Assembly (NCBI GenBank): GCA_017610385.1
Contig: JAFCCC010000002.1
Location: forward strand, 112,424-176,423
From: Candidatus Nanohalarchaeota archaeon
Lineage (GTDB): Archaea; Nanohalarchaeota; Nanosalinia; Nanosalinales; JAFCCC01
DNA length: 64,000 bases
Direction: 5' to 3'
The position numbers and the translations under genes were made by a program. Under the pieces are notes generated by a model that searched no databases, was not told where the DNA came from, and saw only the letters and a program-made list of their open reading frames with translations. Positions 1-64,000 of this stretch are shown one piece after another. Position 1 is the first letter of the stretch, and the number at the start of each line of letters is the position of its first letter.

Positions 1-2
1 GG

Positions 3-1073
3 TTGAGTTTCCCTCTTTCAACAGAGTTTATTTCTAAGTTTATTAAAGGAAAGAAAGAAGTTTTAATTTTGGAAGAATTAGAATCTGTTTTGGAATCAGA
101 AATTAATGCAATTGCCAAAAATGTTAATCCAAAAATAATTGTGCATGGAAAGGATATTTTGCCAAATTATGGAGAATATACTCTAGAGCTTCTTGCTCCT
201 GCTTTTGAAAAGATTTTCAAAAAGAAATTAGGAATTAACTTTAAGAAACAGCAAAAAATGGTTAAAAAAGTAGATGAGAATTTGCCACCGAGAAAACCAG
301 TTTTTTGTCCGGGTTGTCCTCATAGATCTACCTTTTATGCAGTTAAACAAGTTTATGGAGATAATGCGATTTATGCGGGAGATGTGGGTTGTTATGTTTT
401 AGGAATATTTGAACCATATAAAACAATTGATTTTATGATTAGTATGGGTGCCAGTTTAGGTTTGGCGCATGGAATTTCTAGAGTAAGTGCGCAAGATATT
501 GTTGCATTTATTGGTGATTCTACATTTTTCCACGCAGGATTACCTGCTTTAGCAAATTTGAAATTCAATGACGGAACTTCTCCATTGATTGTTGTTTTAG
601 ATAATAGCGTAACTGCAATGACCGGTCATCAACCACATCCAGGAACAGGAAGAACTGGAATGGGGGACATAACAGAAAAGATCAAAATTGAAGACGTTGC
701 AAAAGCTATGGGTGCTGAAGTTAGAGTTGCTAATGCATTCAATCAAAAACAACTAATTGAAACAATAAAAGAAATGAGAAAAATGAAGGGATTAAGGGTG
801 TTGGTTAGTAGAGGAGAGTGCAGATTAGTTACAAAACGTAAATTTGAGAAACAAGGAATACCTTTACCAGTATTTGAAATAGATCCGGAAAAATGCGTCG
901 ACTGTGAAAAATATGCTAATACTTTTGCTTGCCCAGCAATAACTAAAGTTAAAGATACAAAAGGTGGTGAACCAAAATATGAAATCGATCCTGATCTTTG
1001 TTTAGGTTGTGGTGTATGTATGCAAGTATATCCAAAAGGAGCAATACGTGTTAAAAAGGTGAATAAAAAATGA
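3..1073 (+). CDS. iorA: Indolepyruvate ferredoxin oxidoreductase, alpha subunit (5' end outside window)
   Basis: The alpha subunit oxidises aryl 2-keto acids (from Trp, Phe, Tyr) to acyl-CoA with thiamine diphosphate and reduces ferredoxin in the cytoplasm. The gene runs in from the left edge; about the C-terminal 356 residues are visible, against a usual length above 600. Visible parts are the CPGCPHR segment, GDVGCY, and the TPP-binding stretch beginning GDSTFFHAG and ending near TAMTGHQ. A C-terminal ferredoxin domain occupies roughly residues 290-350. It is unusual: the first motif reads CVDCEKY...ACP and the second CLGCGVCMQVYP, so two cysteines of standard 2[4Fe-4S] ferredoxins are tyrosines. 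The stop overlaps the start of iorB (ATGA), so the two are co-translated. Family assignment is secure; the true start is not in the window. Confidence 0.95.
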   Translation: MSFPLSTEFISKFIKGKKEVLILEELESVLESEINAIAKNVNPKIIVHGKDILPNYGEYTLELLAPAFEKIFKKKLGINFKKQQKMVKKVDENLPPRKPVFCPGCPHRSTFYAVKQVYGDNAIYAGDVGCYVLGIFEPYKTIDFMISMGASLGLAHGISRVSAQDIVAFIGDSTFFHAGLPALANLKFNDGTSPLIVVLDNSVTAMTGHQPHPGTGRTGMGDITEKIKIEDVAKAMGAEVRVANAFNQKQLIETIKEMRKMKGLRVLVSRGECRLVTKRKFEKQGIPLPVFEIDPEKCVDCEKYANTFACPAITKVKDTKGGEPKYEIDPDLCLGCGVCMQVYPKGAIRVKKVNKK

Positions 1074-1687
1074 GTTTTAGTGTAATGTTAACTGGAGTTG
1101 GTGGAGAAGGAGTTCTAACTACGGGTGTTTTGCTTGCTAGAGCTGCCAACTTGGATAATTATTATGTTAGAGGTGTACAACTTCATGGATTAGCACAAAG
1201 AGGAGGAACAATTCCGACGTTCGTAAGATTCGGAAAAGAAAACGAAGTATATTCTCCTGCTATCATGCAGACAGATGCCGACCTAATATTAGCATTTGAA
1301 CCATTGGAAGCAATTCGAGCTACATATTATGCTAGTAAGAAAAAAACTACTTTTGTAATAAATGATTCACCATATATGCCTATTTACGGAAATTTAATGA
1401 AGTTATCATATCCGACTAAAAAAGAAGTTTTAAAAAGAATAAGCCCATTTTCCAGAGATGTGTTTATGTTTAAGGCGTCGGAAATGGGAGAAAAACAATT
1501 TGGAAAGACACTTTTTGGAAATATTATTATACTTGGTTTTGCAGTAGGTCATGGTTTATTGCCTCTTTCTAAAGAAGCAATTAGAAAAGCAATCAAAGCC
1601 ACAGTACCCAGATCTGTTGATCTTAATCTCAAGGCGTTTGAATCGGGCATAAAATATGGAAAAGGGATTGAAAAAATAATAGATTGA
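1070..1687 (+). CDS. iorB: Indolepyruvate ferredoxin oxidoreductase, beta subunit
   Basis: This is the small subunit that completes the heteromeric IorAB enzyme, which converts aryl pyruvates to aryl-acetyl-CoA with ferredoxin as electron acceptor. The 205-residue length is normal for the family. The N terminus carries the glycine-rich GVGGEGVLTTG segment, followed by VQLHGLAQRGG, both typical of the pyruvate/ketoisovalerate oxidoreductase gamma domain. The start overlaps the iorA stop by four bases. No signal peptide or membrane segment is visible. Downstream, T-rich sequence and a 50-base gap separate it from the HAD gene, so IorAB probably ends a transcription unit. Confidence 0.95.
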   Translation: MSFSVMLTGVGGEGVLTTGVLLARAANLDNYYVRGVQLHGLAQRGGTIPTFVRFGKENEVYSPAIMQTDADLILAFEPLEAIRATYYASKKKTTFVINDSPYMPIYGNLMKLSYPTKKEVLKRISPFSRDVFMFKASEMGEKQFGKTLFGNIIILGFAVGHGLLPLSKEAIRKAIKATVPRSVDLNLKAFESGIKYGKGIEKIID

Positions 1688-1737
1688 AAGTAAAAACAAA
1701 GGGTTTTTTAAATACGCAGTACCATTCTTAAAGTCTT

Positions 1738-2346
1738 ATGTCCATTAAATACATTATATTTGATTTTGCAGAAGTTTTTGCTAAAGGGCTTATTGGCATA
1801 GAAAAATCTATATTTGAAATTACCGGGATTCCTGAAAAATTAATTGAGAAACATTTGAGACACGAAGAACTTTATTTATTTTTTAGAGGTAAATTAACAG
1901 AAGAGCAATACTGGAAAAAAGTTATTAATCGGGGTTTAAGTGGAATTTCAGTGGATGAACTTAAGAAAATTATAAGATATAATTTTGACGAGATTCCGGG
2001 AACTAAGAGTCTTTTGGAAACTTTAAAAAAGGCAGGATATACAATAGGATTATTATCTGATATGCCAAAAGAATGGGCAGAACAACTTGTAGTTAAGTAT
2101 AACACTTTATTTTCCCTTTTCGATATAATACAGTGGTCTTATGAAATTGGTGCGAGCAAAGAAGATGAAGACGCATTTGAAAAATTTTTGAGAAAAAGTG
2201 GTTTTATTCCTGAAGAAACATTATTTTTAGATGATCGGGAAATTAACTTAAAAATGGCGAAAAAGCAAGGAATAAAATATACTATACAATTTAAAGACGC
2301 AAAAAGCGCTAAAAAAGAAATGTTGCTTTTGGGCATTAAACTATAG
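1738..2346 (+). CDS. HAD-superfamily hydrolase
   Basis: This is a cytoplasmic haloacid dehalogenase-like phosphatase of subfamily IA type. Motif I is FDFAEVF near residue 9, with the nucleophile Asp. Motif II is the Ser of LLSDMP (about residue 107), motif III the Lys of GASKED (about 140), and motif IV the paired acids of FLDDRE (about 162). The position two after the nucleophile is Ala rather than the usual acid Asp. YihX-like HAD proteins tolerate changes there, but it makes the substrate and even the chemistry uncertain. The 202-residue length suits a helical cap inserted after motif I. The gene stands alone between iorB and grpE, and the substrate cannot be read from the sequence. Confidence 0.85.
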   Translation: MSIKYIIFDFAEVFAKGLIGIEKSIFEITGIPEKLIEKHLRHEELYLFFRGKLTEEQYWKKVINRGLSGISVDELKKIIRYNFDEIPGTKSLLETLKKAGYTIGLLSDMPKEWAEQLVVKYNTLFSLFDIIQWSYEIGASKEDEDAFEKFLRKSGFIPEETLFLDDREINLKMAKKQGIKYTIQFKDAKSAKKEMLLLGIKL

Positions 2347-2390
2347 TAGTTTACAAAAAGGAGTTTATTTTTATGCTTTAATAGTATGAT

Positions 2391-2400
2391 TTTATATAAA
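2391..2400 (+). promoter_or_regulatory. TATA-like box for grpE-dnaK
   Basis: The A/T stretch TTTATATAAA lies about 65 bases upstream of the grpE start in a 118-base gap. It fits an archaeal TATA box giving a leader of about 40 bases. Inferred from sequence and spacing only. Confidence 0.5.
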
Positions 2401-2464
2401 ATAGGCGTAAAATTTAAAAATGTTAATCTAATTACATGTATTACAAAAAAATTATATTACTAAA

Positions 2465-2998
2465 ATGGTGAAAAAAATCAGTCAAAAAGCATCTGAAAAA
2501 CAATTGCAAGAAAAAATTAAAAAACTTCGAAAAGAGTTAGAAGAAAAAACAGATCTTGCCGAAGAGAGATTTACTCAATTAAAATATTTGCAAGCAGATT
2601 TTGAGAATTACCGTAAAAAATTTGAAAAAGAAAGAGAAAATATAATAGAATTATCTAATGAGAAGCTAATAAAAGAACTTTTGGTAATACTTGATGATTT
2701 TGAAAGAGCTTTACAATCAATAAAAGATGAAAAAAACAAAGAAGGTTTAAGATTACTTTACCAAAAGTTTTTTAAAATATTAGAACAACAGGGATTAAAG
2801 AAAATTAAAACAGTGGATAAAAAATTTGATTCATATTATCATGATGTAATATCAAAAGAAAAATCAAAAAAAGATGATGGCACTATTTTAAATGAAATTC
2901 AATCAGGATATATGCTAAAATCAAAAATCATAAGACATTCAAAAGTAAAAGTTGCAGATAATAAAACTAAAATTGATGTAGGTAATAAAAATGAATGA
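2465..2998 (+). CDS. grpE: Nucleotide exchange factor GrpE
   Basis: GrpE releases ADP from DnaK in the chaperone cycle. The 177-residue protein has the family layout: a long charged coiled-coil N-terminal half, then a compact C-terminal domain. The segment [12 protein letters not shown] at the end of the helix and the central [13 protein letters not shown] are recognisable GrpE signatures. The stop overlaps the dnaK start by 8 bases, so the two are translated together. A bacterial-type Hsp70 system in archaea is usually attributed to ancient transfer from bacteria. There is no sign of degeneration. Confidence 0.93.
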
Positions 2999-4895
2999 TA
3001 AACCAAAAAAAGAAAGAATAATTGGAATTGATTTGGGAACTTCAAATAGTCAAGCTGCAGTTCTGATGGGTGGGAAACCTACTATTATACCGTCTGCAGA
3101 AGGCGTTACTCTTTACGGAAAATCATTTCCATCTGTTGTTGCATTTACAGAAAATGAGGAATTATTAGTCGGGGAACCAGCAAGAAGGCAAGCCGTCTCA
3201 AATCCAGAGGGGACCATAACAGGAGCAAAAAGAAAAATGGGAACTTCCTTTAAATATAAAATTAGAGGTAAGGAATACACACCTCAACAAATATCTGCTT
3301 TTATTTTACAAAAAATAAAAAGAGACGCAGAAGCTTTTCTTGGAGAAAAAATTGAAAAAGCAGTAATAACTGTTCCAGCATATTTCAATGATAATCAAAG
3401 AACAGCTACAAAGGATGCAGGAAAAATTGCAGGTATAAATGTTGTTAGATTGGTTAATGAACCTACTGCCGCGTCTATGGCATATGGAATAGATAAAGAT
3501 GGCGAGCATAAAATTTTGGTTTTTGATTTCGGCGGTGGAACTTTAGATGTTACAGTAATGGAATTAGGAGACGGAATTTTTAGTGTTTTGTCAACCTCTG
3601 GGGATACTCATCTTGGTGGACGAGATATGGACGAAAGTCTAACAAAGTTCATAGTCGATGATTTCAAAAGCAGAGAAGGAGTAGATCTTACTAAGGATGA
3701 TTCAGCGATGCAGAGAATAAACGAAGCTGCGGAAAAAGCGAAAATTGAATTATCAAACGTAGTAGAAACAGAAATTAATTTGCCATATATAACTGCAACA
3801 GATAAAGGTCCGAAACATTTGGTAATGAAAATAACTAGAGCCAATTTAGAAAAATTAGTTAAACCAATAATTGAAAAATGTGAACATCCACTACAACAAG
3901 CAATAAAAGATGCTAAATTATCAAAAGATAAAATAGATAAAATTATTTTAGTTGGTGGACCTACTCGAATGCCTATTGTTCAAAAATTTATTGAAGAAAA
4001 AATAGGGAAAAAAGCAGGAAGGGGTATTGATCCAATGGAGTGTGTCGCGCAGGGCGCAGCAATACAAGGAGCGGTTCTTTCCGGTGAAATAAAAGATTTG
4101 GTTCTTTTAGATGTTATACCCTTAACATTAGGAATAGAAACTTTAGGCGGTGTAAGGACGTCATTAATAGATAGAAATACTACCATTCCAACCAAAAAGA
4201 GTCAAATATTCTCAACAGCGGCTGATAATCAAACTGCAGTCACAATTCATGTTTTACAAGGAGAAAGATCAATGGCGACAGATAACACTAGTTTAGGACA
4301 ATTTAATTTAGTCGGAATTCCTCCTGCACCACGTGGAATTCCTCAAATAGAAGTTACATTTGACATTGATGCGAATGGAATTCTAAATGTTTCTGCAAAA
4401 GATTTGGGAACTGGCAAAGAGCAAAAAATAACTATTGCTGCATCAACAAAATTATCTGACGAAGAAGTTGAGAAAATGGTTAAAAATGCAGAAAAATATG
4501 AAGACGAAGATAAAAAAAAGAAAGAAGAAATCGAAGTTAGAAATAATGCAGATTCTCTAATATACACAACTGAAAAAACACTTTCAGATTTGGGAGATAA
4601 ATTAAGTAAAAAACAGAAGGATGAAATCTCAGCTGCTTTGAAAACGGCAAAAGAGGCATTAGAAGGAAAAGATATAGATAAAATAAAGAAAGAAACAGAG
4701 AATTTACAAAAAATTATACAAGAAGCAGGAGCTTCAATATATCAGGAAGCCGCAAAAAAAGCTGCAGAAGAACAATCAAACCAAAAAACAGAAGCAGAAA
4801 GTGAAAATTCGGAAAATAAAACCTCAAAGGAAAAAAATAAAGATGAAAAAGTAGTAGATGCTGATTTTAAGGTTGAAAAAGACGAGAAAAAATAA
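2991..4895 (+). CDS. dnaK: Chaperone protein DnaK (Hsp70)
   Basis: DnaK is the ATP-dependent Hsp70 that binds exposed hydrophobic peptides. The 634 residues cover the full length. The nucleotide-binding domain starts with [14 protein letters not shown], and includes [21 protein letters not shown] and VGGPTRMP. The substrate-binding domain follows from about residue 385, with an alpha-helical lid and a Lys/Glu-rich tail ending [11 protein letters not shown]. It overlaps grpE and is followed after 82 bases by dnaJ, the standard trio. The first phosphate loop reads GTSNS rather than the commoner GTTNS, a mild variation. The identification is certain. Confidence 0.98.
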
Positions 4896-4977
4896 TTGTT
4901 CTCAAAAATGTAAATAAACCCGCATATACCATTATTGAAGATTAAAATTTATGAGTCTAAATATGAGTTGACGCTCT

Positions 4978-6090
4978 ATGACAAAAAAAGACTATTATAA
5001 AATTCTAGGCATAAGTAAAACAGCGTCACAAGAGGAAATTAAAAAAGCATTTAGGCATCTAGCTAGAAAATATCATCCAGATATTGCGGGAAAAGATTCT
5101 GAAGAAAAATTTAAAGAAATAAATGAAGCGTTTCAGGTTTTAAATGATCCACAAAAAAGGGCACAATATGATCAATTTGGTCATGCTGCATTTAAACCAG
5201 GAGATTTTAGTGGATTTAGATGGTCTAATTTTGAAGATTTATTTAGGGATTCTGGTTTTGGAGATATATTTGATATTTTTTCAGGGGCCAGAGGTAGAAC
5301 AAGAAATAATCCAGAACAGGGAGAGGATTTAAAGTATGAGTTAGAAATAACATTGGAGGATGCTTTTTCTGGTTTAGATAAAAAAATAAAGGTTCCTAAA
5401 GTTGTTCTTTGTGAAGAGTGCGGTGGTAGTGGTGCAAAACCAGGTTCTCTTAAAACCTGTCCAAAGTGTCAGGGCAGTGGTAGACTTAGAAGAGTCCAGA
5501 GATCCGCGTTTGCACAGCTTGTGAATGTTGTCACGTGTGATGAATGTGGTGGTTCTGGAAAAATAACAGAAACGCCCTGTAAACACTGCAATGGGACTGG
5601 AAGAATCAAAAAAACAAGCATAATAACTGTTAAAATACCCCGAGGAGTAGATAATGAGTCTTATTTGCGAGTTACAGGTCAAGGAAATGCAGGGTATAAT
5701 GGTGGTCCTTCAGGCGATTTATATGTGGCTATTAATATAAAATCACATTCAATTTTTGATAGATATGAAAATGATTTATTTTGCAAAACGACAATTTCTT
5801 TGGGACAGGCGATTTTCGGCACAGAAATAGAGATTCCAACCATAGATGGTAAAGCGAAATTAAAAATTCCTGTTGGAACACAAAGTCACACCATTTTTAA
5901 ACTAAAAAATCAAGGCATGCCTGACGTACACACTAAAAAAAGAGGTAATCAACTAGTAAAAGTTGTTGTAAAAATTCCTGACAAATTAAACAAAAACCAA
6001 AGAATCATTTTACAAAAATTTGTTGATCTGAACGAAGAAAAAATTAAAACAACAAAAGGATTTTTTGATAAGATAAAAAAACACATTTGA
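4978..6090 (+). CDS. dnaJ: Chaperone protein DnaJ (Hsp40)
   Basis: DnaJ is the co-chaperone that delivers substrates to DnaK and stimulates its ATPase. The order of domains is complete: a J domain (residues 1-70) with the HPD motif in KYHPDI, a Gly/Phe-rich linker (about 75-110), four zinc-binding repeats (CEECGGSG, CPKCQGSG, CDECGGSG, CKHCNGTG; about 140-210), then the C-terminal beta domains. It has 370 residues, normal for type I DnaJ. It lies 82 bases after dnaK with its own short upstream region, so it may be read from the operon or from a separate promoter. Confidence 0.97.
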   Translation: MTKKDYYKILGISKTASQEEIKKAFRHLARKYHPDIAGKDSEEKFKEINEAFQVLNDPQKRAQYDQFGHAAFKPGDFSGFRWSNFEDLFRDSGFGDIFDIFSGARGRTRNNPEQGEDLKYELEITLEDAFSGLDKKIKVPKVVLCEECGGSGAKPGSLKTCPKCQGSGRLRRVQRSAFAQLVNVVTCDECGGSGKITETPCKHCNGTGRIKKTSIITVKIPRGVDNESYLRVTGQGNAGYNGGPSGDLYVAINIKSHSIFDRYENDLFCKTTISLGQAIFGTEIEIPTIDGKAKLKIPVGTQSHTIFKLKNQGMPDVHTKKRGNQLVKVVVKIPDKLNKNQRIILQKFVDLNEEKIKTTKGFFDKIKKHI

Positions 6091-6126
6091 ATTAATTTTT
6101 CAGGCGTAATTCCTTAGCTCTGTGTA

Positions 6127-6867
6127 TCACATATATTGTGCGAATAACTCATTCTGTTTAATAACCTTTATTAAATCTCGGGAGAATCCTGTTTCTATAA
6201 GTTCACTTGTGTTTCCTATTGCTTCTTCAAAGTCTTCATCAAAATGTATTGAACCTAAAAAAGCCACATCAAACATTTTCAGTTGATTTTTCACTAATGA
6301 AAGATTTGTAGTTTTCATATTTTCCAGAATGCCTAAAATAGGAATCTTTAGCTCTTTCAGCAGTTTTAACATTTTTTTGACAATTTCTAATGTCACTTTT
6401 GATTGTGTAGTTACTATCAGGAACTCGATTTTTTTTATCAGACGAATTACGTCCATGGTTGTATCCCCAATGCCAGGGGGCATATCTATGATTAAAAAAT
6501 CTAATTTATCCCAAATAGTAATTGCTAATAATTCTATTAACGCATTTGAAATATCAATACCTCTTACAGGCAATGGTTTGTCGCTAGCATAATATATAAT
6601 TGACATAAACTTAATGCCATGAATTTCCGGGGGAATAACTCCATTTTTTTCTTCTGGGAAAACATTACCAATATTTAATATAGTATGATCTGATGGACCA
6701 CAAAAATCTAAATCCATCAAACCAACCTTATGACCGGTTTTAGATAAATTTAGAGCCAAAACAGAAGCAACTGAACTTTTACCAATTCCTCCTTTGCCAC
6801 CAGAGACTGCAATTATTCTTTTTATGTTTTTTAATCTTTCATCAATGATGTTTATCCTTGCGTCCAT
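6127..6867 (-). CDS. hypB: ATPase-type HypB (Mrp/MinD family), nickel insertion
   Basis: A P-loop ATPase of the Mrp/MinD family, with the deviant Walker A motif SGGKGGIGKSS at residues 22-32 and the family's DLDFCGPSDHT stretch following. Taken alone it could be an Fe-S carrier of the Nbp35/ApbC kind, but the CxxC cluster-binding motif of that group is absent. It lies two bases downstream of hypA on the same strand. That pairing matches Thermococcus, where an ATPase-type HypB unrelated to the bacterial GTPase binds HypA and raises its nickel affinity. Its role in hydrogenase nickel insertion is therefore inferred from context plus family. Confidence 0.85.
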   Translation of the reverse strand: MDARINIIDERLKNIKRIIAVSGGKGGIGKSSVASVLALNLSKTGHKVGLMDLDFCGPSDHTILNIGNVFPEEKNGVIPPEIHGIKFMSIIYYASDKPLPVRGIDISNALIELLAITIWDKLDFLIIDMPPGIGDTTMDVIRLIKKIEFLIVTTQSKVTLEIVKKMLKLLKELKIPILGILENMKTTNLSLVKNQLKMFDVAFLGSIHFDEDFEEAIGNTSELIETGFSRDLIKVIKQNELFAQYM

Positions 6868-6869
6868 AA

Positions 6870-7274
6870 TTAATTCACTCCTTTAATAGAATCTACCCAG
6901 ACTCCGCGTCCTTTTATTATTTCGAAATCTGGGCTTTTACACTTAGGACATTTGATATAAATATGAGAAACTTCAGGAACAAAATGAATAAGCTCTGCTT
7001 CATCGTCATTTAGACTTGCTAGAGCATCACGGAAATTCCAGACATGGTTACAAACTCTACATTTTAAAATGGCGTCTTCTATTTTGATTTTTATTTTTGC
7101 GTCTATTTTCTTGAATTGGGCGATTTCATGAAGAGCAAATTCAAAAATCTTCTGATCAATTTGCTGTAATTTACCAAGTTTAACACTAATTTCAGTTATT
7201 TTTTTGAGTTTATTTTCATTCTGATATTTAATTGCAGTATAAATTACTGCCTGTGCCAAGGACCATTCGTGCAT
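6870..7274 (-). CDS. hypA: Hydrogenase nickel incorporation protein HypA
   Basis: HypA is the nickel chaperone that loads Ni into the NiFe hydrogenase large subunit. The protein begins MHEWSLA; the N-terminal Met-His-Glu is the conserved nickel-binding motif, which fixes this start. A zinc site is formed by CRVC (Cys72, Cys75) and CPKC (Cys109, Cys112). At 134 residues it is slightly longer than bacterial HypA, as in Thermococcales, because of an insertion between the two zinc pairs. It is the first gene of a two-gene unit with the ATPase-type hypB. The hydrogenase it serves is probably the one encoded at 13.0-15.1 kb. Confidence 0.95.
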   Translation of the reverse strand: MHEWSLAQAVIYTAIKYQNENKLKKITEISVKLGKLQQIDQKIFEFALHEIAQFKKIDAKIKIKIEDAILKCRVCNHVWNFRDALASLNDDEAELIHFVPEVSHIYIKCPKCKSPDFEIIKGRGVWVDSIKGVN

Positions 7275-7330
7275 AGTATATTACTCCAATCTGATTTGTA
7301 TTTTCATTAATGTAAAGGCATTTGACAAAA

Positions 7331-7609
7331 TTATTTTGGCCGCCAAGTGTATACGGCATCATGATGATCAAAATAGTAAACTTCTATAACCTTGCGATTA
7401 TGATCTATGTGAAATATCAGAACAAAGTGCTTATCAATATGAACTCTATTGAACTTATTAAGTGGTTTTCTTAAGACTTTGTAACCTGACGAATTTTTTC
7501 GAATTTCTTGTATTTTTTTATCAATAATTAGTAATTGTTTCGGATTCTTCTTTGCTAACTTTGAAAATATCTTATCAGCTTCGGGTTTGATTTCTAAATC
7601 ATACATCAA
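7331..7609 (-). CDS. RelE/ParE-family toxin of a type II toxin-antitoxin system
   Basis: A 92-residue basic protein of the RelE/ParE fold, most like archaeal mRNA interferase toxins that cut mRNA in the ribosome. The N-terminal helical part (EIKPEADKIFSKLAKK) and the C-terminal strand ending DHHDAVYTWRPK are typical. It is preceded 17 bases upstream by its antitoxin on the same strand, antitoxin first, the usual order. Whether it cleaves mRNA or targets gyrase cannot be told from sequence. The RelE assignment is the more likely because the C-terminal YxWRP ending matches RelE-like archaeal pairs. Confidence 0.85.
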   Translation of the reverse strand: MMYDLEIKPEADKIFSKLAKKNPKQLLIIDKKIQEIRKNSSGYKVLRKPLNKFNRVHIDKHFVLIFHIDHNRKVIEVYYFDHHDAVYTWRPK

Positions 7610-7626
7610 TTACCAGCTCTTTTTTA

Positions 7627-7863
7627 TCAACTTCTTAGTCCATATCGCTTTGCAAAATTAGTGACTTTTATACTTTTCTGCTTTTTAATTTCTTTTATTT
7701 TTAGAATAAATTCAGGTTTCAATTCCGGCTCGTTTTCAAAGTCAATATATTCAGAAACCACAAATTCAATAGCGGCTCCCTTATCGTTAAGTCCAAATTT
7801 TGCCTTAACAATATTTAATACACGATTTGTATTATCATTAATTTCAACAAGTGCTTGTACCAT
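7627..7863 (-). CDS. Antitoxin, DUF2683 family
   Basis: A 78-residue acidic partner of the RelE-like toxin. The N terminus (MVQALVEINDNTNRVLNIVKAKFGL) fits the archaeal DUF2683 family, a small ribbon-helix-helix-like fold regularly encoded upstream of RelE toxins. The C-terminal part from about residue 45 is helical and basic, suited to wrapping the toxin. A ribosome binding site AGGTGA sits 6 bases before the start, inside a short palindrome (CTTAG...CTAAG, 7865-7879), which could serve as the autoregulatory operator. The pair is probably autoregulated, as is usual for type II systems. Confidence 0.82.
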   Translation of the reverse strand: MVQALVEINDNTNRVLNIVKAKFGLNDKGAAIEFVVSEYIDFENEPELKPEFILKIKEIKKQKSIKVTNFAKRYGLRS

Positions 7864-8145
7864 CTTAGTTCACCTAAGTTCGTATAATCTTCGCTTAGTT
7901 ATAAGCTTTTCTGTTAGGCCCTTTGTTTTATTTTGGTGGAAAGAATGTGGATATAACACATCATGCGTAAACGAGGTTATGGATGTATAGAGCAATTTTG
8001 GAGAGTGAAGTGCAACGAGCGAACCGGTTAATTGTTGTTATGGTCTCTGAACTAAGTGAAGGTCGAGAATTTTTCTAAAAGAAAATTCGGAGGAGCCTCA
8101 AGGCGGTGAGAAGTATTTAAAAGACTTCCATTTTATCTATGTAAT
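7864..8145. other. Intergenic region with one hairpin, no gene seen
   Basis: No convincing coding region lies between the antitoxin and endonuclease III. A hairpin GAATTTTTC/GAAAATTC occurs near 8069-8091. A TATA-like TATTTAAAAG at about 8115 suits the promoter of the downstream gene. The rest is unassigned. Confidence 0.5.
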
Positions 8146-8832
8146 ATGTCAAAGCTCTATGATTTATTAAACAATTATTATGGCTCAAAAGGAGCGTGGG
8201 TAGAAGTAGAGGCAGTTTTCAAAGAAGAAGGAATACAAATTAATATGAATGATATGTATAATCCATTCAAAAACCTTATTATAGGTATTCTCTCACAAAA
8301 TACAAGTGATAGAAATAGCACGCGAGCTTATATTGGTTTATCAAACCAATTCAAAATAACACCCACTGAACTATCTAACGCATCAATTAATAAAATACGC
8401 GATTCAATTAAAGCAGGCGGATTATATAATATGAAAGCTAAACGAATCAAAGAGCTCGCACAAACTGTTTTGAAAAGATTTCATGGTGACCTATCTACAA
8501 TAACCAAATTGCCAAAAAATAAAGCGAGAGAAGCCCTGCTAAATCTAAAAGGAATTGGTGTGAAAACTGCTGATGTGTTTCTAGCTTATTGTATGAACCA
8601 AGATACATTACCAATAGATACAAATATTGAGCGCGTTGCTAAACGAATTGGGATCACTAAATGTGGGGTAAAATATGGGGAAATACAAAAAGCACTCGCT
8701 AAAGTTATTCCGCCCATGCGACGTGCCAGAGGACATGAACTTTTAATCAGATTGGGAAGAGATTTTTGTAAAGCACAAAAACCCCTGTGTAACAAATGTC
8801 CTGTAATTTCTATATGCAAGAAACAGCTTTGA
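8146..8832 (+). CDS. nth: Endonuclease III (HhH-GPD DNA glycosylase)
   Basis: A base-excision repair glycosylase/AP lyase acting on oxidised pyrimidines. The helix-hairpin-helix LLNLKGIGVKTAD carries the catalytic Lys (residue 140), and the catalytic Asp follows in PIDTNIERV (residue 158). The C-terminal [4Fe-4S] loop is complete: Cys208, Cys215, Cys218 and Cys224 with 6-2-5 spacing. The 228 residues match the family. It stands alone on the plus strand between the toxin-antitoxin pair and a palindromic region. Confusion with a MutY-type enzyme is unlikely at this length, though a U/T-mismatch variant of the same family cannot be excluded. Confidence 0.93.
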   Translation: MSKLYDLLNNYYGSKGAWVEVEAVFKEEGIQINMNDMYNPFKNLIIGILSQNTSDRNSTRAYIGLSNQFKITPTELSNASINKIRDSIKAGGLYNMKAKRIKELAQTVLKRFHGDLSTITKLPKNKAREALLNLKGIGVKTADVFLAYCMNQDTLPIDTNIERVAKRIGITKCGVKYGEIQKALAKVIPPMRRARGHELLIRLGRDFCKAQKPLCNKCPVISICKKQL

Positions 8833-8846
8833 CAGGGCTGCCGAGC

Positions 8847-9006
8847 AATTGCATTTAACATCGGGATTATACGAAGTTCAAATCCCCTCGTAAGAAAAAT
8901 CTCCCTCGACTTGTCAGAGTTGGAGATTTTTTGATACAGAGTTGGGATTTGAATTTGGGTCGAGAGCCTGCAAGGCTCGAGCCGTATAAGCCATGTTAAA
9001 TCCGCC
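8847..9006. repeat. Large imperfect palindrome with nested hairpins
   Basis: The left arm (about 8851-8886) and right arm (about 8943-9003) are inverted copies: both contain TTTAACAT, TTATACG and TTCAAATCCC when read towards the centre. The right arm has an extra 22-base hairpin (GAGAGCC/GGCTCG, 8961-8981). The middle holds another hairpin, AAAATCTCC/GGAGATTTT (8896-8932). The TTCAAAT segments resemble tRNA T-loops, but no T-stem or acceptor pairing can be formed. It fills the gap between endonuclease III and the deaminase. Confidence 0.7.
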
Positions 9007-9017
9007 TTAGTAGTGTT

Positions 9018-9434
9018 ATGACAGATGAAAAGTATATGAAAATAGCTATCGAAGAAGCAAAGAAAGGCGATTTTTCATTTGGAGTGGTGATTGTTAAAGA
9101 TAATGAAATTCTTGCCAAAACTCACAATACTGCATCATTAGATCCAACCGCCCATGCTGAAATAAATGCAATAAGAGAAGCATGTAAAAAATTAGGAAAT
9201 ATAGATTTGAGCGGTTGCACTTTGTATTCTACTTGTGAGCCTTGCCCGATGTGTTTTACAGCTTGCTGGTGGGCAAGAATTTCTAAAATAGTTTATGGGG
9301 CAGAAGGAGAGGATGTCCCAGAAGATGAATGGAAAATCGACGTTAAGTGTAGCTATTTGAATGAAAAATCTGGAAATAAAATAGAAATTAAGGGCGGATT
9401 TCTAAGAGATGAATGCCTTAAATTGTTTAACTAA
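9018..9434 (+). CDS. Nucleoside/tRNA-type zinc deaminase
   Basis: A 138-residue member of the cytidine/deoxycytidylate deaminase superfamily. The zinc site is clear: HAE (in PTAHAEINAI, about residue 54) supplies His and the catalytic Glu, and PCPMC (about 85-89) gives the two Cys ligands. The overall layout and the C-terminal ending are closer to guanine deaminase and TadA-like nucleoside deaminases than to free cytidine deaminase, but the substrate cannot be settled by eye. It follows the palindromic region by a dozen bases and has no obvious operon partners. Confidence 0.88.
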   Translation: MTDEKYMKIAIEEAKKGDFSFGVVIVKDNEILAKTHNTASLDPTAHAEINAIREACKKLGNIDLSGCTLYSTCEPCPMCFTACWWARISKIVYGAEGEDVPEDEWKIDVKCSYLNEKSGNKIEIKGGFLRDECLKLFN

Positions 9435-9586
9435 TTTTCGGAAACTCAAATTGGATATAACAATTTATATACGTAATTTTATATCTAATTTAAGTGTATA
9501 AAACTATATGGGCGAACTTGAAACGTTGAATTTGGAATTCTTTTATCTATCTGATCTTTAGAATGCTGGGAGACGAGATTCAAACG

Positions 9587-9723
9587 CAACTGCGGTCAGT
9601 TGCATCAACACGTAAAACTCTTACGAGTTTTCCTAACTTGTGAACAAAATTCACAAGCACAGCGGATTACTGCGTAACTTACTTCACTTTTCGCTTAAGC
9701 CTTTTGTTAAAAAGGCTTATTTT
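9587..9723. repeat. Hairpin repeat cluster flanking tRNA-Leu
   Basis: Positions 9587-9662 are a reverse-orientation copy of the element at 17455-17529. Three stems are visible: CAACTG/CAGTTG, AAAACTC/GAGTTTT and CTTGTGAA/TTCACAAG. At 9689-9717 a further hairpin AAGCC.TTTT/AAAAGGCTT appears, preceded by TTTTCGCTT, the same module as in the arrays at 28.7, 30.4 and 63.8 kb but inverted. It lies directly downstream of the minus-strand tRNA-Leu. No protein is encoded here. Confidence 0.75.
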
Positions 9724-9805
9724 GCGAGGGACGAGATTTGAACTCGCGGACTCCTACGAGACTAGGCCCTCAACCTAGCGCCTTTGACCACTTGGCTACC
9801 CCCGC
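9724..9805 (-). tRNA. tRNA-Leu (anticodon GAG)
   Basis: Read on the minus strand, the acceptor GCGGGGG pairs with CCCTCGC. The anticodon stem CTAGG/CCTAG encloses the loop TTGAGGG, giving anticodon GAG. A long variable arm and a T arm with loop TTCAAAT follow, as expected of a class II tRNA. There is no intron. Hairpin repeats lie on both sides. CCA is not encoded. Confidence 0.93.
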
Positions 9806-9865
9806 AACTGAAACGCCAGCTGGTACCAACAGCGAATTATTAATATAACTCATTTTCATTTTCAG

Positions 9866-9907
9866 TTTAATTTTCGCTTAAACCTTTTACTGAAAAGGTT
9901 TAGAATA
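9866..9907. repeat. Hairpin repeat with changed but paired stem
   Basis: The sequence TTTTCGCTTAAACCTTTT, a four-base loop and AAAAGGTTT form a hairpin. It is the inverted form of the AAGCC/GGCTT module, with the G-C pair of the stem replaced by A-T on both sides. It lies on the other side of tRNA-Leu from the first cluster. Confidence 0.7.
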
Positions 9908-9988
9908 AGAAGGAATATTAATCTTTCTTTATTGCTTTTTTCGTGTTTTATACAAATTTATAATAACTCTATTAGCCAATTTTTGAGT

Positions 9989-11350
9989 ATGCCGTTTGAA
10001 GAAACTAAAAAGTTGGAAGGTCATGAAGAACAGGTTTTCATAAAAAGAATTTTAGTTTCATTATCTCTTGCAGTTGTTTCTTGGGTTTTAACTCCGGGTC
10101 TGATTTATGAACAAAGAATTGTTCTTTGTATAACTGTCTTAAGCGTATTATTGTGGGCGACTGCGGCTATTCCGTTATATATCACATCTTTGCTTTTGCC
10201 GATCTGGTTAACGTTATTTGGACTTTATTTGCCAATTAAAATTTTGCCTTTGTTTTTTGATCCAGTAATTGTTCTTTTATTGGGTGGATTATTAATTGCA
10301 AGAGCGATGCATAATCTAAAATTAGATGAGAAAATTGCTATAACATTGGTTTCTTTGGCTACGAATACAAAAAATATTGTGATATTTTTGATGATTACAA
10401 CAGCTTTTCTTTCAATGTGGATGTCCAATACAGCTACAACCGCATTAATGCTTCCTATAGGAATAGTTCTTTTGAAGAAATTAAAATTGGAAACCAAAAT
10501 TTATGCGAAAGTTGTGGTGTTGGGTATTGCGTTTGCAGCGAATATTGGAGGAATTGCTACCTTAGTTGGCTCTCCGCCGAACGCATTAACTGCTGGCTTT
10601 TTAAAAGAATTAACTGGGAATGTAATTACTTTTGGAGGGTGGATGATGTATGCCTTGCCTCTAACTATATTATTATTACCTATTTGTTGGAATTTATTGT
10701 GGTATTGGTTTAAACCAGAATTTAAAGAAGTACAAATTAAAAAAGAAAAATTTAAAATAGGAGGGAAAGAAAGAATTTTTAGTTTAATTTTCTTCTTGAC
10801 AATTGTGGCTTGGTTAACTACTCCACTTCATGGAGTTTCTAGTTCAATTATTGCTTTAGGATCTGCTATTATACTTTTACTTCTTAGATTCATTAAAAAA
10901 GAAGATTTAAGTAAGATTAGCTGGTCCACCTTGTTTTTGGTGGGTGGAGGGCTAATTCTTGGCCACGCCATTGTTGAATCCGGATTATCAAAAAGTTTTA
11001 TTCAGTTATTAGGTAATAGTTTACTTACTCAACCATTATGGATTATAGCTTATGGCTTAATTGCAGTTGCAATGTTCTGGGGGGTTTTTATTTCTAATAC
11101 TGCTGCGGCTGCGTTAATTGTTCCTTTAATTATCCCACTATCTGCACTTTTGGGAGTTAATCCTATAATTTACGCTGTATCAGTAGGGATCGCTGTCTCA
11201 TTAACTTTTATTTTTCCAATAGATACGCCTCCATTGGCCCTGGCTTATGCTACGGGGTATATAAAAATTAAAGATATGCTGAAAGTTGGATTAGTTATGA
11301 CTTTGATTTCTTTAATTTTGGTTGGGTTGTTTGCTTTATTTATTTGGTGA
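9989..11350 (+). CDS. DASS-family (SLC13-like) anion symporter
   Basis: A polytopic inner-membrane transporter of the divalent anion:sodium symporter family, which imports dicarboxylates, sulfate or similar anions with Na+. From the ATG chosen here it has 453 residues with about 11-12 hydrophobic segments. Both signature Ser-Asn-Thr motifs are present, in MWMSNTATTALMLP (first half) and VFISNTAAAALIVP (second half), as in the inverted-repeat VcINDY structure. An upstream TTG at 9932 is open, but the 19 extra residues are not typical of the family, so the ATG is preferred. Substrate unknown. The next gene is a regulator in the same direction. Confidence 0.9.
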   Translation: MPFEETKKLEGHEEQVFIKRILVSLSLAVVSWVLTPGLIYEQRIVLCITVLSVLLWATAAIPLYITSLLLPIWLTLFGLYLPIKILPLFFDPVIVLLLGGLLIARAMHNLKLDEKIAITLVSLATNTKNIVIFLMITTAFLSMWMSNTATTALMLPIGIVLLKKLKLETKIYAKVVVLGIAFAANIGGIATLVGSPPNALTAGFLKELTGNVITFGGWMMYALPLTILLLPICWNLLWYWFKPEFKEVQIKKEKFKIGGKERIFSLIFFLTIVAWLTTPLHGVSSSIIALGSAIILLLLRFIKKEDLSKISWSTLFLVGGGLILGHAIVESGLSKSFIQLLGNSLLTQPLWIIAYGLIAVAMFWGVFISNTAAAALIVPLIIPLSALLGVNPIIYAVSVGIAVSLTFIFPIDTPPLALAYATGYIKIKDMLKVGLVMTLISLILVGLFALFIW

Positions 11351-11351
11351 G

Positions 11352-11366
11352 GTCCGAGTACTCGGA
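11352..11366. promoter_or_regulatory. Palindrome TCCGAGTACTCGGA
   Basis: A perfect 14-base palindrome immediately after the transporter stop and about 60 bases before the Crp-type regulator. Similar TCCGA/TCGGA pairs occur at 17217 and 28651. It could be an operator or part of a terminator. Confidence 0.5.
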
Positions 11367-11427
11367 TATCTTGATTTTATTGGCTTTTAGAAATATTTAT
11401 AAGAATACTACCACTTATAAATAATAA

Positions 11428-12153
11428 ATGCCAGAAAATACGGTAGATGATGTATGGAATGCCTTTAAGGTTGATGACGTATGGAATGCCTTTAAGGTTG
11501 ATCTTTCTAGAAGAGATTGTCCAGTAGGTTTAACTCCGAAGAAATTCGAAGGTGGAGAATTAATCTATGGTCCAGAAGATGCAGATCAAATTCTATATCT
11601 TATTTCAGGGTATGCAAAAGGAATAAAATATGGTGGGAGGGTTCTTATCGTGGATATTTTTGGTCCTGCCACAATTATCGGCGAATTAAGAATACCAGAA
11701 GCTCATGAAGAAATAGAATATCAGACATTAATCAGAGGAACATATGAATCTGCATCTTTAACAGATTTTAAAATATTTTTAGCAAATAATCCAGAATATG
11801 TTTTTCCATTATTGGTAAACAATTTAAGAAATTCTAATAACTTTATTAATAAAATATCTCATTTCGACATGGAGCAAACTTCAAAAAGGATTTCTTACAT
11901 TTTAGGTGAATTAATGGATTGTTTTGGAGAACAAACAGATAGAGGTACAATACTTCCGTTTCCAGTAACACATGAAGAAATAGGTCAATTAATAGGGCGT
12001 GCTAGAGAAAATGTTACTCTAGAATTAAATAGATTAACCGAATATGGAATTGTAGACATAAAGAGGAGAGATATTGCAGTTATAGACCTTGAAAAATTGA
12101 AAAGTTGGCCAAATTTGTCTAAATCAAAATTTAAAGAAACCTATCAATCCTAA
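11428..12153 (+). CDS. Crp/Fnr-family transcriptional regulator
   Basis: A 241-residue protein with a cyclic-nucleotide-binding-like beta domain (about residues 40-125) and a C-terminal winged helix (about 170-230). The recognition segment THEEIGQLIGRARENVTLELNRL closely follows the Crp/Fnr helix-turn-helix pattern. No Fnr-type N-terminal cysteine cluster is visible, so the ligand may be a nucleotide, haem or nothing. A nine-residue unit VDDVWNAFK is repeated in tandem at residues 6-23; its two DNA copies differ only at synonymous positions. Crp proteins are rare in archaea and suggest transfer. It precedes the hydrogen-metabolism block. Confidence 0.9.
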   Translation: MPENTVDDVWNAFKVDDVWNAFKVDLSRRDCPVGLTPKKFEGGELIYGPEDADQILYLISGYAKGIKYGGRVLIVDIFGPATIIGELRIPEAHEEIEYQTLIRGTYESASLTDFKIFLANNPEYVFPLLVNNLRNSNNFINKISHFDMEQTSKRISYILGELMDCFGEQTDRGTILPFPVTHEEIGQLIGRARENVTLELNRLTEYGIVDIKRRDIAVIDLEKLKSWPNLSKSKFKETYQS

Positions 12154-12294
12154 AATTAATGTAAGTAACCCTATTGCCAACAATAGATGACCAAGCCAAT
12201 CATCTTTAACGTGTTTGTTTGTTAGAAGTGTATGTGCGTATTTTACTATTCCTAAAAAAATAGGTATTGCAGTCAACAGAATTCTTGCATCCAT
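12124..12294 (-). CDS. Small two-helix membrane protein
   Basis: A 56-residue open frame from an ATG at 12294, overlapping the 3' end of the regulator gene on the other strand by 30 bases. It starts MDARILLTAIPIFLGIVKYA and ends in a second hydrophobic stretch with a short FFKF tail; the two putative membrane helices are joined by a polar loop around TNKHVKDDW. The amphipathic, uninterrupted composition looks coding. It lies downstream of ferredoxin on the same strand and may belong to that unit. Function unknown. Confidence 0.55.
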   Translation of the reverse strand: MDARILLTAIPIFLGIVKYAHTLLTNKHVKDDWLGHLLLAIGLLTLILGLIGFFKF

Positions 12295-12380
12295 GGTAAA
12301 AAGTTAACTTCTGTTGTTTAAATAATTTAATAAAATAAAAAAAGGAAAAGAGATGATTTGATTATTTTGTTCCTCTAATC

Positions 12381-12578
12381 TTAATCTTTTGTTTCTATGA
12401 TCTTAATTGCACCAACAGGACATGCTGCTTCAGCATCTTTGTTGCATCCAACAACATCTAGATTTATCTCTATTGGATTTGACTTTCCTTCTGAGGTCAT
12501 TTCCCAATTATTTGGACAAATTGCAGCACAAGAACCACAACCAATACATGCTACTTTGTCGTGTTTTATTACAAACAT
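12381..12578 (-). CDS. Single-cluster [4Fe-4S] ferredoxin
   Basis: A 65-residue electron carrier of the Pyrococcus type. Ligands are CIGCGSC (Cys11, Cys14, Cys17) and the Cys of ACPVGAI near residue 54. Two further cysteines (21 and 45) are placed as in the ferredoxins that carry a disulfide. A GGTGA ribosome binding site stands 5 bases before the ATG. The gene is in a minus-strand unit that diverges from the hydrogenase genes, so it is the natural candidate for the electron partner of both the hydrogenase and IorAB. That partnership is inferred from position, not shown. Confidence 0.93.
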   Translation of the reverse strand: MFVIKHDKVACIGCGSCAAICPNNWEMTSEGKSNPIEINLDVVGCNKDAEAACPVGAIKIIETKD

Positions 12579-12613
12579 AATTTCACCTTCTTCTAGTATG
12601 GAGTTGCGCGCTA

Positions 12614-12886
12614 TTAATAGTTTGTGGGTCTGGGCAAATAATCAGAGTCTAATTTCATCATAAGTTCGTCGTATATTCCTTGTACGGGATTTCTGAACTT
12701 GGAACCGTGTTGCTCAAGAAATTGCGTGGCCAATACTCCACAAAGATATGGTTGCGCAAAACCAATAACACCTAAGGCTGCAGCAGAAAACAACATTGAT
12801 TCAGAAGAAAGTACATGGGTTGTTATCTCAAACGAAGTATCTGAAACTGCACCCAGTACATTCTTAATAATATCTAAAACAACCAT
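12614..12886 (-). CDS. Unrecognised 90-residue protein upstream of ferredoxin
   Basis: Not recognised. The ATG at 12886 is preferred over an upstream TTG because GTGATTCA stands just before it, the same ribosome binding site arrangement as at 16901 and 62799. The N-terminal half is moderately hydrophobic, with one possible membrane-associated stretch around SAAALGVIGFAQPYLCGVLA (about residues 33-52); the C-terminal part is polar. It is the first gene of the minus-strand unit with ferredoxin, facing the hydrogenase across a regulatory region, so a link to hydrogen metabolism is plausible. Confidence 0.65.
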   Translation of the reverse strand: MVVLDIIKNVLGAVSDTSFEITTHVLSSESMLFSAAALGVIGFAQPYLCGVLATQFLEQHGSKFRNPVQGIYDELMMKLDSDYLPRPTNY

Positions 12887-12934
12887 TTGAATCACTAAAT
12901 TCCCCAGAACCAACCCATTAGAATATAGTATTAG

Positions 12935-12988
12935 ATAGAATATAAAGATTCTATAAAGAAATCCTAAGGTATAAAAATTCTATAGAAT
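12935..12988. promoter_or_regulatory. Paired palindromes between ferredoxin and hydrogenase units
   Basis: The inverted repeat ATAGAAT-6 bases-ATTCTAT lies at 12935-12954, and the perfect palindrome ATTCTATAGAAT at 12977-12988; a further half-site overlaps the first. They sit in the 164-base gap between divergent genes, where an operator controlling both directions would be expected. The nearby Crp-type regulator is one candidate for binding. Confidence 0.55.
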
Positions 12989-13050
12989 AGTGCTGAAGCA
13001 ACAGATTGACAGTAATAAAAGTAATATACTCAGAGATTTAATTTAGCTTT

Positions 13051-13788
13051 ATGCAAAAAAAACCGTCATTAGGCTTTTTCTCATTCACCGGTTGCTCTGG
13101 ATGTGAATTTACTGTTTTGTTTATTGATGGCATATTAGATATTCTAGATAAATTTAATATAGAATATTTTCATTTGCTGAAAGAGAAAAATAGAGAAGCG
13201 CAATATGATTTGGCATTTGTTGAGGGTGCAATAACAACTAAAAGAGAGATTGAAAAACTAAAACGAATTAGAAAACAAAGCAAATTTTTAGTTGCAATGG
13301 GTGCCTGCGCTACTCACGGAGGAATTCCGATTCAACGAAATTTTATTGAAAAAAAAGAATTACAAAAATATGTTTACAATCAAAAAATGTTGAAAGATTC
13401 TATTGATGTTGCGCCGATAGACAAATTCATCAAAGTGGATCATTATTTATATGGATGTCCAATCATTAAATCAGAATTTATTGAGTTTATTGAGGCATAT
13501 TTGAAAGGTAAGAAAAAAGAACAGTTTAAAGGGCCAGTTTGCATGGAATGTCCTAGAAGAGGTAAAGACTGTTTCTTGAACCAAGGGATAGAATGTCTTG
13601 GATCTATCACGCAAGGAGGTTGTAAGGCGCTTTGTACATCTCAAAATGTTCCTTGTACTATGTGTAGAGGACCTTTAGAATCTGCAAATTTCCCTGTTGA
13701 AATTAAGCTTTTAGAATCTTTTGGGCTGAGTAAAAAAGAAATATTAAATAAATTAAGATATTTTACAGATAAGGTGAAAAGCAAATGA
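13051..13788 (+). CDS. NiFe hydrogenase small subunit (group 3-like)
   Basis: The electron-transfer subunit of a cytoplasmic hydrogenase. There is no twin-arginine signal, so it stays inside the cell. The proximal cluster ligands are CSGC (Cys15, Cys18), the Cys of GACATHGG (Cys86) and YGCP (Cys136). A cysteine-rich C-terminal part (about residues 170-220) with CMECPRRGKDC, GGCKALC and CTMCRGP is typical of the HydD/MvhG/HoxY kind and could hold two more [4Fe-4S] clusters. The 245-residue length is normal. The stop overlaps the large subunit start by four bases. Confidence 0.92.
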   Translation: MQKKPSLGFFSFTGCSGCEFTVLFIDGILDILDKFNIEYFHLLKEKNREAQYDLAFVEGAITTKREIEKLKRIRKQSKFLVAMGACATHGGIPIQRNFIEKKELQKYVYNQKMLKDSIDVAPIDKFIKVDHYLYGCPIIKSEFIEFIEAYLKGKKKEQFKGPVCMECPRRGKDCFLNQGIECLGSITQGGCKALCTSQNVPCTMCRGPLESANFPVEIKLLESFGLSKKEILNKLRYFTDKVKSK

Positions 13789-15059
13789 AAAACATTAAAT
13801 TAGATCACGTAACGAAAATAGAAGGACACGCGAAATTACATGTTATCATTGATAAAGGAAAAGTAAAAAAAGCGGATTTACAAGTATTTGAAGGTTCTCG
13901 TTTTTTTGAGGGCATTTTAAAAGGAAAGAGATATGATGATTTAAGTCCTATTTCTTCTAGAATTTGCGGGGTTTGTTCTGTTGTTCATGCAATAACTGCA
14001 TTAGAGTCTGTTGAAAAAGCAATGGGGGTTAAAGTATCTAAACAGACTAGAAAATTAAGACAAGTAATGAATATTGCAGGGACACTTCAAAGTCATACGC
14101 TTCATTTATATTTCATGGTTTTGCCAGATTATTTTGGTTTTTCAAATGCGTTAAAACTAGCTGCAGAGAATAAAGAGTTAATTGTAAGAGCACTAGATTT
14201 GAAGCGGTTTGGAAATAGAATTGTAAGAGCAATAGGGGCTAGAGATGTTCATCCGTTCACGTTCGTGGTTGGAGGGATTTCTAGATCTCCAGAGCAAGAA
14301 GAATTGGATTCTATTTTACAGGAATGCAAAAAATTAATTCCTGCAGGTAAAAAAACAATGGAACTTTTTGCTAAAATTAAAGTTCCAGATTTTGAATTAA
14401 AAAGAAATTATTATGCACTAACAGGCGGCAATTATTTTTGTGGCGGAGATAAAATAACTTGTTATTCTAATGAAGAGATTTCAACTCAGAAATATGAAAA
14501 TCATGTTTCAGAATATTTTCAAGAAGGAAGTACCTCGGAATTTGTAATGGATAAAAAAGGAAACAGTTACATGGTCGGAGCGATGGCTAGAATACTAATT
14601 AAAGGAAATCTGCTTTCTGAAGAATCAAGAAAATATCAGAAGATTATTGAAAAAAATAAATTTAATCCTTTTTATAATAATTTAGCTCAGGCTATTGAAA
14701 TTTTTGAATGTTTGAAACAGATTGAGAAAATTTTGACAAATTTTAAAGTTAAAAAGGAGTTACCTATTAAATTTAAAGAGAAAGCGGGGAATGGTATTGG
14801 CGCATTCGAAGCGCCCAGAGGTATTTTATTCCATAGATACACCATTGATAAAAACGGATTTTGCACTAGTGCAAATATAACTACTCCAACTTCCCAAAGC
14901 TTACAAAATTTACAAGAAAATATCAGAAATTTCTTACCTAAAATTGTAAATCAAAGTGAAGAAAAAATAAAATTGATGGTAGAAGAACTAATAAGAGCGT
15001 ATGATCCATGCATATCTTGTTCTACACATTTTTTAGAATTAAAATTAGAAAGAAAGTGA
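13785..15059 (+). CDS. NiFe hydrogenase large (catalytic) subunit
   Basis: This subunit carries the NiFe active site that interconverts H2 and protons plus electrons. Both metal-binding motifs are present: RICGVCSVVH (Cys61, Cys64, His68) and DPCISCSTH at the C terminus (Cys409, Cys412, His415). Nine residues (FLELKLERK) follow the last His and would be cut off by the maturation protease, encoded convergently just downstream. At 424 residues it matches group 3b/3d alpha subunits. No diaphorase (NAD- or F420-linked) gene is adjacent, unlike Thermococcus sulfhydrogenase. The redox partner is therefore an open question. Confidence 0.94.
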   Translation: MKNIKLDHVTKIEGHAKLHVIIDKGKVKKADLQVFEGSRFFEGILKGKRYDDLSPISSRICGVCSVVHAITALESVEKAMGVKVSKQTRKLRQVMNIAGTLQSHTLHLYFMVLPDYFGFSNALKLAAENKELIVRALDLKRFGNRIVRAIGARDVHPFTFVVGGISRSPEQEELDSILQECKKLIPAGKKTMELFAKIKVPDFELKRNYYALTGGNYFCGGDKITCYSNEEISTQKYENHVSEYFQEGSTSEFVMDKKGNSYMVGAMARILIKGNLLSEESRKYQKIIEKNKFNPFYNNLAQAIEIFECLKQIEKILTNFKVKKELPIKFKEKAGNGIGAFEAPRGILFHRYTIDKNGFCTSANITTPTSQSLQNLQENIRNFLPKIVNQSEEKIKLMVEELIRAYDPCISCSTHFLELKLERK

Positions 15060-15064
15060 GAGCG

Positions 15065-15445
15065 TCATTCTACCGAACAGTCTTGTAATAGTTCTAGTAC
15101 GTCTGATTTAATCTTAGAAATATTGCCTTTTTGAGGAACCCCAATAATTCTTATTTTGTCAATGTTGCCCATATCTTTTAACAGGTTTAGGAAAAAGGCC
15201 ACATCTAAGTCATGCGTCGTAATAGAACTTACTTGCTCAAATTCTTCTAGACTGTTAAATAATTTTACTTTATGTAAATTTTTGACAACATCTACAATAA
15301 CAAACTCTTCTCGAAATTCGATTTGTTCGAGTGTGTTAACTTGATTAAATTCAAAGGAACCTTTCAGAGATTTCATTACTCTTAAAGCTAAATTATCTTC
15401 TTTGAGAAATCCATTTCCTAAAACATATATTTTCATTATATTCAC
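15065..15445 (-). CDS. Hydrogenase maturation endopeptidase (HycI/HyaD-like)
   Basis: A small peptidase of the A31 fold that removes the C-terminal tail of the large subunit after nickel insertion. The N-terminal VLGNGFLKEDN fits the GxGNxLxxDD pattern with the first metal-binding acidic residue. ITTHDLDVAFFLNLLK supplies the His-Asp region, and IRIIGVP is the typical late strand. The start may be the Met at residue 4. It lies next to its substrate gene, tail to tail, and at the end of the minus-strand unit that begins with hypC. The archaeal version is divergent, so the call rests on motif plus context. Confidence 0.85.
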   Translation of the reverse strand: MNIMKIYVLGNGFLKEDNLALRVMKSLKGSFEFNQVNTLEQIEFREEFVIVDVVKNLHKVKLFNSLEEFEQVSSITTHDLDVAFFLNLLKDMGNIDKIRIIGVPQKGNISKIKSDVLELLQDCSVE

Positions 15446-15465
15446 TTAGTCACTTTTCACCGTAC

Positions 15466-16368
15466 TCACTCAGTTACAAATGTGCTTTTTATTCTTCCAA
15501 TTTTATAAGCACCAATTAAGATTAAAAAGGATCCCAAAAGAGGTACTATTCCAAGAGGTTCTTTGAAAATCAAAATTCCCAGAATTAAAGAAATTACTGG
15601 CGCAAGCAATAAAAAACTGGTTGCTTTTGAAATATCAATTAATTTTATGCTCCAATACCAGCAGAAAACATATGCAAATAAGAGTGCTGTGGATATTATT
15701 ATTTTGATTATTTGGGCTGAGTTTAATTGCAATAATAAATTAAATTTCCCAAAAATACCTATGACTCCGAAAAGCACTATTGCCCCGATAAACATTCTTG
15801 AAAAAGAAATTATCCAATTGCTCTCCCCTTTGTTCATTGCTTTTTTAGATATTGTAATTTCAATTGCCCACAAAAATGTGGCGCCCAATATCAGCAAATC
15901 ACCTAATTGTGGATTTGAAAAAAATTCTGTTGGATTAATTTTTGTAAACACAATAAAAATAATTCCGATAAACATTGCAAGTAAATATGGCAAATATTTT
16001 TTCACTTTTTCTTTTAAGAAGAAATAAGCTAGTCCAAATGTAAAAAAGGGTAAAGTTTTATGCAAAAATGCCGCTCGCCCACCAGTTGTTAATTTTAGAC
16101 CGCTGAAGAATAATAGAAAGGCTAAACCACCACCAATTATTCCTATAGCCAATAAATACTTCCATGAAACGCTGTTAAATCCTTTAAAACTAAATTTGTT
16201 ACTGTAAAAACATATAATAAAAAAAACAAGACCGATAAACAGCGCTCGAATTGCTGTGAATAAAAATGGATCTATTGTTGCTACAAAGAACTTATTTGCA
16301 ATAATCGAAACACCGCTTATTATTGCAGTTAAAATTGCAAGCAGACTTCCAAGAGTTTCGTTATTCAT
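15466..16368 (-). CDS. EamA-type (DMT superfamily) transporter
   Basis: A 300-residue membrane protein with ten hydrophobic helices in two repeated halves, the layout of drug/metabolite transporters. The first EamA half runs to about residue 140 and the second starts near LGDLLILGATFLWA, which repeats the N-terminal LGSLLAILTAIISG pattern. Its start overlaps the stop of the preceding unrecognised gene by four bases, and hypC overlaps that one, so it is part of the hydrogenase maturation operon. The substrate is unknown. Whether it moves something needed for maturation or is a passenger is not decided by the sequence. Confidence 0.88.
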   Translation of the reverse strand: MNNETLGSLLAILTAIISGVSIIANKFFVATIDPFLFTAIRALFIGLVFFIICFYSNKFSFKGFNSVSWKYLLAIGIIGGGLAFLLFFSGLKLTTGGRAAFLHKTLPFFTFGLAYFFLKEKVKKYLPYLLAMFIGIIFIVFTKINPTEFFSNPQLGDLLILGATFLWAIEITISKKAMNKGESNWIISFSRMFIGAIVLFGVIGIFGKFNLLLQLNSAQIIKIIISTALLFAYVFCWYWSIKLIDISKATSFLLLAPVISLILGILIFKEPLGIVPLLGSFLILIGAYKIGRIKSTFVTE

Positions 16369-16901
16369 AACGGTATATTATCATAGGTCATTAAAATATG
16401 TTTTAATTTGGAATAATTTTTCTCAGAAATTTTTTCTATTGCATTATCATAGTGAATCGTAATCAAATCATTGACTTTAAATTCATCTAAAAATTCTGAT
16501 TTCACCTTCCTTTCACCAAAAAGTGTTTTAACAGTTAATTCAGTAGAGTTGGTGGCTATAATTTTTGCAGGCAAAACTAAACAGCGTTTTACATTAAGAT
16601 CTCCAAAATCTGCGTTTCTATCTAAAACCACTGCTGCGTGCATATCCCAAAAATAGGTGTGTAGGATTTCTTTGTCGATTTTTTCTTTTCCTTGTTTTTT
16701 TGCTAGAACAAGAAGATTTCCTGTTGCAAATGGCCAGATTTCCTGTAAATCTTTTTCAATTTTCTCTTTTTTAGTTACTTTGTCTTCTAATTCATCGAGA
16801 AAGTTTTGGGTTATGTTCCCTCGCTGAACCAAAACACACCCACAAGGAACCGCATATCTAAGAAATAATTGCTCGGTTTCAGAATCTGTAAATTTAATCA
16901 T
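16365..16901 (-). CDS. Unrecognised protein encoded with hypC
   Basis: A 178-residue soluble protein between hypC and the EamA transporter, overlapping both neighbours by a few bases. The N terminus contains LFLRYAVPCGCVLVQRGNI with a CGC pair. This recalls, loosely and from memory, the DUF6390 proteins often found near NiFe hydrogenase genes, but the family cannot be asserted. The middle has WDMHAAVVLD, and the end looks like a small beta domain (LTVKTLFGERKV). The ATG is preceded by GTGATTCA. Tight coupling to hypC suggests an accessory role in hydrogenase assembly; this is inference. Confidence 0.75.
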   Translation of the reverse strand: MIKFTDSETEQLFLRYAVPCGCVLVQRGNITQNFLDELEDKVTKKEKIEKDLQEIWPFATGNLLVLAKKQGKEKIDKEILHTYFWDMHAAVVLDRNADFGDLNVKRCLVLPAKIIATNSTELTVKTLFGERKVKSEFLDEFKVNDLITIHYDNAIEKISEKNYSKLKHILMTYDNIPL

Positions 16902-16906
16902 CTGAA

Positions 16907-17116
16907 TCACTCATTTGCACTAGCATATAATTCGATAATTTTTTCAGCTTCCTCTCTTTTTAAGATTTGAACAATTTCCTTTTGAGAAACTAAGACATAA
17001 TCATTCAATTTTGGTTTTAAAATTAGGACTCCTGCCTCTCTTTTTAATCCAGAATAGTCTACAATAACTGAATCATCTTTTAGTTCAATCACTTTTCCAG
17101 GAATTGCCATACACAT
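16907..17116 (-). CDS. hypC: Hydrogenase assembly chaperone HypC
   Basis: HypC carries the Fe(CN)2CO unit with HypD and hands it to the large subunit precursor. The start is fixed by MCMAIPGKV: the second residue must be Cys, exposed after removal of Met, so the three residues readable upstream are not part of the protein. At 69 residues it has the family length, an OB-like beta barrel followed by a C-terminal helix (EEAEKIIELYAS). It is the first gene of the minus-strand unit hypC-unknown-EamA-protease. HypD, HypE and HypF are not in this window. Confidence 0.93.
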   Translation of the reverse strand: MCMAIPGKVIELKDDSVIVDYSGLKREAGVLILKPKLNDYVLVSQKEIVQILKREEAEKIIELYASANE

Positions 17117-17125
17117 TTTAATCAA

Positions 17126-17530
17126 TTAATTATATTTTCTTTCTAATTACTCTCTTTGAAGCATAGTATAAACTATATTATTTTTTAAGAATTTTTACTA
17201 TTAATAAGATGATGTCCGAACGCTCGGATGCCTGCAAAATCAGGCAACACTTTGGGCTACACTCATTTCGTGAGGCAACCTTCACAAAAGTAACCGGCAA
17301 ATCAGAGAACACTTAAAGATGGTTTTGGTTTCATCTCAAGCACATATTTAAAAACTTATTTGAAAAAGGAAGTATAGTAAGTTGCTCGCAATTACGCTTT
17401 TTAGATAGAAAGTATAATTTAAACTAAAAAGTGAAGTCTGTTGTGTATAACCGACTGTGCTTGTGAATTTTGTTCACAAGGTAGGAAAACTCGTAAGAGT
17501 TTTACGTGTTGATACAACTAACTGTAGTTT
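17126..17530. repeat. Intergenic region with hairpin repeats before tRNA-Tyr
   Basis: No gene is seen. A palindrome TCCGAACGCTCGGA lies at 17217 and a hairpin TGCCTG/CAGGCA at 17229-17246. The element 17455-17529 is the direct-strand copy of 9587-9662, with stems CTTGTGAA/TTCACAAG and AAAACTC/GAGTTTT, and ends right at the tRNA-Tyr gene. A CTTTTTAGATAGAAAG hairpin precedes it near 17398. Confidence 0.7.
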
Positions 17531-17708
17531 CCCGACTTAACTCAATGGTAGAGTGTCCGGCTGTAGACTTTGGACGCCGCAAACCTTCAAAGGTTTGTAC
17601 CGGGATGTTCCCGGTTCGAATTAGCCCTTTGTACAGGCAAGCGTACAAAAGCGTTAGCAGAAAGTACGCTTCCGCAAATGAATGGTTACGAAAATCCGGG
17701 AGTCGGGA
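17531..17708 (+). tRNA. tRNA-Tyr (anticodon GTA) with two introns
   Basis: The mature tRNA folds as acceptor CCCGACT/AGTCGGG, D stem ACTC/GAGT, anticodon stem TCCGG/CCGGG with loop CTGTAGA (anticodon GTA), T stem CCCGG/CCGGG with loop TTCGAAT, and discriminator A. Two introns must be removed: 32 bases at the usual 37/38 site (about 17568-17599) and 74 bases inside the T loop near position 59/60 (about 17621-17694; the junction is ambiguous by one base). The second contains a GCGTAC/GTACGC stem. An oligo-T run follows at 17709-17722. Confidence 0.9.
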
Positions 17709-17784
17709 TTTCTTTTTATTTTTGTAAAGGTTCTGTAGTGTACTCAGAACATAGAGATATATTATTTTATGAGAATGGTATTTT

Positions 17785-18156
17785 ATGAAAAGAGAGAATA
17801 CGAGTTATCAACAACAACTAGGGGCTCTATTACGTAAAGATTTTGAAATATATGTTGAAAAGTATATTAGAGAAGATGTTGCAATACGAAACATATACAC
17901 TGAACTTGATAAATCAAGTGTAGCACCACCAGAAAGGCTAGTAAGATCGTACATAAACTCTTTATTTACTGAGGGCATATACGGACGTTGTGGCATACTG
18001 AATGAAAAGAAAGAGAGAGAAAGACTAACACGGTTGGCAATTTTCGGGAGACTTGTGAATCTTAGTTCTGAAACACGCCAACGCCTTGAAGAAGAAGTTA
18101 CTAAAAAAGGTGCATGGGCTCTAGAAGAATTTAGGCGTTTATTTGACGCTGACTAA
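17785..18156 (+). CDS. Unrecognised 123-residue protein
   Basis: Not recognised. A charged, helical soluble protein with no signal peptide or membrane segment. The middle, PPERLVRSYINSLFTEGIYGR, has the look of a small helix-turn-helix or helical adaptor, but no motif is decisive. The ATG is close to a run of A and T with no strong ribosome binding site. It is the first of a group of unrecognised genes that follow tRNA-Tyr. Codon use looks slightly less A/T-biased than in the housekeeping genes, by eye only. Confidence 0.6.
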   Translation: MKRENTSYQQQLGALLRKDFEIYVEKYIREDVAIRNIYTELDKSSVAPPERLVRSYINSLFTEGIYGRCGILNEKKERERLTRLAIFGRLVNLSSETRQRLEEEVTKKGAWALEEFRRLFDAD

Positions 18157-18279
18157 CTCCTTAGAAAAACATTTCTGGAAACTATGGGCTAAGTTTTATT
18201 TAATAAAAAAACCGCAAGAAAATATCGTGTTGTTTATCCACCACGCCTTTTTTTAATTGTTCTTTTTTATGTTCTTTTT

Positions 18280-19398
18280 ATGGGTTATGCAATGGATTTC
18301 TTAATTCCGGCAGCAATTATGTATGCAAATCCGGGACTTACTAGAGAAGAATATGCTGAAGTTTTAAGACAGATAAGATTTCCTGCAAGTAGATTGATGA
18401 TAGAAGATTTTGAATATGTGGGTGGGGAGTATGCTAGTTCAGATTACAAGGCAGGATTATTCTCTGTTGCAAGAATTCTTGGATTAGAACCGACTCAAGA
18501 ATACAAAGAATTCTCTAAACCTGTCAAAGATGAAAAGGGATTGAATGTTTATGCGCCATCCATTAGACCCATAGTGAGACCTATTGTTGGAGCATTTTTA
18601 GAACCAATGTATAAGGTTACACTACATTTGCAAAACAAAGTTACTGTTCCAAAGAAAAAGGTGGAAGTTTGGAGACATGTATCTAATAAAAACGAAAAAT
18701 TTAAACCACAAGAGATAATCGACATGGAGTTTTATCAATCAATGGACTCTTCTGCAAACTGGCAAATCTTAGAAGTTCTTGATCAAGATTTTTGTCCAAC
18801 GGAACTAGATGAAACTGGTTTTCCTATAGATTTCGATGATTACGGGATGCCAGGAGATATGTTTCATGCACATTTACGAGTCTTAGAATTTATAAGAGAA
18901 TTTGATGAAGTAACTTTTCCTGATTTGGATTCTTTGACTGCGGCGTATCCTATGCTTCATCCAGATCAGATCTGGGATTGGTCTCAAGAAAAAGGGGATA
19001 TTTCTTTGTCTAATGTTTTTCTATCTGACCGCCGTAAAGACGGGGGGGTTCACTGGATTATGAAAAACAGAAGATATTACATTGATTTCTCTTCGAGGGT
19101 CTCTGAAAAAATTTATACAAGTCTTAGAGTTACAATGGCGGCTATAAAACAAGGGGCTATGGGTGCTTTTGGACACCAACCATCAGATGGGCATTACTGG
19201 CCAAAACTAAAGACAAATTTTCCAGAAATACGCCAGGAAAATAATGATGCCGTAGTAGATTATTGGACTTCGCGACGCGCGATTCAAACTGGCTCATCTA
19301 TTTCTGAATGGCTTAGGAAAAATATCATGCTAATCAGCCGCTCAGGTGAAAAATCTCTTAGGGATACTCAAATAATGAAAAGAGGTAGATATCACTAA
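18280..19398 (+). CDS. Unrecognised 372-residue protein
   Basis: Not recognised. A soluble protein with no membrane helices after a mildly hydrophobic N terminus (MDFLIPAAIMYANPG). It is rich in aromatic residues and acidic patches (PIDFDDYGMPGDMFHAHLRVLEF), and ends basic (SLRDTQIMKRGRYH). Met5 (ATG at 18292) is an alternative start. The long uninterrupted frame and balanced composition make it a real gene. Its neighbours are also unknown, so position gives no function. A structure-based search would be the useful next step. Confidence 0.7.
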   Translation: MGYAMDFLIPAAIMYANPGLTREEYAEVLRQIRFPASRLMIEDFEYVGGEYASSDYKAGLFSVARILGLEPTQEYKEFSKPVKDEKGLNVYAPSIRPIVRPIVGAFLEPMYKVTLHLQNKVTVPKKKVEVWRHVSNKNEKFKPQEIIDMEFYQSMDSSANWQILEVLDQDFCPTELDETGFPIDFDDYGMPGDMFHAHLRVLEFIREFDEVTFPDLDSLTAAYPMLHPDQIWDWSQEKGDISLSNVFLSDRRKDGGVHWIMKNRRYYIDFSSRVSEKIYTSLRVTMAAIKQGAMGAFGHQPSDGHYWPKLKTNFPEIRQENNDAVVDYWTSRRAIQTGSSISEWLRKNIMLISRSGEKSLRDTQIMKRGRYH

Positions 19399-19405
19399 GT
19401 TATTT

Positions 19406-19681
19406 TTAAAGAATTTTTTTAATGTCGTTCCTTAATTCATCAATCTTGGAATGAATATGCTCCGGAACGATTTTATTATGAAGTTCATTTAGAACAGTTA
19501 ATCTTTGAGCTGCGACGCCAATCAAATGAGTGGCTTCATCAATGAGCGCCTGTGGTTCAGAAATTGGTTCTCCTGTTCTATTTTTTGTGTTGACTGTTGA
19601 TTTGCAAGATGGGCAGGTTGGTCTCAATAACTTTCCTTTGTATTCCCAGTCATATCCGCACTTATTACACGTCAATCTCAT
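19406..19681 (-). CDS. Small zinc-ribbon protein
   Basis: A 91-residue protein with an N-terminal rubredoxin-like zinc ribbon: CNKCGYDWEYKG followed by CPSC about 12 residues later. The remainder, from about residue 40, is predicted helical (LIDEATHLIGVAAQRL and IHSKIDELRNDIKKIL). Such stand-alone ribbons are common in archaea and often bind nucleic acid or protein partners. It converges on the unrecognised 372-residue gene with only seven bases between them. No specific function can be given. Confidence 0.75.
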   Translation of the reverse strand: MRLTCNKCGYDWEYKGKLLRPTCPSCKSTVNTKNRTGEPISEPQALIDEATHLIGVAAQRLTVLNELHNKIVPEHIHSKIDELRNDIKKIL

Positions 19682-19814
19682 AAATATAAAAGTAGTAGTA
19701 TAGGTTTATATAGGTTTTGGTGTGGAAGGCTTTGCACATAACTCAAGTAAAGTGTATGAAATGGTTTATACGACACTACACAGATTTTTAAAGATTTAAT
19801 ATAAACTTAGTTCT

Positions 19815-20282
19815 ATGACAATAACGAATGTAGGGGACATATCAGAATTTTTAGGGGTCCAATTACCTGAAAAAGAAGTATTGGGAGGTTATGTTGTAGA
19901 GAATTGGCATGGAATAGATGTAAGAGTTATAGTATATACAAAAGGAACTGGCTGGAGTTCTTCTCTACCTTCAGCTGCGTATATGGAATACTGTGAAAAC
20001 AATGGAATTGGGGGGGAGATAGTTTGGTCTCCATACAGGTTTGCACCACGAGAGGTTCTGGTCAATGAGAAATATGGAGGAACGACACACGTATCTCTTT
20101 CTCTAAGAAATGAACTTCCAGAACAAGTTTCTAATATCATTTTAAAAAGAGATGATTTTAAAAAAGAGGCGAGGCGGTTATTCAAATCCAAAAGAAGTAA
20201 TGGGGGGTTTGTGGTTATAACAGATACTGCACTCAGAAATTCTAGAGCGGCGGGTTGGAAAGAATTGAGAAAACTATTTTAA
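19815..20282 (+). CDS. Unrecognised 155-residue protein
   Basis: Not recognised. A soluble alpha/beta protein without membrane segments. A TATA-like TTTAAAGATTTAATATAAAC lies just upstream and the ATG is short-leadered. The central part (GTGWSSSLPSAAYMEY, then IVWSPYRFAPREVLVNEKYGG) is rich in aromatic residues and Gly. The C terminus is basic (KKEARRLFKSKRSNGG), which could suggest nucleic-acid contact. It belongs to the group of unknown genes after tRNA-Tyr. Confidence 0.6.
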   Translation: MTITNVGDISEFLGVQLPEKEVLGGYVVENWHGIDVRVIVYTKGTGWSSSLPSAAYMEYCENNGIGGEIVWSPYRFAPREVLVNEKYGGTTHVSLSLRNELPEQVSNIILKRDDFKKEARRLFKSKRSNGGFVVITDTALRNSRAAGWKELRKLF

Positions 20283-20377
20283 ATGGAATGCTAGTAGCGT
20301 TATTATTTAAAAATTCAATTATTAGAATCTAATAAGCTTTCTGGACAATTAAATCAAGTACAATCTAGTTTTTTCCT

Positions 20378-20572
20378 TTATTCTCTTTTTGACGTATCGT
20401 TTAATATTTCAATGGTAAGCTTGGCTTTTTTTATCATGCCAACCTGAGGCACCAAAAACGCCATTAAATCACCGAAAGATTGATTATCGCCTTCAAAACC
20501 AATATGATTGTATTTTTTATTACCTAATTCTTCTATTCTATTAAATAAATGCCCTTCTATTGTTTTTTTCAT
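20378..20572 (-). CDS. Short unrecognised protein
   Basis: A 64-residue open frame starting MKKTIEGHLFNRIEELG and ending IEILNDTSKRE. It is charged with no membrane segment or metal motif. It lies alone on the minus strand between two plus-strand genes and is too short for a confident call, although its composition is protein-like. Confidence 0.45.
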   Translation of the reverse strand: MKKTIEGHLFNRIEELGNKKYNHIGFEGDNQSFGDLMAFLVPQVGMIKKAKLTIEILNDTSKRE

Positions 20573-20725
20573 AATATTTTATTCTCTTGTTTGATTTAAT
20601 AGTTACCCATAAGGACAACAATACATGGATTAAAAGAAATTCTGCCAAGCAAAGACTATTTTAAGAATAATTACATAATCGTTATTTATAAAAATCTGAA
20701 AGTTTATTTTAATTATTTGTTATTA

Positions 20726-21598
20726 ATGACGGCTAAATCAAAAGTCTTATCCTTCACGAACTCAAACGGGAAAATAGTTTATAATCCGTCTATTCCATTT
20801 GAACACAAAGGGAAAATATACATGTGTGTTAGGATAGAATCTTTTGAAAGTGAGTTAGATTCTCAAACTTTTTTTGCATATGAAATAGACAAGAATGCTA
20901 ATTTATGGAGTATTGATTATTCTTTAGAATCATTACCCTTGCAAGATCCATCATATATCAAAATTAATGGAGAAACATTAATTTTAGGTGTGAGAGTTTG
21001 GCAAAAGGATGGTAAAATAAAATGGAAACAAGATATTTACAGAGGAAATTCAATTAATAATTTGGAGTATTTCACTTCTGGCCCTATCGGGATGAAAGAT
21101 ATTCGTTTAGTTGATTTAGAAGATAGAATAGGTGTATTTACAAGGATGCGAGGAAGAGTTTGGAGTAGAGGAAAAATTGGATATTTTGAGGTAAAAAATG
21201 TTGATGAATTAGGTGCCCTTACAAAAAAGAAATGGTGTAGCGCAAAAATTATTAACGATCTATTTGGTAATACGGAGTGGGGTGGCGTAAATCAAGCAAT
21301 AAAACTTCCAGGAGGCGAGATCGGTGTAATTGGTCACATTGCACATCAAACCATTAATAATAAAAGTGAATTAGAAAAGCATTATCGCGGAATGTGTTTT
21401 AGATTTAATCCAAAAACAAATACCCATTCTGAACTTAGGATTATTGCCACCAGAGCGGATTTTCCACGCACCAGCTCTAAAAGAAGTCCTGAATTGAATG
21501 ATGTTATATTTTCTGGTGGAATTGATATAGAAAATAATTTCTATTGTGGATTATCTGATTTTTGTGTTGCGAAAAAGAAAATTGAAAACTTATTCTGA
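20726..21598 (+). CDS. DUF1861-like beta-propeller protein
   Basis: A 290-residue protein resembling the DUF1861 family, a five-bladed beta-propeller group related to mannooligosaccharide phosphorylases and GH43/GH130-type folds. The N-terminal YNPSIPFEHKGKIYMCVRIE and the repeated GxxxLGVRVW and GVFTRMRGRVWSRGKIGYF strands support this. The catalytic residue of the enzyme families cannot be located, so sugar activity is not claimed. The ATG at 20726 is preferred to an in-frame TTG nine bases upstream. A TATA-like GTTATTTATAAAAAT lies at about 20682-20696. No neighbour suggests a sugar pathway. Confidence 0.7.
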   Translation: MTAKSKVLSFTNSNGKIVYNPSIPFEHKGKIYMCVRIESFESELDSQTFFAYEIDKNANLWSIDYSLESLPLQDPSYIKINGETLILGVRVWQKDGKIKWKQDIYRGNSINNLEYFTSGPIGMKDIRLVDLEDRIGVFTRMRGRVWSRGKIGYFEVKNVDELGALTKKKWCSAKIINDLFGNTEWGGVNQAIKLPGGEIGVIGHIAHQTINNKSELEKHYRGMCFRFNPKTNTHSELRIIATRADFPRTSSKRSPELNDVIFSGGIDIENNFYCGLSDFCVAKKKIENLF

Positions 21599-21649
21599 GC
21601 GAGTGTTGGTTTTTTGGAGTAATGTAAAAAAACTAATTGTGCGAAGCAA

Positions 21650-21925
21650 TTATTTTGAGCGTAATTGTTTTTTGTATTTGCCAGTTTTCTTGTCTATTAT
21701 GGCCTGTGCTTTAATTTTTTGCAGGGTAGATAAAATTTCAATGGTGTCTTTTTGTAATTTTTTTGGTTTATCTCCTGTTTTGGTCTTCTTCAATTCTACT
21801 TGGATTTTATTTTTCTTTTTTTTAAGCAGAGAGAATATAAAGGACTTTCCAAAGCGTATTACGAACAGAGTTAAAATAATAAGTGCGCCCCACTCCAAAA
21901 TCGCAAAGAGTACTTGTTCTGCCAT
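21650..21925 (-). CDS. Small single-helix membrane protein
   Basis: A 91-residue protein with one N-terminal membrane helix (FAILEWGALIILTLFVIRFG, about residues 7-26) and a strongly basic cytoplasmic tail (KKKKNKIQVELKKTKTGDKPKK). It starts at an ATG just behind an A/T-rich promoter-like stretch. A longer plus-strand frame over the same bases is Phe/Cys/Leu-rich and looks like a shadow. Function unknown; the charged tail could anchor nucleic acid or a ribosome to the membrane, but this is speculation. Confidence 0.6.
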   Translation of the reverse strand: MAEQVLFAILEWGALIILTLFVIRFGKSFIFSLLKKKKNKIQVELKKTKTGDKPKKLQKDTIEILSTLQKIKAQAIIDKKTGKYKKQLRSK

Positions 21926-21973
21926 ATTAAAAAATAGGAAAGTATTATTTTTAAGCTTGACCTAACTTAGACT

Positions 21974-22324
21974 ATGAAAATAGAATCATATGATTTTGGT
22001 ACAATTACAATCAATAATCGCGTTTACTTCAAAGATGTGATTGTATTTCCAGATCATGTTTTGAATTATTGGGTTCGGGAAGAGCATCTTGTTCTGAAAC
22101 CAGCAGATTTAGTTGAAGTAATTAAGACTGCACCAGATCTTTTGCTGATTGGTACAGGCTATTCTGGAGTTTTGGAAATTCCAAAGGAGACTAGAAAATA
22201 TTTGAAAGGAGAAAGGATTAAATTTAAGATTATGAATTCACGAGGTGCTATTAAAGAATATCAAAAAATTATGGAGAAAAAACCTAAAAACAAGGTTGTT
22301 TTGGCTATTCATCTTACAAGTTAA
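21974..22324 (+). CDS. Mth938-like (DUF498) domain protein
   Basis: A 116-residue single-domain protein of the Mth938/DUF498 fold, known in archaea (MTH938) and related to the mitochondrial complex I assembly factor NDUFAF3. The pattern IESYDFGTITINNRVYFKDVI, then LLIGTGYSGVLEIPKETRKYL and the late GAIKEYQKI follows the family. The biochemical role in archaea is not established. It is divergent from the small membrane protein and precedes the MacB-like export operon by about 130 bases, so it is probably a separate unit. Confidence 0.85.
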   Translation: MKIESYDFGTITINNRVYFKDVIVFPDHVLNYWVREEHLVLKPADLVEVIKTAPDLLLIGTGYSGVLEIPKETRKYLKGERIKFKIMNSRGAIKEYQKIMEKKPKNKVVLAIHLTS

Positions 22325-22459
22325 TAGGAAATATCATTTTCTTTGCAAAGTTTCGTGTACTTATTGGTTTTACGTGTTCCTTAGATAAGATATTTAAACT
22401 AAAAAACATAACTTTTACTAGTTACTGAAAGTTCAGTGAATTATAAAAGGTCATTGCTT

Positions 22460-22945
22460 ATGAGTGCTCGCGACGAATTTATAAAATTATTAACTCAAAG
22501 TATGAGAAATAATGGTTTAGATGAACTTCCATCTAAATTAGTTGCAATTTTGTACATTTCTCCAGAACCAGTTTCTTTAGAGAGCTTGGCAGAGGAAACA
22601 AAATACAGTTTATCTGCAGTCAGTACCGCTATGAAATTCATGACTCAGTTAGGGATGGTGAAAACAACCAAAAAACCAAAATCCAGAAAAATATATTATT
22701 ATTTTGAAAAAGATTTGATTACGTTTACTTTAGAGTTGGCTAAGAAAAAACGAGATTTAAATATTAGACCTACATTAGAAAAACTTCCGAAAATTCTTAA
22801 AAAATACAAAAAATCTAAAATGCCTCGAGCAAAAAAAGAATTGGAAATTGCACAGACATATTATACTCAAACAAAACACTTAGAAACTGTTTTGACCAAA
22901 ACGATTCAAAATCTTGAAAAAATACATCAGGGCGATTATAAATGA
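22460..22945 (+). CDS. MarR/GbsR-like transcriptional regulator
   Basis: A 161-residue winged-helix protein from the ATG at 22460 (an upstream frame adds eight residues). The DNA-binding part is around residues 20-80: LPSKLVAILYISPEPVSLE, then LAEETKYSLSAVSTAMKFM as recognition helix and a wing with the basic KKPKSRKIYYY. The C-terminal half is a long helix suited to dimerisation. It overlaps the ABC ATPase gene by four bases, so it is very likely the regulator of the export operon, including itself. Confidence 0.85.
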   Translation: MSARDEFIKLLTQSMRNNGLDELPSKLVAILYISPEPVSLESLAEETKYSLSAVSTAMKFMTQLGMVKTTKKPKSRKIYYYFEKDLITFTLELAKKKRDLNIRPTLEKLPKILKKYKKSKMPRAKKELEIAQTYYTQTKHLETVLTKTIQNLEKIHQGDYK

Positions 22946-23628
22946 AAAAGAAAGATGCGACGATTATTGAACTAAAAGACGTGTACAAAATATATGAATT
23001 AGGTGGGAAAGAAGTCCGTGCTCTAAATGGTTCTAGTTTACATATACGAAGAGGCGAATTTGTCTTAATTATGGGTCCAAGTGGGAGTGGAAAATCAACT
23101 TTAATGAATATGGTAGGTTGTTTGGATCTTCCAACTTCCGGCACCATTCATTTAGAAAATTATAATATTGCTCATTTACCTGAATCTGATTTGGCTCAAA
23201 TCAGGGGAAAAACAGTTGGATTTGTTTTTCAAACATTTAATCTAATTGCAACACTAACCGCATTAGAAAATGTTATGTTACCTATGACTTTTCAAGGGGT
23301 TCCAAAAATCAAGCGAATTCAACGCGCCCGAGAATTATTAATAGAGGTTGGTTTGCTTGATCGAATTAATCATAAACCAAGTGAAATATCTGGTGGAGAA
23401 AGACAAAGGGTGGCTATTGCGCGCGCTTTAGCAAATGATCCGGATGTGATTTTAGCTGATGAACCAACAGGTAATTTAGATACTAAAACAGGTGTAAAGA
23501 TAATGGAAATGTTAAGTTCCTTGAATAAAAACAAAGGAAAAACAATTGTGGTAGTAACTCATGATTCTCGATTAACAACTTATGCTGATCGTGTAATAAA
23601 AATTATGGATGGTGTAACAAATGAATAA
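22942..23628 (+). CDS. ABC transporter ATPase, MacB/LolD type
   Basis: A 228-residue ATPase that powers the two FtsX-type permeases downstream. Walker A is GPSGSGKST (about residues 44-52), the signature is SGGERQR (about 150), and Walker B is VILADEP. The sequence between Walker A and signature includes [21 protein letters not shown], characteristic of the MacB/LolD group, which uses mechanotransmission rather than pumping substrate through a membrane channel. It overlaps both the upstream regulator and the downstream CARDB-like protein. Confidence 0.95.
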
Positions 23629-24844
23629 AAAGTTTTTGGGTGGTTGTTTGCCAGTATTATTTGGTTTATTTTTAGTTTTTTCTACATTTACTGCAGCAAC
23701 ACCTACCGGTACAAATCTACAACTGGTTTTAATAAAAAGTGAACCAGTTTCTCTACAGGCAGGCACATATGCAGATATTTGGTTAAAAATACTAAATAAT
23801 GGAACAGTGACTGCGAGAAATGTTGAATTGCATTTTAATGATAATTTTCCATTTTATGTTGTTTCTGGAGAAAAAAGAGTCTGGGATTTTGGGAAGATTA
23901 TTGCAGGAGATGAGGTTCAAGTAAAAACAAGAATTGCAGTTAATGACACCGCTCTAGAGGGAGATAATGAACTGCGCTTTTTGCTGAAAATCAATGGTTT
24001 TAGCATTGTAAAGAAAATTTCAGTGGATATTGGGGAAGACAGTCCTGCATTGCTAATCACTAGAGTATCTACTGAACCTAATTACATTGCTCCGGGAAGT
24101 GAAGCTAAAATTATCATAGAATTGAAAAATGGGGGGTACAAATATCTTCGAGATATTGACGTAAATCTAAGTTTTTCAAGCAATATACCCTTACTTCCAA
24201 TTGGATCTTCATCTGTAAAGAGAATAAATGAAATTGCGCCACAAGAAACAACAAAAATAGGATTTGATGTGAAAGCGACAGAATCTGCGACATCACAGAC
24301 CTATGGGGTTCCTATAAATCTAAAATTCTTTGACAGTGCCGGAACTCAACATGAAAAAACAGAAATTACTGGAATTAAAATTGGAGGAACACCAAAATTA
24401 GTCTTTCATATAGAAAATACAGTAGTACTAAAATCAAAGCAAACCAACACAATACAATTGAGTGTTGTTAATAAAGACATGATTGACGCCAAGTTCGTTA
24501 ATTTAGAATTTGTAACAACAGACGGTTACAAAATTGTGTCTCCCACATCAGTTTATCTTGGAAACATAGATTCTGACGACTATCAGACCACAGACGTAGA
24601 GATTTACTGTGAAAAGTCTGGAATAACAAAGCTTACAGTCAATTTAGAATACAGCTCACCAGACGGTATTGGGTTTGTAGAAACAAAAACTGTGCCATTA
24701 AAAGTCTACACAAAAAAAGAAATTTCAACCCTTGGTTTAGAACAAAGGAACAATAACTGGATAGGTGGATTAGTTGTTATTTTGGCAATTGGAAGCTATT
24801 TTGGTTATAGAAAATACAAGAAAAAGAAACAGAACAAAAAATAA
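23621..24844 (+). CDS. Membrane-anchored CARDB/COG1361-type extracellular protein
   Basis: A 407-residue protein with an N-terminal signal sequence (LPVLFGLFLVFSTFTAA), several immunoglobulin-like beta domains of the CARDB/COG1361 kind (strands such as LQAGTYADIWLKILNNGTV and IAPGSEAKIIIELKNGG), and a C-terminal membrane helix (WIGGLVVILAIGSYFGY) followed by a Lys-rich tail. It would face outward, anchored at the C terminus. It overlaps the ATPase gene by eight bases and precedes the permeases, replacing the bacterial MacA adaptor position. A role as outer partner of the exporter is inferred from order. Confidence 0.85.
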   Translation: MNKKFLGGCLPVLFGLFLVFSTFTAATPTGTNLQLVLIKSEPVSLQAGTYADIWLKILNNGTVTARNVELHFNDNFPFYVVSGEKRVWDFGKIIAGDEVQVKTRIAVNDTALEGDNELRFLLKINGFSIVKKISVDIGEDSPALLITRVSTEPNYIAPGSEAKIIIELKNGGYKYLRDIDVNLSFSSNIPLLPIGSSSVKRINEIAPQETTKIGFDVKATESATSQTYGVPINLKFFDSAGTQHEKTEITGIKIGGTPKLVFHIENTVVLKSKQTNTIQLSVVNKDMIDAKFVNLEFVTTDGYKIVSPTSVYLGNIDSDDYQTTDVEIYCEKSGITKLTVNLEYSSPDGIGFVETKTVPLKVYTKKEISTLGLEQRNNNWIGGLVVILAIGSYFGYRKYKKKKQNKK

Positions 24845-24853
24845 GGGATCGCG

Positions 24854-26077
24854 ATGTTAGAAGATTTCGCAAAGATGGCATTTAGAAATATAACTAGAAG
24901 AAAAATGCGATCCTGGCTTACCATGTTAGGAATTTTTATTGGGATCGCCGCAGTGGTAACTTTAATTTCTTTGGGTCAAGGATTTCAAGGTACAATTAAT
25001 GAGCAATTTGAAAAGTTGGGACCAAATAGATTGATAATAACTCCGGGAAATTCTGAAATGGGATTTCAGGGTGGTTCATTAACAACAGAGTATCTAACTG
25101 ATCGAGAAACCGAAATTGTTAGAAAAACAAGGGGAATTAGATTTGCGACAGGACTTTTGATAGAAAACGCGCGGATTGATTTTAATGATGAAGTAGCTCA
25201 TTTGAACGTAATTGGAGTAAAAACAGATTCAGGAACTACTGAGGAATTAGAACGTATTGGTTTTTTTGAAATAGAAACAGGAAGACAATTTAGCAATACA
25301 GATGGTTATGCTGCGATTCTAGGGCAAAACATAGCTAAAAAAACATTTGATAGAGAACTTAGAGTTGGCAATAAAATTCTAATAAATGACGTGCAATTTA
25401 AGGTGATTGGTATCCAAAAAACAGCTGGTACTGGCGTTCATGATGCCGTAATTAGAATTCCATTAGATACTGCAAGAGAAATTTTTGATGAACCGGTAAA
25501 AATCTCAGAGGTTATGGCTGCTACTCAAACAGTAGAGGATTTAGACGCTGTTGTAGATTCGGTAGAACGGGCTTTAAGAAAGTATAGAGATGTAAAAGAG
25601 GGAGAAGAAGACTTTAGTGTTCAAACGTCTAAACAAATCATAAACCAACTAAATCAAATATTAACTTTGGTAAATGTTGTGTTTATTGGTATTGCGGCTA
25701 TTTCTTTAATTGTGGGAGGTATTGGAATTACCAATACAATGTACACCTCGGTTTTAGAAAGAACAAAAGAAATAGGAATTATGAAATCGGTGGGTGCGCG
25801 AAATTCAGATATTAGAAATATTTTTTTAATGGAATCTGGATTTCTTGGACTGGTTGGTGGAATTATTGGGGCGATTCTAGGACTTATGATTGCTAAAGTG
25901 GGAGAACTTATTGTTTTAAAGGCTGCAAATATTGTTTTAAAGCCATACATAAGCATTGAACTGATTGCGGGAGTTTTATTATTTTCATTTTTAATTGGGG
26001 CTCTCTCAGGAACATTTCCTGCGATGCAAGCAGCTAAAATGAACCCAGTTGAATGTTTGAGAGGCCGTATGAAATGA
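24854..26077 (+). CDS. MacB/FtsX-type ABC permease, first copy
   Basis: A 407-residue permease with the MacB layout: one N-terminal helix (SWLTMLGIFIGIAAVVTLISL), a large extracytoplasmic domain (about residues 45-270), and three C-terminal helices. The intracellular loop TSVLERTKEIGIMKSVGARN is diagnostic for FtsX-domain permeases. It sits in the operon after the CARDB-like protein and overlaps the second permease by four bases. The two permeases probably form a heterodimer with a dimer of the ATPase. A 104-base stretch is identical to the second copy. Confidence 0.93.
   Translation: MLEDFAKMAFRNITRRKMRSWLTMLGIFIGIAAVVTLISLGQGFQGTINEQFEKLGPNRLIITPGNSEMGFQGGSLTTEYLTDRETEIVRKTRGIRFATGLLIENARIDFNDEVAHLNVIGVKTDSGTTEELERIGFFEIETGRQFSNTDGYAAILGQNIAKKTFDRELRVGNKILINDVQFKVIGIQKTAGTGVHDAVIRIPLDTAREIFDEPVKISEVMAATQTVEDLDAVVDSVERALRKYRDVKEGEEDFSVQTSKQIINQLNQILTLVNVVFIGIAAISLIVGGIGITNTMYTSVLERTKEIGIMKSVGARNSDIRNIFLMESGFLGLVGGIIGAILGLMIAKVGELIVLKAANIVLKPYISIELIAGVLLFSFLIGALSGTFPAMQAAKMNPVECLRGRMK
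25683..25786 (+). repeat. 104-base direct repeat, copy 1
   Basis: This stretch encodes the end of the second membrane helix and the coupling loop of the first permease. It is base-for-base identical to 26897-27000 in the second permease, while the sequences either side differ clearly. This pattern fits recent gene conversion between paralogues. Confidence 0.9.
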
Positions 26078-27285
26078 TAAAGGATTATTTTAAAATTGCG
26101 ACAGGAGGATTTATTCATAGGAAAAAAAGGACGTGGTTAACTCTTTTAGGAATAATTATAGGAATTGCATCTGTTGTTTCTTTGCTTTCATTAGGTTTTG
26201 GTATGTATGAGTCTTTAAATGAACAATTTGAAATGATGGGGGCAGATAAAATAATTATTACCCCTGGCGGATCTCTTTTTGGGTTGGGCGCTGGCGGGGC
26301 CAAAATACTAACAGAAGACGATCTAAGTAGTATTGAATCTGTTTCTGGAATATATAGTGCAACTCCTTGGCTTTACAAATCCGCAAGACTGAAGTTCAAT
26401 AGAGAGATTAAGTATGGAATGATTTTGGCTACAACTACGAATCCTGACGAAAGTATGCTTAAATCATTTAGTAATTTAGAAATCATCGCTGGTAGAGACT
26501 TTAAATTACGAGATCATAACAAAATGATTATAGGTTATCGTATTTCTACTGGAAAATTCTTTAATCACGGAGTTAAAGTCGGAGATAAAATTGAAGTTCA
26601 AGACAGAAAATTTGAAGTTATAGGGATTACGAGTGAAGTTGGAAATCCTCAAGACGATAGTCAAATCTATATTCCAATAAATGACGCGAGAGAGATTTTT
26701 AATGAAAATGAAAAAATAGATATGATCTTTGCTCAAGTAAGAGATGAAAACAAAGTAGTATCTGTCTCTGAAAACGTAGAACGGGCTTTAAGAAGATCTA
26801 GAAATGTAAAAGAAGGACAAGAAGATTTTAGTGTTATTACTTATGATCAAATTAGGGGCACATTCAATATAATTTTTTCAGCATTAATTGCAGTAATTAT
26901 TGGTATTGCGGCTATTTCTTTAATTGTGGGAGGTATTGGAATTACCAATACAATGTACACCTCGGTTTTAGAAAGAACAAAAGAAATAGGAATTATGAAA
27001 GCTCTTGGCGCGAGAAATAGGGCTATTTTAACAATTTTTGTAATTGAGGCGGGTTTATTGGGGTTGGTTGGTGGAGTAATTGGAATAATTTTGGGGGTGT
27101 TCTTGGGCTTGTTAGTTAAAACCGTTGCTAGTGCTGGGGGTATTAGTCTAATCAGAGCATCATTTCCAGCTTGGTTAATTATTGGTTCTTTACTTTTTTC
27201 TATTTTGATAGGTATTATTTCGGGGGTTTTTCCAGCTAAAAAAGCAGCTAAATTGAATCCTGCAGATGCTCTTCGGTATGAATAA
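26074..27285 (+). CDS. MacB/FtsX-type ABC permease, second copy
   Basis: A 403-residue paralogue of the preceding permease with the same domain order: N-terminal helix (TWLTLLGIIIGIASVVSLLSL), extracytoplasmic domain, three C-terminal helices and the coupling loop TSVLERTKEIGIMKALGARN. The ATG at 26074 overlaps the upstream stop by four bases; an in-frame start seven codons earlier is possible but lies inside the first gene. The extracytoplasmic domains of the two permeases differ clearly, consistent with a heterodimer. It ends the operon. Confidence 0.93.
   Translation: MIKDYFKIATGGFIHRKKRTWLTLLGIIIGIASVVSLLSLGFGMYESLNEQFEMMGADKIIITPGGSLFGLGAGGAKILTEDDLSSIESVSGIYSATPWLYKSARLKFNREIKYGMILATTTNPDESMLKSFSNLEIIAGRDFKLRDHNKMIIGYRISTGKFFNHGVKVGDKIEVQDRKFEVIGITSEVGNPQDDSQIYIPINDAREIFNENEKIDMIFAQVRDENKVVSVSENVERALRRSRNVKEGQEDFSVITYDQIRGTFNIIFSALIAVIIGIAAISLIVGGIGITNTMYTSVLERTKEIGIMKALGARNRAILTIFVIEAGLLGLVGGVIGIILGVFLGLLVKTVASAGGISLIRASFPAWLIIGSLLFSILIGIISGVFPAKKAAKLNPADALRYE
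26897..27000 (+). repeat. 104-base direct repeat, copy 2
   Basis: Identical to 25683-25786 in the first permease gene. It covers the membrane helix and coupling loop that contact the ATPase. Confidence 0.9.
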
Positions 27286-27330
27286 TTCTTTTTGGTAAAT
27301 TCAATATTCGGCAATATAGAAAGTTTCGAT

Positions 27331-27669
27331 TTAATTTAAATTTTCATTAAGCCATTGTTTTATGGCCTCTTCAGATTGTATCCCAATAAACCCACCGATA
27401 ACTTCACCATCCTTGAAAAGTTTAACAGAAGGTATACTTACTACATTATATTCTCTAGCCTTATTTGGATTTTCATCGGCATCTGCTTCTGCTAAAATAA
27501 ACTTTCCATTAAAATCCTTGGTCAGCTTTTCTAGGATGGGCTTTAGTATCTGACATGGCATACACCAACTAGCCCAGAAATCAACAAGTACTGGCACTGT
27601 TTTAGATTTTTCTATGACGTTCTCATCAAAATTTGTATCTTGGATGTCTATTTTGTGTTCTATATTCAT
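27331..27669 (-). CDS. Thioredoxin
   Basis: A 112-residue dithiol-disulfide protein with the active site WCMPC in DFWASWCMPCQILKP (Cys about 36 and 39) and the cis-proline segment SIPSVKLFKDG. The active-site dipeptide Met-Pro instead of Gly-Pro suggests a changed redox potential. The N-terminal part before residue 15 is slightly longer than in E. coli Trx. There is no signal peptide, so it acts in the cytoplasm. No reductase gene is adjacent, and the electron source is not visible in the window. Confidence 0.93.
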   Translation of the reverse strand: MNIEHKIDIQDTNFDENVIEKSKTVPVLVDFWASWCMPCQILKPILEKLTKDFNGKFILAEADADENPNKAREYNVVSIPSVKLFKDGEVIGGFIGIQSEEAIKQWLNENLN

Positions 27670-27793
27670 TTTTCTGCCCTTAGAGTCAATTGATAAGACA
27701 CTATTATCTATAATGAGCTCATACTGCTTTTTATATTATTAGATTTTATAAAACATGCTCAATTTTATATGGGTCGAAGTTCAATATTTTTTT

Positions 27794-28351
27794 ATGGGGC
27801 AAAAAAAGAAAAATGAGACGCAGAAGATGTTGGGTGAATCTGATCAGGAAAATCAGAAAACACTATCTGAACAAACTGAACAAACCAAAATCGAAGATAC
27901 ACAAATTGAAGAAAAAGTTCCAGAACAAACTCTAGAAGAACTATCTGCAGAAGAATCAGTTCCAATAGAAAAAACTGTGCCAGAACCTTCTAAGGTTACT
28001 ATCGGAGAGACGCCTAAGAATAAGGAAACAGAAAAAAAGAAAGAAGAATCTGAGGAAAATGTAATTCCTATTGAGATGGCTCCAGATTGTGAAAGCTGCG
28101 GAATGCCTATGCAAAGAGCTACAGATCATGGTAACGAAGATTTGAATAATCCGTACTGCGTGAGTTGTACTGATGACGAAGGTAAACTAAAAAGTTTTGA
28201 TGTTGTTAAAACGCAGATGATTGAGTTTTATACTCAAATTAAAAATTGTTCGTGGTTAGAGGCTGAGAATGTAGTTGCTGAAATGATGAAACATTTGCCA
28301 GCATGGAATAAAAATGAAAAACCAAAAGAAGAAAGTGTGTCTACCCAATAA
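27794..28351 (+). CDS. Acidic protein with C-terminal zinc-ribbon domain
   Basis: From the ATG at 27794 the protein has 185 residues. The first 90 or so are a low-complexity Glu/Lys/Thr/Pro region, probably disordered. The C-terminal domain contains CESCGMPMQRATDHG and CVSC, matching the putative zinc-ribbon family Zn_ribbon_2 (PF12674 pattern: CxSCGMP ... YCxxC), followed by a helical segment. An upstream TTG-type start would add 13 hydrophobic residues and is less likely. It converges with the next gene, overlapping its end by 11 bases. Function unknown. Confidence 0.75.
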   Translation: MGQKKKNETQKMLGESDQENQKTLSEQTEQTKIEDTQIEEKVPEQTLEELSAEESVPIEKTVPEPSKVTIGETPKNKETEKKKEESEENVIPIEMAPDCESCGMPMQRATDHGNEDLNNPYCVSCTDDEGKLKSFDVVKTQMIEFYTQIKNCSWLEAENVVAEMMKHLPAWNKNEKPKEESVSTQ

Positions 28352-28610
28352 ACTCTTGAAGTTCCGTTTCAGCTTCTGGGGTATCTAATACTCCCGCAAC
28401 TTCCTCAATTTCTGCATATTCTCTTAATTCGTCTAACTTTTTGTCTAATTTTTCAATAGATTCATCTTCACAAACGCAAACAATCACAAAAGGGTCTAAT
28501 GCAAAATGATGAAGTTCTTTTAATTCTAAGGCAAATCCTTTATTTTTTACTTTGCTTATGAACTCCTTGAACTTCGCTTCAATTACTCTAAACTCCAAAA
28601 AGAATTTCAT
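28341..28610 (-). CDS. Small conserved-looking protein of unknown function
   Basis: An 89-residue ferredoxin-like-fold candidate with an alternating strand/helix pattern: MKFFLEFRVIEAKFKEFISK, then FVIVCVCEDESIEKLDKKLDEL and an acidic tail ending ETELQEFIG. No motif is recognised. The ATG is close to an A/T-rich promoter region, and the hairpin array begins about 40 bases upstream of the start. The 3' end overlaps the convergent zinc-ribbon gene. Confidence 0.6.
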   Translation of the reverse strand: MKFFLEFRVIEAKFKEFISKVKNKGFALELKELHHFALDPFVIVCVCEDESIEKLDKKLDELREYAEIEEVAGVLDTPEAETELQEFIG

Positions 28611-28649
28611 TTCCTTTAGTTTTTAATACAAAACATTTAAATACGTTAA

Positions 28650-28985
28650 ATTCCGAGCGTTCGGATAAGCTTTTTGCACAAAAGTAAAGGCGCAAAAATC
28701 TTAAGCAAATAAGCCTTTTTAGTAAAAGGCTTAAGCGAAAATTAAACAGCGAGTTACGAGTATAACTCACTAAGCCTTTTTAGTAAAAGGCTTAAGCGAA
28801 AAGAAAATGAGCTTTTCAGATAAAAGCTCACGGAAACTTGTTAAGTTTCCTAAATCGGAAATTAATGCATTTCCAATTCAAGCAAAATAAGCGTTTTGCA
28901 CAAAAGTAAACGTGCAAAAATCTTAAGCAAAAATACGTTACCACCAAGCGTTTTTAAAGAACGGTTTAATCCAAATTAATCTTAA
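28650..28985. repeat. Modular hairpin array A
   Basis: A chain of short inverted repeats without coding capacity. In order it holds a TCCGAGCGTTCGGA palindrome, the TTTTGCAC/GCGCAAAA hairpin, AAGCCTTTT/AAAAGGCTT (28711), GAGTTA/TAACTC, AAGCCTTTT/AAAAGGCTT again (28772), the 84-base unit 28809-28892 (three stems GAGCTTTT/AAAAGCTC, GGAAACTT/AAGTTTCC, GGAAAT/ATTTCC), the TTTTGCAC/GTGCAAAA hairpin, and an ACGTTACCAC box. The 84-base unit is identical to 30442-30525 and differs at one base from 63775-63858. Confidence 0.9.
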
Positions 28986-29127
28986 TCACATGAAGGCAAT
29001 TACCAACTTAAGTGACATTCCTTTGCAAATCCATTTTACAAGACCACGCACAAGAAAATAAATAAAAATAAAACAAAACGAAATACACTTAAAGTTGTAA
29101 AGTAATTACTTACTCAGGGTAAAAACA

Positions 29128-29580
29128 ATGGATTACAAACTTACGCAAGCAGAAAAAGAAGATTTAATCCAACTCGGTCTTGAAACAGAATTCAACTTTG
29201 ATTGTGATGATTTAGACGAAGGTCAACGTGGATCTTACATTCCAAAAATCTTCGAAAGATCAGAAACACCAGGTTATTCTGTCGTGATTCAAAATGGTCG
29301 CCTTTTAGTGGTGGCGGATGACTCTGGTCAAGAATATGTTGCAGTTGCAGCATCATCCCAGTTAACTACCGATGATTTTGCTACAGAAAAATCTCAAAAT
29401 GCTGAAAAAATGTTTGATGAACTATTTTTGGCGGACGAACAAGGAGATCTTTTACCAAAATCAAGAGAAGAAGAAATTTCGGCATTTTTGAATGGCGTCA
29501 AAAAAGAACTTGGAAGAATGTATGATAAATCACAAAAAGACTACGAACAGTGGAAAAAAGAACAGGAAACAGAAGTATAA
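29128..29580 (+). CDS. Acidic unrecognised 150-residue protein
   Basis: Not recognised. A strongly acidic, soluble protein with no metal motif or membrane segment. The N-terminal half has a beta-rich stretch (YSVVIQNGRLLVVADDSG, about residues 50-67); the C-terminal half is helical and charged (EEISAFLNGVKKELGRMYD). The start lies 7 bases after CTCAGGG, a plausible ribosome binding site. It stands between hairpin array A and the 5S rRNA, with no operon partner. Confidence 0.65.
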   Translation: MDYKLTQAEKEDLIQLGLETEFNFDCDDLDEGQRGSYIPKIFERSETPGYSVVIQNGRLLVVADDSGQEYVAVAASSQLTTDDFATEKSQNAEKMFDELFLADEQGDLLPKSREEEISAFLNGVKKELGRMYDKSQKDYEQWKKEQETEV

Positions 29581-29654
29581 TAAATTAAATTAAAAACAAA
29601 ACATATTCTGTTCAAATTAGAAATTTCTATTGAGTTTTGAAAATCAAGAAATAC

Positions 29655-29663
29655 CTTTAAAAG
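29655..29663 (+). promoter_or_regulatory. TATA-like box of 5S rRNA
   Basis: The stretch CTTTAAAAG lies 24-30 bases before the 5S rRNA 5' end, the normal archaeal spacing. Confidence 0.55.
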
Positions 29664-29685
29664 CTTTGCGATAGTATATTGAATT

Positions 29686-29800
29686 GTTGGCGGTCACAGC
29701 GAAGGGGCCACACCCGTACCCATTTCGAACACGGAAGTTAAGCCCTTCAGCGATTCGAACAGTACTTTCTTCGGAAGGGAAAATCGAGACGCTGCCAGCT
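29686..29800 (+). rRNA. 5S ribosomal RNA
   Basis: The termini pair (GTTGGCGGT with GCTGCCAGC, with G-U pairs). Conserved internal segments are present: the loop B/C region CCCGTACCCATTTCGAACACGG, and GAAGTTAAGCC. No 16S or 23S rRNA is adjacent, so 5S is unlinked, as in several archaea. A T-rich stretch follows the 3' end and may terminate transcription. Confidence 0.93.
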
Positions 29801-29816
29801 TATTTTTACTTTTACT

Positions 29817-30275
29817 CTACTGTGTGAGGTTCATTGGCAAGTGAGAGAGTAGATCTTTTAATTCTGAGAGATTTTTTGTGTTGTTTAAGGGCAATCCACT
29901 AAAAATTTCTTTAAGGTTTCCTATACGCGGAATAAAGAACTCTTTAATGGCAAAAAATGCAAAAATCAATAAAATAGTCATAACAATGGATAAAATTAAT
30001 CCAATTATGCTTGTAATTAAACCAGCAGTTCCAACACCTGTGGGAGTTCTCTTTTGTTGAACAGCGCTAAATACTATTCCGAAGATTCCAAGAATAATTC
30101 CAATAGGCGGCAGAAGCGTTATACACACCAAACTTAAAATTCCAAGAACTAATCCTGTAATACCAAAACCATTTCCATATTCTTTTTTGGTAGGTTTTTT
30201 AGATTCAACTTTTATCACTTTCTTAACTGGTTTTTTAAGAGTTTTTTTAGTTTGTGTTGTTTTCTTTATAGGCAT
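29817..30275 (-). CDS. DUF4190-like small membrane protein
   Basis: A 152-residue membrane protein. A Lys-rich cytoplasmic N terminus (about 35 residues) is followed by two long hydrophobic segments joined by a polar loop with QQKRTPTGVGTAGL, then a polar C-terminal tail. The pattern GFGITGLVLGILSLVCI ... GIILGIFGIVFSAVQQK ... GLITSIIGLILSIV is that of DUF4190 proteins, whose role is unknown. It ends 17 bases from the 5S gene, convergent with it. TATA-like sequence upstream is shared with hairpin array B. Confidence 0.75.
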   Translation of the reverse strand: MPIKKTTQTKKTLKKPVKKVIKVESKKPTKKEYGNGFGITGLVLGILSLVCITLLPPIGIILGIFGIVFSAVQQKRTPTGVGTAGLITSIIGLILSIVMTILLIFAFFAIKEFFIPRIGNLKEIFSGLPLNNTKNLSELKDLLSHLPMNLTQ

Positions 30276-30367
30276 AAATATATTTAAGGTGAGTGATCAT
30301 TTATTAATTATCCATACTTGCCCTAAACGAAACCTTTAAAAATTCAAGCACAGAATGGTTACAAAGT

Positions 30368-30585
30368 AAGCCTTTTTAGCGAATAAGCTTTTTGCACAAA
30401 AGTAAACGTGCAAAAATCTTAACCAAAAATACGTTACCACTGAGCTTTTCAGATAAAAGCTCACGGAAACTTGTTAAGTTTCCTAAATCGGAAATTAATG
30501 CATTTCCAATTCAAGCAAAATAAGCCGTTTAATAAAGGCTTAAGCGAATAAGCTTTTCAAATAAAGGCTTAAGCAAAATAAAAAC
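30368..30585. repeat. Modular hairpin array B, upstream of tRNA-Asp
   Basis: Contains a degenerate AAGCCTTTTT module, the TTTTTGCAC/GTGCAAAAA hairpin, the ACGTTACCAC box, the 84-base three-stem unit (30442-30525, identical to the one in array A), and two rearranged AAGC.../...GGCTT modules. The order of modules differs from array A. tRNA-Asp begins 35 bases after the array. Confidence 0.88.
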
Positions 30586-30619
30586 AAAAATCCTAAACCC
30601 AAAATTAAAAATAGATGAT

Positions 30620-30754
30620 GCCTCGGTAGTGTAGTGAAGTTTATGTCTTTTTGACAAACTCTATAGGCCCATCATACACGCCTGTCAATCCGCAAAAGAA
30701 GGAGCTTTGTGGAACAGATCGCGTGTGACACGGGTTCGACTCCCGTTCGAGGCG
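30620..30754 (+). tRNA. tRNA-Asp (anticodon GTC) with two introns
   Basis: The mature form is acceptor GCCTCGG/TCGAGGC, anticodon stem CACGC/GCGTG with loop CTGTCAC (anticodon GTC), T stem ACGGG/CCCGT with loop TTCGACT, and discriminator G. Two inserts interrupt it: 30 bases in the D loop (about 30637-30666, with internal TGTC/GACA pairing) and 32 bases at 37/38 (about 30688-30719). Without them the tRNA aligns with ordinary archaeal tRNA-Asp. It lies directly behind hairpin array B. Confidence 0.88.
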
Positions 30755-30787
30755 CTCTTTAATTATTCTAAAGTTTCATTACTAAAT

Positions 30788-30915
30788 ATGAATATTTTTC
30801 TAACATTTGTGTGGATTTATGCGGCCATGTTTGCGATGTCGTTTTAGGAGGCGTATGTAGAAGGAAGAATGCGCGGATAAAGGGAAAATTGAGTTAGAAA
30901 TACAATATAACAAAA
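30788..30915 (+). pseudogene. Decayed copy of the membrane protein gene at 31370
   Basis: From an ATG the frame reads MNIFLTFVWIYAAMFAMSF and then stops at TAG, where the intact paralogue at 31370 has TGG. Similarity continues beyond (EAYVEGR), with a one-base deletion and another TGG-to-TAG change, and fades after about 125 bases. The rest of the copy is missing. It is a remnant of a tandem duplication. Confidence 0.85.
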
Positions 30916-30981
30916 AAGTTATGGGGGTGTTTGGTTTAACTCAAAAAAACAAAGTTAAAAAAAGAAAAAACAGAAGAGAAC

Positions 30982-31104
30982 TTAGTCCTCTTCATCAGAT
31001 TCATCGAAGTCAGGGTCGTCGCCTTCTTCAGGTTTTTTTGTACCTTCTTCTGGTTCCTTTTCTTCTTCGTCATCTTCTTCTAAAAAGTCGAAATTGAATC
31101 TCAT
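30982..31104 (-). CDS. Acidic 40-residue microprotein
   Basis: A short frame starting MRFNFDFLEEDDEEEKEPEE and ending DESDEED, with 20 or more Glu/Asp residues. The frame is uninterrupted, ends with TAA, and lies in an otherwise empty stretch between the pseudogene and the membrane protein gene. The composition resembles acidic tails that bind basic proteins or Mg2+, but the function is unknown. The only basis is an open, strongly biased frame. Confidence 0.5.
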   Translation of the reverse strand: MRFNFDFLEEDDEEEKEPEEGTKKPEEGDDPDFDESDEED

Positions 31105-31369
31105 TTTTATCAACTCTTCCTCAGTTTGAGGAGCATAATCTTCTACAATTAAATACTAAACGGAATTGTCTTCGTAGAAGTTTTTTGATATTCGATAATT
31201 AATCGATTTTTGTTATAACTAACTTTAATAGATTAAATCAGTTTCGATTTTTCTGACTTTGCACATAAGCTCTGAGTTTATTATAGAAAATGATTAATTT
31301 GTATAAAAAACAGGTTTTTCTTAAGTGTTTTTAGAATTACATTTAAACTGAAAAATGTAATTTTTATAG
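31105..31369. other. Intergenic region, no gene seen
   Basis: No coding region is seen. An ATTACATTT/AAAATGTAAT hairpin lies at 31336-31361, just before the start of the membrane protein gene at 31370. Confidence 0.5.
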
Positions 31370-31813
31370 ATGAATATCTGGTTAATTTTTGTTTGGATAT
31401 ATGCCGCTATGTTTGCAATGTCTTTTTGGGAATCATATGTTGAAGGTAGAAAAGCGTGGACAAAAGGAAAACTTGGTTGGAAATGGAAAATAACTAGAAG
31501 GCTTTGTTTTGACGGATATCATTTTTATTTGGATATAATCATGTTGCCTTTGTTAATTATGCTTCCTTTAGTTGTTTTTGGATGGGATCAAAGGATTTTT
31601 GGAGTCTTACTCAGCGCATATTTTTCCGGAACAATAGTCGAAGATTTTGGATGGTATATAGTTAATCCAAAAGTTAAATTAAGAGAATTTTGGAGTTCTT
31701 TTTCAGATTATTATCCTTGGATTAAAATTGGAAAAAAGAAAATACTTCCTTGGGGGTATGTTATAGCAATTGTAATTTCAATTCTTTCTTGGTACTTTTT
31801 GTGGAGGTTGTGA
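31370..31813 (+). CDS. Trp-rich membrane protein of unknown function
   Basis: A 147-residue protein with about four membrane segments (starting IWLIFVWIYAAMFAMSFW) and unusually many Trp and Tyr residues. Charged loops include VEGRKAWTKGKLGWKWK and NPKVKLREFW. No family is recognised. Its stop overlaps the start of the beta-helix gene (TGATG), so both are translated together, suggesting the pair acts at the cell surface. A broken paralogue lies 580 bases upstream. The ATG is only slightly upstream-spaced from an A/T-rich hairpin. Confidence 0.75.
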   Translation: MNIWLIFVWIYAAMFAMSFWESYVEGRKAWTKGKLGWKWKITRRLCFDGYHFYLDIIMLPLLIMLPLVVFGWDQRIFGVLLSAYFSGTIVEDFGWYIVNPKVKLREFWSSFSDYYPWIKIGKKKILPWGYVIAIVISILSWYFLWRL

Positions 31814-32991
31814 TGCACAAAAAGGGGGTTATTATGATTGTAGTTGTAGTGCTCCTTTTTTTAATTGTTTTTGGGTTTAAATACAAACAAGAATCAACAG
31901 AAGTTTTCGGGGTTTCAAGAAGCGGCGTAATTCAGGGAAACGAAGTGTGGTCTAAAACAATTTATATTACAGGGGATACAATTGTTCCAAAAGGAATAAC
32001 GGTTATTATAAAGCCGGGAACCAAAATTTTAATAAAGGCGAATTATGACGACCAAAATGAGGGGGGAAATCACATAATTGATGAAGTAACATATAATGAT
32101 CCTACTTCAAGCACAGAATACACTTCAATGCATGCACATTTTTTTATACATGGGAAATTAATCGCTGTTGGTACTCCAGAAGAAAAAATAATTTTTACCT
32201 CTGATTCAGAAGATCCGAAACACACGGACTGGGATGGCATAACCTTTGAGTCCACTAGTTCTGGAGAGATGAAATATTGCATCATAGAGTGGGCACATAC
32301 TGGACCAGCAATACATAGAACAAACAAAGTAAATATTTCTTATTGTGAAATTAAACACATTTTTTGGGGTGGTTTACATGCTTTTGAAAGTTCGCCAACT
32401 TTTGAATATAATCTTTTAGATGATATTGGTCACGAAGCTTTTGACACGCACAAAGCAAGCCCAATGATTCGATTTAATAATATAAGCCACGCAAGAACAG
32501 GCGCTGTATTTAATTATTATGATCTTTCCACACAAAAGCCATTGATATTTGAAAACAACATTATTGAAAACAGTGGTAATTTAGCAGCATTGCAAGAGAA
32601 TGCAAAGGTCATTATCAGAAACAATAAATTTATTGGTTCTAAAGATACTGGCGGACCGTGGCAGTACAAGGGATTTACATTATTTTCTGAGGAATATTCA
32701 AATGGGTTTTTATTGACAGATAACGTTGGCGTTGAAATAACTAACAATATTTTTGTGGGAATTGAAAATGCAATAAGCTATAAACGAATCGGGCCGAATG
32801 CGGGCGTAGGTCATACAACGAATATTCCAGAACCTTTTGAAATTGGAGAAAATCCAATTAGAATTCTAATAAAAAATAATTATTTTGATGACCTGCGAAC
32901 TGAGAAACAATTGGAAGAAATAGAAGAAAAGTGGGAAAATGTTGAACTCATTAATAATTCTTTTGGAGATTCTGAACAAAGCTTTCCTTAA
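31813..32991 (+). CDS. Secreted or membrane-anchored right-handed beta-helix protein
   Basis: A 392-residue protein. The N-terminal hydrophobic segment (IMIVVVVLLFLIVFGF, about residues 8-23) is a signal anchor; the rest is outside. Repeated short strands of the parallel beta-helix kind (NNIFVGIENAISY, IRNNKFIG, ISYCEIKHIFWGGLHAF) with stacked Asn and hydrophobic positions are clear. Such folds bind or cut polysaccharides, but no catalytic residues of pectate lyases are evident. The start ATG overlaps the stop of the Trp-rich membrane protein, so the two probably function together. Confidence 0.8.
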   Translation: MHKKGVIMIVVVVLLFLIVFGFKYKQESTEVFGVSRSGVIQGNEVWSKTIYITGDTIVPKGITVIIKPGTKILIKANYDDQNEGGNHIIDEVTYNDPTSSTEYTSMHAHFFIHGKLIAVGTPEEKIIFTSDSEDPKHTDWDGITFESTSSGEMKYCIIEWAHTGPAIHRTNKVNISYCEIKHIFWGGLHAFESSPTFEYNLLDDIGHEAFDTHKASPMIRFNNISHARTGAVFNYYDLSTQKPLIFENNIIENSGNLAALQENAKVIIRNNKFIGSKDTGGPWQYKGFTLFSEEYSNGFLLTDNVGVEITNNIFVGIENAISYKRIGPNAGVGHTTNIPEPFEIGENPIRILIKNNYFDDLRTEKQLEEIEEKWENVELINNSFGDSEQSFP

Positions 32992-32999
32992 AAAGCTAA

Positions 33000-33008
33000 G
33001 CTTTATAT
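33000..33008 (+). promoter_or_regulatory. TATA-like box before the Arg-rich microprotein
   Basis: GCTTTATAT lies about 30 bases before the ATG at 33035, consistent with a nearly leaderless transcript of its own. Confidence 0.5.
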
Positions 33009-33034
33009 GGTAGTCCCTTTAAAGTATTGTTATT

Positions 33035-33190
33035 ATGAGAAAAATAGCAGCCAGAAGAAGACAAGTTGCAAGTATTGATCGGGCAAGAGAACTTCGAATG
33101 GACGCGGCAGTAAGAAGGACTAGAATGAGAAGAGCTGCAGCATATCGATCCAGTTCTATACGAAGATCAAGAAGCGCCGTTAGGAAATAA
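33035..33190 (+). CDS. Arginine-rich 51-residue microprotein
   Basis: A short frame starting MRKIAARRRQVASIDRAREL and ending SRSAVRK, with about a third Arg, plus Ala and Ser. It begins 30 bases after a TATA-like box and ends with TAA, between the beta-helix and LemA genes. The composition resembles protamines or ribosomal protein tails and suggests nucleic-acid binding. No family is recognised. It is below the usual length cut-off and would be missed by most gene callers. Confidence comes from bias, promoter spacing and open frame only. Confidence 0.6.
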   Translation: MRKIAARRRQVASIDRARELRMDAAVRRTRMRRAAAYRSSSIRRSRSAVRK

Positions 33191-33316
33191 GACTAAAAGT
33201 TTTAAGAAGCTTTTTAGTTGTATTTTAATTTTTATAGGTTTTGAACTCTTTAAAGAAGTATGACTTTAAAGAAATTTCAGATGGTTTTATAAAGAGGTTT
33301 GGTCAAGTTTAATTTT

Positions 33317-33868
33317 ATGTGGTTTATTTGGACATTAATTGCCCTTGCAATTCTATTCGTAACTGCGTTTACTAGTTATTTTAATAAAATTGTTCGCTTT
33401 GAAAATAGGATAGATAATTCTTGGCAACAGATTGATGTTCAATTGAAAAAAAGGGCCGATTTGGTTCCTAATTTAGTAGAAACAGTTAAAGGATATGCTA
33501 AACACGAGAAGAAGATTATGGAAGAGGTTTCTACAGCTCGTGAAAGAATGGTGAATGCAGGAACTTTTGATGAAAAGGTTAAGGCAGGAAATGTTTTGGG
33601 AAATGCCTTAAGATCTGTTTTTGCTATCGCAGAAAATTATCCAACGTTAAAGGCTAATGAAAATTTTAAACAATTACAAGAAGAACTTTCTGCAATAGAA
33701 AATAAAATTGCATATGCACGACAACATTATAATGATTCTGTTTTAGTTTTTAATAATACAATTGAAACCTTTCCAGGAAACATTTTTGCAGGATTCATGA
33801 ATAAAAAAGAAAGAAAAGGATTGGAAATAACAACTGCTGAAAGAGAACTTCCGAAGGTTTCATTCTAA
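33317..33868 (+). CDS. lemA: LemA family protein
   Basis: A 183-residue protein with an N-terminal membrane helix (FIWTLIALAILFVTAF) and a long helical body outside. The segment FENRIDNSWQQIDVQLKKR, followed by DLVPNLVETVKGYAKHEK, is the LemA signature. LemA is widespread and its molecular role is poorly known. It is directly followed by an HtpX-type protease, a pairing seen in many genomes, so the two may act on membrane protein quality. The ATG at 33317 is preferred over a TTG at 33299, which lacks spacing from its ribosome binding site. Confidence 0.9.
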   Translation: MWFIWTLIALAILFVTAFTSYFNKIVRFENRIDNSWQQIDVQLKKRADLVPNLVETVKGYAKHEKKIMEEVSTARERMVNAGTFDEKVKAGNVLGNALRSVFAIAENYPTLKANENFKQLQEELSAIENKIAYARQHYNDSVLVFNNTIETFPGNIFAGFMNKKERKGLEITTAERELPKVSF

Positions 33869-33877
33869 TTGGTTAAA

Positions 33878-34765
33878 ATGCTATTAGAAGAGCAAATTTC
33901 TTCAAATAAACGAAAATCTGTGTTCTTATTAATTTTCATTCCCGCGATTTTGTTTGGTTTGGTTTATCTAATTGGGAGGTTCTTCTTTGCTGGAAATGTT
34001 ATTCTATCGTGGTTCATTGGTTTTATTATTGTATTAGTATATTCCTTAAGTTCGTATTATGCCAGTGATCAAATGGTATTAAAAGCAGTTAAAGCAAAAA
34101 ACGCGGATAAAATTCGGCATAAACGACTTTATGATTTAATGGAAGGTCTTTGTTTGGGTTCTGGAATGCCTATGCCTAAATTGTATGTTCAGAAAAGTGA
34201 TATGATTAATGCTTTTGCGACTGGTAGAGACCCACAACACGGAAAAGTCTGTGTAACAACTGGAGCTATAGAGAAATTAAATAAAACAGAATTAGAGGGT
34301 GTTTTAGCTCATGAACTATCTCACATAAGAAATTATGATATTCGTTTTATGACCTTGATTGTTGCGATGGTTGGCGCAATAAGTTTGTTGGCAGCAATAT
34401 TTTGGAGAGGAACCTTATATGGGGTTGGCAATAACAATAGAAAATCTCAGGGAAATGCCGCAATAATTATGTTAATTATTGGTGTAGCTTTTGCGATTTT
34501 GGCTCCGTTATTTGCGAAATTAATTCAACTAGCAGTTTCAAGAAAAAGAGAATATTTGGCAGATGCAAGCGGAGCTCATTTAACGAGATATCCCGAAGGA
34601 TTGGCCTCTGCACTAGAAAAAATTAAAGGTGAAAATAAAAAAATGAAAGTTGAACAATCTGTTTCTCCCTTGTATTTTTCAGACCCGTTTAAGAAAAAAG
34701 TTAATAGTTTATTTGCAACGCATCCTTCAATAGATAAAAGAATATCTGCATTACGAAAAATGTAA
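33878..34765 (+). CDS. htpX: HtpX-like M48 zinc metallopeptidase
   Basis: A membrane-embedded protease that degrades damaged membrane proteins. Two N-terminal helices (FLLIFIPAILFGLVYLIG and LSWFIGFIIVLVYSLSS) are followed by the catalytic zinc motif HELSH (about residues 146-150), two more helices, and the downstream EYLADASGA motif with the third zinc ligand Glu. From the ATG at 33878 it has 295 residues, matching HtpX. An upstream TTG adds three residues. It begins right after lemA and is probably co-transcribed. Confidence 0.93.
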   Translation: MLLEEQISSNKRKSVFLLIFIPAILFGLVYLIGRFFFAGNVILSWFIGFIIVLVYSLSSYYASDQMVLKAVKAKNADKIRHKRLYDLMEGLCLGSGMPMPKLYVQKSDMINAFATGRDPQHGKVCVTTGAIEKLNKTELEGVLAHELSHIRNYDIRFMTLIVAMVGAISLLAAIFWRGTLYGVGNNNRKSQGNAAIIMLIIGVAFAILAPLFAKLIQLAVSRKREYLADASGAHLTRYPEGLASALEKIKGENKKMKVEQSVSPLYFSDPFKKKVNSLFATHPSIDKRISALRKM

Positions 34766-34858
34766 TTCTAAAACATCTAAATTCAAAAATAGAGTATAGC
34801 ATCTAAATTTTTTTTCAAATAAATGAATTTAAAAGTCAAAATAAAATTATAAGTTATT

Positions 34859-35194
34859 ATGACTTGGTTTTCTTTTTTATCGTTGAGTACCGAACCTCTG
34901 AAAAATATTCTTTGGTTTTTAGAGAATCCTTCTCACGGAGAAAGACTAGTGAATGCACTTTATAATTTACCCGTAGAAGTATGCGGAAATAATGGAATTG
35001 CACCGCATCTAATAATCAAAGAAACAACTTATGGCGGCGTAAAAAAAATCGAAATAATGCCTCAGCAAGGTTACAGTCCAATTTCGATTCGATCTGGTGA
35101 GAATCTCATTGAACAGGAAGCATATGAACAAAAAAGTGATGGTTATTTGTTTAGAATAATGTCTTCAAGATTGAACGGTAGCGGGCAATTGTAG
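34859..35194 (+). CDS. Unrecognised 111-residue protein
   Basis: Not recognised. A soluble protein with no signal peptide or metal motif. The N-terminal part (PLKNILWFLENPSHGERLVNAL) is helical; the rest is beta-like with GVKKIEIMPQQGYSPISIRSG. A TATA-like TTATAAGTT lies very close to the start, suggesting a leaderless message. It stands alone between htpX and the cupin gene. Confidence 0.6.
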   Translation: MTWFSFLSLSTEPLKNILWFLENPSHGERLVNALYNLPVEVCGNNGIAPHLIIKETTYGGVKKIEIMPQQGYSPISIRSGENLIEQEAYEQKSDGYLFRIMSSRLNGSGQL

Positions 35195-35292
35195 TTACAG
35201 TTATAATAAAATATTTCTCAAAGATGGGAAAGATTTAAAAGATTTAATTCTAAAGTGTATTTTATAAAAATTTTTACAAGGCGCATATTAAG

Positions 35293-35676
35293 ATGAGATT
35301 CAAACTAAAAAACGGTCAGCCCTTTGAAGCAGAAGGAATTAAAGGTCTTCGGTATAATACGAAAGAAGAATATTCTGTCGGATCTGCACAATATATTGAA
35401 GTGAATGGTCGCAGAGAAAAAGTAAGAAGTTTAAATAGCGACAGAATTTATTATGTTATTGAAGGTGAGGGAAATTTTATGGTTGATGGGCAAATTTACC
35501 CTGTTAAAACTTCTGATGTAGTTATAGTCCCAAAAATGAGCCCTTATAATTATTGGGGAACTATGAACTTGTTTTCTATTTATACTCATACAGGAGAACC
35601 AATCGAGGAAGAAAAACTGGAATCTGTTCAAGATGGAATCAGAAAAGTTAGAGTAAGAGTAATTAAGCCAGAATAG
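35293..35676 (+). CDS. Cupin-domain protein
   Basis: A 127-residue single-domain cupin. The beta-barrel motifs are visible as YYVIEGEGNFMVDGQIYPVKTSDVVIVP, a typical cupin motif 1 region without the usual pair of metal-binding His, and a second motif around LFSIYTHTGEP. The missing metal ligands argue against classical isomerase or dioxygenase activity; small-molecule binding is more likely. No partner genes indicate a pathway. Confidence 0.8.
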   Translation: MRFKLKNGQPFEAEGIKGLRYNTKEEYSVGSAQYIEVNGRREKVRSLNSDRIYYVIEGEGNFMVDGQIYPVKTSDVVIVPKMSPYNYWGTMNLFSIYTHTGEPIEEEKLESVQDGIRKVRVRVIKPE

Positions 35677-35732
35677 AGAGATTTATATCTTATTTTTTTA
35701 GATGCATGTAATATTTCTTTAAATAATTGAAG

Positions 35733-36098
35733 TTAGAAAAGGGCTCGAAGTAGTGGTGGTATCAAAATAAAACAAGCGATTATGAGTGATAAAATAATCA
35801 TTGAAAGTACTGCTCCGGCCACAGCATCTTTAATTAAAGCAGTTTCTTCGTCTTTAAATGGAACTAAACGATCTAATAATTTTTCTACAGCCGTATTGAC
35901 GAACTCCAAAGTTGGAATTATAAAAGAAATTATTATGATAATAATTAATTCAATTCTATTAATTCTTAGCAGAACCCCAGAAAATATTGCTAAAGCAGCA
36001 GCAATAAGTTCCATTTTTAAATGTCTGTCGTTGTGGACGCAGTGAATGATTCCTTGAATTGCGTGTTCAATACTGTCTCTGTCAGAGCGTTTTTTCAT
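35733..36098 (-). CDS. dagK: Prokaryotic diacylglycerol/undecaprenol kinase family (DagK)
   Basis: A 121-residue integral membrane kinase with three helices. The active-site pieces PTLEFVNTAVEKLLD (Glu and Asn of the family motif) and KDAVAGAVLSM are intact. In bacteria this family phosphorylates diacylglycerol or undecaprenol. In an archaeon the substrate is more likely dolichol-like or archaeal lipid; this is inference. The N terminus carries the amphipathic surface helix. It is divergent from tRNA-Lys and convergent with the cupin gene. Confidence 0.92.
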   Translation of the reverse strand: MKKRSDRDSIEHAIQGIIHCVHNDRHLKMELIAAALAIFSGVLLRINRIELIIIIIISFIIPTLEFVNTAVEKLLDRLVPFKDEETALIKDAVAGAVLSMIILSLIIACFILIPPLLRALF

Positions 36099-36200
36099 AT
36101 TATATCTACATAGAACAGAAACACATAATAATATAAATCCAATTAGTTACACATTGGATAAGGGCAATCTCATGCGAGATTTCCAGGTTTCAAAAATTTT

Positions 36201-36364
36201 GGGCTCGTAGCTCAGTTGGTAGAGCACCAGGCTTTTAACATGTTTTAAAAGCTCTGAGGTCAATTAGACCTGTGATTGGGAGTTACCTGGGTGTCGCGGG
36301 AAGTTTAAAAGTCAGATAACTATCGTTGGCTTTAAACTCGCGAATTCGAGCCCCGTCGGGCCCA
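36201..36364 (+). tRNA. tRNA-Lys (anticodon TTT) with two introns
   Basis: The mature form is acceptor GGGCTCG/CGGGCCC, D stem GCTC/GAGC, anticodon stem CCAGG/CCTGG with loop CTTTTAA (anticodon TTT), T stem GCGGG/CCCGT with loop TTCGAGC, and discriminator A. The inserts are 47 bases at 37/38 (about 36239-36285, with an AGGTC/GACCT hairpin) and 44 bases exactly between T stem and T loop (36301-36344, with an AGTTTAAA/TTTAAACT stem). A T-rich terminator-like run follows at 36369-36387. Confidence 0.9.
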
Positions 36365-36419
36365 AATCATTTTTTTCTTCTATTTTTTATTATATTAAAA
36401 TTAATGTTGTTTCATCAAA

Positions 36420-36980
36420 TTAATTAAGAAGATGCTTCATGAGATTATCTAAATTTTTATATAAGACTTCCACATTATTTTCATTAATAATTCTAAAGTC
36501 TGCTAATTTGGCTGCTTCATAATACTGCAAAGATTCTTCTCGTTTTTCCTGAATCATAAAATCCTGATAATTATCTGTATCCTTTGGCCCAGCTCTTAAT
36601 TTTAGTCTTTCAAATCGGGTTTGAGTTGAGGCGACAATTTCTATAATTTTAAAGTTTTTCTTAAACTCTTTGATTGCGGGAAGAACATCTTCTCTTACTC
36701 TTGGCTCTTTGAAAATAAGTCTCTGACTGTTCATTGTTTGCGCTTTTCTAACTAACTCTTGGGCCCAATAATCCATTCCATATTTTGTTCTAAACTCGAA
36801 GGCAATATCTTGTTGAATTTTTCTATGATTTTTCGCTTTTAAGGACTGACCGCGTTCTAGAATCTTTTCATCAATTAGATCTGCAAAAGAAAGTGCTTTA
36901 AAACCATATTTAGAACACAAATAATCACTAGTTGTATCTTTTCCAGAGCCAATTTTACCGGTTATTGCAAGAACGATCAT
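36420..36980 (-). CDS. P-loop nucleotide kinase, dephospho-CoA kinase-like
   Basis: A 186-residue cytoplasmic kinase with the Walker A motif GKIGSGKDT (residues 8-16) at the N terminus. The arrangement, with a short lid region around ERGQSLKAKNHRKIQQD and the late RFERLKLRAGPKD, fits the dephospho-CoA kinase and archaeal UPF0200 group of nucleotide kinases. No specific substrate residues can be named. It is transcribed towards tRNA-Lys. A nucleoside or coenzyme kinase role is likely; which one is uncertain. Confidence 0.75.
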   Translation of the reverse strand: MIVLAITGKIGSGKDTTSDYLCSKYGFKALSFADLIDEKILERGQSLKAKNHRKIQQDIAFEFRTKYGMDYWAQELVRKAQTMNSQRLIFKEPRVREDVLPAIKEFKKNFKIIEIVASTQTRFERLKLRAGPKDTDNYQDFMIQEKREESLQYYEAAKLADFRIINENNVEVLYKNLDNLMKHLLN

Positions 36981-37199
36981 TAGAATTTTTATGATATTGG
37001 AACTATTTAAGAATTCGGTTTTGTAAAATAATATTCAATTTTAGAACGATTGTAAGCTGTAAAATAGAAAGTTTATACTAAATCTAAACAAGAAACTATA
37101 TGTACTGGATGAAGAATCTAAAAAATATAAAGAAAATTTGAGGGAGGTTTATTTTATATGCAGAATAAACAAAGCTAAAAGAGGTATAAAGGCAATATT

Positions 37200-38366
37200 A
37201 TGATAAATATTTTCTTGTTTCTTGCGATTGTATTTTTCTTTACATTTGTGATTGGAAAATTATTAGAAAAGATAAGAATTCCATGGATTTTTGCTGCATT
37301 GCTTTTGGGTGTTTTACTATCAATATATTCCCCATTTAGTTCTATTACTTCTTCGCCTACATTTACATTTCTTGCACAACTTGGTATGTATTTCTTACTT
37401 TTTATAATCGGTTTTGAGATAAATCTGAAAAAAATGAAAAAGAAACGTAATTTTCTTATAAAAGCGACATTTTTTATTATTTTTCTAGAAGCCATTTTTG
37501 GAAGTATTGTTATTTATTTTGTCTTTCAAACTACTTGGTTCATAGCATTTTTAGTGGCATTATCTTTTGCAACCGTTGGCGAAGCAATTCTGATTCCTAT
37601 TCTAGACGAATTTAAAATAATAAATACTCGTCTCGGACAGGCGATAATAGGAATAGGAACCTTAGATGACGTTATTGAAATAATGACTTTAATTTCAGTT
37701 GTTATTTTGATTGGTTCTCGTATTCAGACTCCTTTTAACCTCGGTTTAATAATAGGTTCACTATTTGTTTTGTTTGCTCTAACAGTAGGTCTTACTAAAC
37801 TTAAAAAACAAGGTATAAAATTCAAATTTAAAAATATAGAAACTCTTTTTTTATTTGTTGTTTTTGTATTTTTCTTATTTTTGGGAATTGGAATTTATGG
37901 TGAAATTGCGCCCTTAGCAGCATTACTTGCGGGAATTGGGCTTAGAACATTTATTCCAGAAAAAAGATTGAAACTAATAGAAAATGAAGTTAAGACAATT
38001 TGCTATGGTTTTTTTGCGCCACTATTTTTCTTGTGGGTTGGTGCCTCAATGAATATGACGTATCTTGTTACATATCCATTAATTATTATATTAATTGCGA
38101 GCGTATCAATTGCAGCGAAACTTTTAGGTAGTTATGTCGTTGGAAAAAGAGAATTTGGTAAGAAGAAATCGATTTTGCTTGGTATTGGGCTTTCAGTAAG
38201 GTTTAGTACCAGCATTATTGTGATAAAAATTCTGTTTGATAGCGGTTTAATTAGTGTGGGATTGTATTCTGTTATTATTGCTTCAAGTCTGGTATTTACA
38301 TTTATTATTCCAATTTTATTTTCTAACCTGCTTGTAAGATGGAAAATATCTAAAATCAAAGAATAA
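37200..38366 (+). CDS. Kef-type cation/proton antiporter (CPA2)
   Basis: A 388-residue membrane protein with 11-12 helices of the CPA2 sodium/proton and potassium/proton exchanger fold. The ion-binding pair of acids is visible in IGTLDDVIEIM, and the helical-break segments in SFATVGEAILIPILDEF and LLAGIGLRTFIPEKR. Compared with KefC it lacks the C-terminal TrkA-N nucleotide-binding domain. It is followed 13 bases later by a P-type cation ATPase, so both probably serve cation homeostasis and are co-transcribed. The ion is not determined. Confidence 0.9.
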   Translation: MINIFLFLAIVFFFTFVIGKLLEKIRIPWIFAALLLGVLLSIYSPFSSITSSPTFTFLAQLGMYFLLFIIGFEINLKKMKKKRNFLIKATFFIIFLEAIFGSIVIYFVFQTTWFIAFLVALSFATVGEAILIPILDEFKIINTRLGQAIIGIGTLDDVIEIMTLISVVILIGSRIQTPFNLGLIIGSLFVLFALTVGLTKLKKQGIKFKFKNIETLFLFVVFVFFLFLGIGIYGEIAPLAALLAGIGLRTFIPEKRLKLIENEVKTICYGFFAPLFFLWVGASMNMTYLVTYPLIIILIASVSIAAKLLGSYVVGKREFGKKKSILLGIGLSVRFSTSIIVIKILFDSGLISVGLYSVIIASSLVFTFIIPILFSNLLVRWKISKIKE

Positions 38367-38379
38367 GAGGAAATTAAAA

Positions 38380-40923
38380 ATGTCGCAAGAATTGGGATTA
38401 ACAACAGAAGAAGCAAGAAAAAGATTGGAAAAATATGGTCAAAATGAAATAAAAAGAATTCATAAAATACATCCTACGAAAATATTTATTTCTCAATTTA
38501 CATCTCCATTAATTTTAATCTTGATTGCGGTAGCAGTAATCTCGTGGGGAATTGGTTTTCTTCCAAGGCAAGATTCAAATATAGCAGATACTATTTTGAT
38601 TTTACTGATAGTTCTTGTTTCTGGTGTCTCTGGATTCTTTCAAGAGTATAAATCTGAGAAAACAATAGAGGCTCTTCAAAAAATGGCTGTTCCTACCGCA
38701 AGAGTTATTAGAGATGGAAAAGAAAAGGAAATAAAAGTGACTCAAATTGTTCCGGGGGATTTGGTTTTGCTTGAATCTGGTGATGTAGTACATGCAGATG
38801 CCAAAATAATAGATTCATTTGGTCTCAAAATTGATGAATCAGTTTTAACAGGGGAATCTAGAGCAGTAAGTAAAAAGCCTTCAGATGTTCTCTTCAGGAA
38901 TACGTTTGTTACTTCTGGCAATGCAAAAGTAATAGTTACAGCAACAGGAATGCAAACAAAAGTAGGAAGCATTGCAGTTAAACTTCAAAATATGAAAGAA
39001 GAAAAAACTTCATTTCAAATAGAACTAAGTAAATTTAGCAAGAAAATTTCCTTTGCAATTCTAGGCATAATTGTAATTATGATGTCTCTTAGTCTTTTTA
39101 AATACAGCTTATACGCGTCATTACTTATTTCCATCTCATTAGCTGTTGCTGCAATTCCAGAAGGTTTACCTGCGGTTGTGGTTCTTACTCTTGCTGTTGC
39201 AGCGAGAGTGATGTCAAAAAAGAATGCGCTGATAAGAAAATTGTCAGTAACAGAATCTGTAGGTGCTGTGAATATTATTTGTACTGATAAAACTGGAACA
39301 TTAACAAAAAATGAAATGATTGTAACTAAGTTATTTTTTAATAATGCTGTTCTTGATGTTTCTAAAATTCAGAAAATGAAAATTGAAGAAATAAAACCGC
39401 TTCTTGTTTGTGGCGCATTATGCAATAATTCTCGAATAGGTTCTGATGAAAATGAAAATAAGAAATATTTGGGTGACCAGACAGAAGTTGCTTTAAGACA
39501 GATTTCAGATAAATTTGGATTCGTAAAAGAAAAACTGGAAAAAGACTATGAAATACTGGATGAACTCTCGTTTACATCTAAAAGAAAGATGATGAGCGTT
39601 ATTTGTAGTTCTTCGGATCCGGACACATATTTTATTTATTCAAAGGGCGCTCCAGAAGTGCTTATAGAACGGTGTGATAGGATTTATAAGAATAAAAAAA
39701 TCTTAAAAATGAATAAGGGGATGAAGGAACAAATTTTGGAACAAAATAAAAAATTTGCTTCTCAAGCGCTACGAGTTTTGGGTTTTGCTTTCAAAGAGAC
39801 AAAAAATCCAAAAAAAGACACAGAAAAAAATCTGATTTGGATAGGTCTGGAGGCAATGATAGATCCGCCTAGAAAAGAAGTTAGAGAAGCTCTAATAGAG
39901 TGTAGAAACGCGGGGATACGAGTTATTATTTTAACTGGAGATAATCCTCTAACTGCAAGAGCCATAGCAAATGAAATTGGGCTGAAAAGTAAAGATGTTT
40001 TAATTGGAAAAGAATTAGATAAACTTAGCGATAAAGAACTTGAAGCAAAATTAAAGTCTGGCACAAACATTTTTGCAAGAATTTCATCATTTCACAAATT
40101 GCGTATTTTGGAGATTTTAAAAAAAGAAAACAAAGTGGCAATGACTGGTGATGGGGTTAATGATGCTTTAGCTTTAAAAAAGGCAGATGTTGGAATTGCC
40201 ATGGAAATCCGAGGAACAGAAGTAGCTAAAGAAGCTAGCGATATGATTTTACTTGATGACAATTTTGCAACAATAACGTTAGCCATAAAAGAAGGGAGAA
40301 GAATTTTTGATAATATAAGAAAATTTGTTAATTATCTATTTGTGTGTAATTTTGCAGAAGTAGGAATATTGCTTTTAGCTACTTTATTTTTAACGCTTAA
40401 GGAACCGATTCTTTTACCCATACAGATTTTATGGATTAATTTATTAACATATGGGTTACCTGCGCTTGCTTTGGGGGTTGATCCAGCCAGACCAGATATT
40501 ATGCACAAACTACCAAGAAAAAAAGGGGAACCAATAATAAATAAACGTTTAGGTTGGTTGATAGGAACAATTGGAATTAAAAAGATGCTCATTTTATTTG
40601 CCACCTTTTTCGTGATTTTGCCTTTTGGAGTAGAGTTAGCTAGAAGCACATTATTTACAGGATTTATTCTTTATGAATTTGTAAGAATTGCTACAATAAG
40701 ATATCAAGAAAAATTGAACTGGTTTTCAAATAAATGGCTTCTTATCGCCCTGTTTGGTTCTGTCGCATTACAATTATTAATTATATATACCCCTCTAAAT
40801 CGATTTTTTCACATAGTGCCGTTGGGGTGGTATGAATGGGCAATTCTTCTTGCAGGAATACTGTTAGGGTATATTTTAGCTATATTAATAACTAAACTGA
40901 TACTGAAATTTGTTAAAGAATAA
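38380..40923 (+). CDS. P-type cation-transporting ATPase (PMR1/SERCA-like)
   Basis: An 847-residue P2-type ATPase with ten membrane helices. The actuator motif LTGES, the phosphorylation site DKTGTLTKNE, the nucleotide-binding domain and the hinge GDGVNDALALKKADVG are complete. The M4 ion site PEGLP and the M5 residues (CNFAEV) match Ca2+ pumps. However, the M6 segment reads NLLTYGLPALALG where SERCA-type pumps have Asp in place of Tyr, so the classical ion ligand is lost and specificity may differ. It follows the Kef antiporter by 13 bases. Confidence 0.92.
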   Translation: MSQELGLTTEEARKRLEKYGQNEIKRIHKIHPTKIFISQFTSPLILILIAVAVISWGIGFLPRQDSNIADTILILLIVLVSGVSGFFQEYKSEKTIEALQKMAVPTARVIRDGKEKEIKVTQIVPGDLVLLESGDVVHADAKIIDSFGLKIDESVLTGESRAVSKKPSDVLFRNTFVTSGNAKVIVTATGMQTKVGSIAVKLQNMKEEKTSFQIELSKFSKKISFAILGIIVIMMSLSLFKYSLYASLLISISLAVAAIPEGLPAVVVLTLAVAARVMSKKNALIRKLSVTESVGAVNIICTDKTGTLTKNEMIVTKLFFNNAVLDVSKIQKMKIEEIKPLLVCGALCNNSRIGSDENENKKYLGDQTEVALRQISDKFGFVKEKLEKDYEILDELSFTSKRKMMSVICSSSDPDTYFIYSKGAPEVLIERCDRIYKNKKILKMNKGMKEQILEQNKKFASQALRVLGFAFKETKNPKKDTEKNLIWIGLEAMIDPPRKEVREALIECRNAGIRVIILTGDNPLTARAIANEIGLKSKDVLIGKELDKLSDKELEAKLKSGTNIFARISSFHKLRILEILKKENKVAMTGDGVNDALALKKADVGIAMEIRGTEVAKEASDMILLDDNFATITLAIKEGRRIFDNIRKFVNYLFVCNFAEVGILLLATLFLTLKEPILLPIQILWINLLTYGLPALALGVDPARPDIMHKLPRKKGEPIINKRLGWLIGTIGIKKMLILFATFFVILPFGVELARSTLFTGFILYEFVRIATIRYQEKLNWFSNKWLLIALFGSVALQLLIIYTPLNRFFHIVPLGWYEWAILLAGILLGYILAILITKLILKFVKE

Positions 40924-41128
40924 ATTACCTATGCTGAACCTATAAAATTAAAAAGGGAGATAGAAAATTTATGGAAAAATTAAGACGTCAAAATAGGTCA
41001 AAAATCGCATGAATTTTATTAGTCCGGCAGTAATGCGTTAACTTTAAAAAGGTTAGTATAATGTAATATGATAAGCTGCTGTAGTCTTTCTGATAAAATT
41101 CCACTCAGCCCAACTCATCGTGATTGAT

Positions 41129-41359
41129 ATGACAAAGAACAAACTGACGCAGGAGTTAGTCCCGAATCATAAGAAATTAAGTGAGGGGGAAGCTAAAAAA
41201 ATTCTAGAAAGCTACAAAATTAATAAAAAACAATTACCAAAGATTAGTTTAACAGATCCCGCCTTAAAAGGAATGGATTCGGAAAAGGGGGATGTTATAG
41301 AAATAACACGGAAAAGTCAAACTGCGGGTACTGCAATGTATTATAGAATCGCGTATTAG
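41129..41359 (+). CDS. rpoH: RNA polymerase subunit H (Rpo5)
   Basis: The archaeal/eukaryotic Rpb5 C-terminal domain equivalent, which binds near the downstream DNA jaw. The pattern LVPNHKKLSEGEAKKILESYKI, then LPKISLTDPALKGM and the late YYRIAY is characteristic. From the ATG chosen here it has 76 residues, supported by GTGAT just upstream. It is the first gene of the RNA polymerase operon H-B''-B'-A-nusA. A 205-base gap precedes it and probably carries the operon promoter (an A/T-rich TTTAAAAAGG lies at about 41042). Confidence 0.95.
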   Translation: MTKNKLTQELVPNHKKLSEGEAKKILESYKINKKQLPKISLTDPALKGMDSEKGDVIEITRKSQTAGTAMYYRIAY

Positions 41360-41375
41360 TTGGGTTTAGATAAAG

Positions 41376-42836
41376 ATGAAGTTAGATTTCCTGAAATACT
41401 TAAATGAGAAAACATTGGTTAAGCATCAAATAGATTCTTATAATGATTTTGTGGTTAATAGGTTACAACGAATTATAAATGATATTGAAGAAATTAAACC
41501 AGAATTATTGGGTGGTGAAGATTTGGTTATTAAACTAGGTCGTATTTCTGTTGAAGAACCAATTGTTAAAGAAGCTGACGGATCTATTAGAAAAATTTTG
41601 CCAAGTGAAGCACGAACCCGAAATTTAACTTATGCTTCACGATTAAGAGTAACAATGACTCCTGTTTTTGAAGGAGTTAAACAAGATTCTGAAAAAGTTA
41701 TTATTGGAGAAATTCCTGTTATGGTAAAGTCAATTATTTGTCCAACAGCTAAAATGAATAAAGAAGAATTAGAAAAAAGTGGTGAAGATCCAGATGATCC
41801 TGGTGGCTATTTTATAATTAATGGTTCAGAAAAGGTTATTGTAACTTCAGAAGAATTAGCAAATAACCAACCAATGTATCTTAGGGACTTAGGCGAAGAA
41901 ATTGCTCGTTTGAACTCTGAAAGACGAGGTTATGTGCAAAGACATGTATTCAGACGAAAACATGGAATTATTTACTTAAATTTTGCGAATGTAAAAAGTG
42001 TTCCTGCTGTTGTGGTTATGCGCGCGTTGGGAATGGAAACTGATAAAGAAATTATAGAAGCAATCTCTGAAAAATACGCGGGAGAGGTTTATTTGAATAT
42101 TTATGAAAGCGAGGTTTCAACAAAAGAAGAGGCTGTTGATGTTATTGGTAAAAAAGCAAGCGTTACAAAAGACAGGGAATCTCGAGTTTATACAATACTT
42201 GATAAGTATTTATTACCTCACTTGGGTCAAGACCCTGAAATTAGAAAGTTAAAAGCAGAATATTTAGGAAAAATTATCAAAAATTTAGTTGCATTGGCCA
42301 AAGGAGATTTACAAGAGGATGACATAGATCACTATGCAAATAAAAGATTAAAATTAGCAGGAGACTTATTGGAAATGCAATTCCGGTCTGTTTTCTTAGG
42401 CAAATGGGGTTTCGTTGCAAGAATAAAATATAATTTTCAGAAAAGTGTTAAAAGAGGAAGAATGCCCTCTTTGCAATCTACGGTTGTTGCAGATACTTTA
42501 ACAAAACAAATTATGAGTGCTATGGCAACTGGTAGTTGGGTTGGTGGAAGAACGGGTGTCGCTCAAAGACTAGAAAGAAGTAATTTCTTGAAAGCATTAG
42601 ATCATTTAAGAAATGTTGTATCTCCGTTAAGTTCTCAAAGACAACACTTTGAAGCGAGAGAATTACATGCAACTCAATGGGGTAGATTATGCCCAATTAA
42701 AACGCCAGAAGGTATGAATATTGGTTTAAGAAAATATTTGGCGTCTTTTGCACTGATTACTAATGGAATCCCAGAAAAAGAAAGAACTCCGTTAAAAGAA
42801 GTACTTCTAAAAAATTTAAAAGAAGGTGAAAAATGA
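41376..42836 (+). CDS. rpoB2: RNA polymerase subunit B'' (N-terminal half of Rpo2)
   Basis: The N-terminal part of the second-largest subunit: protrusion, lobe and fork. Its 486 residues match split B'' of euryarchaeal-type enzymes. The segments GGYFIINGSEKVIV and RLCPIKTPEGMNIGLRKYLA (near the end, residues about 455-475) are diagnostic. The stop overlaps the start of B' by four bases. The split between B'' and B' is at the usual place. Confidence 0.97.
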   Translation: MKLDFLKYLNEKTLVKHQIDSYNDFVVNRLQRIINDIEEIKPELLGGEDLVIKLGRISVEEPIVKEADGSIRKILPSEARTRNLTYASRLRVTMTPVFEGVKQDSEKVIIGEIPVMVKSIICPTAKMNKEELEKSGEDPDDPGGYFIINGSEKVIVTSEELANNQPMYLRDLGEEIARLNSERRGYVQRHVFRRKHGIIYLNFANVKSVPAVVVMRALGMETDKEIIEAISEKYAGEVYLNIYESEVSTKEEAVDVIGKKASVTKDRESRVYTILDKYLLPHLGQDPEIRKLKAEYLGKIIKNLVALAKGDLQEDDIDHYANKRLKLAGDLLEMQFRSVFLGKWGFVARIKYNFQKSVKRGRMPSLQSTVVADTLTKQIMSAMATGSWVGGRTGVAQRLERSNFLKALDHLRNVVSPLSSQRQHFEARELHATQWGRLCPIKTPEGMNIGLRKYLASFALITNGIPEKERTPLKEVLLKNLKEGEK

Positions 42837-44635
42837 CTGATGTATATTTAGATGGAGAATTAATTAGTACAACAAATAATGCAGAAAAACTAAGAAAATA
42901 TGTCATTACATCTCGAAGAAAAGGAGAATTAAACGAAGAAATTAATGTTTATTTAGATACGACAAAAGATGAATTAAGAATTTTAACTGATTCTGGAAGA
43001 GTTCGAAGACCTTTAATTATTGTAGATGAAGGGAAACCAAGGATTACAGAGGATCACCTTAGAAAATTGGAAACAGGTGAATTAAAATTTTCAGAATTAG
43101 CAAAAGAAGGAATAATTGAATATTTGGATGCTAGTGAAGAAGAGAATTCTTATGTTGCATTAAATTTAGAGGATGTAACCAGAGAGCATACTCATTTAGA
43201 AATGGATCCTGCAATTATTCATGGTTTATCTGCATCAGTTGTAGTTTATCCGCAATACAATAGAGGAGATCGTGTAAATTATGGATCTAAAATGTGTACA
43301 CAAGGGCTTGGAATGTATGCTAAAAACTTCCATTCTAGATTTGATACAAATTCTAATATACTCCTTTATGCACAAAAACCGCTTGTTTCAACTCAAAGCT
43401 CTGATAAATTAATTGGGACCCATCCAATAGGACAAAACATGATTATTGCTATTGCTTCTTTTGAAGGATATAATATGGAAGATGCAGTTATCATGAATAA
43501 AGCATCTGTCGAAAGAGGGTTAGGAAGATCATTTTATTTTAGAACATATACCACAGAAGCAAGAAGATATTGGGGCGGTCAAAAAGATAGGGTAGGAATT
43601 CCAGACAAAGACGTTAGAGGATATAGATCAGAAGAAGCTTATCAACATTTGCCAGATGATGGTATAATTAATCCAGAAACGTTTGCTAATGAAAATTCAG
43701 TTTTAGTCGGAAAAATGTCTCCGCCAAAGTTCTTAGGATCTTCAGAAGAAGTTAAATTGGGTCTAGCTGCAAGCAGAGAAACCTCGACAACGGTTAGAAG
43801 TGGGGAATCAGGAATGGTGGATAAGGTTTTAGTTTCTGAAACAGCGGGAGGCAACAAATTGATTAAAGTAAAATTAAGAGAAGAAAGAATTCCAGAATTA
43901 GGTGATAAATTCGCATCAAGGCACGGCCAGAAAGGAGTTATTGGTTTAATTATTCGAGAGGAAGATATGCCATTTACGAGAAATGGTATTGTTCCGGATT
44001 TAATTTTTAGTACTCATGCCATACCATCTAGAATGACAATATCTCATTTAATGGAATTAATTGGAAGTAAAGTTGCAGCTCTACGGGGCTCTTTTGTAGA
44101 TGGAACCGGATTCCATGGGCAATCTGAAGAGGACTTGAGAAAAGAACTACAAGAATTGGGATTTAGATATGACGGCAAAGAAAGAATGTACAATGGAATA
44201 ACTGGGGAATTAATTTCTGCTATGATCTTTATTGGCCCGATGTTTTACTTAAAATTAGAACACATGGTAGCAAATAAAATTCATGCAAGAAGCAGAGGTC
44301 CTGTAACATTATTAACAAAACAACCAACAGCAGGAAGAGCGAGAGAAGGTGGTTTAAGGCTTGGTGAAATGGAAAAAGATTGTTTTGTAAGTCACGGCTC
44401 TGCATTACTTCTAAAAGAAAGGTTCGGATCAGATTTTACAAGCACGTTTATTTGTCAGAAGTGTGGCGAATTAGCAGTGCAGGATAAAAGAAAGAAAATA
44501 GTTTATTGCCCAATTTGCAAAGACCGAGCAGAGTTAGTCGAAGTAAAAATACCACAAGCATTTATTTTACTATTAGATGAATTAAAAACACTACTAATTT
44601 CATTAAAGATAAAAACAGAGGAAAGTGAACTATGA
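42833..44635 (+). CDS. rpoB1: RNA polymerase subunit B' (C-terminal half of Rpo2)
   Basis: The C-terminal 600 residues of the second-largest subunit, with the hybrid-binding and wall parts. EGYNMEDAVIMNKASVERG and KFASRHGQKGV are conserved active-site neighbours. The C-terminal clamp zinc site is CQKC...CPIC. It overlaps both B'' and the fused A gene by four bases, so the whole block is one translational unit. Confidence 0.97.
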   Translation: MTDVYLDGELISTTNNAEKLRKYVITSRRKGELNEEINVYLDTTKDELRILTDSGRVRRPLIIVDEGKPRITEDHLRKLETGELKFSELAKEGIIEYLDASEEENSYVALNLEDVTREHTHLEMDPAIIHGLSASVVVYPQYNRGDRVNYGSKMCTQGLGMYAKNFHSRFDTNSNILLYAQKPLVSTQSSDKLIGTHPIGQNMIIAIASFEGYNMEDAVIMNKASVERGLGRSFYFRTYTTEARRYWGGQKDRVGIPDKDVRGYRSEEAYQHLPDDGIINPETFANENSVLVGKMSPPKFLGSSEEVKLGLAASRETSTTVRSGESGMVDKVLVSETAGGNKLIKVKLREERIPELGDKFASRHGQKGVIGLIIREEDMPFTRNGIVPDLIFSTHAIPSRMTISHLMELIGSKVAALRGSFVDGTGFHGQSEEDLRKELQELGFRYDGKERMYNGITGELISAMIFIGPMFYLKLEHMVANKIHARSRGPVTLLTKQPTAGRAREGGLRLGEMEKDCFVSHGSALLLKERFGSDFTSTFICQKCGELAVQDKRKKIVYCPICKDRAELVEVKIPQAFILLLDELKTLLISLKIKTEESEL

Positions 44636-47600
44636 GAAAAATTACACAACTAGAATTTGGGCTGGTCAGTCCTGAACGAATAAAACAGCTGGCTGTTAAA
44701 GAAATTACTAAAACAGAAGTGTATGATGCAGATGGTTATCCTGTAGAAGATGGGGTAATGGATCATCACTTGGGAGTCATTGATCCGGGAATGATTTGTG
44801 CTACCTGTGGAGGTAGAATGAAGGATTGTAATGGTCATTTTGGATATATTGACTTGGCAAAACCAGTAGTTCATGTGTTGTATGTTAAAAAAATTAGAAC
44901 ATTATTGAGATTTACGTGCACTAAATGTCAGGCATTATTAATGAAAGATGAAAAAGAGGGTTTTAAAAAAGGCAATTTATTAACAAAGTGTCCAAAATGT
45001 GGTGCAGAACAAAAACCAATCAAAATGGAAAAACCATATTTTTATTATGAAGGGGATACGCTTGTGAGTCCTGAAGAAATGAGACGAAGATTTGAAAATA
45101 TTCCTGATGAAACTGCTAGAAAACTAGGAATTAGAGGTGGGCGACCAGAATGGTTAATTTTAACTAGAGTTTTAGTTCCTCCAGTAACAATTAGGCCATC
45201 AATCACATTAGAAACAGGCGAAAGAAGTGAAGATGATTTAACACACAAATTAGTTGATGTTATTCGAATTAATCAACGTCTAAAAAATAATGTAGAAATA
45301 GGCGCTCCAGAATTTATCATAGAAGATTTATGGGAGCTTTTACAATATCACGTTTCCACTTTTATTAAGAATGATTTAACTGGTGTTCCTCCTGCAAGAC
45401 ACAGATCAGGTAGAGCTCTAAAAAGTCTAATCGAACGATTAGAAGGAAAAGAAGGACGATTTAGGCAAAATTTGATTGGAAAAAGAGCAAATTTTTCAGC
45501 AAGAACAGTTATCTCTCCAGATCCCAATATTGATTTTGATGAGGTTGGTGTTCCACAAATTATTGCACAAGAAATTACAATTCCCGTTGTCGTAAGAAAA
45601 GAAAACATAGAAGAAGCAAAACAATGGATTATAAACGGGGAAAAGTATCCGGGATCAAATTATATTATTAAAAAGGATGGTGGAAGAAAAAAGGTTACTG
45701 AATTAAACAAAGATATGCTTTTGGAAGAATTAATGCCGGGTTATAAAGTTGAGCGACATTTAATGGACGGTGACATTGTTTTATTTAACAGGCAACCATC
45801 TTTACATAGAATGAGCATAATGGCCCATAGAGTACGTGTTATGCCTTATAGAACGTTTAGATTAAATTTACTTGCTTGTGCACCATATAATGCGGATTTT
45901 GATGGAGATGAAATGAACTTACATGCGCCACAGACGCAAGAAGCGATGGTAGAAGCAAGAGAACTTTTGAAGATTACACATCATATAAAAAGTCCTAAAT
46001 TCGGGGGTCCGATTATTGGCTTCATTCAAGATCATGTTTCAGGACTTTATTTACTTTCTAAAGATACATTACCAAAGGAAGCTGCATTTAATTTACTAAT
46101 TCAATCAGGAGCCTATGACATGGAGCTTCCAAAAGGAAATGAAATCAAGGGAACCGACTTAATTAGTTTGTTTATTCCAAATAATATTAATTTAACAATG
46201 CCTGGTGCAACAGATGAAGAATTAGTCATAAAAAATGGAAAAATGATTTCTGGAGTTTTGGGTAAGAAAAGTATTGGAAATTATGGAGGAGAATTAATTA
46301 ACCAGATTTTATTAAATAATGGAGAAGAAGTTACTTCTGAATTTTTAAATAAAGTTTCTAAATTAGCAATTGCGTATTTGACAAGAAGAGGTTTCTCTAT
46401 TAGCACATCAGACTTGGAAGTTTCTCAAAAAGCTAAAAAAGAGATCAGAGAGTCTATCAAGAAAGGTCATAAAGCTGCTCAGGAAATTATTGATACATAT
46501 GAGAAAGGAGAATTAGAAGTAATGACTGGAAAAACCAAAAAAGAAACACTAGAAACAACTCTTGCAGTAAGATTACGATCAATTTCAACAGATGTTGAAA
46601 AGATTATTAAACAAGATATGGGAATGACCAGTGCACGAGTAATGGCAGAAAGCGGGTCGAGGGGATCTATAACAAATTTAGCGCTAATGGCGGGATTAAT
46701 GGGCCAAGAAACTGTGCGGGGTGCGCGTATTTCAAGAGGTTTTAAAAATAGAACTACGTCTCATTTTAGAGCAGGAGATTTAAGTCCAGGCGCTCATGGT
46801 TTTGTAGATTCGTCAATTATGGATGGTCTAAAACCAATTGAGTCTTTCTTTGATATTATGAGTCAGAGAGAAGGTTTAATGGATACGTCACTAAGAACCA
46901 GAACATCTGGTTATATGTATAGACGAGTTTCAAATGCCTTGCAAGATTTACGAGTAGAATATGATCTTTCTGTGCGGGGTGCAACAGGAACCATTGTTCA
47001 ATTTATGGCGGGAGAAGATGGAATAGATCCTTCAAAGAGTGATAAGGGAAAATCAGATCCAGATAAGATTGAACAGATGAAATTTGAACCAGGAGAAGCT
47101 ATCGGGGTTGTTGCAGCACAATCTATTGCAGAACCAGCCACGCAGATGACTATGGAAACATATCATTCTGCAGGTGCAGCAAAGGTATCTGTAACTTTAG
47201 GTTTACCAAGATTAATTGAATTGATAGATGCAAGAAAAAACCCTAAAACACCGTCTATGCAGATTTATCTGAAAAAGGAATTTAGCACAAAAGAAAAAGC
47301 AAAAGAAATAGCTTCTAAAATTAGAGAAGTTATGTTTGAAGATACAGTACAAGAAGATACTATTGATTTAATTAATTTAACAATTGAAATTATTTTGGAT
47401 GAAGAAATTTTAAAAGAATATAATCTTGCAGTTGAAGAAATAAAAGAAGTTCTTGAAAAAAGCACATTAACTGTTGATGTTACCGTGGAGGGAAATAAGC
47501 TCGTAATAAGACCTAAGAAAGATAATTATGATTTGGGTGATTTACAAAAGGTCAGAAAAAAGCTGTGGTCGATTCACGTCAAAGGAATTAAAGGAATTTC

Positions 47601-48192
47601 TCAAGTTGTTTTAAGTCAAGAGGGTGATGAGTGGAAAATTGAAACTGCAGGAACTAATTTGAAAAAAGTAAGGGAACTAGACGGAGTAGATGCGTATCGA
47701 ACAGTAAGTAATGATATTTTTGAAATAAGAAAGGTTCTTGGAATAGAGGCTGCTAGAAATTCAATCATAAATGAGATTCAAGACACTTTAAAGGAGCAAG
47801 GAATTTACATTGATGTCCGTTGGATTATGTTAGTAGCAGATACTATGACTTTGGATGGAGAAATTCATGGAGCAACAAGATATGGTATTGTAGGTGCCAA
47901 ATCTTCTGTATTGGCAAAAGCAAGTTTTGAAGAAACTAAAAAACATTTAACTAATGCCGCTATGAGAGGACAAGTAGATCATTTAAATAGTGTTGTTGAA
48001 AATGTGATTTTAGGACAATTGATCCCAGTTGGCACTGGTGTTATCAAATTAAGAGCCAAATTACCAGAGGTCGCATCAAAGAAAGAAAAACAGGTTACCA
48101 AAAAAGTTACAAAAACTAATGAAAAGGATAATAAATCAAAAACAGAAAAAGAAGGACCAATAAAATCCAAAGAAAAAGTGAAAAATAAATGA
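44632..48192 (+). CDS. rpoA: RNA polymerase largest subunit, A' and A'' fused
   Basis: The catalytic subunit in one 1186-residue chain. Zinc ligands are at the N terminus (CATCGGRMKDCNGHF), and the metal-binding loop NADFDGD is at residues 420-426. The part that is A'' in most archaea begins around residue 800 and contains GVVAAQSIAEPATQMTMETYHSAG and the late GEIHGATRYGIVG. No stop or overlap separates the halves, so A' and A'' are joined. The C terminus has a Lys-rich tail. Fused A together with split B is an unusual combination. Confidence 0.96.
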   Translation: MRKITQLEFGLVSPERIKQLAVKEITKTEVYDADGYPVEDGVMDHHLGVIDPGMICATCGGRMKDCNGHFGYIDLAKPVVHVLYVKKIRTLLRFTCTKCQALLMKDEKEGFKKGNLLTKCPKCGAEQKPIKMEKPYFYYEGDTLVSPEEMRRRFENIPDETARKLGIRGGRPEWLILTRVLVPPVTIRPSITLETGERSEDDLTHKLVDVIRINQRLKNNVEIGAPEFIIEDLWELLQYHVSTFIKNDLTGVPPARHRSGRALKSLIERLEGKEGRFRQNLIGKRANFSARTVISPDPNIDFDEVGVPQIIAQEITIPVVVRKENIEEAKQWIINGEKYPGSNYIIKKDGGRKKVTELNKDMLLEELMPGYKVERHLMDGDIVLFNRQPSLHRMSIMAHRVRVMPYRTFRLNLLACAPYNADFDGDEMNLHAPQTQEAMVEARELLKITHHIKSPKFGGPIIGFIQDHVSGLYLLSKDTLPKEAAFNLLIQSGAYDMELPKGNEIKGTDLISLFIPNNINLTMPGATDEELVIKNGKMISGVLGKKSIGNYGGELINQILLNNGEEVTSEFLNKVSKLAIAYLTRRGFSISTSDLEVSQKAKKEIRESIKKGHKAAQEIIDTYEKGELEVMTGKTKKETLETTLAVRLRSISTDVEKIIKQDMGMTSARVMAESGSRGSITNLALMAGLMGQETVRGARISRGFKNRTTSHFRAGDLSPGAHGFVDSSIMDGLKPIESFFDIMSQREGLMDTSLRTRTSGYMYRRVSNALQDLRVEYDLSVRGATGTIVQFMAGEDGIDPSKSDKGKSDPDKIEQMKFEPGEAIGVVAAQSIAEPATQMTMETYHSAGAAKVSVTLGLPRLIELIDARKNPKTPSMQIYLKKEFSTKEKAKEIASKIREVMFEDTVQEDTIDLINLTIEIILDEEILKEYNLAVEEIKEVLEKSTLTVDVTVEGNKLVIRPKKDNYDLGDLQKVRKKLWSIHVKGIKGISQVVLSQEGDEWKIETAGTNLKKVRELDGVDAYRTVSNDIFEIRKVLGIEAARNSIINEIQDTLKEQGIYIDVRWIMLVADTMTLDGEIHGATRYGIVGAKSSVLAKASFEETKKHLTNAAMRGQVDHLNSVVENVILGQLIPVGTGVIKLRAKLPEVASKKEKQVTKKVTKTNEKDNKSKTEKEGPIKSKEKVKNK

Positions 48193-48593
48193 ATATCAAA
48201 TTAGACGCGAACACCATACGAAGCATTAATGCATTTGAAAGAATTACGGGTGCAGAAGTACGTGATTGCATTATTGAAGGAAATTCTATATATTTTGTAG
48301 TAGAACCAGGAAAGGTTGGTTTAGTTATAGGTAAAAACGGGCGAACAATAAAAAAGGTTCAAGAGACACTCAACAAAAAAGTAAGAGTTTTTGAATATTC
48401 TGAAAAATTAAAGGATTTTGTTAAAAATATTGTCGGTGCATCCATTGAAGACGTTAGGAAGGAAGGAAGTGTCATTTTTATAACTTTTCCAAAAAATAAA
48501 AAACCTTCAATTATTGGTAGAGATGGAAAGAATATAGAACTAATAGTGAGACTATTAAAAAGAAACTTTGGAATTACCCAAGTTAAAATTTAA
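48189..48593 (+). CDS. nusA: Archaeal NusA-like KH protein
   Basis: A 134-residue protein made of two KH domains, each with its GxxG loop: VIGKNGRTIKKVQ and IIGRDGKNIELIV. Archaeal NusA has only the KH part and binds RNA during elongation or termination. It overlaps the rpoA stop by four bases. The usual ribosomal protein L30e gene between rpoA and nusA is not present here. Confidence 0.93.
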   Translation: MNIKLDANTIRSINAFERITGAEVRDCIIEGNSIYFVVEPGKVGLVIGKNGRTIKKVQETLNKKVRVFEYSEKLKDFVKNIVGASIEDVRKEGSVIFITFPKNKKPSIIGRDGKNIELIVRLLKRNFGITQVKI

Positions 48594-49285
48594 TAGCCGC
48601 GTAATTCTACTTTTGGAATATACTTTTCTAAAAGTTTTTTAAATTCTTCTGCAGTTGACTTTGGATATGGGGATTTAAACTTAAAATCTTTATTAAGAGT
48701 TATATCTGGCCTAAACTTTTGTAAAAAATATTTTTTACAACCACTTATTTCTTTACCAATTTGTAAAATATCGTTTCTTGAGATTAATTCTGGTAGAATA
48801 GTGGTTCTGAACTCATAATCAATAGAGGAATGCATAAGAAGGTTAACACTACTCTTTACTTTTTCTATATTCACATTGGTGTTAGCTACTTTATTATAAT
48901 TTTCAAATGGCGCTTTAATATCCATGGAGACAAAATCTATAATTTTATTGTCAAGCAATTTCTTTAGTAATTCTGGATTTGTACCATTCGTATCTAGTTT
49001 CACTAAAAAATGTTGTTTTTTGATTCTTTCGATAAAAGAATAAAGATCTTTTTGAAGAGTTGGTTCACCACCGGTGATTACAACTCCGTCTAAATAATTG
49101 ATTCTAGATTCTAAGAATTTAAAAAACTCTTCTTCTGGAATCTTTGGAATTTTTGATTCTAATACTAATTCTGGATTATGACAATAAGGGCATCTAAAAT
49201 TGCATCCAAATAGAAAAACAATACAACTTAATTGATTTGGGTAATCAATCAAAGAAAGTTTTTGCAATCCTCGAATATCTATCAT
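48590..49285 (-). CDS. nrdG: Anaerobic ribonucleotide reductase activating protein
   Basis: A radical-SAM enzyme that installs the glycyl radical on NrdD. The cluster-binding motif CNFRCPYC (Cys28, Cys32, Cys35) follows FLFGC, and the SAM-binding GGEPTLQ is near residue 78. At 231 residues it is the longer archaeal/pyruvate-formate-lyase-activase-like form. It lies four bases downstream of nrdD on the same strand. Its stop overlaps the convergent end of nusA by four bases, so the rpo operon ends against it. Confidence 0.92.
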   Translation of the reverse strand: MIDIRGLQKLSLIDYPNQLSCIVFLFGCNFRCPYCHNPELVLESKIPKIPEEEFFKFLESRINYLDGVVITGGEPTLQKDLYSFIERIKKQHFLVKLDTNGTNPELLKKLLDNKIIDFVSMDIKAPFENYNKVANTNVNIEKVKSSVNLLMHSSIDYEFRTTILPELISRNDILQIGKEISGCKKYFLQKFRPDITLNKDFKFKSPYPKSTAEEFKKLLEKYIPKVELRGY

Positions 49286-49289
49286 TGTC

Positions 49290-51545
49290 TCAATTATGTT
49301 GCAAACTTTTTATTACGTTATAAACTTTCCGTTCAGAAAATTCCTGCTGTTTTCCGTCATTCCAATCAGAAACTGGACGATAGAAACCTACAACTCTACT
49401 AAATACCTCACAAGGAGCACCACAAACAGAAGTTTGATTACTATTATTGCTCTCGTGCGGACATGTTCTATGTTCACCGTTTATATAACCGTGTTCTGGA
49501 CAAACACTAAAGGTAGGAGACAATGTAAAATAAGGTAATTTAAAGCCATGAGAGATTCTCTTAACTAATTTTTTAGTTGTGTCTAAAGAATCTAAACGCT
49601 CGCCTAAAAATGCATGGAAAACAGTTCCTCCAGTATATTTGGTCTGTAGTTCGTCTTGGTGTTCTAACGCTTCAAAAAGATCATCCGTGGCTCCAACAGG
49701 AAGCTGGGAAGAATTTGTATAATAGGGTGTTTGTTGGGTTCCTGCAGTGTGTATTTTAGGATAGGTTTTTCTATCTAATCTAGCTAATCTGTAAGCAGCA
49801 CCCTCTGCTGGTGTGGCTTCTAAATTATAAATGTGGTTTGTTTCTTCTTGAATTTCAATTAAACGATCTCTCATAAAATTTAAAACTTTCAATGCGAATT
49901 TTCTTCCTGTTGGCGTTGCAATACCTTCATTTAGAAAGTTTTCACAAGATTCATTCATTCCAAGTAAACCAATTGTTGAAAAATGAGTGTTTAAATGCCC
50001 TAAATAACGTTTGGTAAATGGCAAAAGTCCTTGGGCCATGTTTTTTTCAACTTCCTTTCGCTTAATTTCCAAACTGCTCTTAGCTAAATGCATTAAATGT
50101 TCTAGTTTATCAAAATACTCTTGTTCGGTTCTGGCAGTGTATCCAATTTTGGGAAGATTTATTGTTACTACACCAATACTTCCTGTTCTTTCACCAGAAC
50201 CAAATAAACCACCAGTTTTAGCACGTAAATCCTTCAAATTTAACTGCAATCTGCAACACATAGAACGAACATCAGTTGGCTTTAGACTGGAATTTACAAA
50301 ATTTTGGAAATATGGAGTTCCATATTTAGCAGTCATTTTAAATAACAAATCTGTATTTTCATCATTCCAATCAAAATCTTTGGTAATATTATATGTGGGG
50401 ATTGGAAATGTGAAGGTTCTTCCATCAGCGTCTCCTTCTAACATAATTTCACAAAAAGCCTTGTTAAATAAATCCATTTCTTCTTGAAAATCAGCATAGG
50501 TTTCTTTCTGTAGTTTGCCTTTATATATTACAGGCAGATCCTTTAAATCTTCTGGAACTTTCCAATCCAGTGAAACATTAGTAAATGGAGACTGGGCACC
50601 CCATCTGCTTGTCTGATTTATTCCAAAAACAAACATCTGTACTGCTTGCTTTACTGCTTTATAATCTAGTTTGTCATAGTAAATAAATGGGGCCATATAG
50701 GTATCTAAACTTGAAAATGCTTGTGCTCCAGCCCACTCGTTTTGCAAGGTTCCAAAAAAGGTTACAATTTGAGCTAATGCGGGAGATAAATGTGCTGCGG
50801 GTTTTCCGGATACTTTTCCACTAATACCACCGAATCCTTCTCGTAATAGTTGGGAAAGAGACCATCCAGCACAATACCCGCAGAAAGTTCCAGTTTCAGA
50901 ATCATGTAAATGAAAGTCACCTGCTCTATGTGCTTTAGAAATCTCTTTAGGGTAGACATTGTTCAAAACATAATCTCCCATAATTTTTCCGGAAATATGT
51001 GCTCGAAGTCCATTAAAGGAATAATTTAAATTTGCATTTTCTTTTACTTTCCACGCGCTTTTTTTAACATAAGAATCTACTGTTTTTTTAATATTTTCCA
51101 TCAGGGCTTTGGAAGACCTTACTTCAGATCTCTTTTGCCGATATAAAATAAAGCTTTTCGCAGTAATATAATATTCTTCTTTAAGAAGGATCTTTTCAAC
51201 AATATCTTGGATTTGCTCCACTGTTGGGCTTTTTCCATCAAATTTGTTTTCTAATTCATCAATTACTTCTTCACTTAATTTTTCAGCTAAAACTTCATCT
51301 CCTTGACCAGAAGATTTCATGGCTTTTTTTAATACCCTTGTAATTTTTTCTTGCTGGAATGGAACTAATCGACCATCTCTTTTTTCAATATTAATTATAT
51401 TGCTACCTTTTTGAACTTTTTCAAAAGTAGTAAATCTGCGTCCACAATTTAAACAGATTCTTCTTCTTCGATTAGAACTAAGATCTTGTGTTTTTCGTTT
51501 ATCAATAACCCTTGTTTGATCATGTGAACAATATGGACAACGCAA
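49290..51545 (-). CDS. nrdD: NrdR-NrdD fusion: anaerobic ribonucleoside-triphosphate reductase with N-terminal repressor module
   Basis: Class III ribonucleotide reductase, which makes dNTPs without oxygen. The first 145 residues look like a whole NrdR repressor: a zinc ribbon (CPYC at 3-6, CLNC at 31-34) with the DNA-binding arginines (NRRRRICLNCGRRFTTFEKV) and an ATP-cone (about 46-140). The reductase follows, with FCGYCAGWS, MCCRLQLN, a C-terminal zinc-type region (CPEH...CPHE) and the glycyl radical loop SRVVGFYRP. The TTG start at 51545 is chosen because it gives NrdR's normal beginning and has GGGGGGA six bases upstream; a GTG 14 codons earlier would place a putative operator inside the gene. 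Confidence 0.93.
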   Translation of the reverse strand: MRCPYCSHDQTRVIDKRKTQDLSSNRRRRICLNCGRRFTTFEKVQKGSNIINIEKRDGRLVPFQQEKITRVLKKAMKSSGQGDEVLAEKLSEEVIDELENKFDGKSPTVEQIQDIVEKILLKEEYYITAKSFILYRQKRSEVRSSKALMENIKKTVDSYVKKSAWKVKENANLNYSFNGLRAHISGKIMGDYVLNNVYPKEISKAHRAGDFHLHDSETGTFCGYCAGWSLSQLLREGFGGISGKVSGKPAAHLSPALAQIVTFFGTLQNEWAGAQAFSSLDTYMAPFIYYDKLDYKAVKQAVQMFVFGINQTSRWGAQSPFTNVSLDWKVPEDLKDLPVIYKGKLQKETYADFQEEMDLFNKAFCEIMLEGDADGRTFTFPIPTYNITKDFDWNDENTDLLFKMTAKYGTPYFQNFVNSSLKPTDVRSMCCRLQLNLKDLRAKTGGLFGSGERTGSIGVVTINLPKIGYTARTEQEYFDKLEHLMHLAKSSLEIKRKEVEKNMAQGLLPFTKRYLGHLNTHFSTIGLLGMNESCENFLNEGIATPTGRKFALKVLNFMRDRLIEIQEETNHIYNLEATPAEGAAYRLARLDRKTYPKIHTAGTQQTPYYTNSSQLPVGATDDLFEALEHQDELQTKYTGGTVFHAFLGERLDSLDTTKKLVKRISHGFKLPYFTLSPTFSVCPEHGYINGEHRTCPHESNNSNQTSVCGAPCEVFSRVVGFYRPVSDWNDGKQQEFSERKVYNVIKSLQHN

Positions 51546-51552
51546 TAAAATC

Positions 51553-51599
51553 CCCCCACATCTTGTGTGTTTAGTACTAACAAACACAACATCTTGTGT
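51553..51599 (-). promoter_or_regulatory. Two tandem NrdR-box-like sites upstream of nrdD
   Basis: The site at 51584-51599 reads ACACAAGATGTTGTGT on the minus strand, agreeing with the known NrdR box (ACAC-wATATATw-GTGT) at 14 of 16 positions. A weaker copy at 51553-51568 (ACACAAGATGTGGGGG) keeps the left half. They are 31 bases apart, about three helical turns, the spacing typical of NrdR-box pairs. They lie between the TATA box and the chosen start. Confidence 0.75.
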
Positions 51600-51628
51600 T
51601 ACAAAAGTAAAACTAATTTGATTTGAAG

Positions 51629-51639
51629 AATATATAAAA
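51629..51639 (-). promoter_or_regulatory. TATA-like box of nrdD
   Basis: TTTTATATATT on the minus strand lies about 30 bases before the first NrdR-like box. This would place transcription start close to or just ahead of the box pair, so bound repressor could block initiation. Confidence 0.55.
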
Positions 51640-51869
51640 CCACATTATACAGAAAAATTCATGTTAAAAACCAAATGTTAGAAAATAGTTTTTAGAATAA
51701 ATACAACGATAAAGAATAAAGAAGCCATATAAAAGAAAGAGGGGTAAATTAAAAATCAAAAAGAGATACTATTTGTAAAAAAGCGAATTTTTCATAAAAA
51801 GAAGGATTAAAGAACGTAAATGTGATGTTCTTTTTTAGTGGTATTTTTCTTGGTAAATAAAGGGGTTAG

Positions 51870-51878
51870 TATTTAAAT
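51870..51878 (+). promoter_or_regulatory. TATA-like box of rps12-rps7
   Basis: TATTTAAAT lies about 33-41 bases before the rps12 ATG. The rest of the 320-base gap between nrdD and rps12 holds only the divergent promoters and A/T-rich sequence; no gene is seen. Confidence 0.5.
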
Positions 51879-51910
51879 ATTTCGTTCTAAGAGTAAATCT
51901 ACAGGTAAAA

Positions 51911-52333
51911 ATGGGACTTTATAATGCACGACAAGTAAAGAAAAAAAGGAAAGCGAGTAAATGGATGAAAATAGACTATAAAAGATCAAAACTACATATG
52001 CAAAAGAAAAAAGATCCATTAGAAGGGTGTCCACAAGCTAGAGCAATTGTTCTAGAAAAGAGACAGCTAGAGGCGAAACAGCCAAACTCTGCGTTAAGAA
52101 AGTGTGTTCGAATTCAATTAATTAGAAATGGTAAACAGATTACTGCCTTTGTTCCAGGAAATAAAGCAATCAGCTTCATTGATGAGCACGACGAAGTTGT
52201 TATTGAGGGGATAGGTGGGGCGCAGGGCGGACCAAAAGGAGACATTCCAACTGTAAAATATCAGGTTTCTAAAGTAAATAATGTTGCTTTGGAGCAATTA
52301 GTTAAAGGAAAGAAACAAAAACCAGGCAGGTAA
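51911..52333 (+). CDS. rps12: Small ribosomal subunit protein S12 (uS12)
   Basis: A universal decoding-centre protein, archaeal/eukaryotic type (S23e form) of 140 residues. The conserved loop [16 protein letters not shown] includes the decoding Lys/Asn/Ser residues. The N terminus starts [19 protein letters not shown], normal for archaea. It is followed after five bases by rps7, the conserved str arrangement. Confidence 0.96.
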
Positions 52334-52338
52334 GTTTA

Positions 52339-53175
52339 ATGGTAAAAATGGAACAGGTTCAGGAAGTTAAAGAAAAGAAAATTAGAAAAACAGAGGTAGT
52401 GAAAACTATAGAAAAAACTGAAGAAGTAAAAAAAAGTGTTGATACTAAAAAGATTAAAAAAGAAAAAAAAAGTAAAAGTAGTCTAGTTAAAAAGCCAAAT
52501 AAAGAAGCAACTAAAAAAGAAGTTGAATCTAAAGATCCTGAAAAAGTAGAAAAACAGATTTCTAGGAAAGAACCAAAGGCAAATGATATCTTATTATTTG
52601 ATAGATGGGATTCTGAAGATGTTGAAATTAAAGATATGGGATTAGCTCAGTATATGAATGTTAAAAATATTTTAGTACCTAATGCGCATGGAAGACATGC
52701 AAAAAAACAATTTTATAAAAGCGATTTGAATATTGTCGAACGATTGATGAATAGAATGTACGTTGCAGGACACAGAGGGAAAAAACATAAAATCTTTTCT
52801 GGACAAAATATTGGAAAATCCCAAAAATTGTGGGGTATTATAGAAGATTCTTTTGAAATAATTGAAAATCAAACAAAAAAGAATCCTGTTCAAATCTTAG
52901 TTACTGCTATTGAAAATTCAGCACCCAAAGAAGAAGTTATTACATATCAAAGAGGCGGACAGATGGCACGAAAACCAGTTGTTGTTTCTTCTCAAAGAAG
53001 AATTGACTTGGCATTAAGGATGTTAACTCAGGGGGCGTATGAAAATCGTCTGAATAATAAAATGACCGCAGCAGAATCTTTAGCTAAAGATATTATCGCA
53101 GCTTCCAAGAACGAAAGATGCAAAGCAATTATGGAAAGAGAGAGAAGAGAAAAAGAAGCTAAAGGTGCAAGATAA
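52339..53175 (+). CDS. rps7: Small ribosomal subunit protein S7 (uS7) with Lys/Glu-rich N-terminal extension
   Basis: The 16S head protein. The core from about residue 85 is normal archaeal S7, with NAHGRHAKKQFYKS, NRMYVAGHRGKKHKIFSG and the final basic helix. Before it lie about 80 residues of low-complexity Lys/Glu (EVKEKKIRKTEVVKTIEK), which is not usual; most archaeal S7 proteins have about 190-220 residues, here 278. The extension is in frame with a sensible ATG and could be disordered. It follows rps12 by five bases. Confidence 0.95.
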   Translation: MVKMEQVQEVKEKKIRKTEVVKTIEKTEEVKKSVDTKKIKKEKKSKSSLVKKPNKEATKKEVESKDPEKVEKQISRKEPKANDILLFDRWDSEDVEIKDMGLAQYMNVKNILVPNAHGRHAKKQFYKSDLNIVERLMNRMYVAGHRGKKHKIFSGQNIGKSQKLWGIIEDSFEIIENQTKKNPVQILVTAIENSAPKEEVITYQRGGQMARKPVVVSSQRRIDLALRMLTQGAYENRLNNKMTAAESLAKDIIAASKNERCKAIMERERREKEAKGAR

Positions 53176-53357
53176 TTAAAGTAACTGCAATTTATGTTCC
53201 ATATATTTTATATTGCCTGCTTTTATGTATTAGAGTTTATCCAGTAAATTAATTTTGTTAGACTATTTGCATAACAGGCCTTTGTTTAGCAATAGATAAT
53301 ACAATAATACTAAGTTTTTAGAAGGTTTAATAAACTCTAAGAAAAATTATACTAAAT

Positions 53358-54026
53358 ATGAAAGTTGGTGTTTTATTCTCTGGAGGAAAAGATAGTGCTT
53401 TTGCAGCGTATTTAGCTAAAAAAGAAGGACACGAATTAGCTTGTTTAATTTCAATTTTTTCAAAAAATGATTATAGTTATATGTTTCACACACCTTCGAT
53501 TTCCAAAGTTGAAAAGCAAGCAGAAGTTATGGAAATTCCCTTAATTAAATTTCAAACAAAAGGTGAAAAAGAACTGGAATTACAAGATTTGAAAAAGGCG
53601 GTTTTAGAAGCGAAGGAAAAATTCAACATAGACGCAATTATTACTGGCGCAGTTGCAAGTGTTTATCAGGCGAGTAGAGTTCAAAAAATTTGTGAAGAAT
53701 TAGAATTAAAAGTAATTAATCCTCTATGGCAGGTGAATCAGATTGAGCTTTTGGAAGACCTAATTAAAAATGATTTTGAAGTGATTATTACTGGAATTGC
53801 AGCGTACCCGTTAGATGAACGTTGGCTCGGGCGCAAAATTGATCAGAAATTTATCGAGGAAACAAAAGAACTTCAGAAAAAATATGGAATAAATCCAGTA
53901 GGTGAGGGTGGTGAATTTGAGTCATTTGTTTTAAATTGCCCTTTGTTTAAAAAAAGATTAAAAATTAAAGACCAAGAAATCACTGGAGAGAAAAATAGTT
54001 TTAGAATGGAACTTGAATTATTATGA
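53358..54026 (+). CDS. Diphthine-ammonia ligase (DPH6-like ATP-PPase)
   Basis: The final step enzyme of diphthamide synthesis, amidating diphthine on the EF-2 histidine. The PP-loop SGGKDSAFAAYLA is at residues 8-20, the family segment DAIITGAVASVYQASRVQKICEEL in the middle, and GEGGEFESFVLNCP near the end; all are typical of the MJ0570/DPH6 group. The 222-residue length fits. It lies directly upstream of the EF-2 gene in the same direction, which supports the role. Confidence 0.9.
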   Translation: MKVGVLFSGGKDSAFAAYLAKKEGHELACLISIFSKNDYSYMFHTPSISKVEKQAEVMEIPLIKFQTKGEKELELQDLKKAVLEAKEKFNIDAIITGAVASVYQASRVQKICEELELKVINPLWQVNQIELLEDLIKNDFEVIITGIAAYPLDERWLGRKIDQKFIEETKELQKKYGINPVGEGGEFESFVLNCPLFKKRLKIKDQEITGEKNSFRMELELL

Positions 54027-54095
54027 GAGTATATTTCGCAGTTCTCGAAAGATTTAAATATACTACTTCTTATTTCAATGCATCGAGGAATTTAT

Positions 54096-57000
54096 ATGGC
54101 AAAATTTACAGTAGAAGATATTCAAAAATTGGCCCAAAACCCAGAAAACATTAGGAACATTGGAAGGCCGAAGAATTATTTAAAAGATTTGAAACGCATG
54201 GGGATATTTTAAAGGAGAATGAAGACGAAAAAATTATCAAAATTGAGAATTCAAACGTATTTGTAAATAGTTTTGATGTGGAATCTGGGAATGTTAAAAG
54301 AGGAAGAATAACACATATTTGGAGAATGAAGAAAACAGATTCTTTGATTGAAGTTTCTGTAGAAAATGGAAGAAAAATCAAAACCACTTCAGAACACAGA
54401 TTTCTAATTTTGTCTAAATCAGGAAAATTTATAGAAAAAAGGGCGGATGATTTGTCTGAGAAAGATGTTTTGGTCTGTGCAAGAAAACTAAATTATTCTG
54501 CATTGACAATTACAGAATTAAAAAACGAATTCCTAAGAACGCTTGGTACAGAGTATAATTTTTATGTTAACTTAAAGAAAGAATTAAAAAATACTATACA
54601 TAAAAAAGTTCTAGGATATGGAAAAGAGGATGTTTGGAAGGATATTAATTCTAAATTAAAAATGGATTCTTTTTATAATGGGGTCTGGAGAGGACAGTAT
54701 AGACTCAAAGATCTGATAAATTTGGCAGATTTTCTAAAGATAGATTTTAATGAAATCTATATGGGAATACTTAGTTTAAATTATCGAGAAGCAAAAAGGA
54801 GGGGTGTGCATTCCTCTATTGCTTTAAAATTACCACATACTTTGCATGATTTTGAGAAGTTGTACTATCTTTCGGGGGTTTTCTTTGGAGATGGAAGCTC
54901 TGGATCAATTTCAAATAAAAGTGAGGAATTACAGCAAAAAATAGAAAAGTTTTGTAAATATTTGGGAATTGATGTAGCTATAAGAAAATATGGTGATAAA
55001 TGCCCTAGAATTGATGTTAAAGGGGGTTTAACTCTTCAAAAAATACTGAATCTTGTTTTTTTATATCCTCTAAAGCAAAAATCGCATAACATTTCAGTAT
55101 CTTCTTTTGTAGAAAAATCTCCGGTTGAATTAATAAAATGTTTTATAAGGGGTTATTTTGATACAGATGGAACTATTGAAAAAGCTAGAAGTGCTGTGTC
55201 TATAACTTCTGTTAGCAAAGAAATGCTAGAGGGTTTGCAACTTCTACTTTACAAATTTGACATTGGTTCTATCATCAATGAAAATAAACAGACTTTGTAT
55301 ATCTCTGGAAGAAGTTCACTTGAAAAGTTTAAAGAAATTGGATTTTCAATTAAGTCTAAAAATAACAGATTTGAAACTCTTTTGAATAAAAGTTCAGTGT
55401 CGAAATTAGAATACATCCCAATAAATGCTGATATTTTAAGGAATGCTAGGAAAAGACTTAATTTAAGCCAAAATCAAATTTTTAATAATTATAGAAACTA
55501 TGAAATAGAAGCTGTTGGGTTGTCTAAAACTTCCTTAAGGAAAATTAAAGATAAAATAAGTGCTTTTGGAGAAGTAAAAGAGTTAAAGCTAATGAATGTT
55601 TTATGTACAGAAGATACTACTTTTTTGAAAGTCAAGACTCTTAAAAAATCATCCAAAGAAGACTATGTTTACGATTTTACAGTTGAAAAATATCACAATT
55701 TTGTTGCAGAAGGGTTTATAATCCACAACACGACACTGACAGATAACCTGTTATTTAGAGCTGGAATGATTTCTGGAGAATTAGCGGGTCATCAATTGTT
55801 TATGGATTATGATCCTCAAGAACAAGAAAGAGGAATTACGATTTATGCGGCCAATGTATCTATGGTTCACGAATTAGATGGGAAAAAATATCTGATTAAT
55901 GTATCTATGGTTCACGAATTAGATGGGAAAAAATATCTGATTAATTTAATTGATACTCCAGGCCATGTAGATTTTGGAGGAGACGTTACAAGAGCTATGA
56001 GAGCGGTTGATGGGGCATTAGTGGTAGTAGACGCAGTAGAAGGTTGCATGCCACAAACAGAGACGGTTCTGAGACAAGCGTTAAAAGAAAAAGTAAAACC
56101 GATTTTATTTGTTAATAAAGTAGATAGATTAATCAAAGAATTAAAATTAAATCCAAAAGAAATGCAAGCGCGTTTTATTGCGGTTATTGAAGAAGTTAAT
56201 AATTTGATAAGAAAAATGGCCACAAAAGACATGAAAGAAAAATGGCTTGTTTCAGTAGAAAATGGATCTGTTGCCTTTGGAACAGGCCTTAGAAATTGGG
56301 CAATTTCTATTCCATTTATGAAAAAGACTGGAATTACATTCAAAGACATTATTGACCTAGTAAATGAAGATAATGAAAAGAAATTGGCAGAAATAGCACC
56401 ATTGCACGAAGTTGTGTTGAATATGGTTATTAAACACCTATTAGATCCAGTTAAAGCACAGGAATATCGTATTCCCCAAATTTGGAAAGGAGATTTAGAG
56501 TCAGAATATGGCAAATCAATGCGCATGTGCGATAAAAACGGAAAACTAGTTGCAGTTGTAACTAATGTTATGACAGATCAACATGCTGGTGTTATTTGTA
56601 CAGCTAGATTGTTCTCAGGAACCATAAAAGAAGGAATGGAATTATATGGCGTTTTATCTCATAAAGAACAAAGATTACAGCAAGTGGGAGTTTATTCTGG
56701 ACCAAGGAAAATGAAAATTGATTCTGTTCCCGCAGGCAACATTGTTGCTTTAACTGGTGTAGATTATTCAACAGGAGAGACTTTAGTTTCAAAGGGAGAA
56801 CACTTAGAACCTTTCGAAAGAATAGAACATATGTTTGAACCAGTTGTTACTAAATCTATAGAGGCTGCTAAAACAGCAGATCTTCCAAAGTTAGTTAAAG
56901 CCTTACGAATAAGAGCAAAGGAAGATTCGACTATCCGAATTAAAATTAATGAAGAAACTGGGGAAACATTGGTTTCTGGTTTAGGTGAATTACATATTGA

Positions 57001-57859
57001 AGCGAAAATTGAACGATATTTAAAAGACAAAGGTATTGAAATTAATGTTTCAAAGCCAATTGTGGTTTATAGAGAAAGCGTAAAAGGATTATCTCCTGAG
57101 ATGGAAGGTAAATCTCCAAATAGGCACAATAGATTTTACTTTACTTTGGAACCAGTTACTCCTGAGGTTTATAAGGTATTGACTGAAGGAAATCTTCCTG
57201 AAGGTAAAATAAGATCTCAAGATAAACTTTTAATTAGGGACAAAATGCAGGAAGCTGGAATGGCCAAAGAAGATGCTAGCCGAATTATTGCAATTAAAGG
57301 TTCAAATTTGATTATTGATACCACAAGAGGTATTCAATATTTGAGTGAAACTTATGAATTAATAATTCAGGCATTTGAATCTATAATAGAAGAAGGGCCT
57401 CTTGCTAAAGAGCCATGTATGGGAGTACTCGCCAAACTTCGTGATGCGAAATTGCACGAGGATGCTATTCACAGAGGTCCAGCTCAAGTAATTCCTGCAG
57501 TAAGGGAGTCTTTAACTAATGGTATTTTAACAGGTGGAGCGAAATTACAAGAACCAAAACAAATTATCAGAATAGATACACCATCTTCAGAACTTGGTGG
57601 TGCTATCAGAGAATTAAGTAATCGAAGAGGTCAGGTATTAGAAATGACTGATGAAGAAGGGTCAGGCATAATTAAAGCAAAGATACCCGTAGCAGAAATG
57701 TTTGGATTTGAAGCGGGTTTGAAAAGCGCCACAGGTGGGAAAGGATTTTATTCGTTAATGGATCAGGTGTTTGAACCATTACCAGAAGCACTTCAGAACG
57801 AGGTTGTTTTGAATATTAGGAAAAGAAAAGGAATGAAATTAGAAATCCCGCGAGCATAA
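54096..57859 (+). CDS. fusA: Elongation factor 2 with intein; reading frame broken near the 5' end
   Basis: EF-2 drives ribosomal translocation. The ATG at 54096 (GAGG upstream) starts MAKFTVEDIQKLAQNPENI and reaches RNIG at 54164. The expected IVAHIDHGK P-loop is absent and the frame shifts into an intein. After the intein, EF-2 resumes at TTLTDNLL (55730) and runs normally to 57859, including DTPGH, NKVD and the diphthamide site DAIHRGPAQ. A 15-residue unit is exactly duplicated before LIDTPGH (55853-55942). As written the gene cannot make EF-2. Because EF-2 is essential, an assembly error or a recent lesion in part of the population is likely. Confidence 0.9.
54165..55729 (+). other. Intein in EF-2 with LAGLIDADG homing endonuclease
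   Basis: Inserted in the EF-2 phosphate-loop region, immediately before TTLTDN. The readable part starts at about AEELFKRFETHGD (54167). Block B-like KTTSEHRFLI, two LAGLIDADG motifs (LSGVFFGDGSSG and FIRGYFDTDGTI) and the C-terminal splice block (VYDFTVEKYHNFVAEGFIIHN, ending His-Asn) are intact. The N-terminal block A with its nucleophilic Cys or Ser is missing together with the EF-2 P-loop. So it cannot splice as written, although the endonuclease looks complete. Confidence 0.9.
55853..55942 (+). repeat. Exact 45-base tandem duplication in EF-2
   Basis: Two identical 45-base copies encode NVSMVHELDGKKYLI twice in a row. Normal EF-2 has it once, between AA and NLIDTPGH. The lack of any difference points to a very recent event or an assembly error. 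Confidence 0.93.
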
Positions 57860-57942
57860 GTTAAACGAGTTCTAAATTAAAAGCAGTATTAAATCACAAA
57901 AGAAGCGTAAGCTTTAAATATTTTTGATAGAATCATACTACT

Positions 57943-58500
57943 ATGGAAAGCACAATGAAAGCGCCTTTAACATACGCGTGGGAAAAAGAAATTTTGGATA
58001 AGGATCCACGAGGAGAACGTTTTTTGCAAGAACTACCACCATATTCTTTGCCATCAAAAGACCTACAGAAAAATAGACATACTTATTCAGAGGAACCAGA
58101 CGATTCAAAGGATTCTAGAAATTTAGAATATTCAAGAACATTAATAATTGCTTCTTCTGCAGAATTGGGTGAAATTGATCGTGTTGTTAAAGGACAGACT
58201 TCGGCCTATTCTGGAACAGATTTGGATGAATTAAAAAGTGTATTACAAAAAGAAAAAATAACTACATTAAAGGATGTAAGATTATGTTGTGTTCCAAGAA
58301 ATTTTTGGAGAGAATTTTACGGCACATCAAATTATATAGATGCTCCTTTTTCTCAAGAACCAGTTGAAAGAATTTTAACTACAGGGCATATGTGTATTCC
58401 ACAAGACCATGCAAGTCCAGAAGACATTTCAGTACAAGGCTATCTTGAAATATTTGAAAAGCGTTTTGGAATTCCTGTGATTGAGCTTCCGTCTTTATAG
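57943..58500 (+). CDS. Unrecognised 185-residue protein after EF-2
   Basis: Not recognised. A soluble, acidic protein with no membrane segments. A GCTTTAAATATTTTTG box lies about 35 bases before the ATG, giving a short leader. The C-terminal half has a Cys pair (RLCCVPRNFWREF) and an HMCIPQDHAS segment that might bind a metal, but no family pattern is complete. It is isolated between EF-2 and a membrane protein gene. Confidence 0.6.
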   Translation: MESTMKAPLTYAWEKEILDKDPRGERFLQELPPYSLPSKDLQKNRHTYSEEPDDSKDSRNLEYSRTLIIASSAELGEIDRVVKGQTSAYSGTDLDELKSVLQKEKITTLKDVRLCCVPRNFWREFYGTSNYIDAPFSQEPVERILTTGHMCIPQDHASPEDISVQGYLEIFEKRFGIPVIELPSL

Positions 58501-58561
58501 ATTTTGTGTATTCAACGTCCCAGCAGTTACTTTTATTAACAACTCCTGATAAAGTTATTCT

Positions 58562-59410
58562 ATGTTTAAATGGTATGGTTTTTTAGGTTCAATATTGGTT
58601 CTCTTCGCAGAATTAAATTTCTTTTTAAGGATCCAGCCTTTTGCTAACTGGTATTTTCCGATCATTTGGTTTGGATATATTTTACTAGTTGACGCAGCAG
58701 TTTACAAGATAAAAGGAAAATCAATGATATGCGGAAATCTCAAAAAATTTGTTTTAATTGTTTCTATTTCTGCTTTAATATGGGTCCTATTTGAGATGTT
58801 CAATCTTTTCATAGAAAATTGGGTCTATGTTGGAGTGGGTGGTTTTGGTTCTGAATTTACAAAAATGCTATTTGGTCTCCTTTCTTTCGCAACAGTTCTT
58901 CCGGGGGTTTTTGAAACTGCAGAACTTCTAGGTTCTTTTAAATTATTCCATAAAGTTAAACTCAAAGAAAGTCACAAAATAACTCATAAATTCTTATATA
59001 TTATGATTGGTCTTGGTTTTGTGTCTCTTATTGCTCCAATACTTTGGCCGAAATACACTTTTGCGTTAGTTTGGGTAAATTTATTTTTCATATTGGATCC
59101 AATAAATTATTTACATAACCAGCCATCAATTATCAAACATTTGAAAGATAGAAAATTACAAATTCCTTTAATTCTTCTGCTCGCGGGATTGGTCTGTGGT
59201 TTCTTATGGGAATTTTGGAATTTTTGGGCGATTCCTAAATGGAATTATACTGTTCCTTTCGTAGGATTCTTAAAAATCTTTGAAATGCCTGTCTTGGGAT
59301 ACATTGGATTCGCATTCCTTGCCTGGGAACTTTATGCAATATATCATTTCATTGGAACTCTTTTTAATAAGGACAAAACAGTCAAAAAATTTCTATTGAA
59401 GACTTATTAG
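58562..59410 (+). CDS. Polytopic membrane protein of unknown function
   Basis: A 282-residue protein with about eight hydrophobic helices and many Trp and Phe residues. Conserved-looking acidic/aromatic pairs occur within helices (ALIWVLFEMFNLFIENW and FLWEFWNFWAIPKWNY), which may bind an ion or a lipid. No transporter or enzyme family is recognised. It begins 60 bases after the preceding gene and is followed by EF-1A after 95 bases. Probably a separate unit. Confidence 0.75.
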   Translation: MFKWYGFLGSILVLFAELNFFLRIQPFANWYFPIIWFGYILLVDAAVYKIKGKSMICGNLKKFVLIVSISALIWVLFEMFNLFIENWVYVGVGGFGSEFTKMLFGLLSFATVLPGVFETAELLGSFKLFHKVKLKESHKITHKFLYIMIGLGFVSLIAPILWPKYTFALVWVNLFFILDPINYLHNQPSIIKHLKDRKLQIPLILLLAGLVCGFLWEFWNFWAIPKWNYTVPFVGFLKIFEMPVLGYIGFAFLAWELYAIYHFIGTLFNKDKTVKKFLLKTY

Positions 59411-59458
59411 GATTAAGTAAGATTTTTTAAATATGAAGGCAGAGGTTTCTTCGATAGG

Positions 59459-59498
59459 CTTATAAAGTTTACACTAAATAAATGAGATTATAAGGTGA
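59459..59498 (+). promoter_or_regulatory. Promoter and ribosome binding site of EF-1A
   Basis: A TATA-like CTTATAAAG at 59459-59467, and GGTGA at 59494-59498 eight bases before the ATG. Spacing fits transcription start near 59490, with a very short leader. Confidence 0.6.
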
Positions 59499-59505
59499 AT
59501 ACACT

Positions 59506-60789
59506 ATGGCAACAAAACCACATATGAATTTGGTCGTTATCGGTCATGTAGACCACGGAAAATCAACTATGGTCGGAAGACTTCTTTATGATACGGGAAG
59601 TATTGATGAAGCACAAATGAGGAAGTTAAAAGCGGCCGCAAAAGAAGTAGGAAAGGATACTTTCGAATTCGCTTTTGCATTGGACGCTACAAAAGAAGAG
59701 CGAAAAAGAGGTGTTACAATAGACCTAGCACACAAAAGATTTGACACTAAGAAGTATTACTTTACTGTTATTGATGCCCCAGGACATCGTGATTTTGTCA
59801 AAAATATGATTACAGGAGCATCTCAAGCAGACGCAGCAATTTTAACAATGGATGTCAGTGAAGGAGTACAACCACAAACAAGAGAACATGCATATTTGTC
59901 TAAAACATTAGGTATTAACCAAGTCATTGCAGCAATTAACAAAATGGACAAGGTAAAATACGATGAGGCAAAATACAATGCAGCAAAAGCGGAAATGGAA
60001 AAACTCTTGAAAGGGGTTGGATTCAAAGATGTGACATTTATTCCTACATCAGGTTATATGGGAGATAACATTGCTAAAAAAAGTACAAATATGCCATGGT
60101 ACTCTGGTCCAACTATTGTTGAGGCTTTGGATAATTTCAAATTGCCAGAACAACCTATTGACTTTGATTTAAGGCTTCCTGTTCAGGATGTTTATAAGAT
60201 CAAGGGAGTTGGAACTGTTCCAGTAGGACGGGTGGAAACTGGTAAATTAAAAAAAGGAGATGTTATTATCTTCGAACCGGCATCTACGAGGATGAATAAA
60301 CCTATTAAAGGAGAAATAAAATCTTTGGAAATGCATCACGAAGAGATTTCAGAAGCATTGCCAGGAGATAATATTGGTTTTAATATCCGAGGTATCACTG
60401 CAACAGACATTAAAAGAGGAGACGTAGCAACCATTGCAGGTAAACCATTAACTGTTGCAGAGGAATTTACAGCTCAAATTATTGTTTTGAGTCATCCAAA
60501 TGTAATTACAGTTGGATATACTCCGGTATTCCATGTTAATACGGCACAAGTTGCTTGTACCTTCACAGAATTGGTAAAAACACTGGATCCAAGAACCGGC
60601 GCAGTAAAGAAAGAAAAACCAGACTTTATCAAGCAAGGTGAAGCAGCTATTGTAAAGCTAAAGCCAACTAAGCCAATGGTTATTGAACCAAACAGCAAAT
60701 TCCCACAATTATCTAGATTTGCTATTAGAGATATGGGAATGACAATTGGAGCAGGCATGTGCATAGATGTAGTACCAGCAAAGAAATAA
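59506..60789 (+). CDS. tuf: Elongation factor 1-alpha (aEF1A)
   Basis: The GTPase that brings aminoacyl-tRNA to the ribosome. It starts [21 protein letters not shown] with P-loop GHVDHGKST (residues 13-21), then [22 protein letters not shown] and NKMD. The three-domain length of 427 residues is normal for archaea. No intein is present, unlike EF-2. It has its own promoter and strong ribosome binding site, as expected for a highly expressed gene. Confidence 0.98.
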
Positions 60790-60848
60790 TTCAATTCTTT
60801 GCTCCATTTTCTTTTATTTTCTATTTATCTGTTTACTTAGATTTAAAA

Positions 60849-61361
60849 TTAGTTCTCGGCGCAAATATATGTTAGTTCATGTAATCTATCAAGATTAATT
60901 TCAATTGTTCTAACTGTGCGCTCGCAAATTGTGATTTCATTAATTGTTCTTGTTTTTTTCTTGTAAAGCTCTTCTAAAAATAAAATAAGTTCGAGTAATA
61001 GAGCCTCTCTTAATTTTACTTCTTGATCGGCAACCAAGAGCTCCTCACGAGATTGGACTTCAAGAAGCATAAAGGCGTTTGATAGGCTCATTGTAATACC
61101 ATTAAGTGCTTTTAAACCATTTTTTAAAAGGAGTTTTCGGCCTTCTGCTATAAGAAACTCAGGGTTAGTTGTATGCCAATTTAATTTTTTAGAGAAATTA
61201 TATGTTCCACCATCTTTGGTTGGAATAAACCCTTTGACTCTTTTTCTAGCATATATTCTTGCCTTTCTTGAAAATTTCTGAGATTTTAAATTGAGAATTA
61301 TTGGATTTTGTAAAAACGAGTGAAATTTCATTTCAGGTTCTTTGTAATCACTTATTCTCAT
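60849..61361 (-). CDS. Unrecognised basic helical protein
   Basis: Not recognised. A 170-residue soluble protein with a basic first third (KSQKFSRKARIYARKRVKG) and a long helical remainder rich in Leu and Glu (LREALLLELILFLEELYKKK). The composition would suit nucleic-acid or protein binding with a coiled-coil part. An internal ATG at residue 11 is an alternative start. It faces EF-1A tail to tail, and its upstream region carries two strong hairpins (61412-61467). Confidence 0.6.
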   Translation of the reverse strand: MRISDYKEPEMKFHSFLQNPIILNLKSQKFSRKARIYARKRVKGFIPTKDGGTYNFSKKLNWHTTNPEFLIAEGRKLLLKNGLKALNGITMSLSNAFMLLEVQSREELLVADQEVKLREALLLELILFLEELYKKKTRTINEITICERTVRTIEINLDRLHELTYICAEN

Positions 61362-61411
61362 AACATATGATTGAATTTTGATTTAAATAACTTTTTTAGA
61401 AAAAATGGGAA

Positions 61412-61467
61412 GGGGGAGGAAAACTCTTAGTAAAATAAGAGTTCCCCTCATAGTAGTGTTACTACTA
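61412..61467. other. Two adjacent hairpins in intergenic region
   Basis: The first hairpin pairs AACTCTTA with TAAGAGTT (61422-61443), extended by GGGG/CCCC. The second pairs TAGTAGT with ACTACTA around a three-base loop (61451-61467). They lie in the 215-base gap between divergent genes, where nothing else is seen. They could be part of a leader RNA, an operator or a small RNA. Confidence 0.6.
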
Positions 61468-61576
61468 TTTACGATATTATACTCAATAAATATATAAATC
61501 TTTCGTTCAAGTTGTACCGGTCGAATAGTAAAACTAAAAAGATAGCCTTTTATGTATTCGAATAATAGTTAAGCTT

Positions 61577-62788
61577 ATGAATGTAGAAAAATTAAGACGG
61601 GATTTTCCAATCTTTGAAAGAAAAATTAGGGGTCAGAATATTGTTTATTTGGATAGTGCCTGCATGACTTTACGACCAAATTGCGTTATTGATAAAATCA
61701 AAGAATATTATGAAAAATATCCTGCTTGTGCGGGTCGATCTTCTCATGTTTTAGCAAACGAGGTTACTGAGAAATACAATAATTCTAGGAGAACTTTAAG
61801 TAAATTTATCGGTGCTAAGACACCAGAAGAAATTATTTTCACTAAAAACACAACAGAAGGAATTAATTTAATCAAAAATTCATTGAATTTTGAAAAAGGA
61901 GATGTTGTTTTAACAACAGACAAAGAACATAATTCAAATTTAATTCCGTGGCAAATTCTAAGAGAGAAGGGGGTTACTCATAAAATTGTTCAGTCTAATG
62001 AAGATTTAACATTTAATTTGGAAAATTATGAAAAGAAATTGAAGGAAGGCAATGTCAAACTGGTTTCTATGGTTCATACATCAAATTTAGATGGAGTAAC
62101 TAATCCTGCTAGAGAAATAGTAAATATAGCACACGATTTTGGAGCTTTAGTTTTATTAGATGGGGCACAATCAATTCCAAGCTTAGAATTTAATGTTAAA
62201 AAGATGGATGTGGATTTTTTGGCTTTTTCAGGTCATAAACTGTGTGGACCAAGCGGAACAGGTGTGTTATATGGAAAAAAAGAATTATTAGAAAAATTAA
62301 ATCCTTTTTTAGTTGGTGGAGATACTGTTGCTCAAAGCACTTATGAAGATCATGAATTCTTACCTATTCCTGAAAAATTTGAAGCTGGGTTGCAAAACTA
62401 TGCAGGAATAATTGCATTGGGCGAAGCAACAAATTATCTATTACGAATCGGCAAAAATAAAATAGAGAAGCATGAAACTAATTTGAATAGCTTTATTACA
62501 GAGAAATTAAATGAATTTGATTCTATTGAACTTATTGGTCCTTCAGATCCAAAATTACGTGGGAGTATATTTTCATTTAATGTTAAAGGAATGAATGCGC
62601 ATGACGTTGCATTAATGTTAAGTAATTTAAGGAATGTGTGTGTGCGATCAGGTCAACATTGTGTTCACTCATGGTTTAATGCACATAAATTAGAAGGCTC
62701 TGTAAGAGCCTCATTTTATTTATACAATACTTTGGAAGATATTCAAATATTTATAGAAACTTTAAAAAGAGTTCTTGTCTTAAAATAA
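61577..62788 (+). CDS. sufS: Cysteine desulfurase, SufS/CsdA type
   Basis: A PLP enzyme that takes sulfur from cysteine for Fe-S cluster assembly. The 403 residues have YLDSACMTLRPN at the N terminus, the PLP-binding Lys in FSGHKLCGPSG (about residue 222), and the active-site Cys loop in VRSGQHCVHSWF (about residue 355). The spacing is of the SufS rather than the IscS kind. No SufBCD genes are adjacent. A membrane protein follows with 10 bases between. The iron-sulfur enzymes in this window (hydrogenase, IorA, NrdG, ferredoxin) would depend on such an activity. Confidence 0.93.
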   Translation: MNVEKLRRDFPIFERKIRGQNIVYLDSACMTLRPNCVIDKIKEYYEKYPACAGRSSHVLANEVTEKYNNSRRTLSKFIGAKTPEEIIFTKNTTEGINLIKNSLNFEKGDVVLTTDKEHNSNLIPWQILREKGVTHKIVQSNEDLTFNLENYEKKLKEGNVKLVSMVHTSNLDGVTNPAREIVNIAHDFGALVLLDGAQSIPSLEFNVKKMDVDFLAFSGHKLCGPSGTGVLYGKKELLEKLNPFLVGGDTVAQSTYEDHEFLPIPEKFEAGLQNYAGIIALGEATNYLLRIGKNKIEKHETNLNSFITEKLNEFDSIELIGPSDPKLRGSIFSFNVKGMNAHDVALMLSNLRNVCVRSGQHCVHSWFNAHKLEGSVRASFYLYNTLEDIQIFIETLKRVLVLK

Positions 62789-62798
62789 AGTGATTCAA

Positions 62799-63272
62799 AT
62801 GGTTATATGCATTATAGCACTGGTTGTTTGTGGAATTTTAGGAATCTTTTCTGTGAAATATCGCGCTATTGCAAAAGAATCTTTTAAATGTACTTTCAGA
62901 TTGATAACTTTTCGTCCATGTAATACAAATCTAGATCAAAGAATTAAAGCAAATATCACTTCTAAACTATTAAAAAGAACTCCAAAACTTGCAAAATTGG
63001 TTTATAGGTATTTTACATTACTTTCGGTTGTATTTGTAGTGATTTTCTTTGCAAGTATGGGCTATGGTGCGTATGCACTTTATAATTTAGGAGTACATGG
63101 AACGTGTAACTTGAAAAATCCAGATGAATGTATTTTTGATCCAAATGCCGGAGAAGAACAATCATGCAATTTAGGTGTAACTCACAATTTTATACCAAAT
63201 ATATTATCAAGAAATAAAATTTCACTTGATTCTGCTTGGAACTTCAGTAAACAATATAAAAGTATCATATAA
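62799..63272 (+). CDS. Cys-containing membrane protein of unknown function
   Basis: Not recognised. From the ATG at 62799, with GTGATTCA just before it, the protein has 157 residues. Two membrane helices (MVICIIALVVCGILGIFSV and LLSVVFVVIFFASMGYGAYAL) frame a cytoplasmic loop with SFKCTFRLITFRPCN. A third part after the second helix has three further cysteines (CNLKNPDEC and SCNL) facing outward. Paired cysteines on both sides suggest a redox or disulfide role, but no family motif is present. It follows the desulfurase by 10 bases. Confidence 0.65.
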   Translation: MVICIIALVVCGILGIFSVKYRAIAKESFKCTFRLITFRPCNTNLDQRIKANITSKLLKRTPKLAKLVYRYFTLLSVVFVVIFFASMGYGAYALYNLGVHGTCNLKNPDECIFDPNAGEEQSCNLGVTHNFIPNILSRNKISLDSAWNFSKQYKSII

Positions 63273-63289
63273 TTTAGAAAGAGATTAAA

Positions 63290-63598
63290 ATGCAAAAAGC
63301 TCGCGTTAAATTAACTAGCACAAACTGTGAAAAGATAGAGGGACTATCAAAAGAGATTGTGGGAATTGCTAGAAAGTTTCATGCAGAAGTAGCTGGACCG
63401 ATTCCATTGCCTACAAGAAAGCTAAGAATTACTACAAGAAAAAGTCCTTGTGGAGATGGAAGTTCGACCTGGGAACGGTGGGAAATGAGAGTTCATAAAC
63501 GTATGATCGACATTGGACAAAATGAGCGAGCTTTAAGACAAATTATGCGTGTTCATGTTCCGGAAGGAGTTAATATTGAAGTCGAACTATTACGTTAA
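63290..63598 (+). CDS. rps10: Small ribosomal subunit protein S10 (uS10)
   Basis: A 102-residue 30S head protein, archaeal type. The sequence QKARVKLTSTNCEKIEGL and the conserved loop GPIPLPTRKLRITTRKSPCGDG are diagnostic, and the end HVPEGVNIEVELL is normal. It is separated from EF-1A by four genes, whereas in most archaea it follows directly. A ribosome binding site AAGAGA precedes the ATG. Confidence 0.95.
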   Translation: MQKARVKLTSTNCEKIEGLSKEIVGIARKFHAEVAGPIPLPTRKLRITTRKSPCGDGSSTWERWEMRVHKRMIDIGQNERALRQIMRVHVPEGVNIEVELLR

Positions 63599-63672
63599 AT
63601 AACAGCTATTTCTAATTCAATTGTACAGCAATAAAATTATATTTAAATACCATCAAAAATTCATTTGAAAAT

Positions 63673-63757
63673 GCTGTGATGGCAGAGTGGTCTAATGCGC
63701 CAGCCTGGAAAGCTGGTCTCTGTTACGGAGGCGCAAGTTCGAATCTTGCTCACAGCG
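63673..63757 (+). tRNA. tRNA-Ser (anticodon GGA)
   Basis: Acceptor GCTGTGA/TCACAGC, anticodon stem CCAGC/GCTGG with loop CTGGAAA (anticodon GGA), a long variable arm CTCTGTTACGGAG, T stem GCAAG/CTTGC with loop TTCGAAT, and discriminator G. No intron. TTATATTTAAATACC lies about 25-35 bases upstream and suits a TATA box. Hairpin array C starts directly downstream. Confidence 0.95.
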
Positions 63758-64000
63758 TAGCCTTTTTGCGCAGTGAGCTTTTTAGATAAAAGCTCACGGA
63801 AACTTGTTAAGTTTCCTAAATCGGAAATTAATGCATTTCCAATTCAAGCAAAATAAGCTTTTTAATAAAGGCTTAAGCGAATAAGCTTTTTGCACAAACG
63901 TAAACGTGCAAAAATCTTAAGCAAATAAGCCTTTTAATAAAGGCTTAAGCGAAAATTGAACAGCGAGTTACGAGGGTAACTCACTAAGCCTTTTCAGTTA
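63758..64000. repeat. Modular hairpin array C, downstream of tRNA-Ser
   Basis: Begins right after tRNA-Ser and runs to the window end. It contains the 84-base three-stem unit (63775-63858, one base different from arrays A and B), AAGCTTTTTAATAAAGGCTT, the TTTTTGCAC/GTGCAAAAA hairpin, AAGCCTTTT/AAAGGCTT, GAGTTAC/GTAACTC and the start of another AAGCC module. The module order differs from arrays A and B. No coding region is seen. Confidence 0.88.

Follow-up and report, generated by a model that had tools for sequence, protein, structure and literature searches.

A NrdR zinc ribbon fused to an archaeal class III ribonucleotide reductase that probably represses its own operon

PutA and BirA are autorepressing enzymes, each shutting its own operon; to our knowledge, no ribonucleotide reductase (RNR) represses its own. 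In most bacteria, RNR allostery and RNR transcription are handled by two proteins that share an ATP-cone. One is the repressor NrdR, whose tetramers use paired ribbons to grip two boxes; R12, R26-29 and R37 contact the backbone in the S. coelicolor NrdR-DNA structure, while D15 and R17 read the sequence (PMC9110341). DNA binding by NrdR requires ATP plus dATP (PMC9110341), four NrdR proteins need box spacers of 14–17 or 24–27 bp (PMC12051234), and the E. coli NrdR boxes are 15 bp apart (PMC12176259). The other is the reductase. P. copri NrdD, an active dimer with ATP, is shifted by dATP towards an inactive tetramer through its cones, and takes two ATP or two dATP, never one of each (PMC11226230). 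The dATP tetramer is not universal, since S. thermophilus NrdD is dimeric even with dATP (PMC12662201).

We analysed a window of 64,000 nucleotides from a Candidatus Nanohalarchaeota archaeon (contig JAFCCC010000002.1, positions 112,424 to 176,423), in which a single minus-strand gene encodes both a NrdR ribbon and a NrdD. The coding features, in window coordinates, are:

49290..51545, minus strand: fused NrdR ribbon-NrdD gene, TTG start, 751 aa plus stop
51420..51545, minus strand: NrdR zinc ribbon, residues 1-42 (PF22811, E 2.3e-16; residue list and modelled fold)
51123..51392, minus strand: ATP-cone of NrdD type, residues 52-141 (PF03477, E 3.3e-23; cone tree)
49320..51041, minus strand: NRDD catalytic domain, residues 169-742 (PF13597, E 6.4e-183; alignment and motif positions)
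49386..49388, minus strand: glycyl-radical glycine G720 in SRVVGF (motif position)
48590..49285, minus strand: nrdG, radical-SAM activase (PF04055, E 1.9e-23; PF13353)

The open frame extends from 51587 to 49290, with the TTG start at 51545 inside it. By its domain, catalytic residues, glycyl-radical motif and nrdG, the protein is a NrdD. PF13597 scored 609.9 bits, above the curated Pfam cut-off, and the NCBIfam models TIGR02487 and PRK08270 scored 510.6 and 1048.9 against cut-offs of 326.35 and 548; alignment and motif positions showed C225, C430/C431 and N463 intact. Because nrdG begins 4 bp past the nrdD stop, we take nrdRD-nrdG to be one operon. The N-terminal cone, catalytic Cys, glycyl-radical motif and adjoining nrdG are shared with the NrdDs of P. 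copri, S. thermophilus and the PRK08270 branch; unlike those, this protein has a ribbon before its cone, and the promoter of its gene contains NrdR boxes.

The N-terminus (MRCPYC...RRRRICLNC) carries Cys pairs at 3/6 and 31/34 flanking RRRR at 26-29, exactly as the original prediction had it. That prediction also placed a NrdR zinc ribbon and an ATP-cone in the first 145 residues, and Pfam located them at 1-42 (Zn_ribbon_NrdR, 59.9 bits, cut-off 27.2) and 52-141. Every DNA-contact residue of S. coelicolor NrdR (R12, D15, R17, R26-29 and R37) is kept in the fused ribbon at an identical number. An AlphaFold model of the N-terminus showed a three-stranded ribbon, a flexible linker (44-46, pLDDT < 50) and then the cone; when residues 1-150 of the model were compared with known structures, as had been proposed, NrdR chains were the closest matches and RNR cones came next. 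The ribbon might have been a generic NrdD feature, and this we could rule out: in a survey of bacterial and archaeal genomes, just one of the best 80 NrdD loci of 585 confirmed candidates had an in-frame NrdR ribbon.

The original prediction went further, to a reductase carrying the whole repressor module, and here it did not hold. TIGR00244, the equivalog model for full-length NrdR, gave 72.5 bits for the N-terminal part and 67.0 for the whole protein, against a cut-off of 124.65. In a tree of 63 cones, four of them from proteins with a ribbon and a NrdD cone, all four fell among the NrdD cones, separated from those of NrdR (starred branch, SH-aLRT 96). A fused whole NrdR is thus ruled out for the window protein; the equivalog miss and the NrdD-grouped cone mean that the enzyme's own sensor acquired only the DNA-binding half of NrdR. 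We call this architecture, a NrdR ribbon on NrdD's own cone, type alpha. A second architecture, type beta, has a whole NrdR ahead of a second cone and NRDD, and was found in four archaeal genomes (G279, G296, G345 and G393); the one beta protein scanned (G279, locus L068) reached 177.2 bits, above the same equivalog cut-off. Compared with the NrdRs of S. coelicolor and E. coli, the window protein has the same ribbon Cys and DNA-contact residues, a cone after the ribbon and a two-box operator with a 15-bp spacer, but its cone is of NrdD type and runs into a 570-residue reductase domain, so that the C-terminal part belonging to the NrdR cone is absent.

The operator, which the original prediction did not contain, lies directly upstream of the gene:

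51630..51639, minus strand: TATA-like element TTTTATATAT (from the sequence and archaeal promoter spacing; putative)
51584..51599, minus strand: NrdR box 1, ACACAAGATGTTGTGT, 12/12 consensus positions
51553..51568, minus strand: NrdR box 2, ACACAAGATGTGGGGG, 9/12 consensus positions
51552..51557, minus strand: Shine-Dalgarno-like GGGGGG ahead of the TTG start, overlapping box 2 (from the sequence)

The boxes are separated by a 15-bp spacer, 31 bp centre to centre, a distance of about three helical turns; such a pair at a RNR promoter is the NrdR arrangement. Apart from box 1, the 788-kb genome contains no perfect ACACAANNNNTTGTGT. The pair scored 21/24, the best pair per simulated 64-kb window scored 17–19 (60 windows), and none of 1000 shuffles of the 150 bp upstream reached it. 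Judging from the TATA-like element, transcription would start at about 51608, just ahead of box 1, in agreement with the published position of NrdR boxes, which lie upstream of the start site and overlap it (PMC9110341). A GTG at 51587 was considered as an alternative start codon and disfavoured; it lies inside box 1 and adds a 14-residue tail that has no counterpart in ATG-started relatives. With all contact residues kept and a two-box operator in the gene's own promoter, the proposal that the module still binds DNA is well supported on sequence grounds.

The same shuffle test (150 bp upstream, 1000 shuffles per locus) was applied to other loci. The alpha fusion of archaeal genome G087 has a 22/24 pair (0/1000). 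In the bacterial phylum that carries the fusion, boxes are 29 bp apart in L092 and G469 (0/1000 shuffles), and the same palindromes are 19 bp apart in G467 and G468; the difference between these two distances, each seen in two genomes, is about one helical turn. The palindrome pair of this phylum, CTATATATAG, lies about 50–80 bases before the fused start in L276 and L277 and was also seen in L092 and L275. Three of the four beta genomes have boxes ahead of the whole-NrdR fusion (shuffles reaching the pair: G345 3/1000, G279 6/1000, G296 18/1000), and the pair of the fourth, G393, was not significant (121/1000). Boxes were absent at the Diapherotrites loci L081 and L085, from genomes with no ribbon (898/1000 and 53/1000), and present (0/1000) at L084, a ribbonless NrdD with a separate NrdR in its genome.

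The window genome, 93.5% complete, contains a single NRDD and, within the fused gene, its single NrdR ribbon, and we found no class I/II reductase in it; the fused protein is the sole dNTP-making enzyme and the sole NrdR of its genome. Likewise, a single ribbon was present in each of G087, G279, G296, G345, G393 and G394, and none of them yielded a class I/II reductase. In same-order relatives NrdR is separate, and a close NrdD is absent. One of these, G012, has nrdR directly upstream of a class II-like nrdJ (L278:4040-7537). The window lineage seems to have swapped a nrdR-nrdJ pair for the fused class III enzyme.

The archaeal search covered 394 genomes, sampled around the window. The literature describes NrdR as rare among archaea, yet Zn_ribbon_NrdR was above cut-off in 75 of the 394, including most of the window's order; seven of the 75 had fused ribbons (three alpha, four beta). 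G087 belongs to another archaeal phylum, and is the only genome with a ribbon among 87 of that phylum. The single alpha fusion among the best 80 NrdD loci of 585 candidates was bacterial (L092), and all four genomes examined of its phylum have the fusion. The ribbon there is under purifying selection, judged by dN far below dS; between L092 and G467, for example, 19 differences were synonymous and 4 non-synonymous.

In a quick NRDD tree, L092 fell beside Atribacteria, in which nrdR and nrdD are adjacent but separate genes, and the window and G087 fell beside the ribbonless Diapherotrites (L081/L085). These different neighbours make at least two alpha origins likely, together with one beta origin. 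The position of the window and G087 relative to L081/L085 may reflect either one gain with losses or two gains, since both fit the quick tree; G306 formed a long branch whose placement is unsure. Adjacent nrdR-nrdD operons were seen at L094-L096, L101, L117, L130 and L134 (Atribacteria, Woesearchaeota and Bathyarchaeota). They combine the same two functions, with nrdR directly upstream of nrdD, but as two proteins, and with a NrdR that has its own cone; such an operon is a plausible precursor of the fusion. A phage origin was rejected: the phage matches listed start at residue 39 or later and hence lack the ribbon. Among 80 viral contigs, a match extending to residue 1 was seen in L192 alone, with a span too long for a ribbon-cone-NrdD fusion, which suggests adjacent nrdR and nrdD instead. 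Openly searchable papers on NrdR (2022–2025), NrdD and RNR evolution make no mention of a ribbon-NrdD fusion; as far as those papers go, each half is known, and the combination and self-repression by a reductase are apparently new.

Since the DNA-binding domain of a repressor sits on the enzyme and matching sites precede its own gene, the enzyme probably turns off that gene when DNA precursors are plentiful. More specifically, we consider it likely that the window protein is a class III RNR repressing its own operon at high dATP. With ATP on the NrdD-type cone, the chain would make dNTPs. As dATP rises, the same cone would become loaded, inhibiting the enzyme and favouring an oligomer with paired N-terminal ribbons, and these ribbons on the two NrdR boxes would turn the nrdRD-nrdG operon off. 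Domain content, contact residues, box positions and spacing, the single NrdR and reductase and the recurrence of the fusion are read directly; from these we infer DNA binding, repression, its dependence on dATP and the oligomer. A dATP-loaded NrdD oligomer of the P. copri kind, if it bore ribbons, could combine inhibition with box binding. The switch cannot equal that of NrdR, because the cone is of RNR type and the nucleotide needs of P. copri NrdD and NrdR differ; by analogy, the logic may be simpler here, two dATP meaning both inactive and repressed. PutA and BirA are likewise metabolic enzymes doubling as own-operon repressors, with unrelated folds and signals.

A degenerate fusion was found in G306 (L070:2721-4631): it keeps the ribbon-cone-NrdD order, its catalytic residues are degenerate, and C225 and the glycyl-radical segment are missing. 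Its ribbon is the only one of the genome and retains the contact residues. No boxes were found upstream of the fused gene; a 21/24 pair (0/1000 shuffles) lies instead ahead of a class I/II reductase gene of G306 (L189:546-591), as expected if the fused ribbon still acts as a repressor. The protein is a candidate pseudo-enzyme repressor. A broader reading, that one NrdD-type cone gives two outputs at once, inhibition being repression, and that the dead reductase of G306 has become the dedicated repressor of another reductase operon, we put forward tentatively, with doubt slightly outweighing belief.

The ribbon might serve without binding DNA, stabilising an inactive form of the enzyme as a structural zinc or oligomerisation module, the boxes being relics or unread. 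NrdR ribbons do pair in building the tetramer, and the fused ribbon could thus work by protein contacts alone; its flexible linker in the AlphaFold model is neutral as proof. We think this unlikely, because base and backbone contact residues are all kept, including the specificity residues D15 and R17, boxes are present with the ribbon and missing in the ribbonless L081 and L085, and G306, devoid of catalysis, has kept the contact residues and has boxes at another reductase gene. Less probable still is that the boxes are read by a separate NrdR, encoded in the unrecovered ~6.5% of the genome, and that the fused ribbon is redundant. Same-order relatives do possess a separate NrdR, but in G087 (99% complete), the beta genomes and the four bacterial genomes the fused ribbon is the only one, and in G012 the separate gene adjoins nrdJ, a class of reductase not found in the window genome.

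An artefact would require either misassembly of a nrdR ribbon onto nrdD or a downstream start that leaves the ribbon unmade. The sequence is apparently a metagenome assembly in 18 contigs, a nearby EF-2 gene seems damaged, and the start codon is TTG. Set against this, the same in-frame architecture recurs in G087 and, with ATG starts, in four bacterial genomes; GGGGGG precedes the TTG, whose context is the same in two other fused archaeal genes; and ribbon codons are conserved. A start downstream of the ribbon, which the original prediction had named as a way for it to fail, finds no ATG between ribbon and cone. We give this explanation hardly any weight. Against self-repression by the fused enzyme, the reading we prefer, count the differing nucleotide needs and the dimeric S. 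thermophilus NrdD described above, the weaker box 2 (9/12 positions), the non-significant pair of G393, and a box distance of 19 bp, two turns rather than three, in half of the four bacterial genomes.

One chain and one cone here seem to serve both levels of control, and the proposed deep link between the cones of NrdR and reductases becomes testable in one protein. In a genome of 0.8 Mb, the locus would also represent a minimal circuit for dNTP homeostasis. It suggests that a NrdR ribbon remains functional when mounted on a foreign cone, a point relevant to the way cones drive DNA binding. NrdR and its boxes are extended to many archaeal genomes.

Two minor observations were made along the way. 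The EF-2 gene near the fusion (window 54096-54330 and 55853-55942) has an N-terminus (AKFTVEDIQKLAQNPENIRNIG) that stops where the GTP-binding P-loop is expected; an intein-like stretch goes on in another frame, and further along NVSMVHELDGKKYLI is encoded twice by a direct duplication of 45 bp. This is either an assembly error or a genuinely damaged copy. Finally, the window NrdD has an expanded zinc loop (CPHESNNSNQTSVCGAPC) and is unsplit, and several other NrdDs are split at the zinc finger (L271:2300-2750 in G087, L272 in G396, L068:3200-3700, L067 and L273). In these, a distinct small ORF directly 3' of nrdD encodes the glycyl-radical C-terminus (..CEVYSRVVGYFRP..); it starts with an ATG and in most cases has a Shine-Dalgarno-like sequence. 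The split was found in two distant NrdD branches, and would give a two-part radical enzyme whose radical subunit is possibly replaceable.
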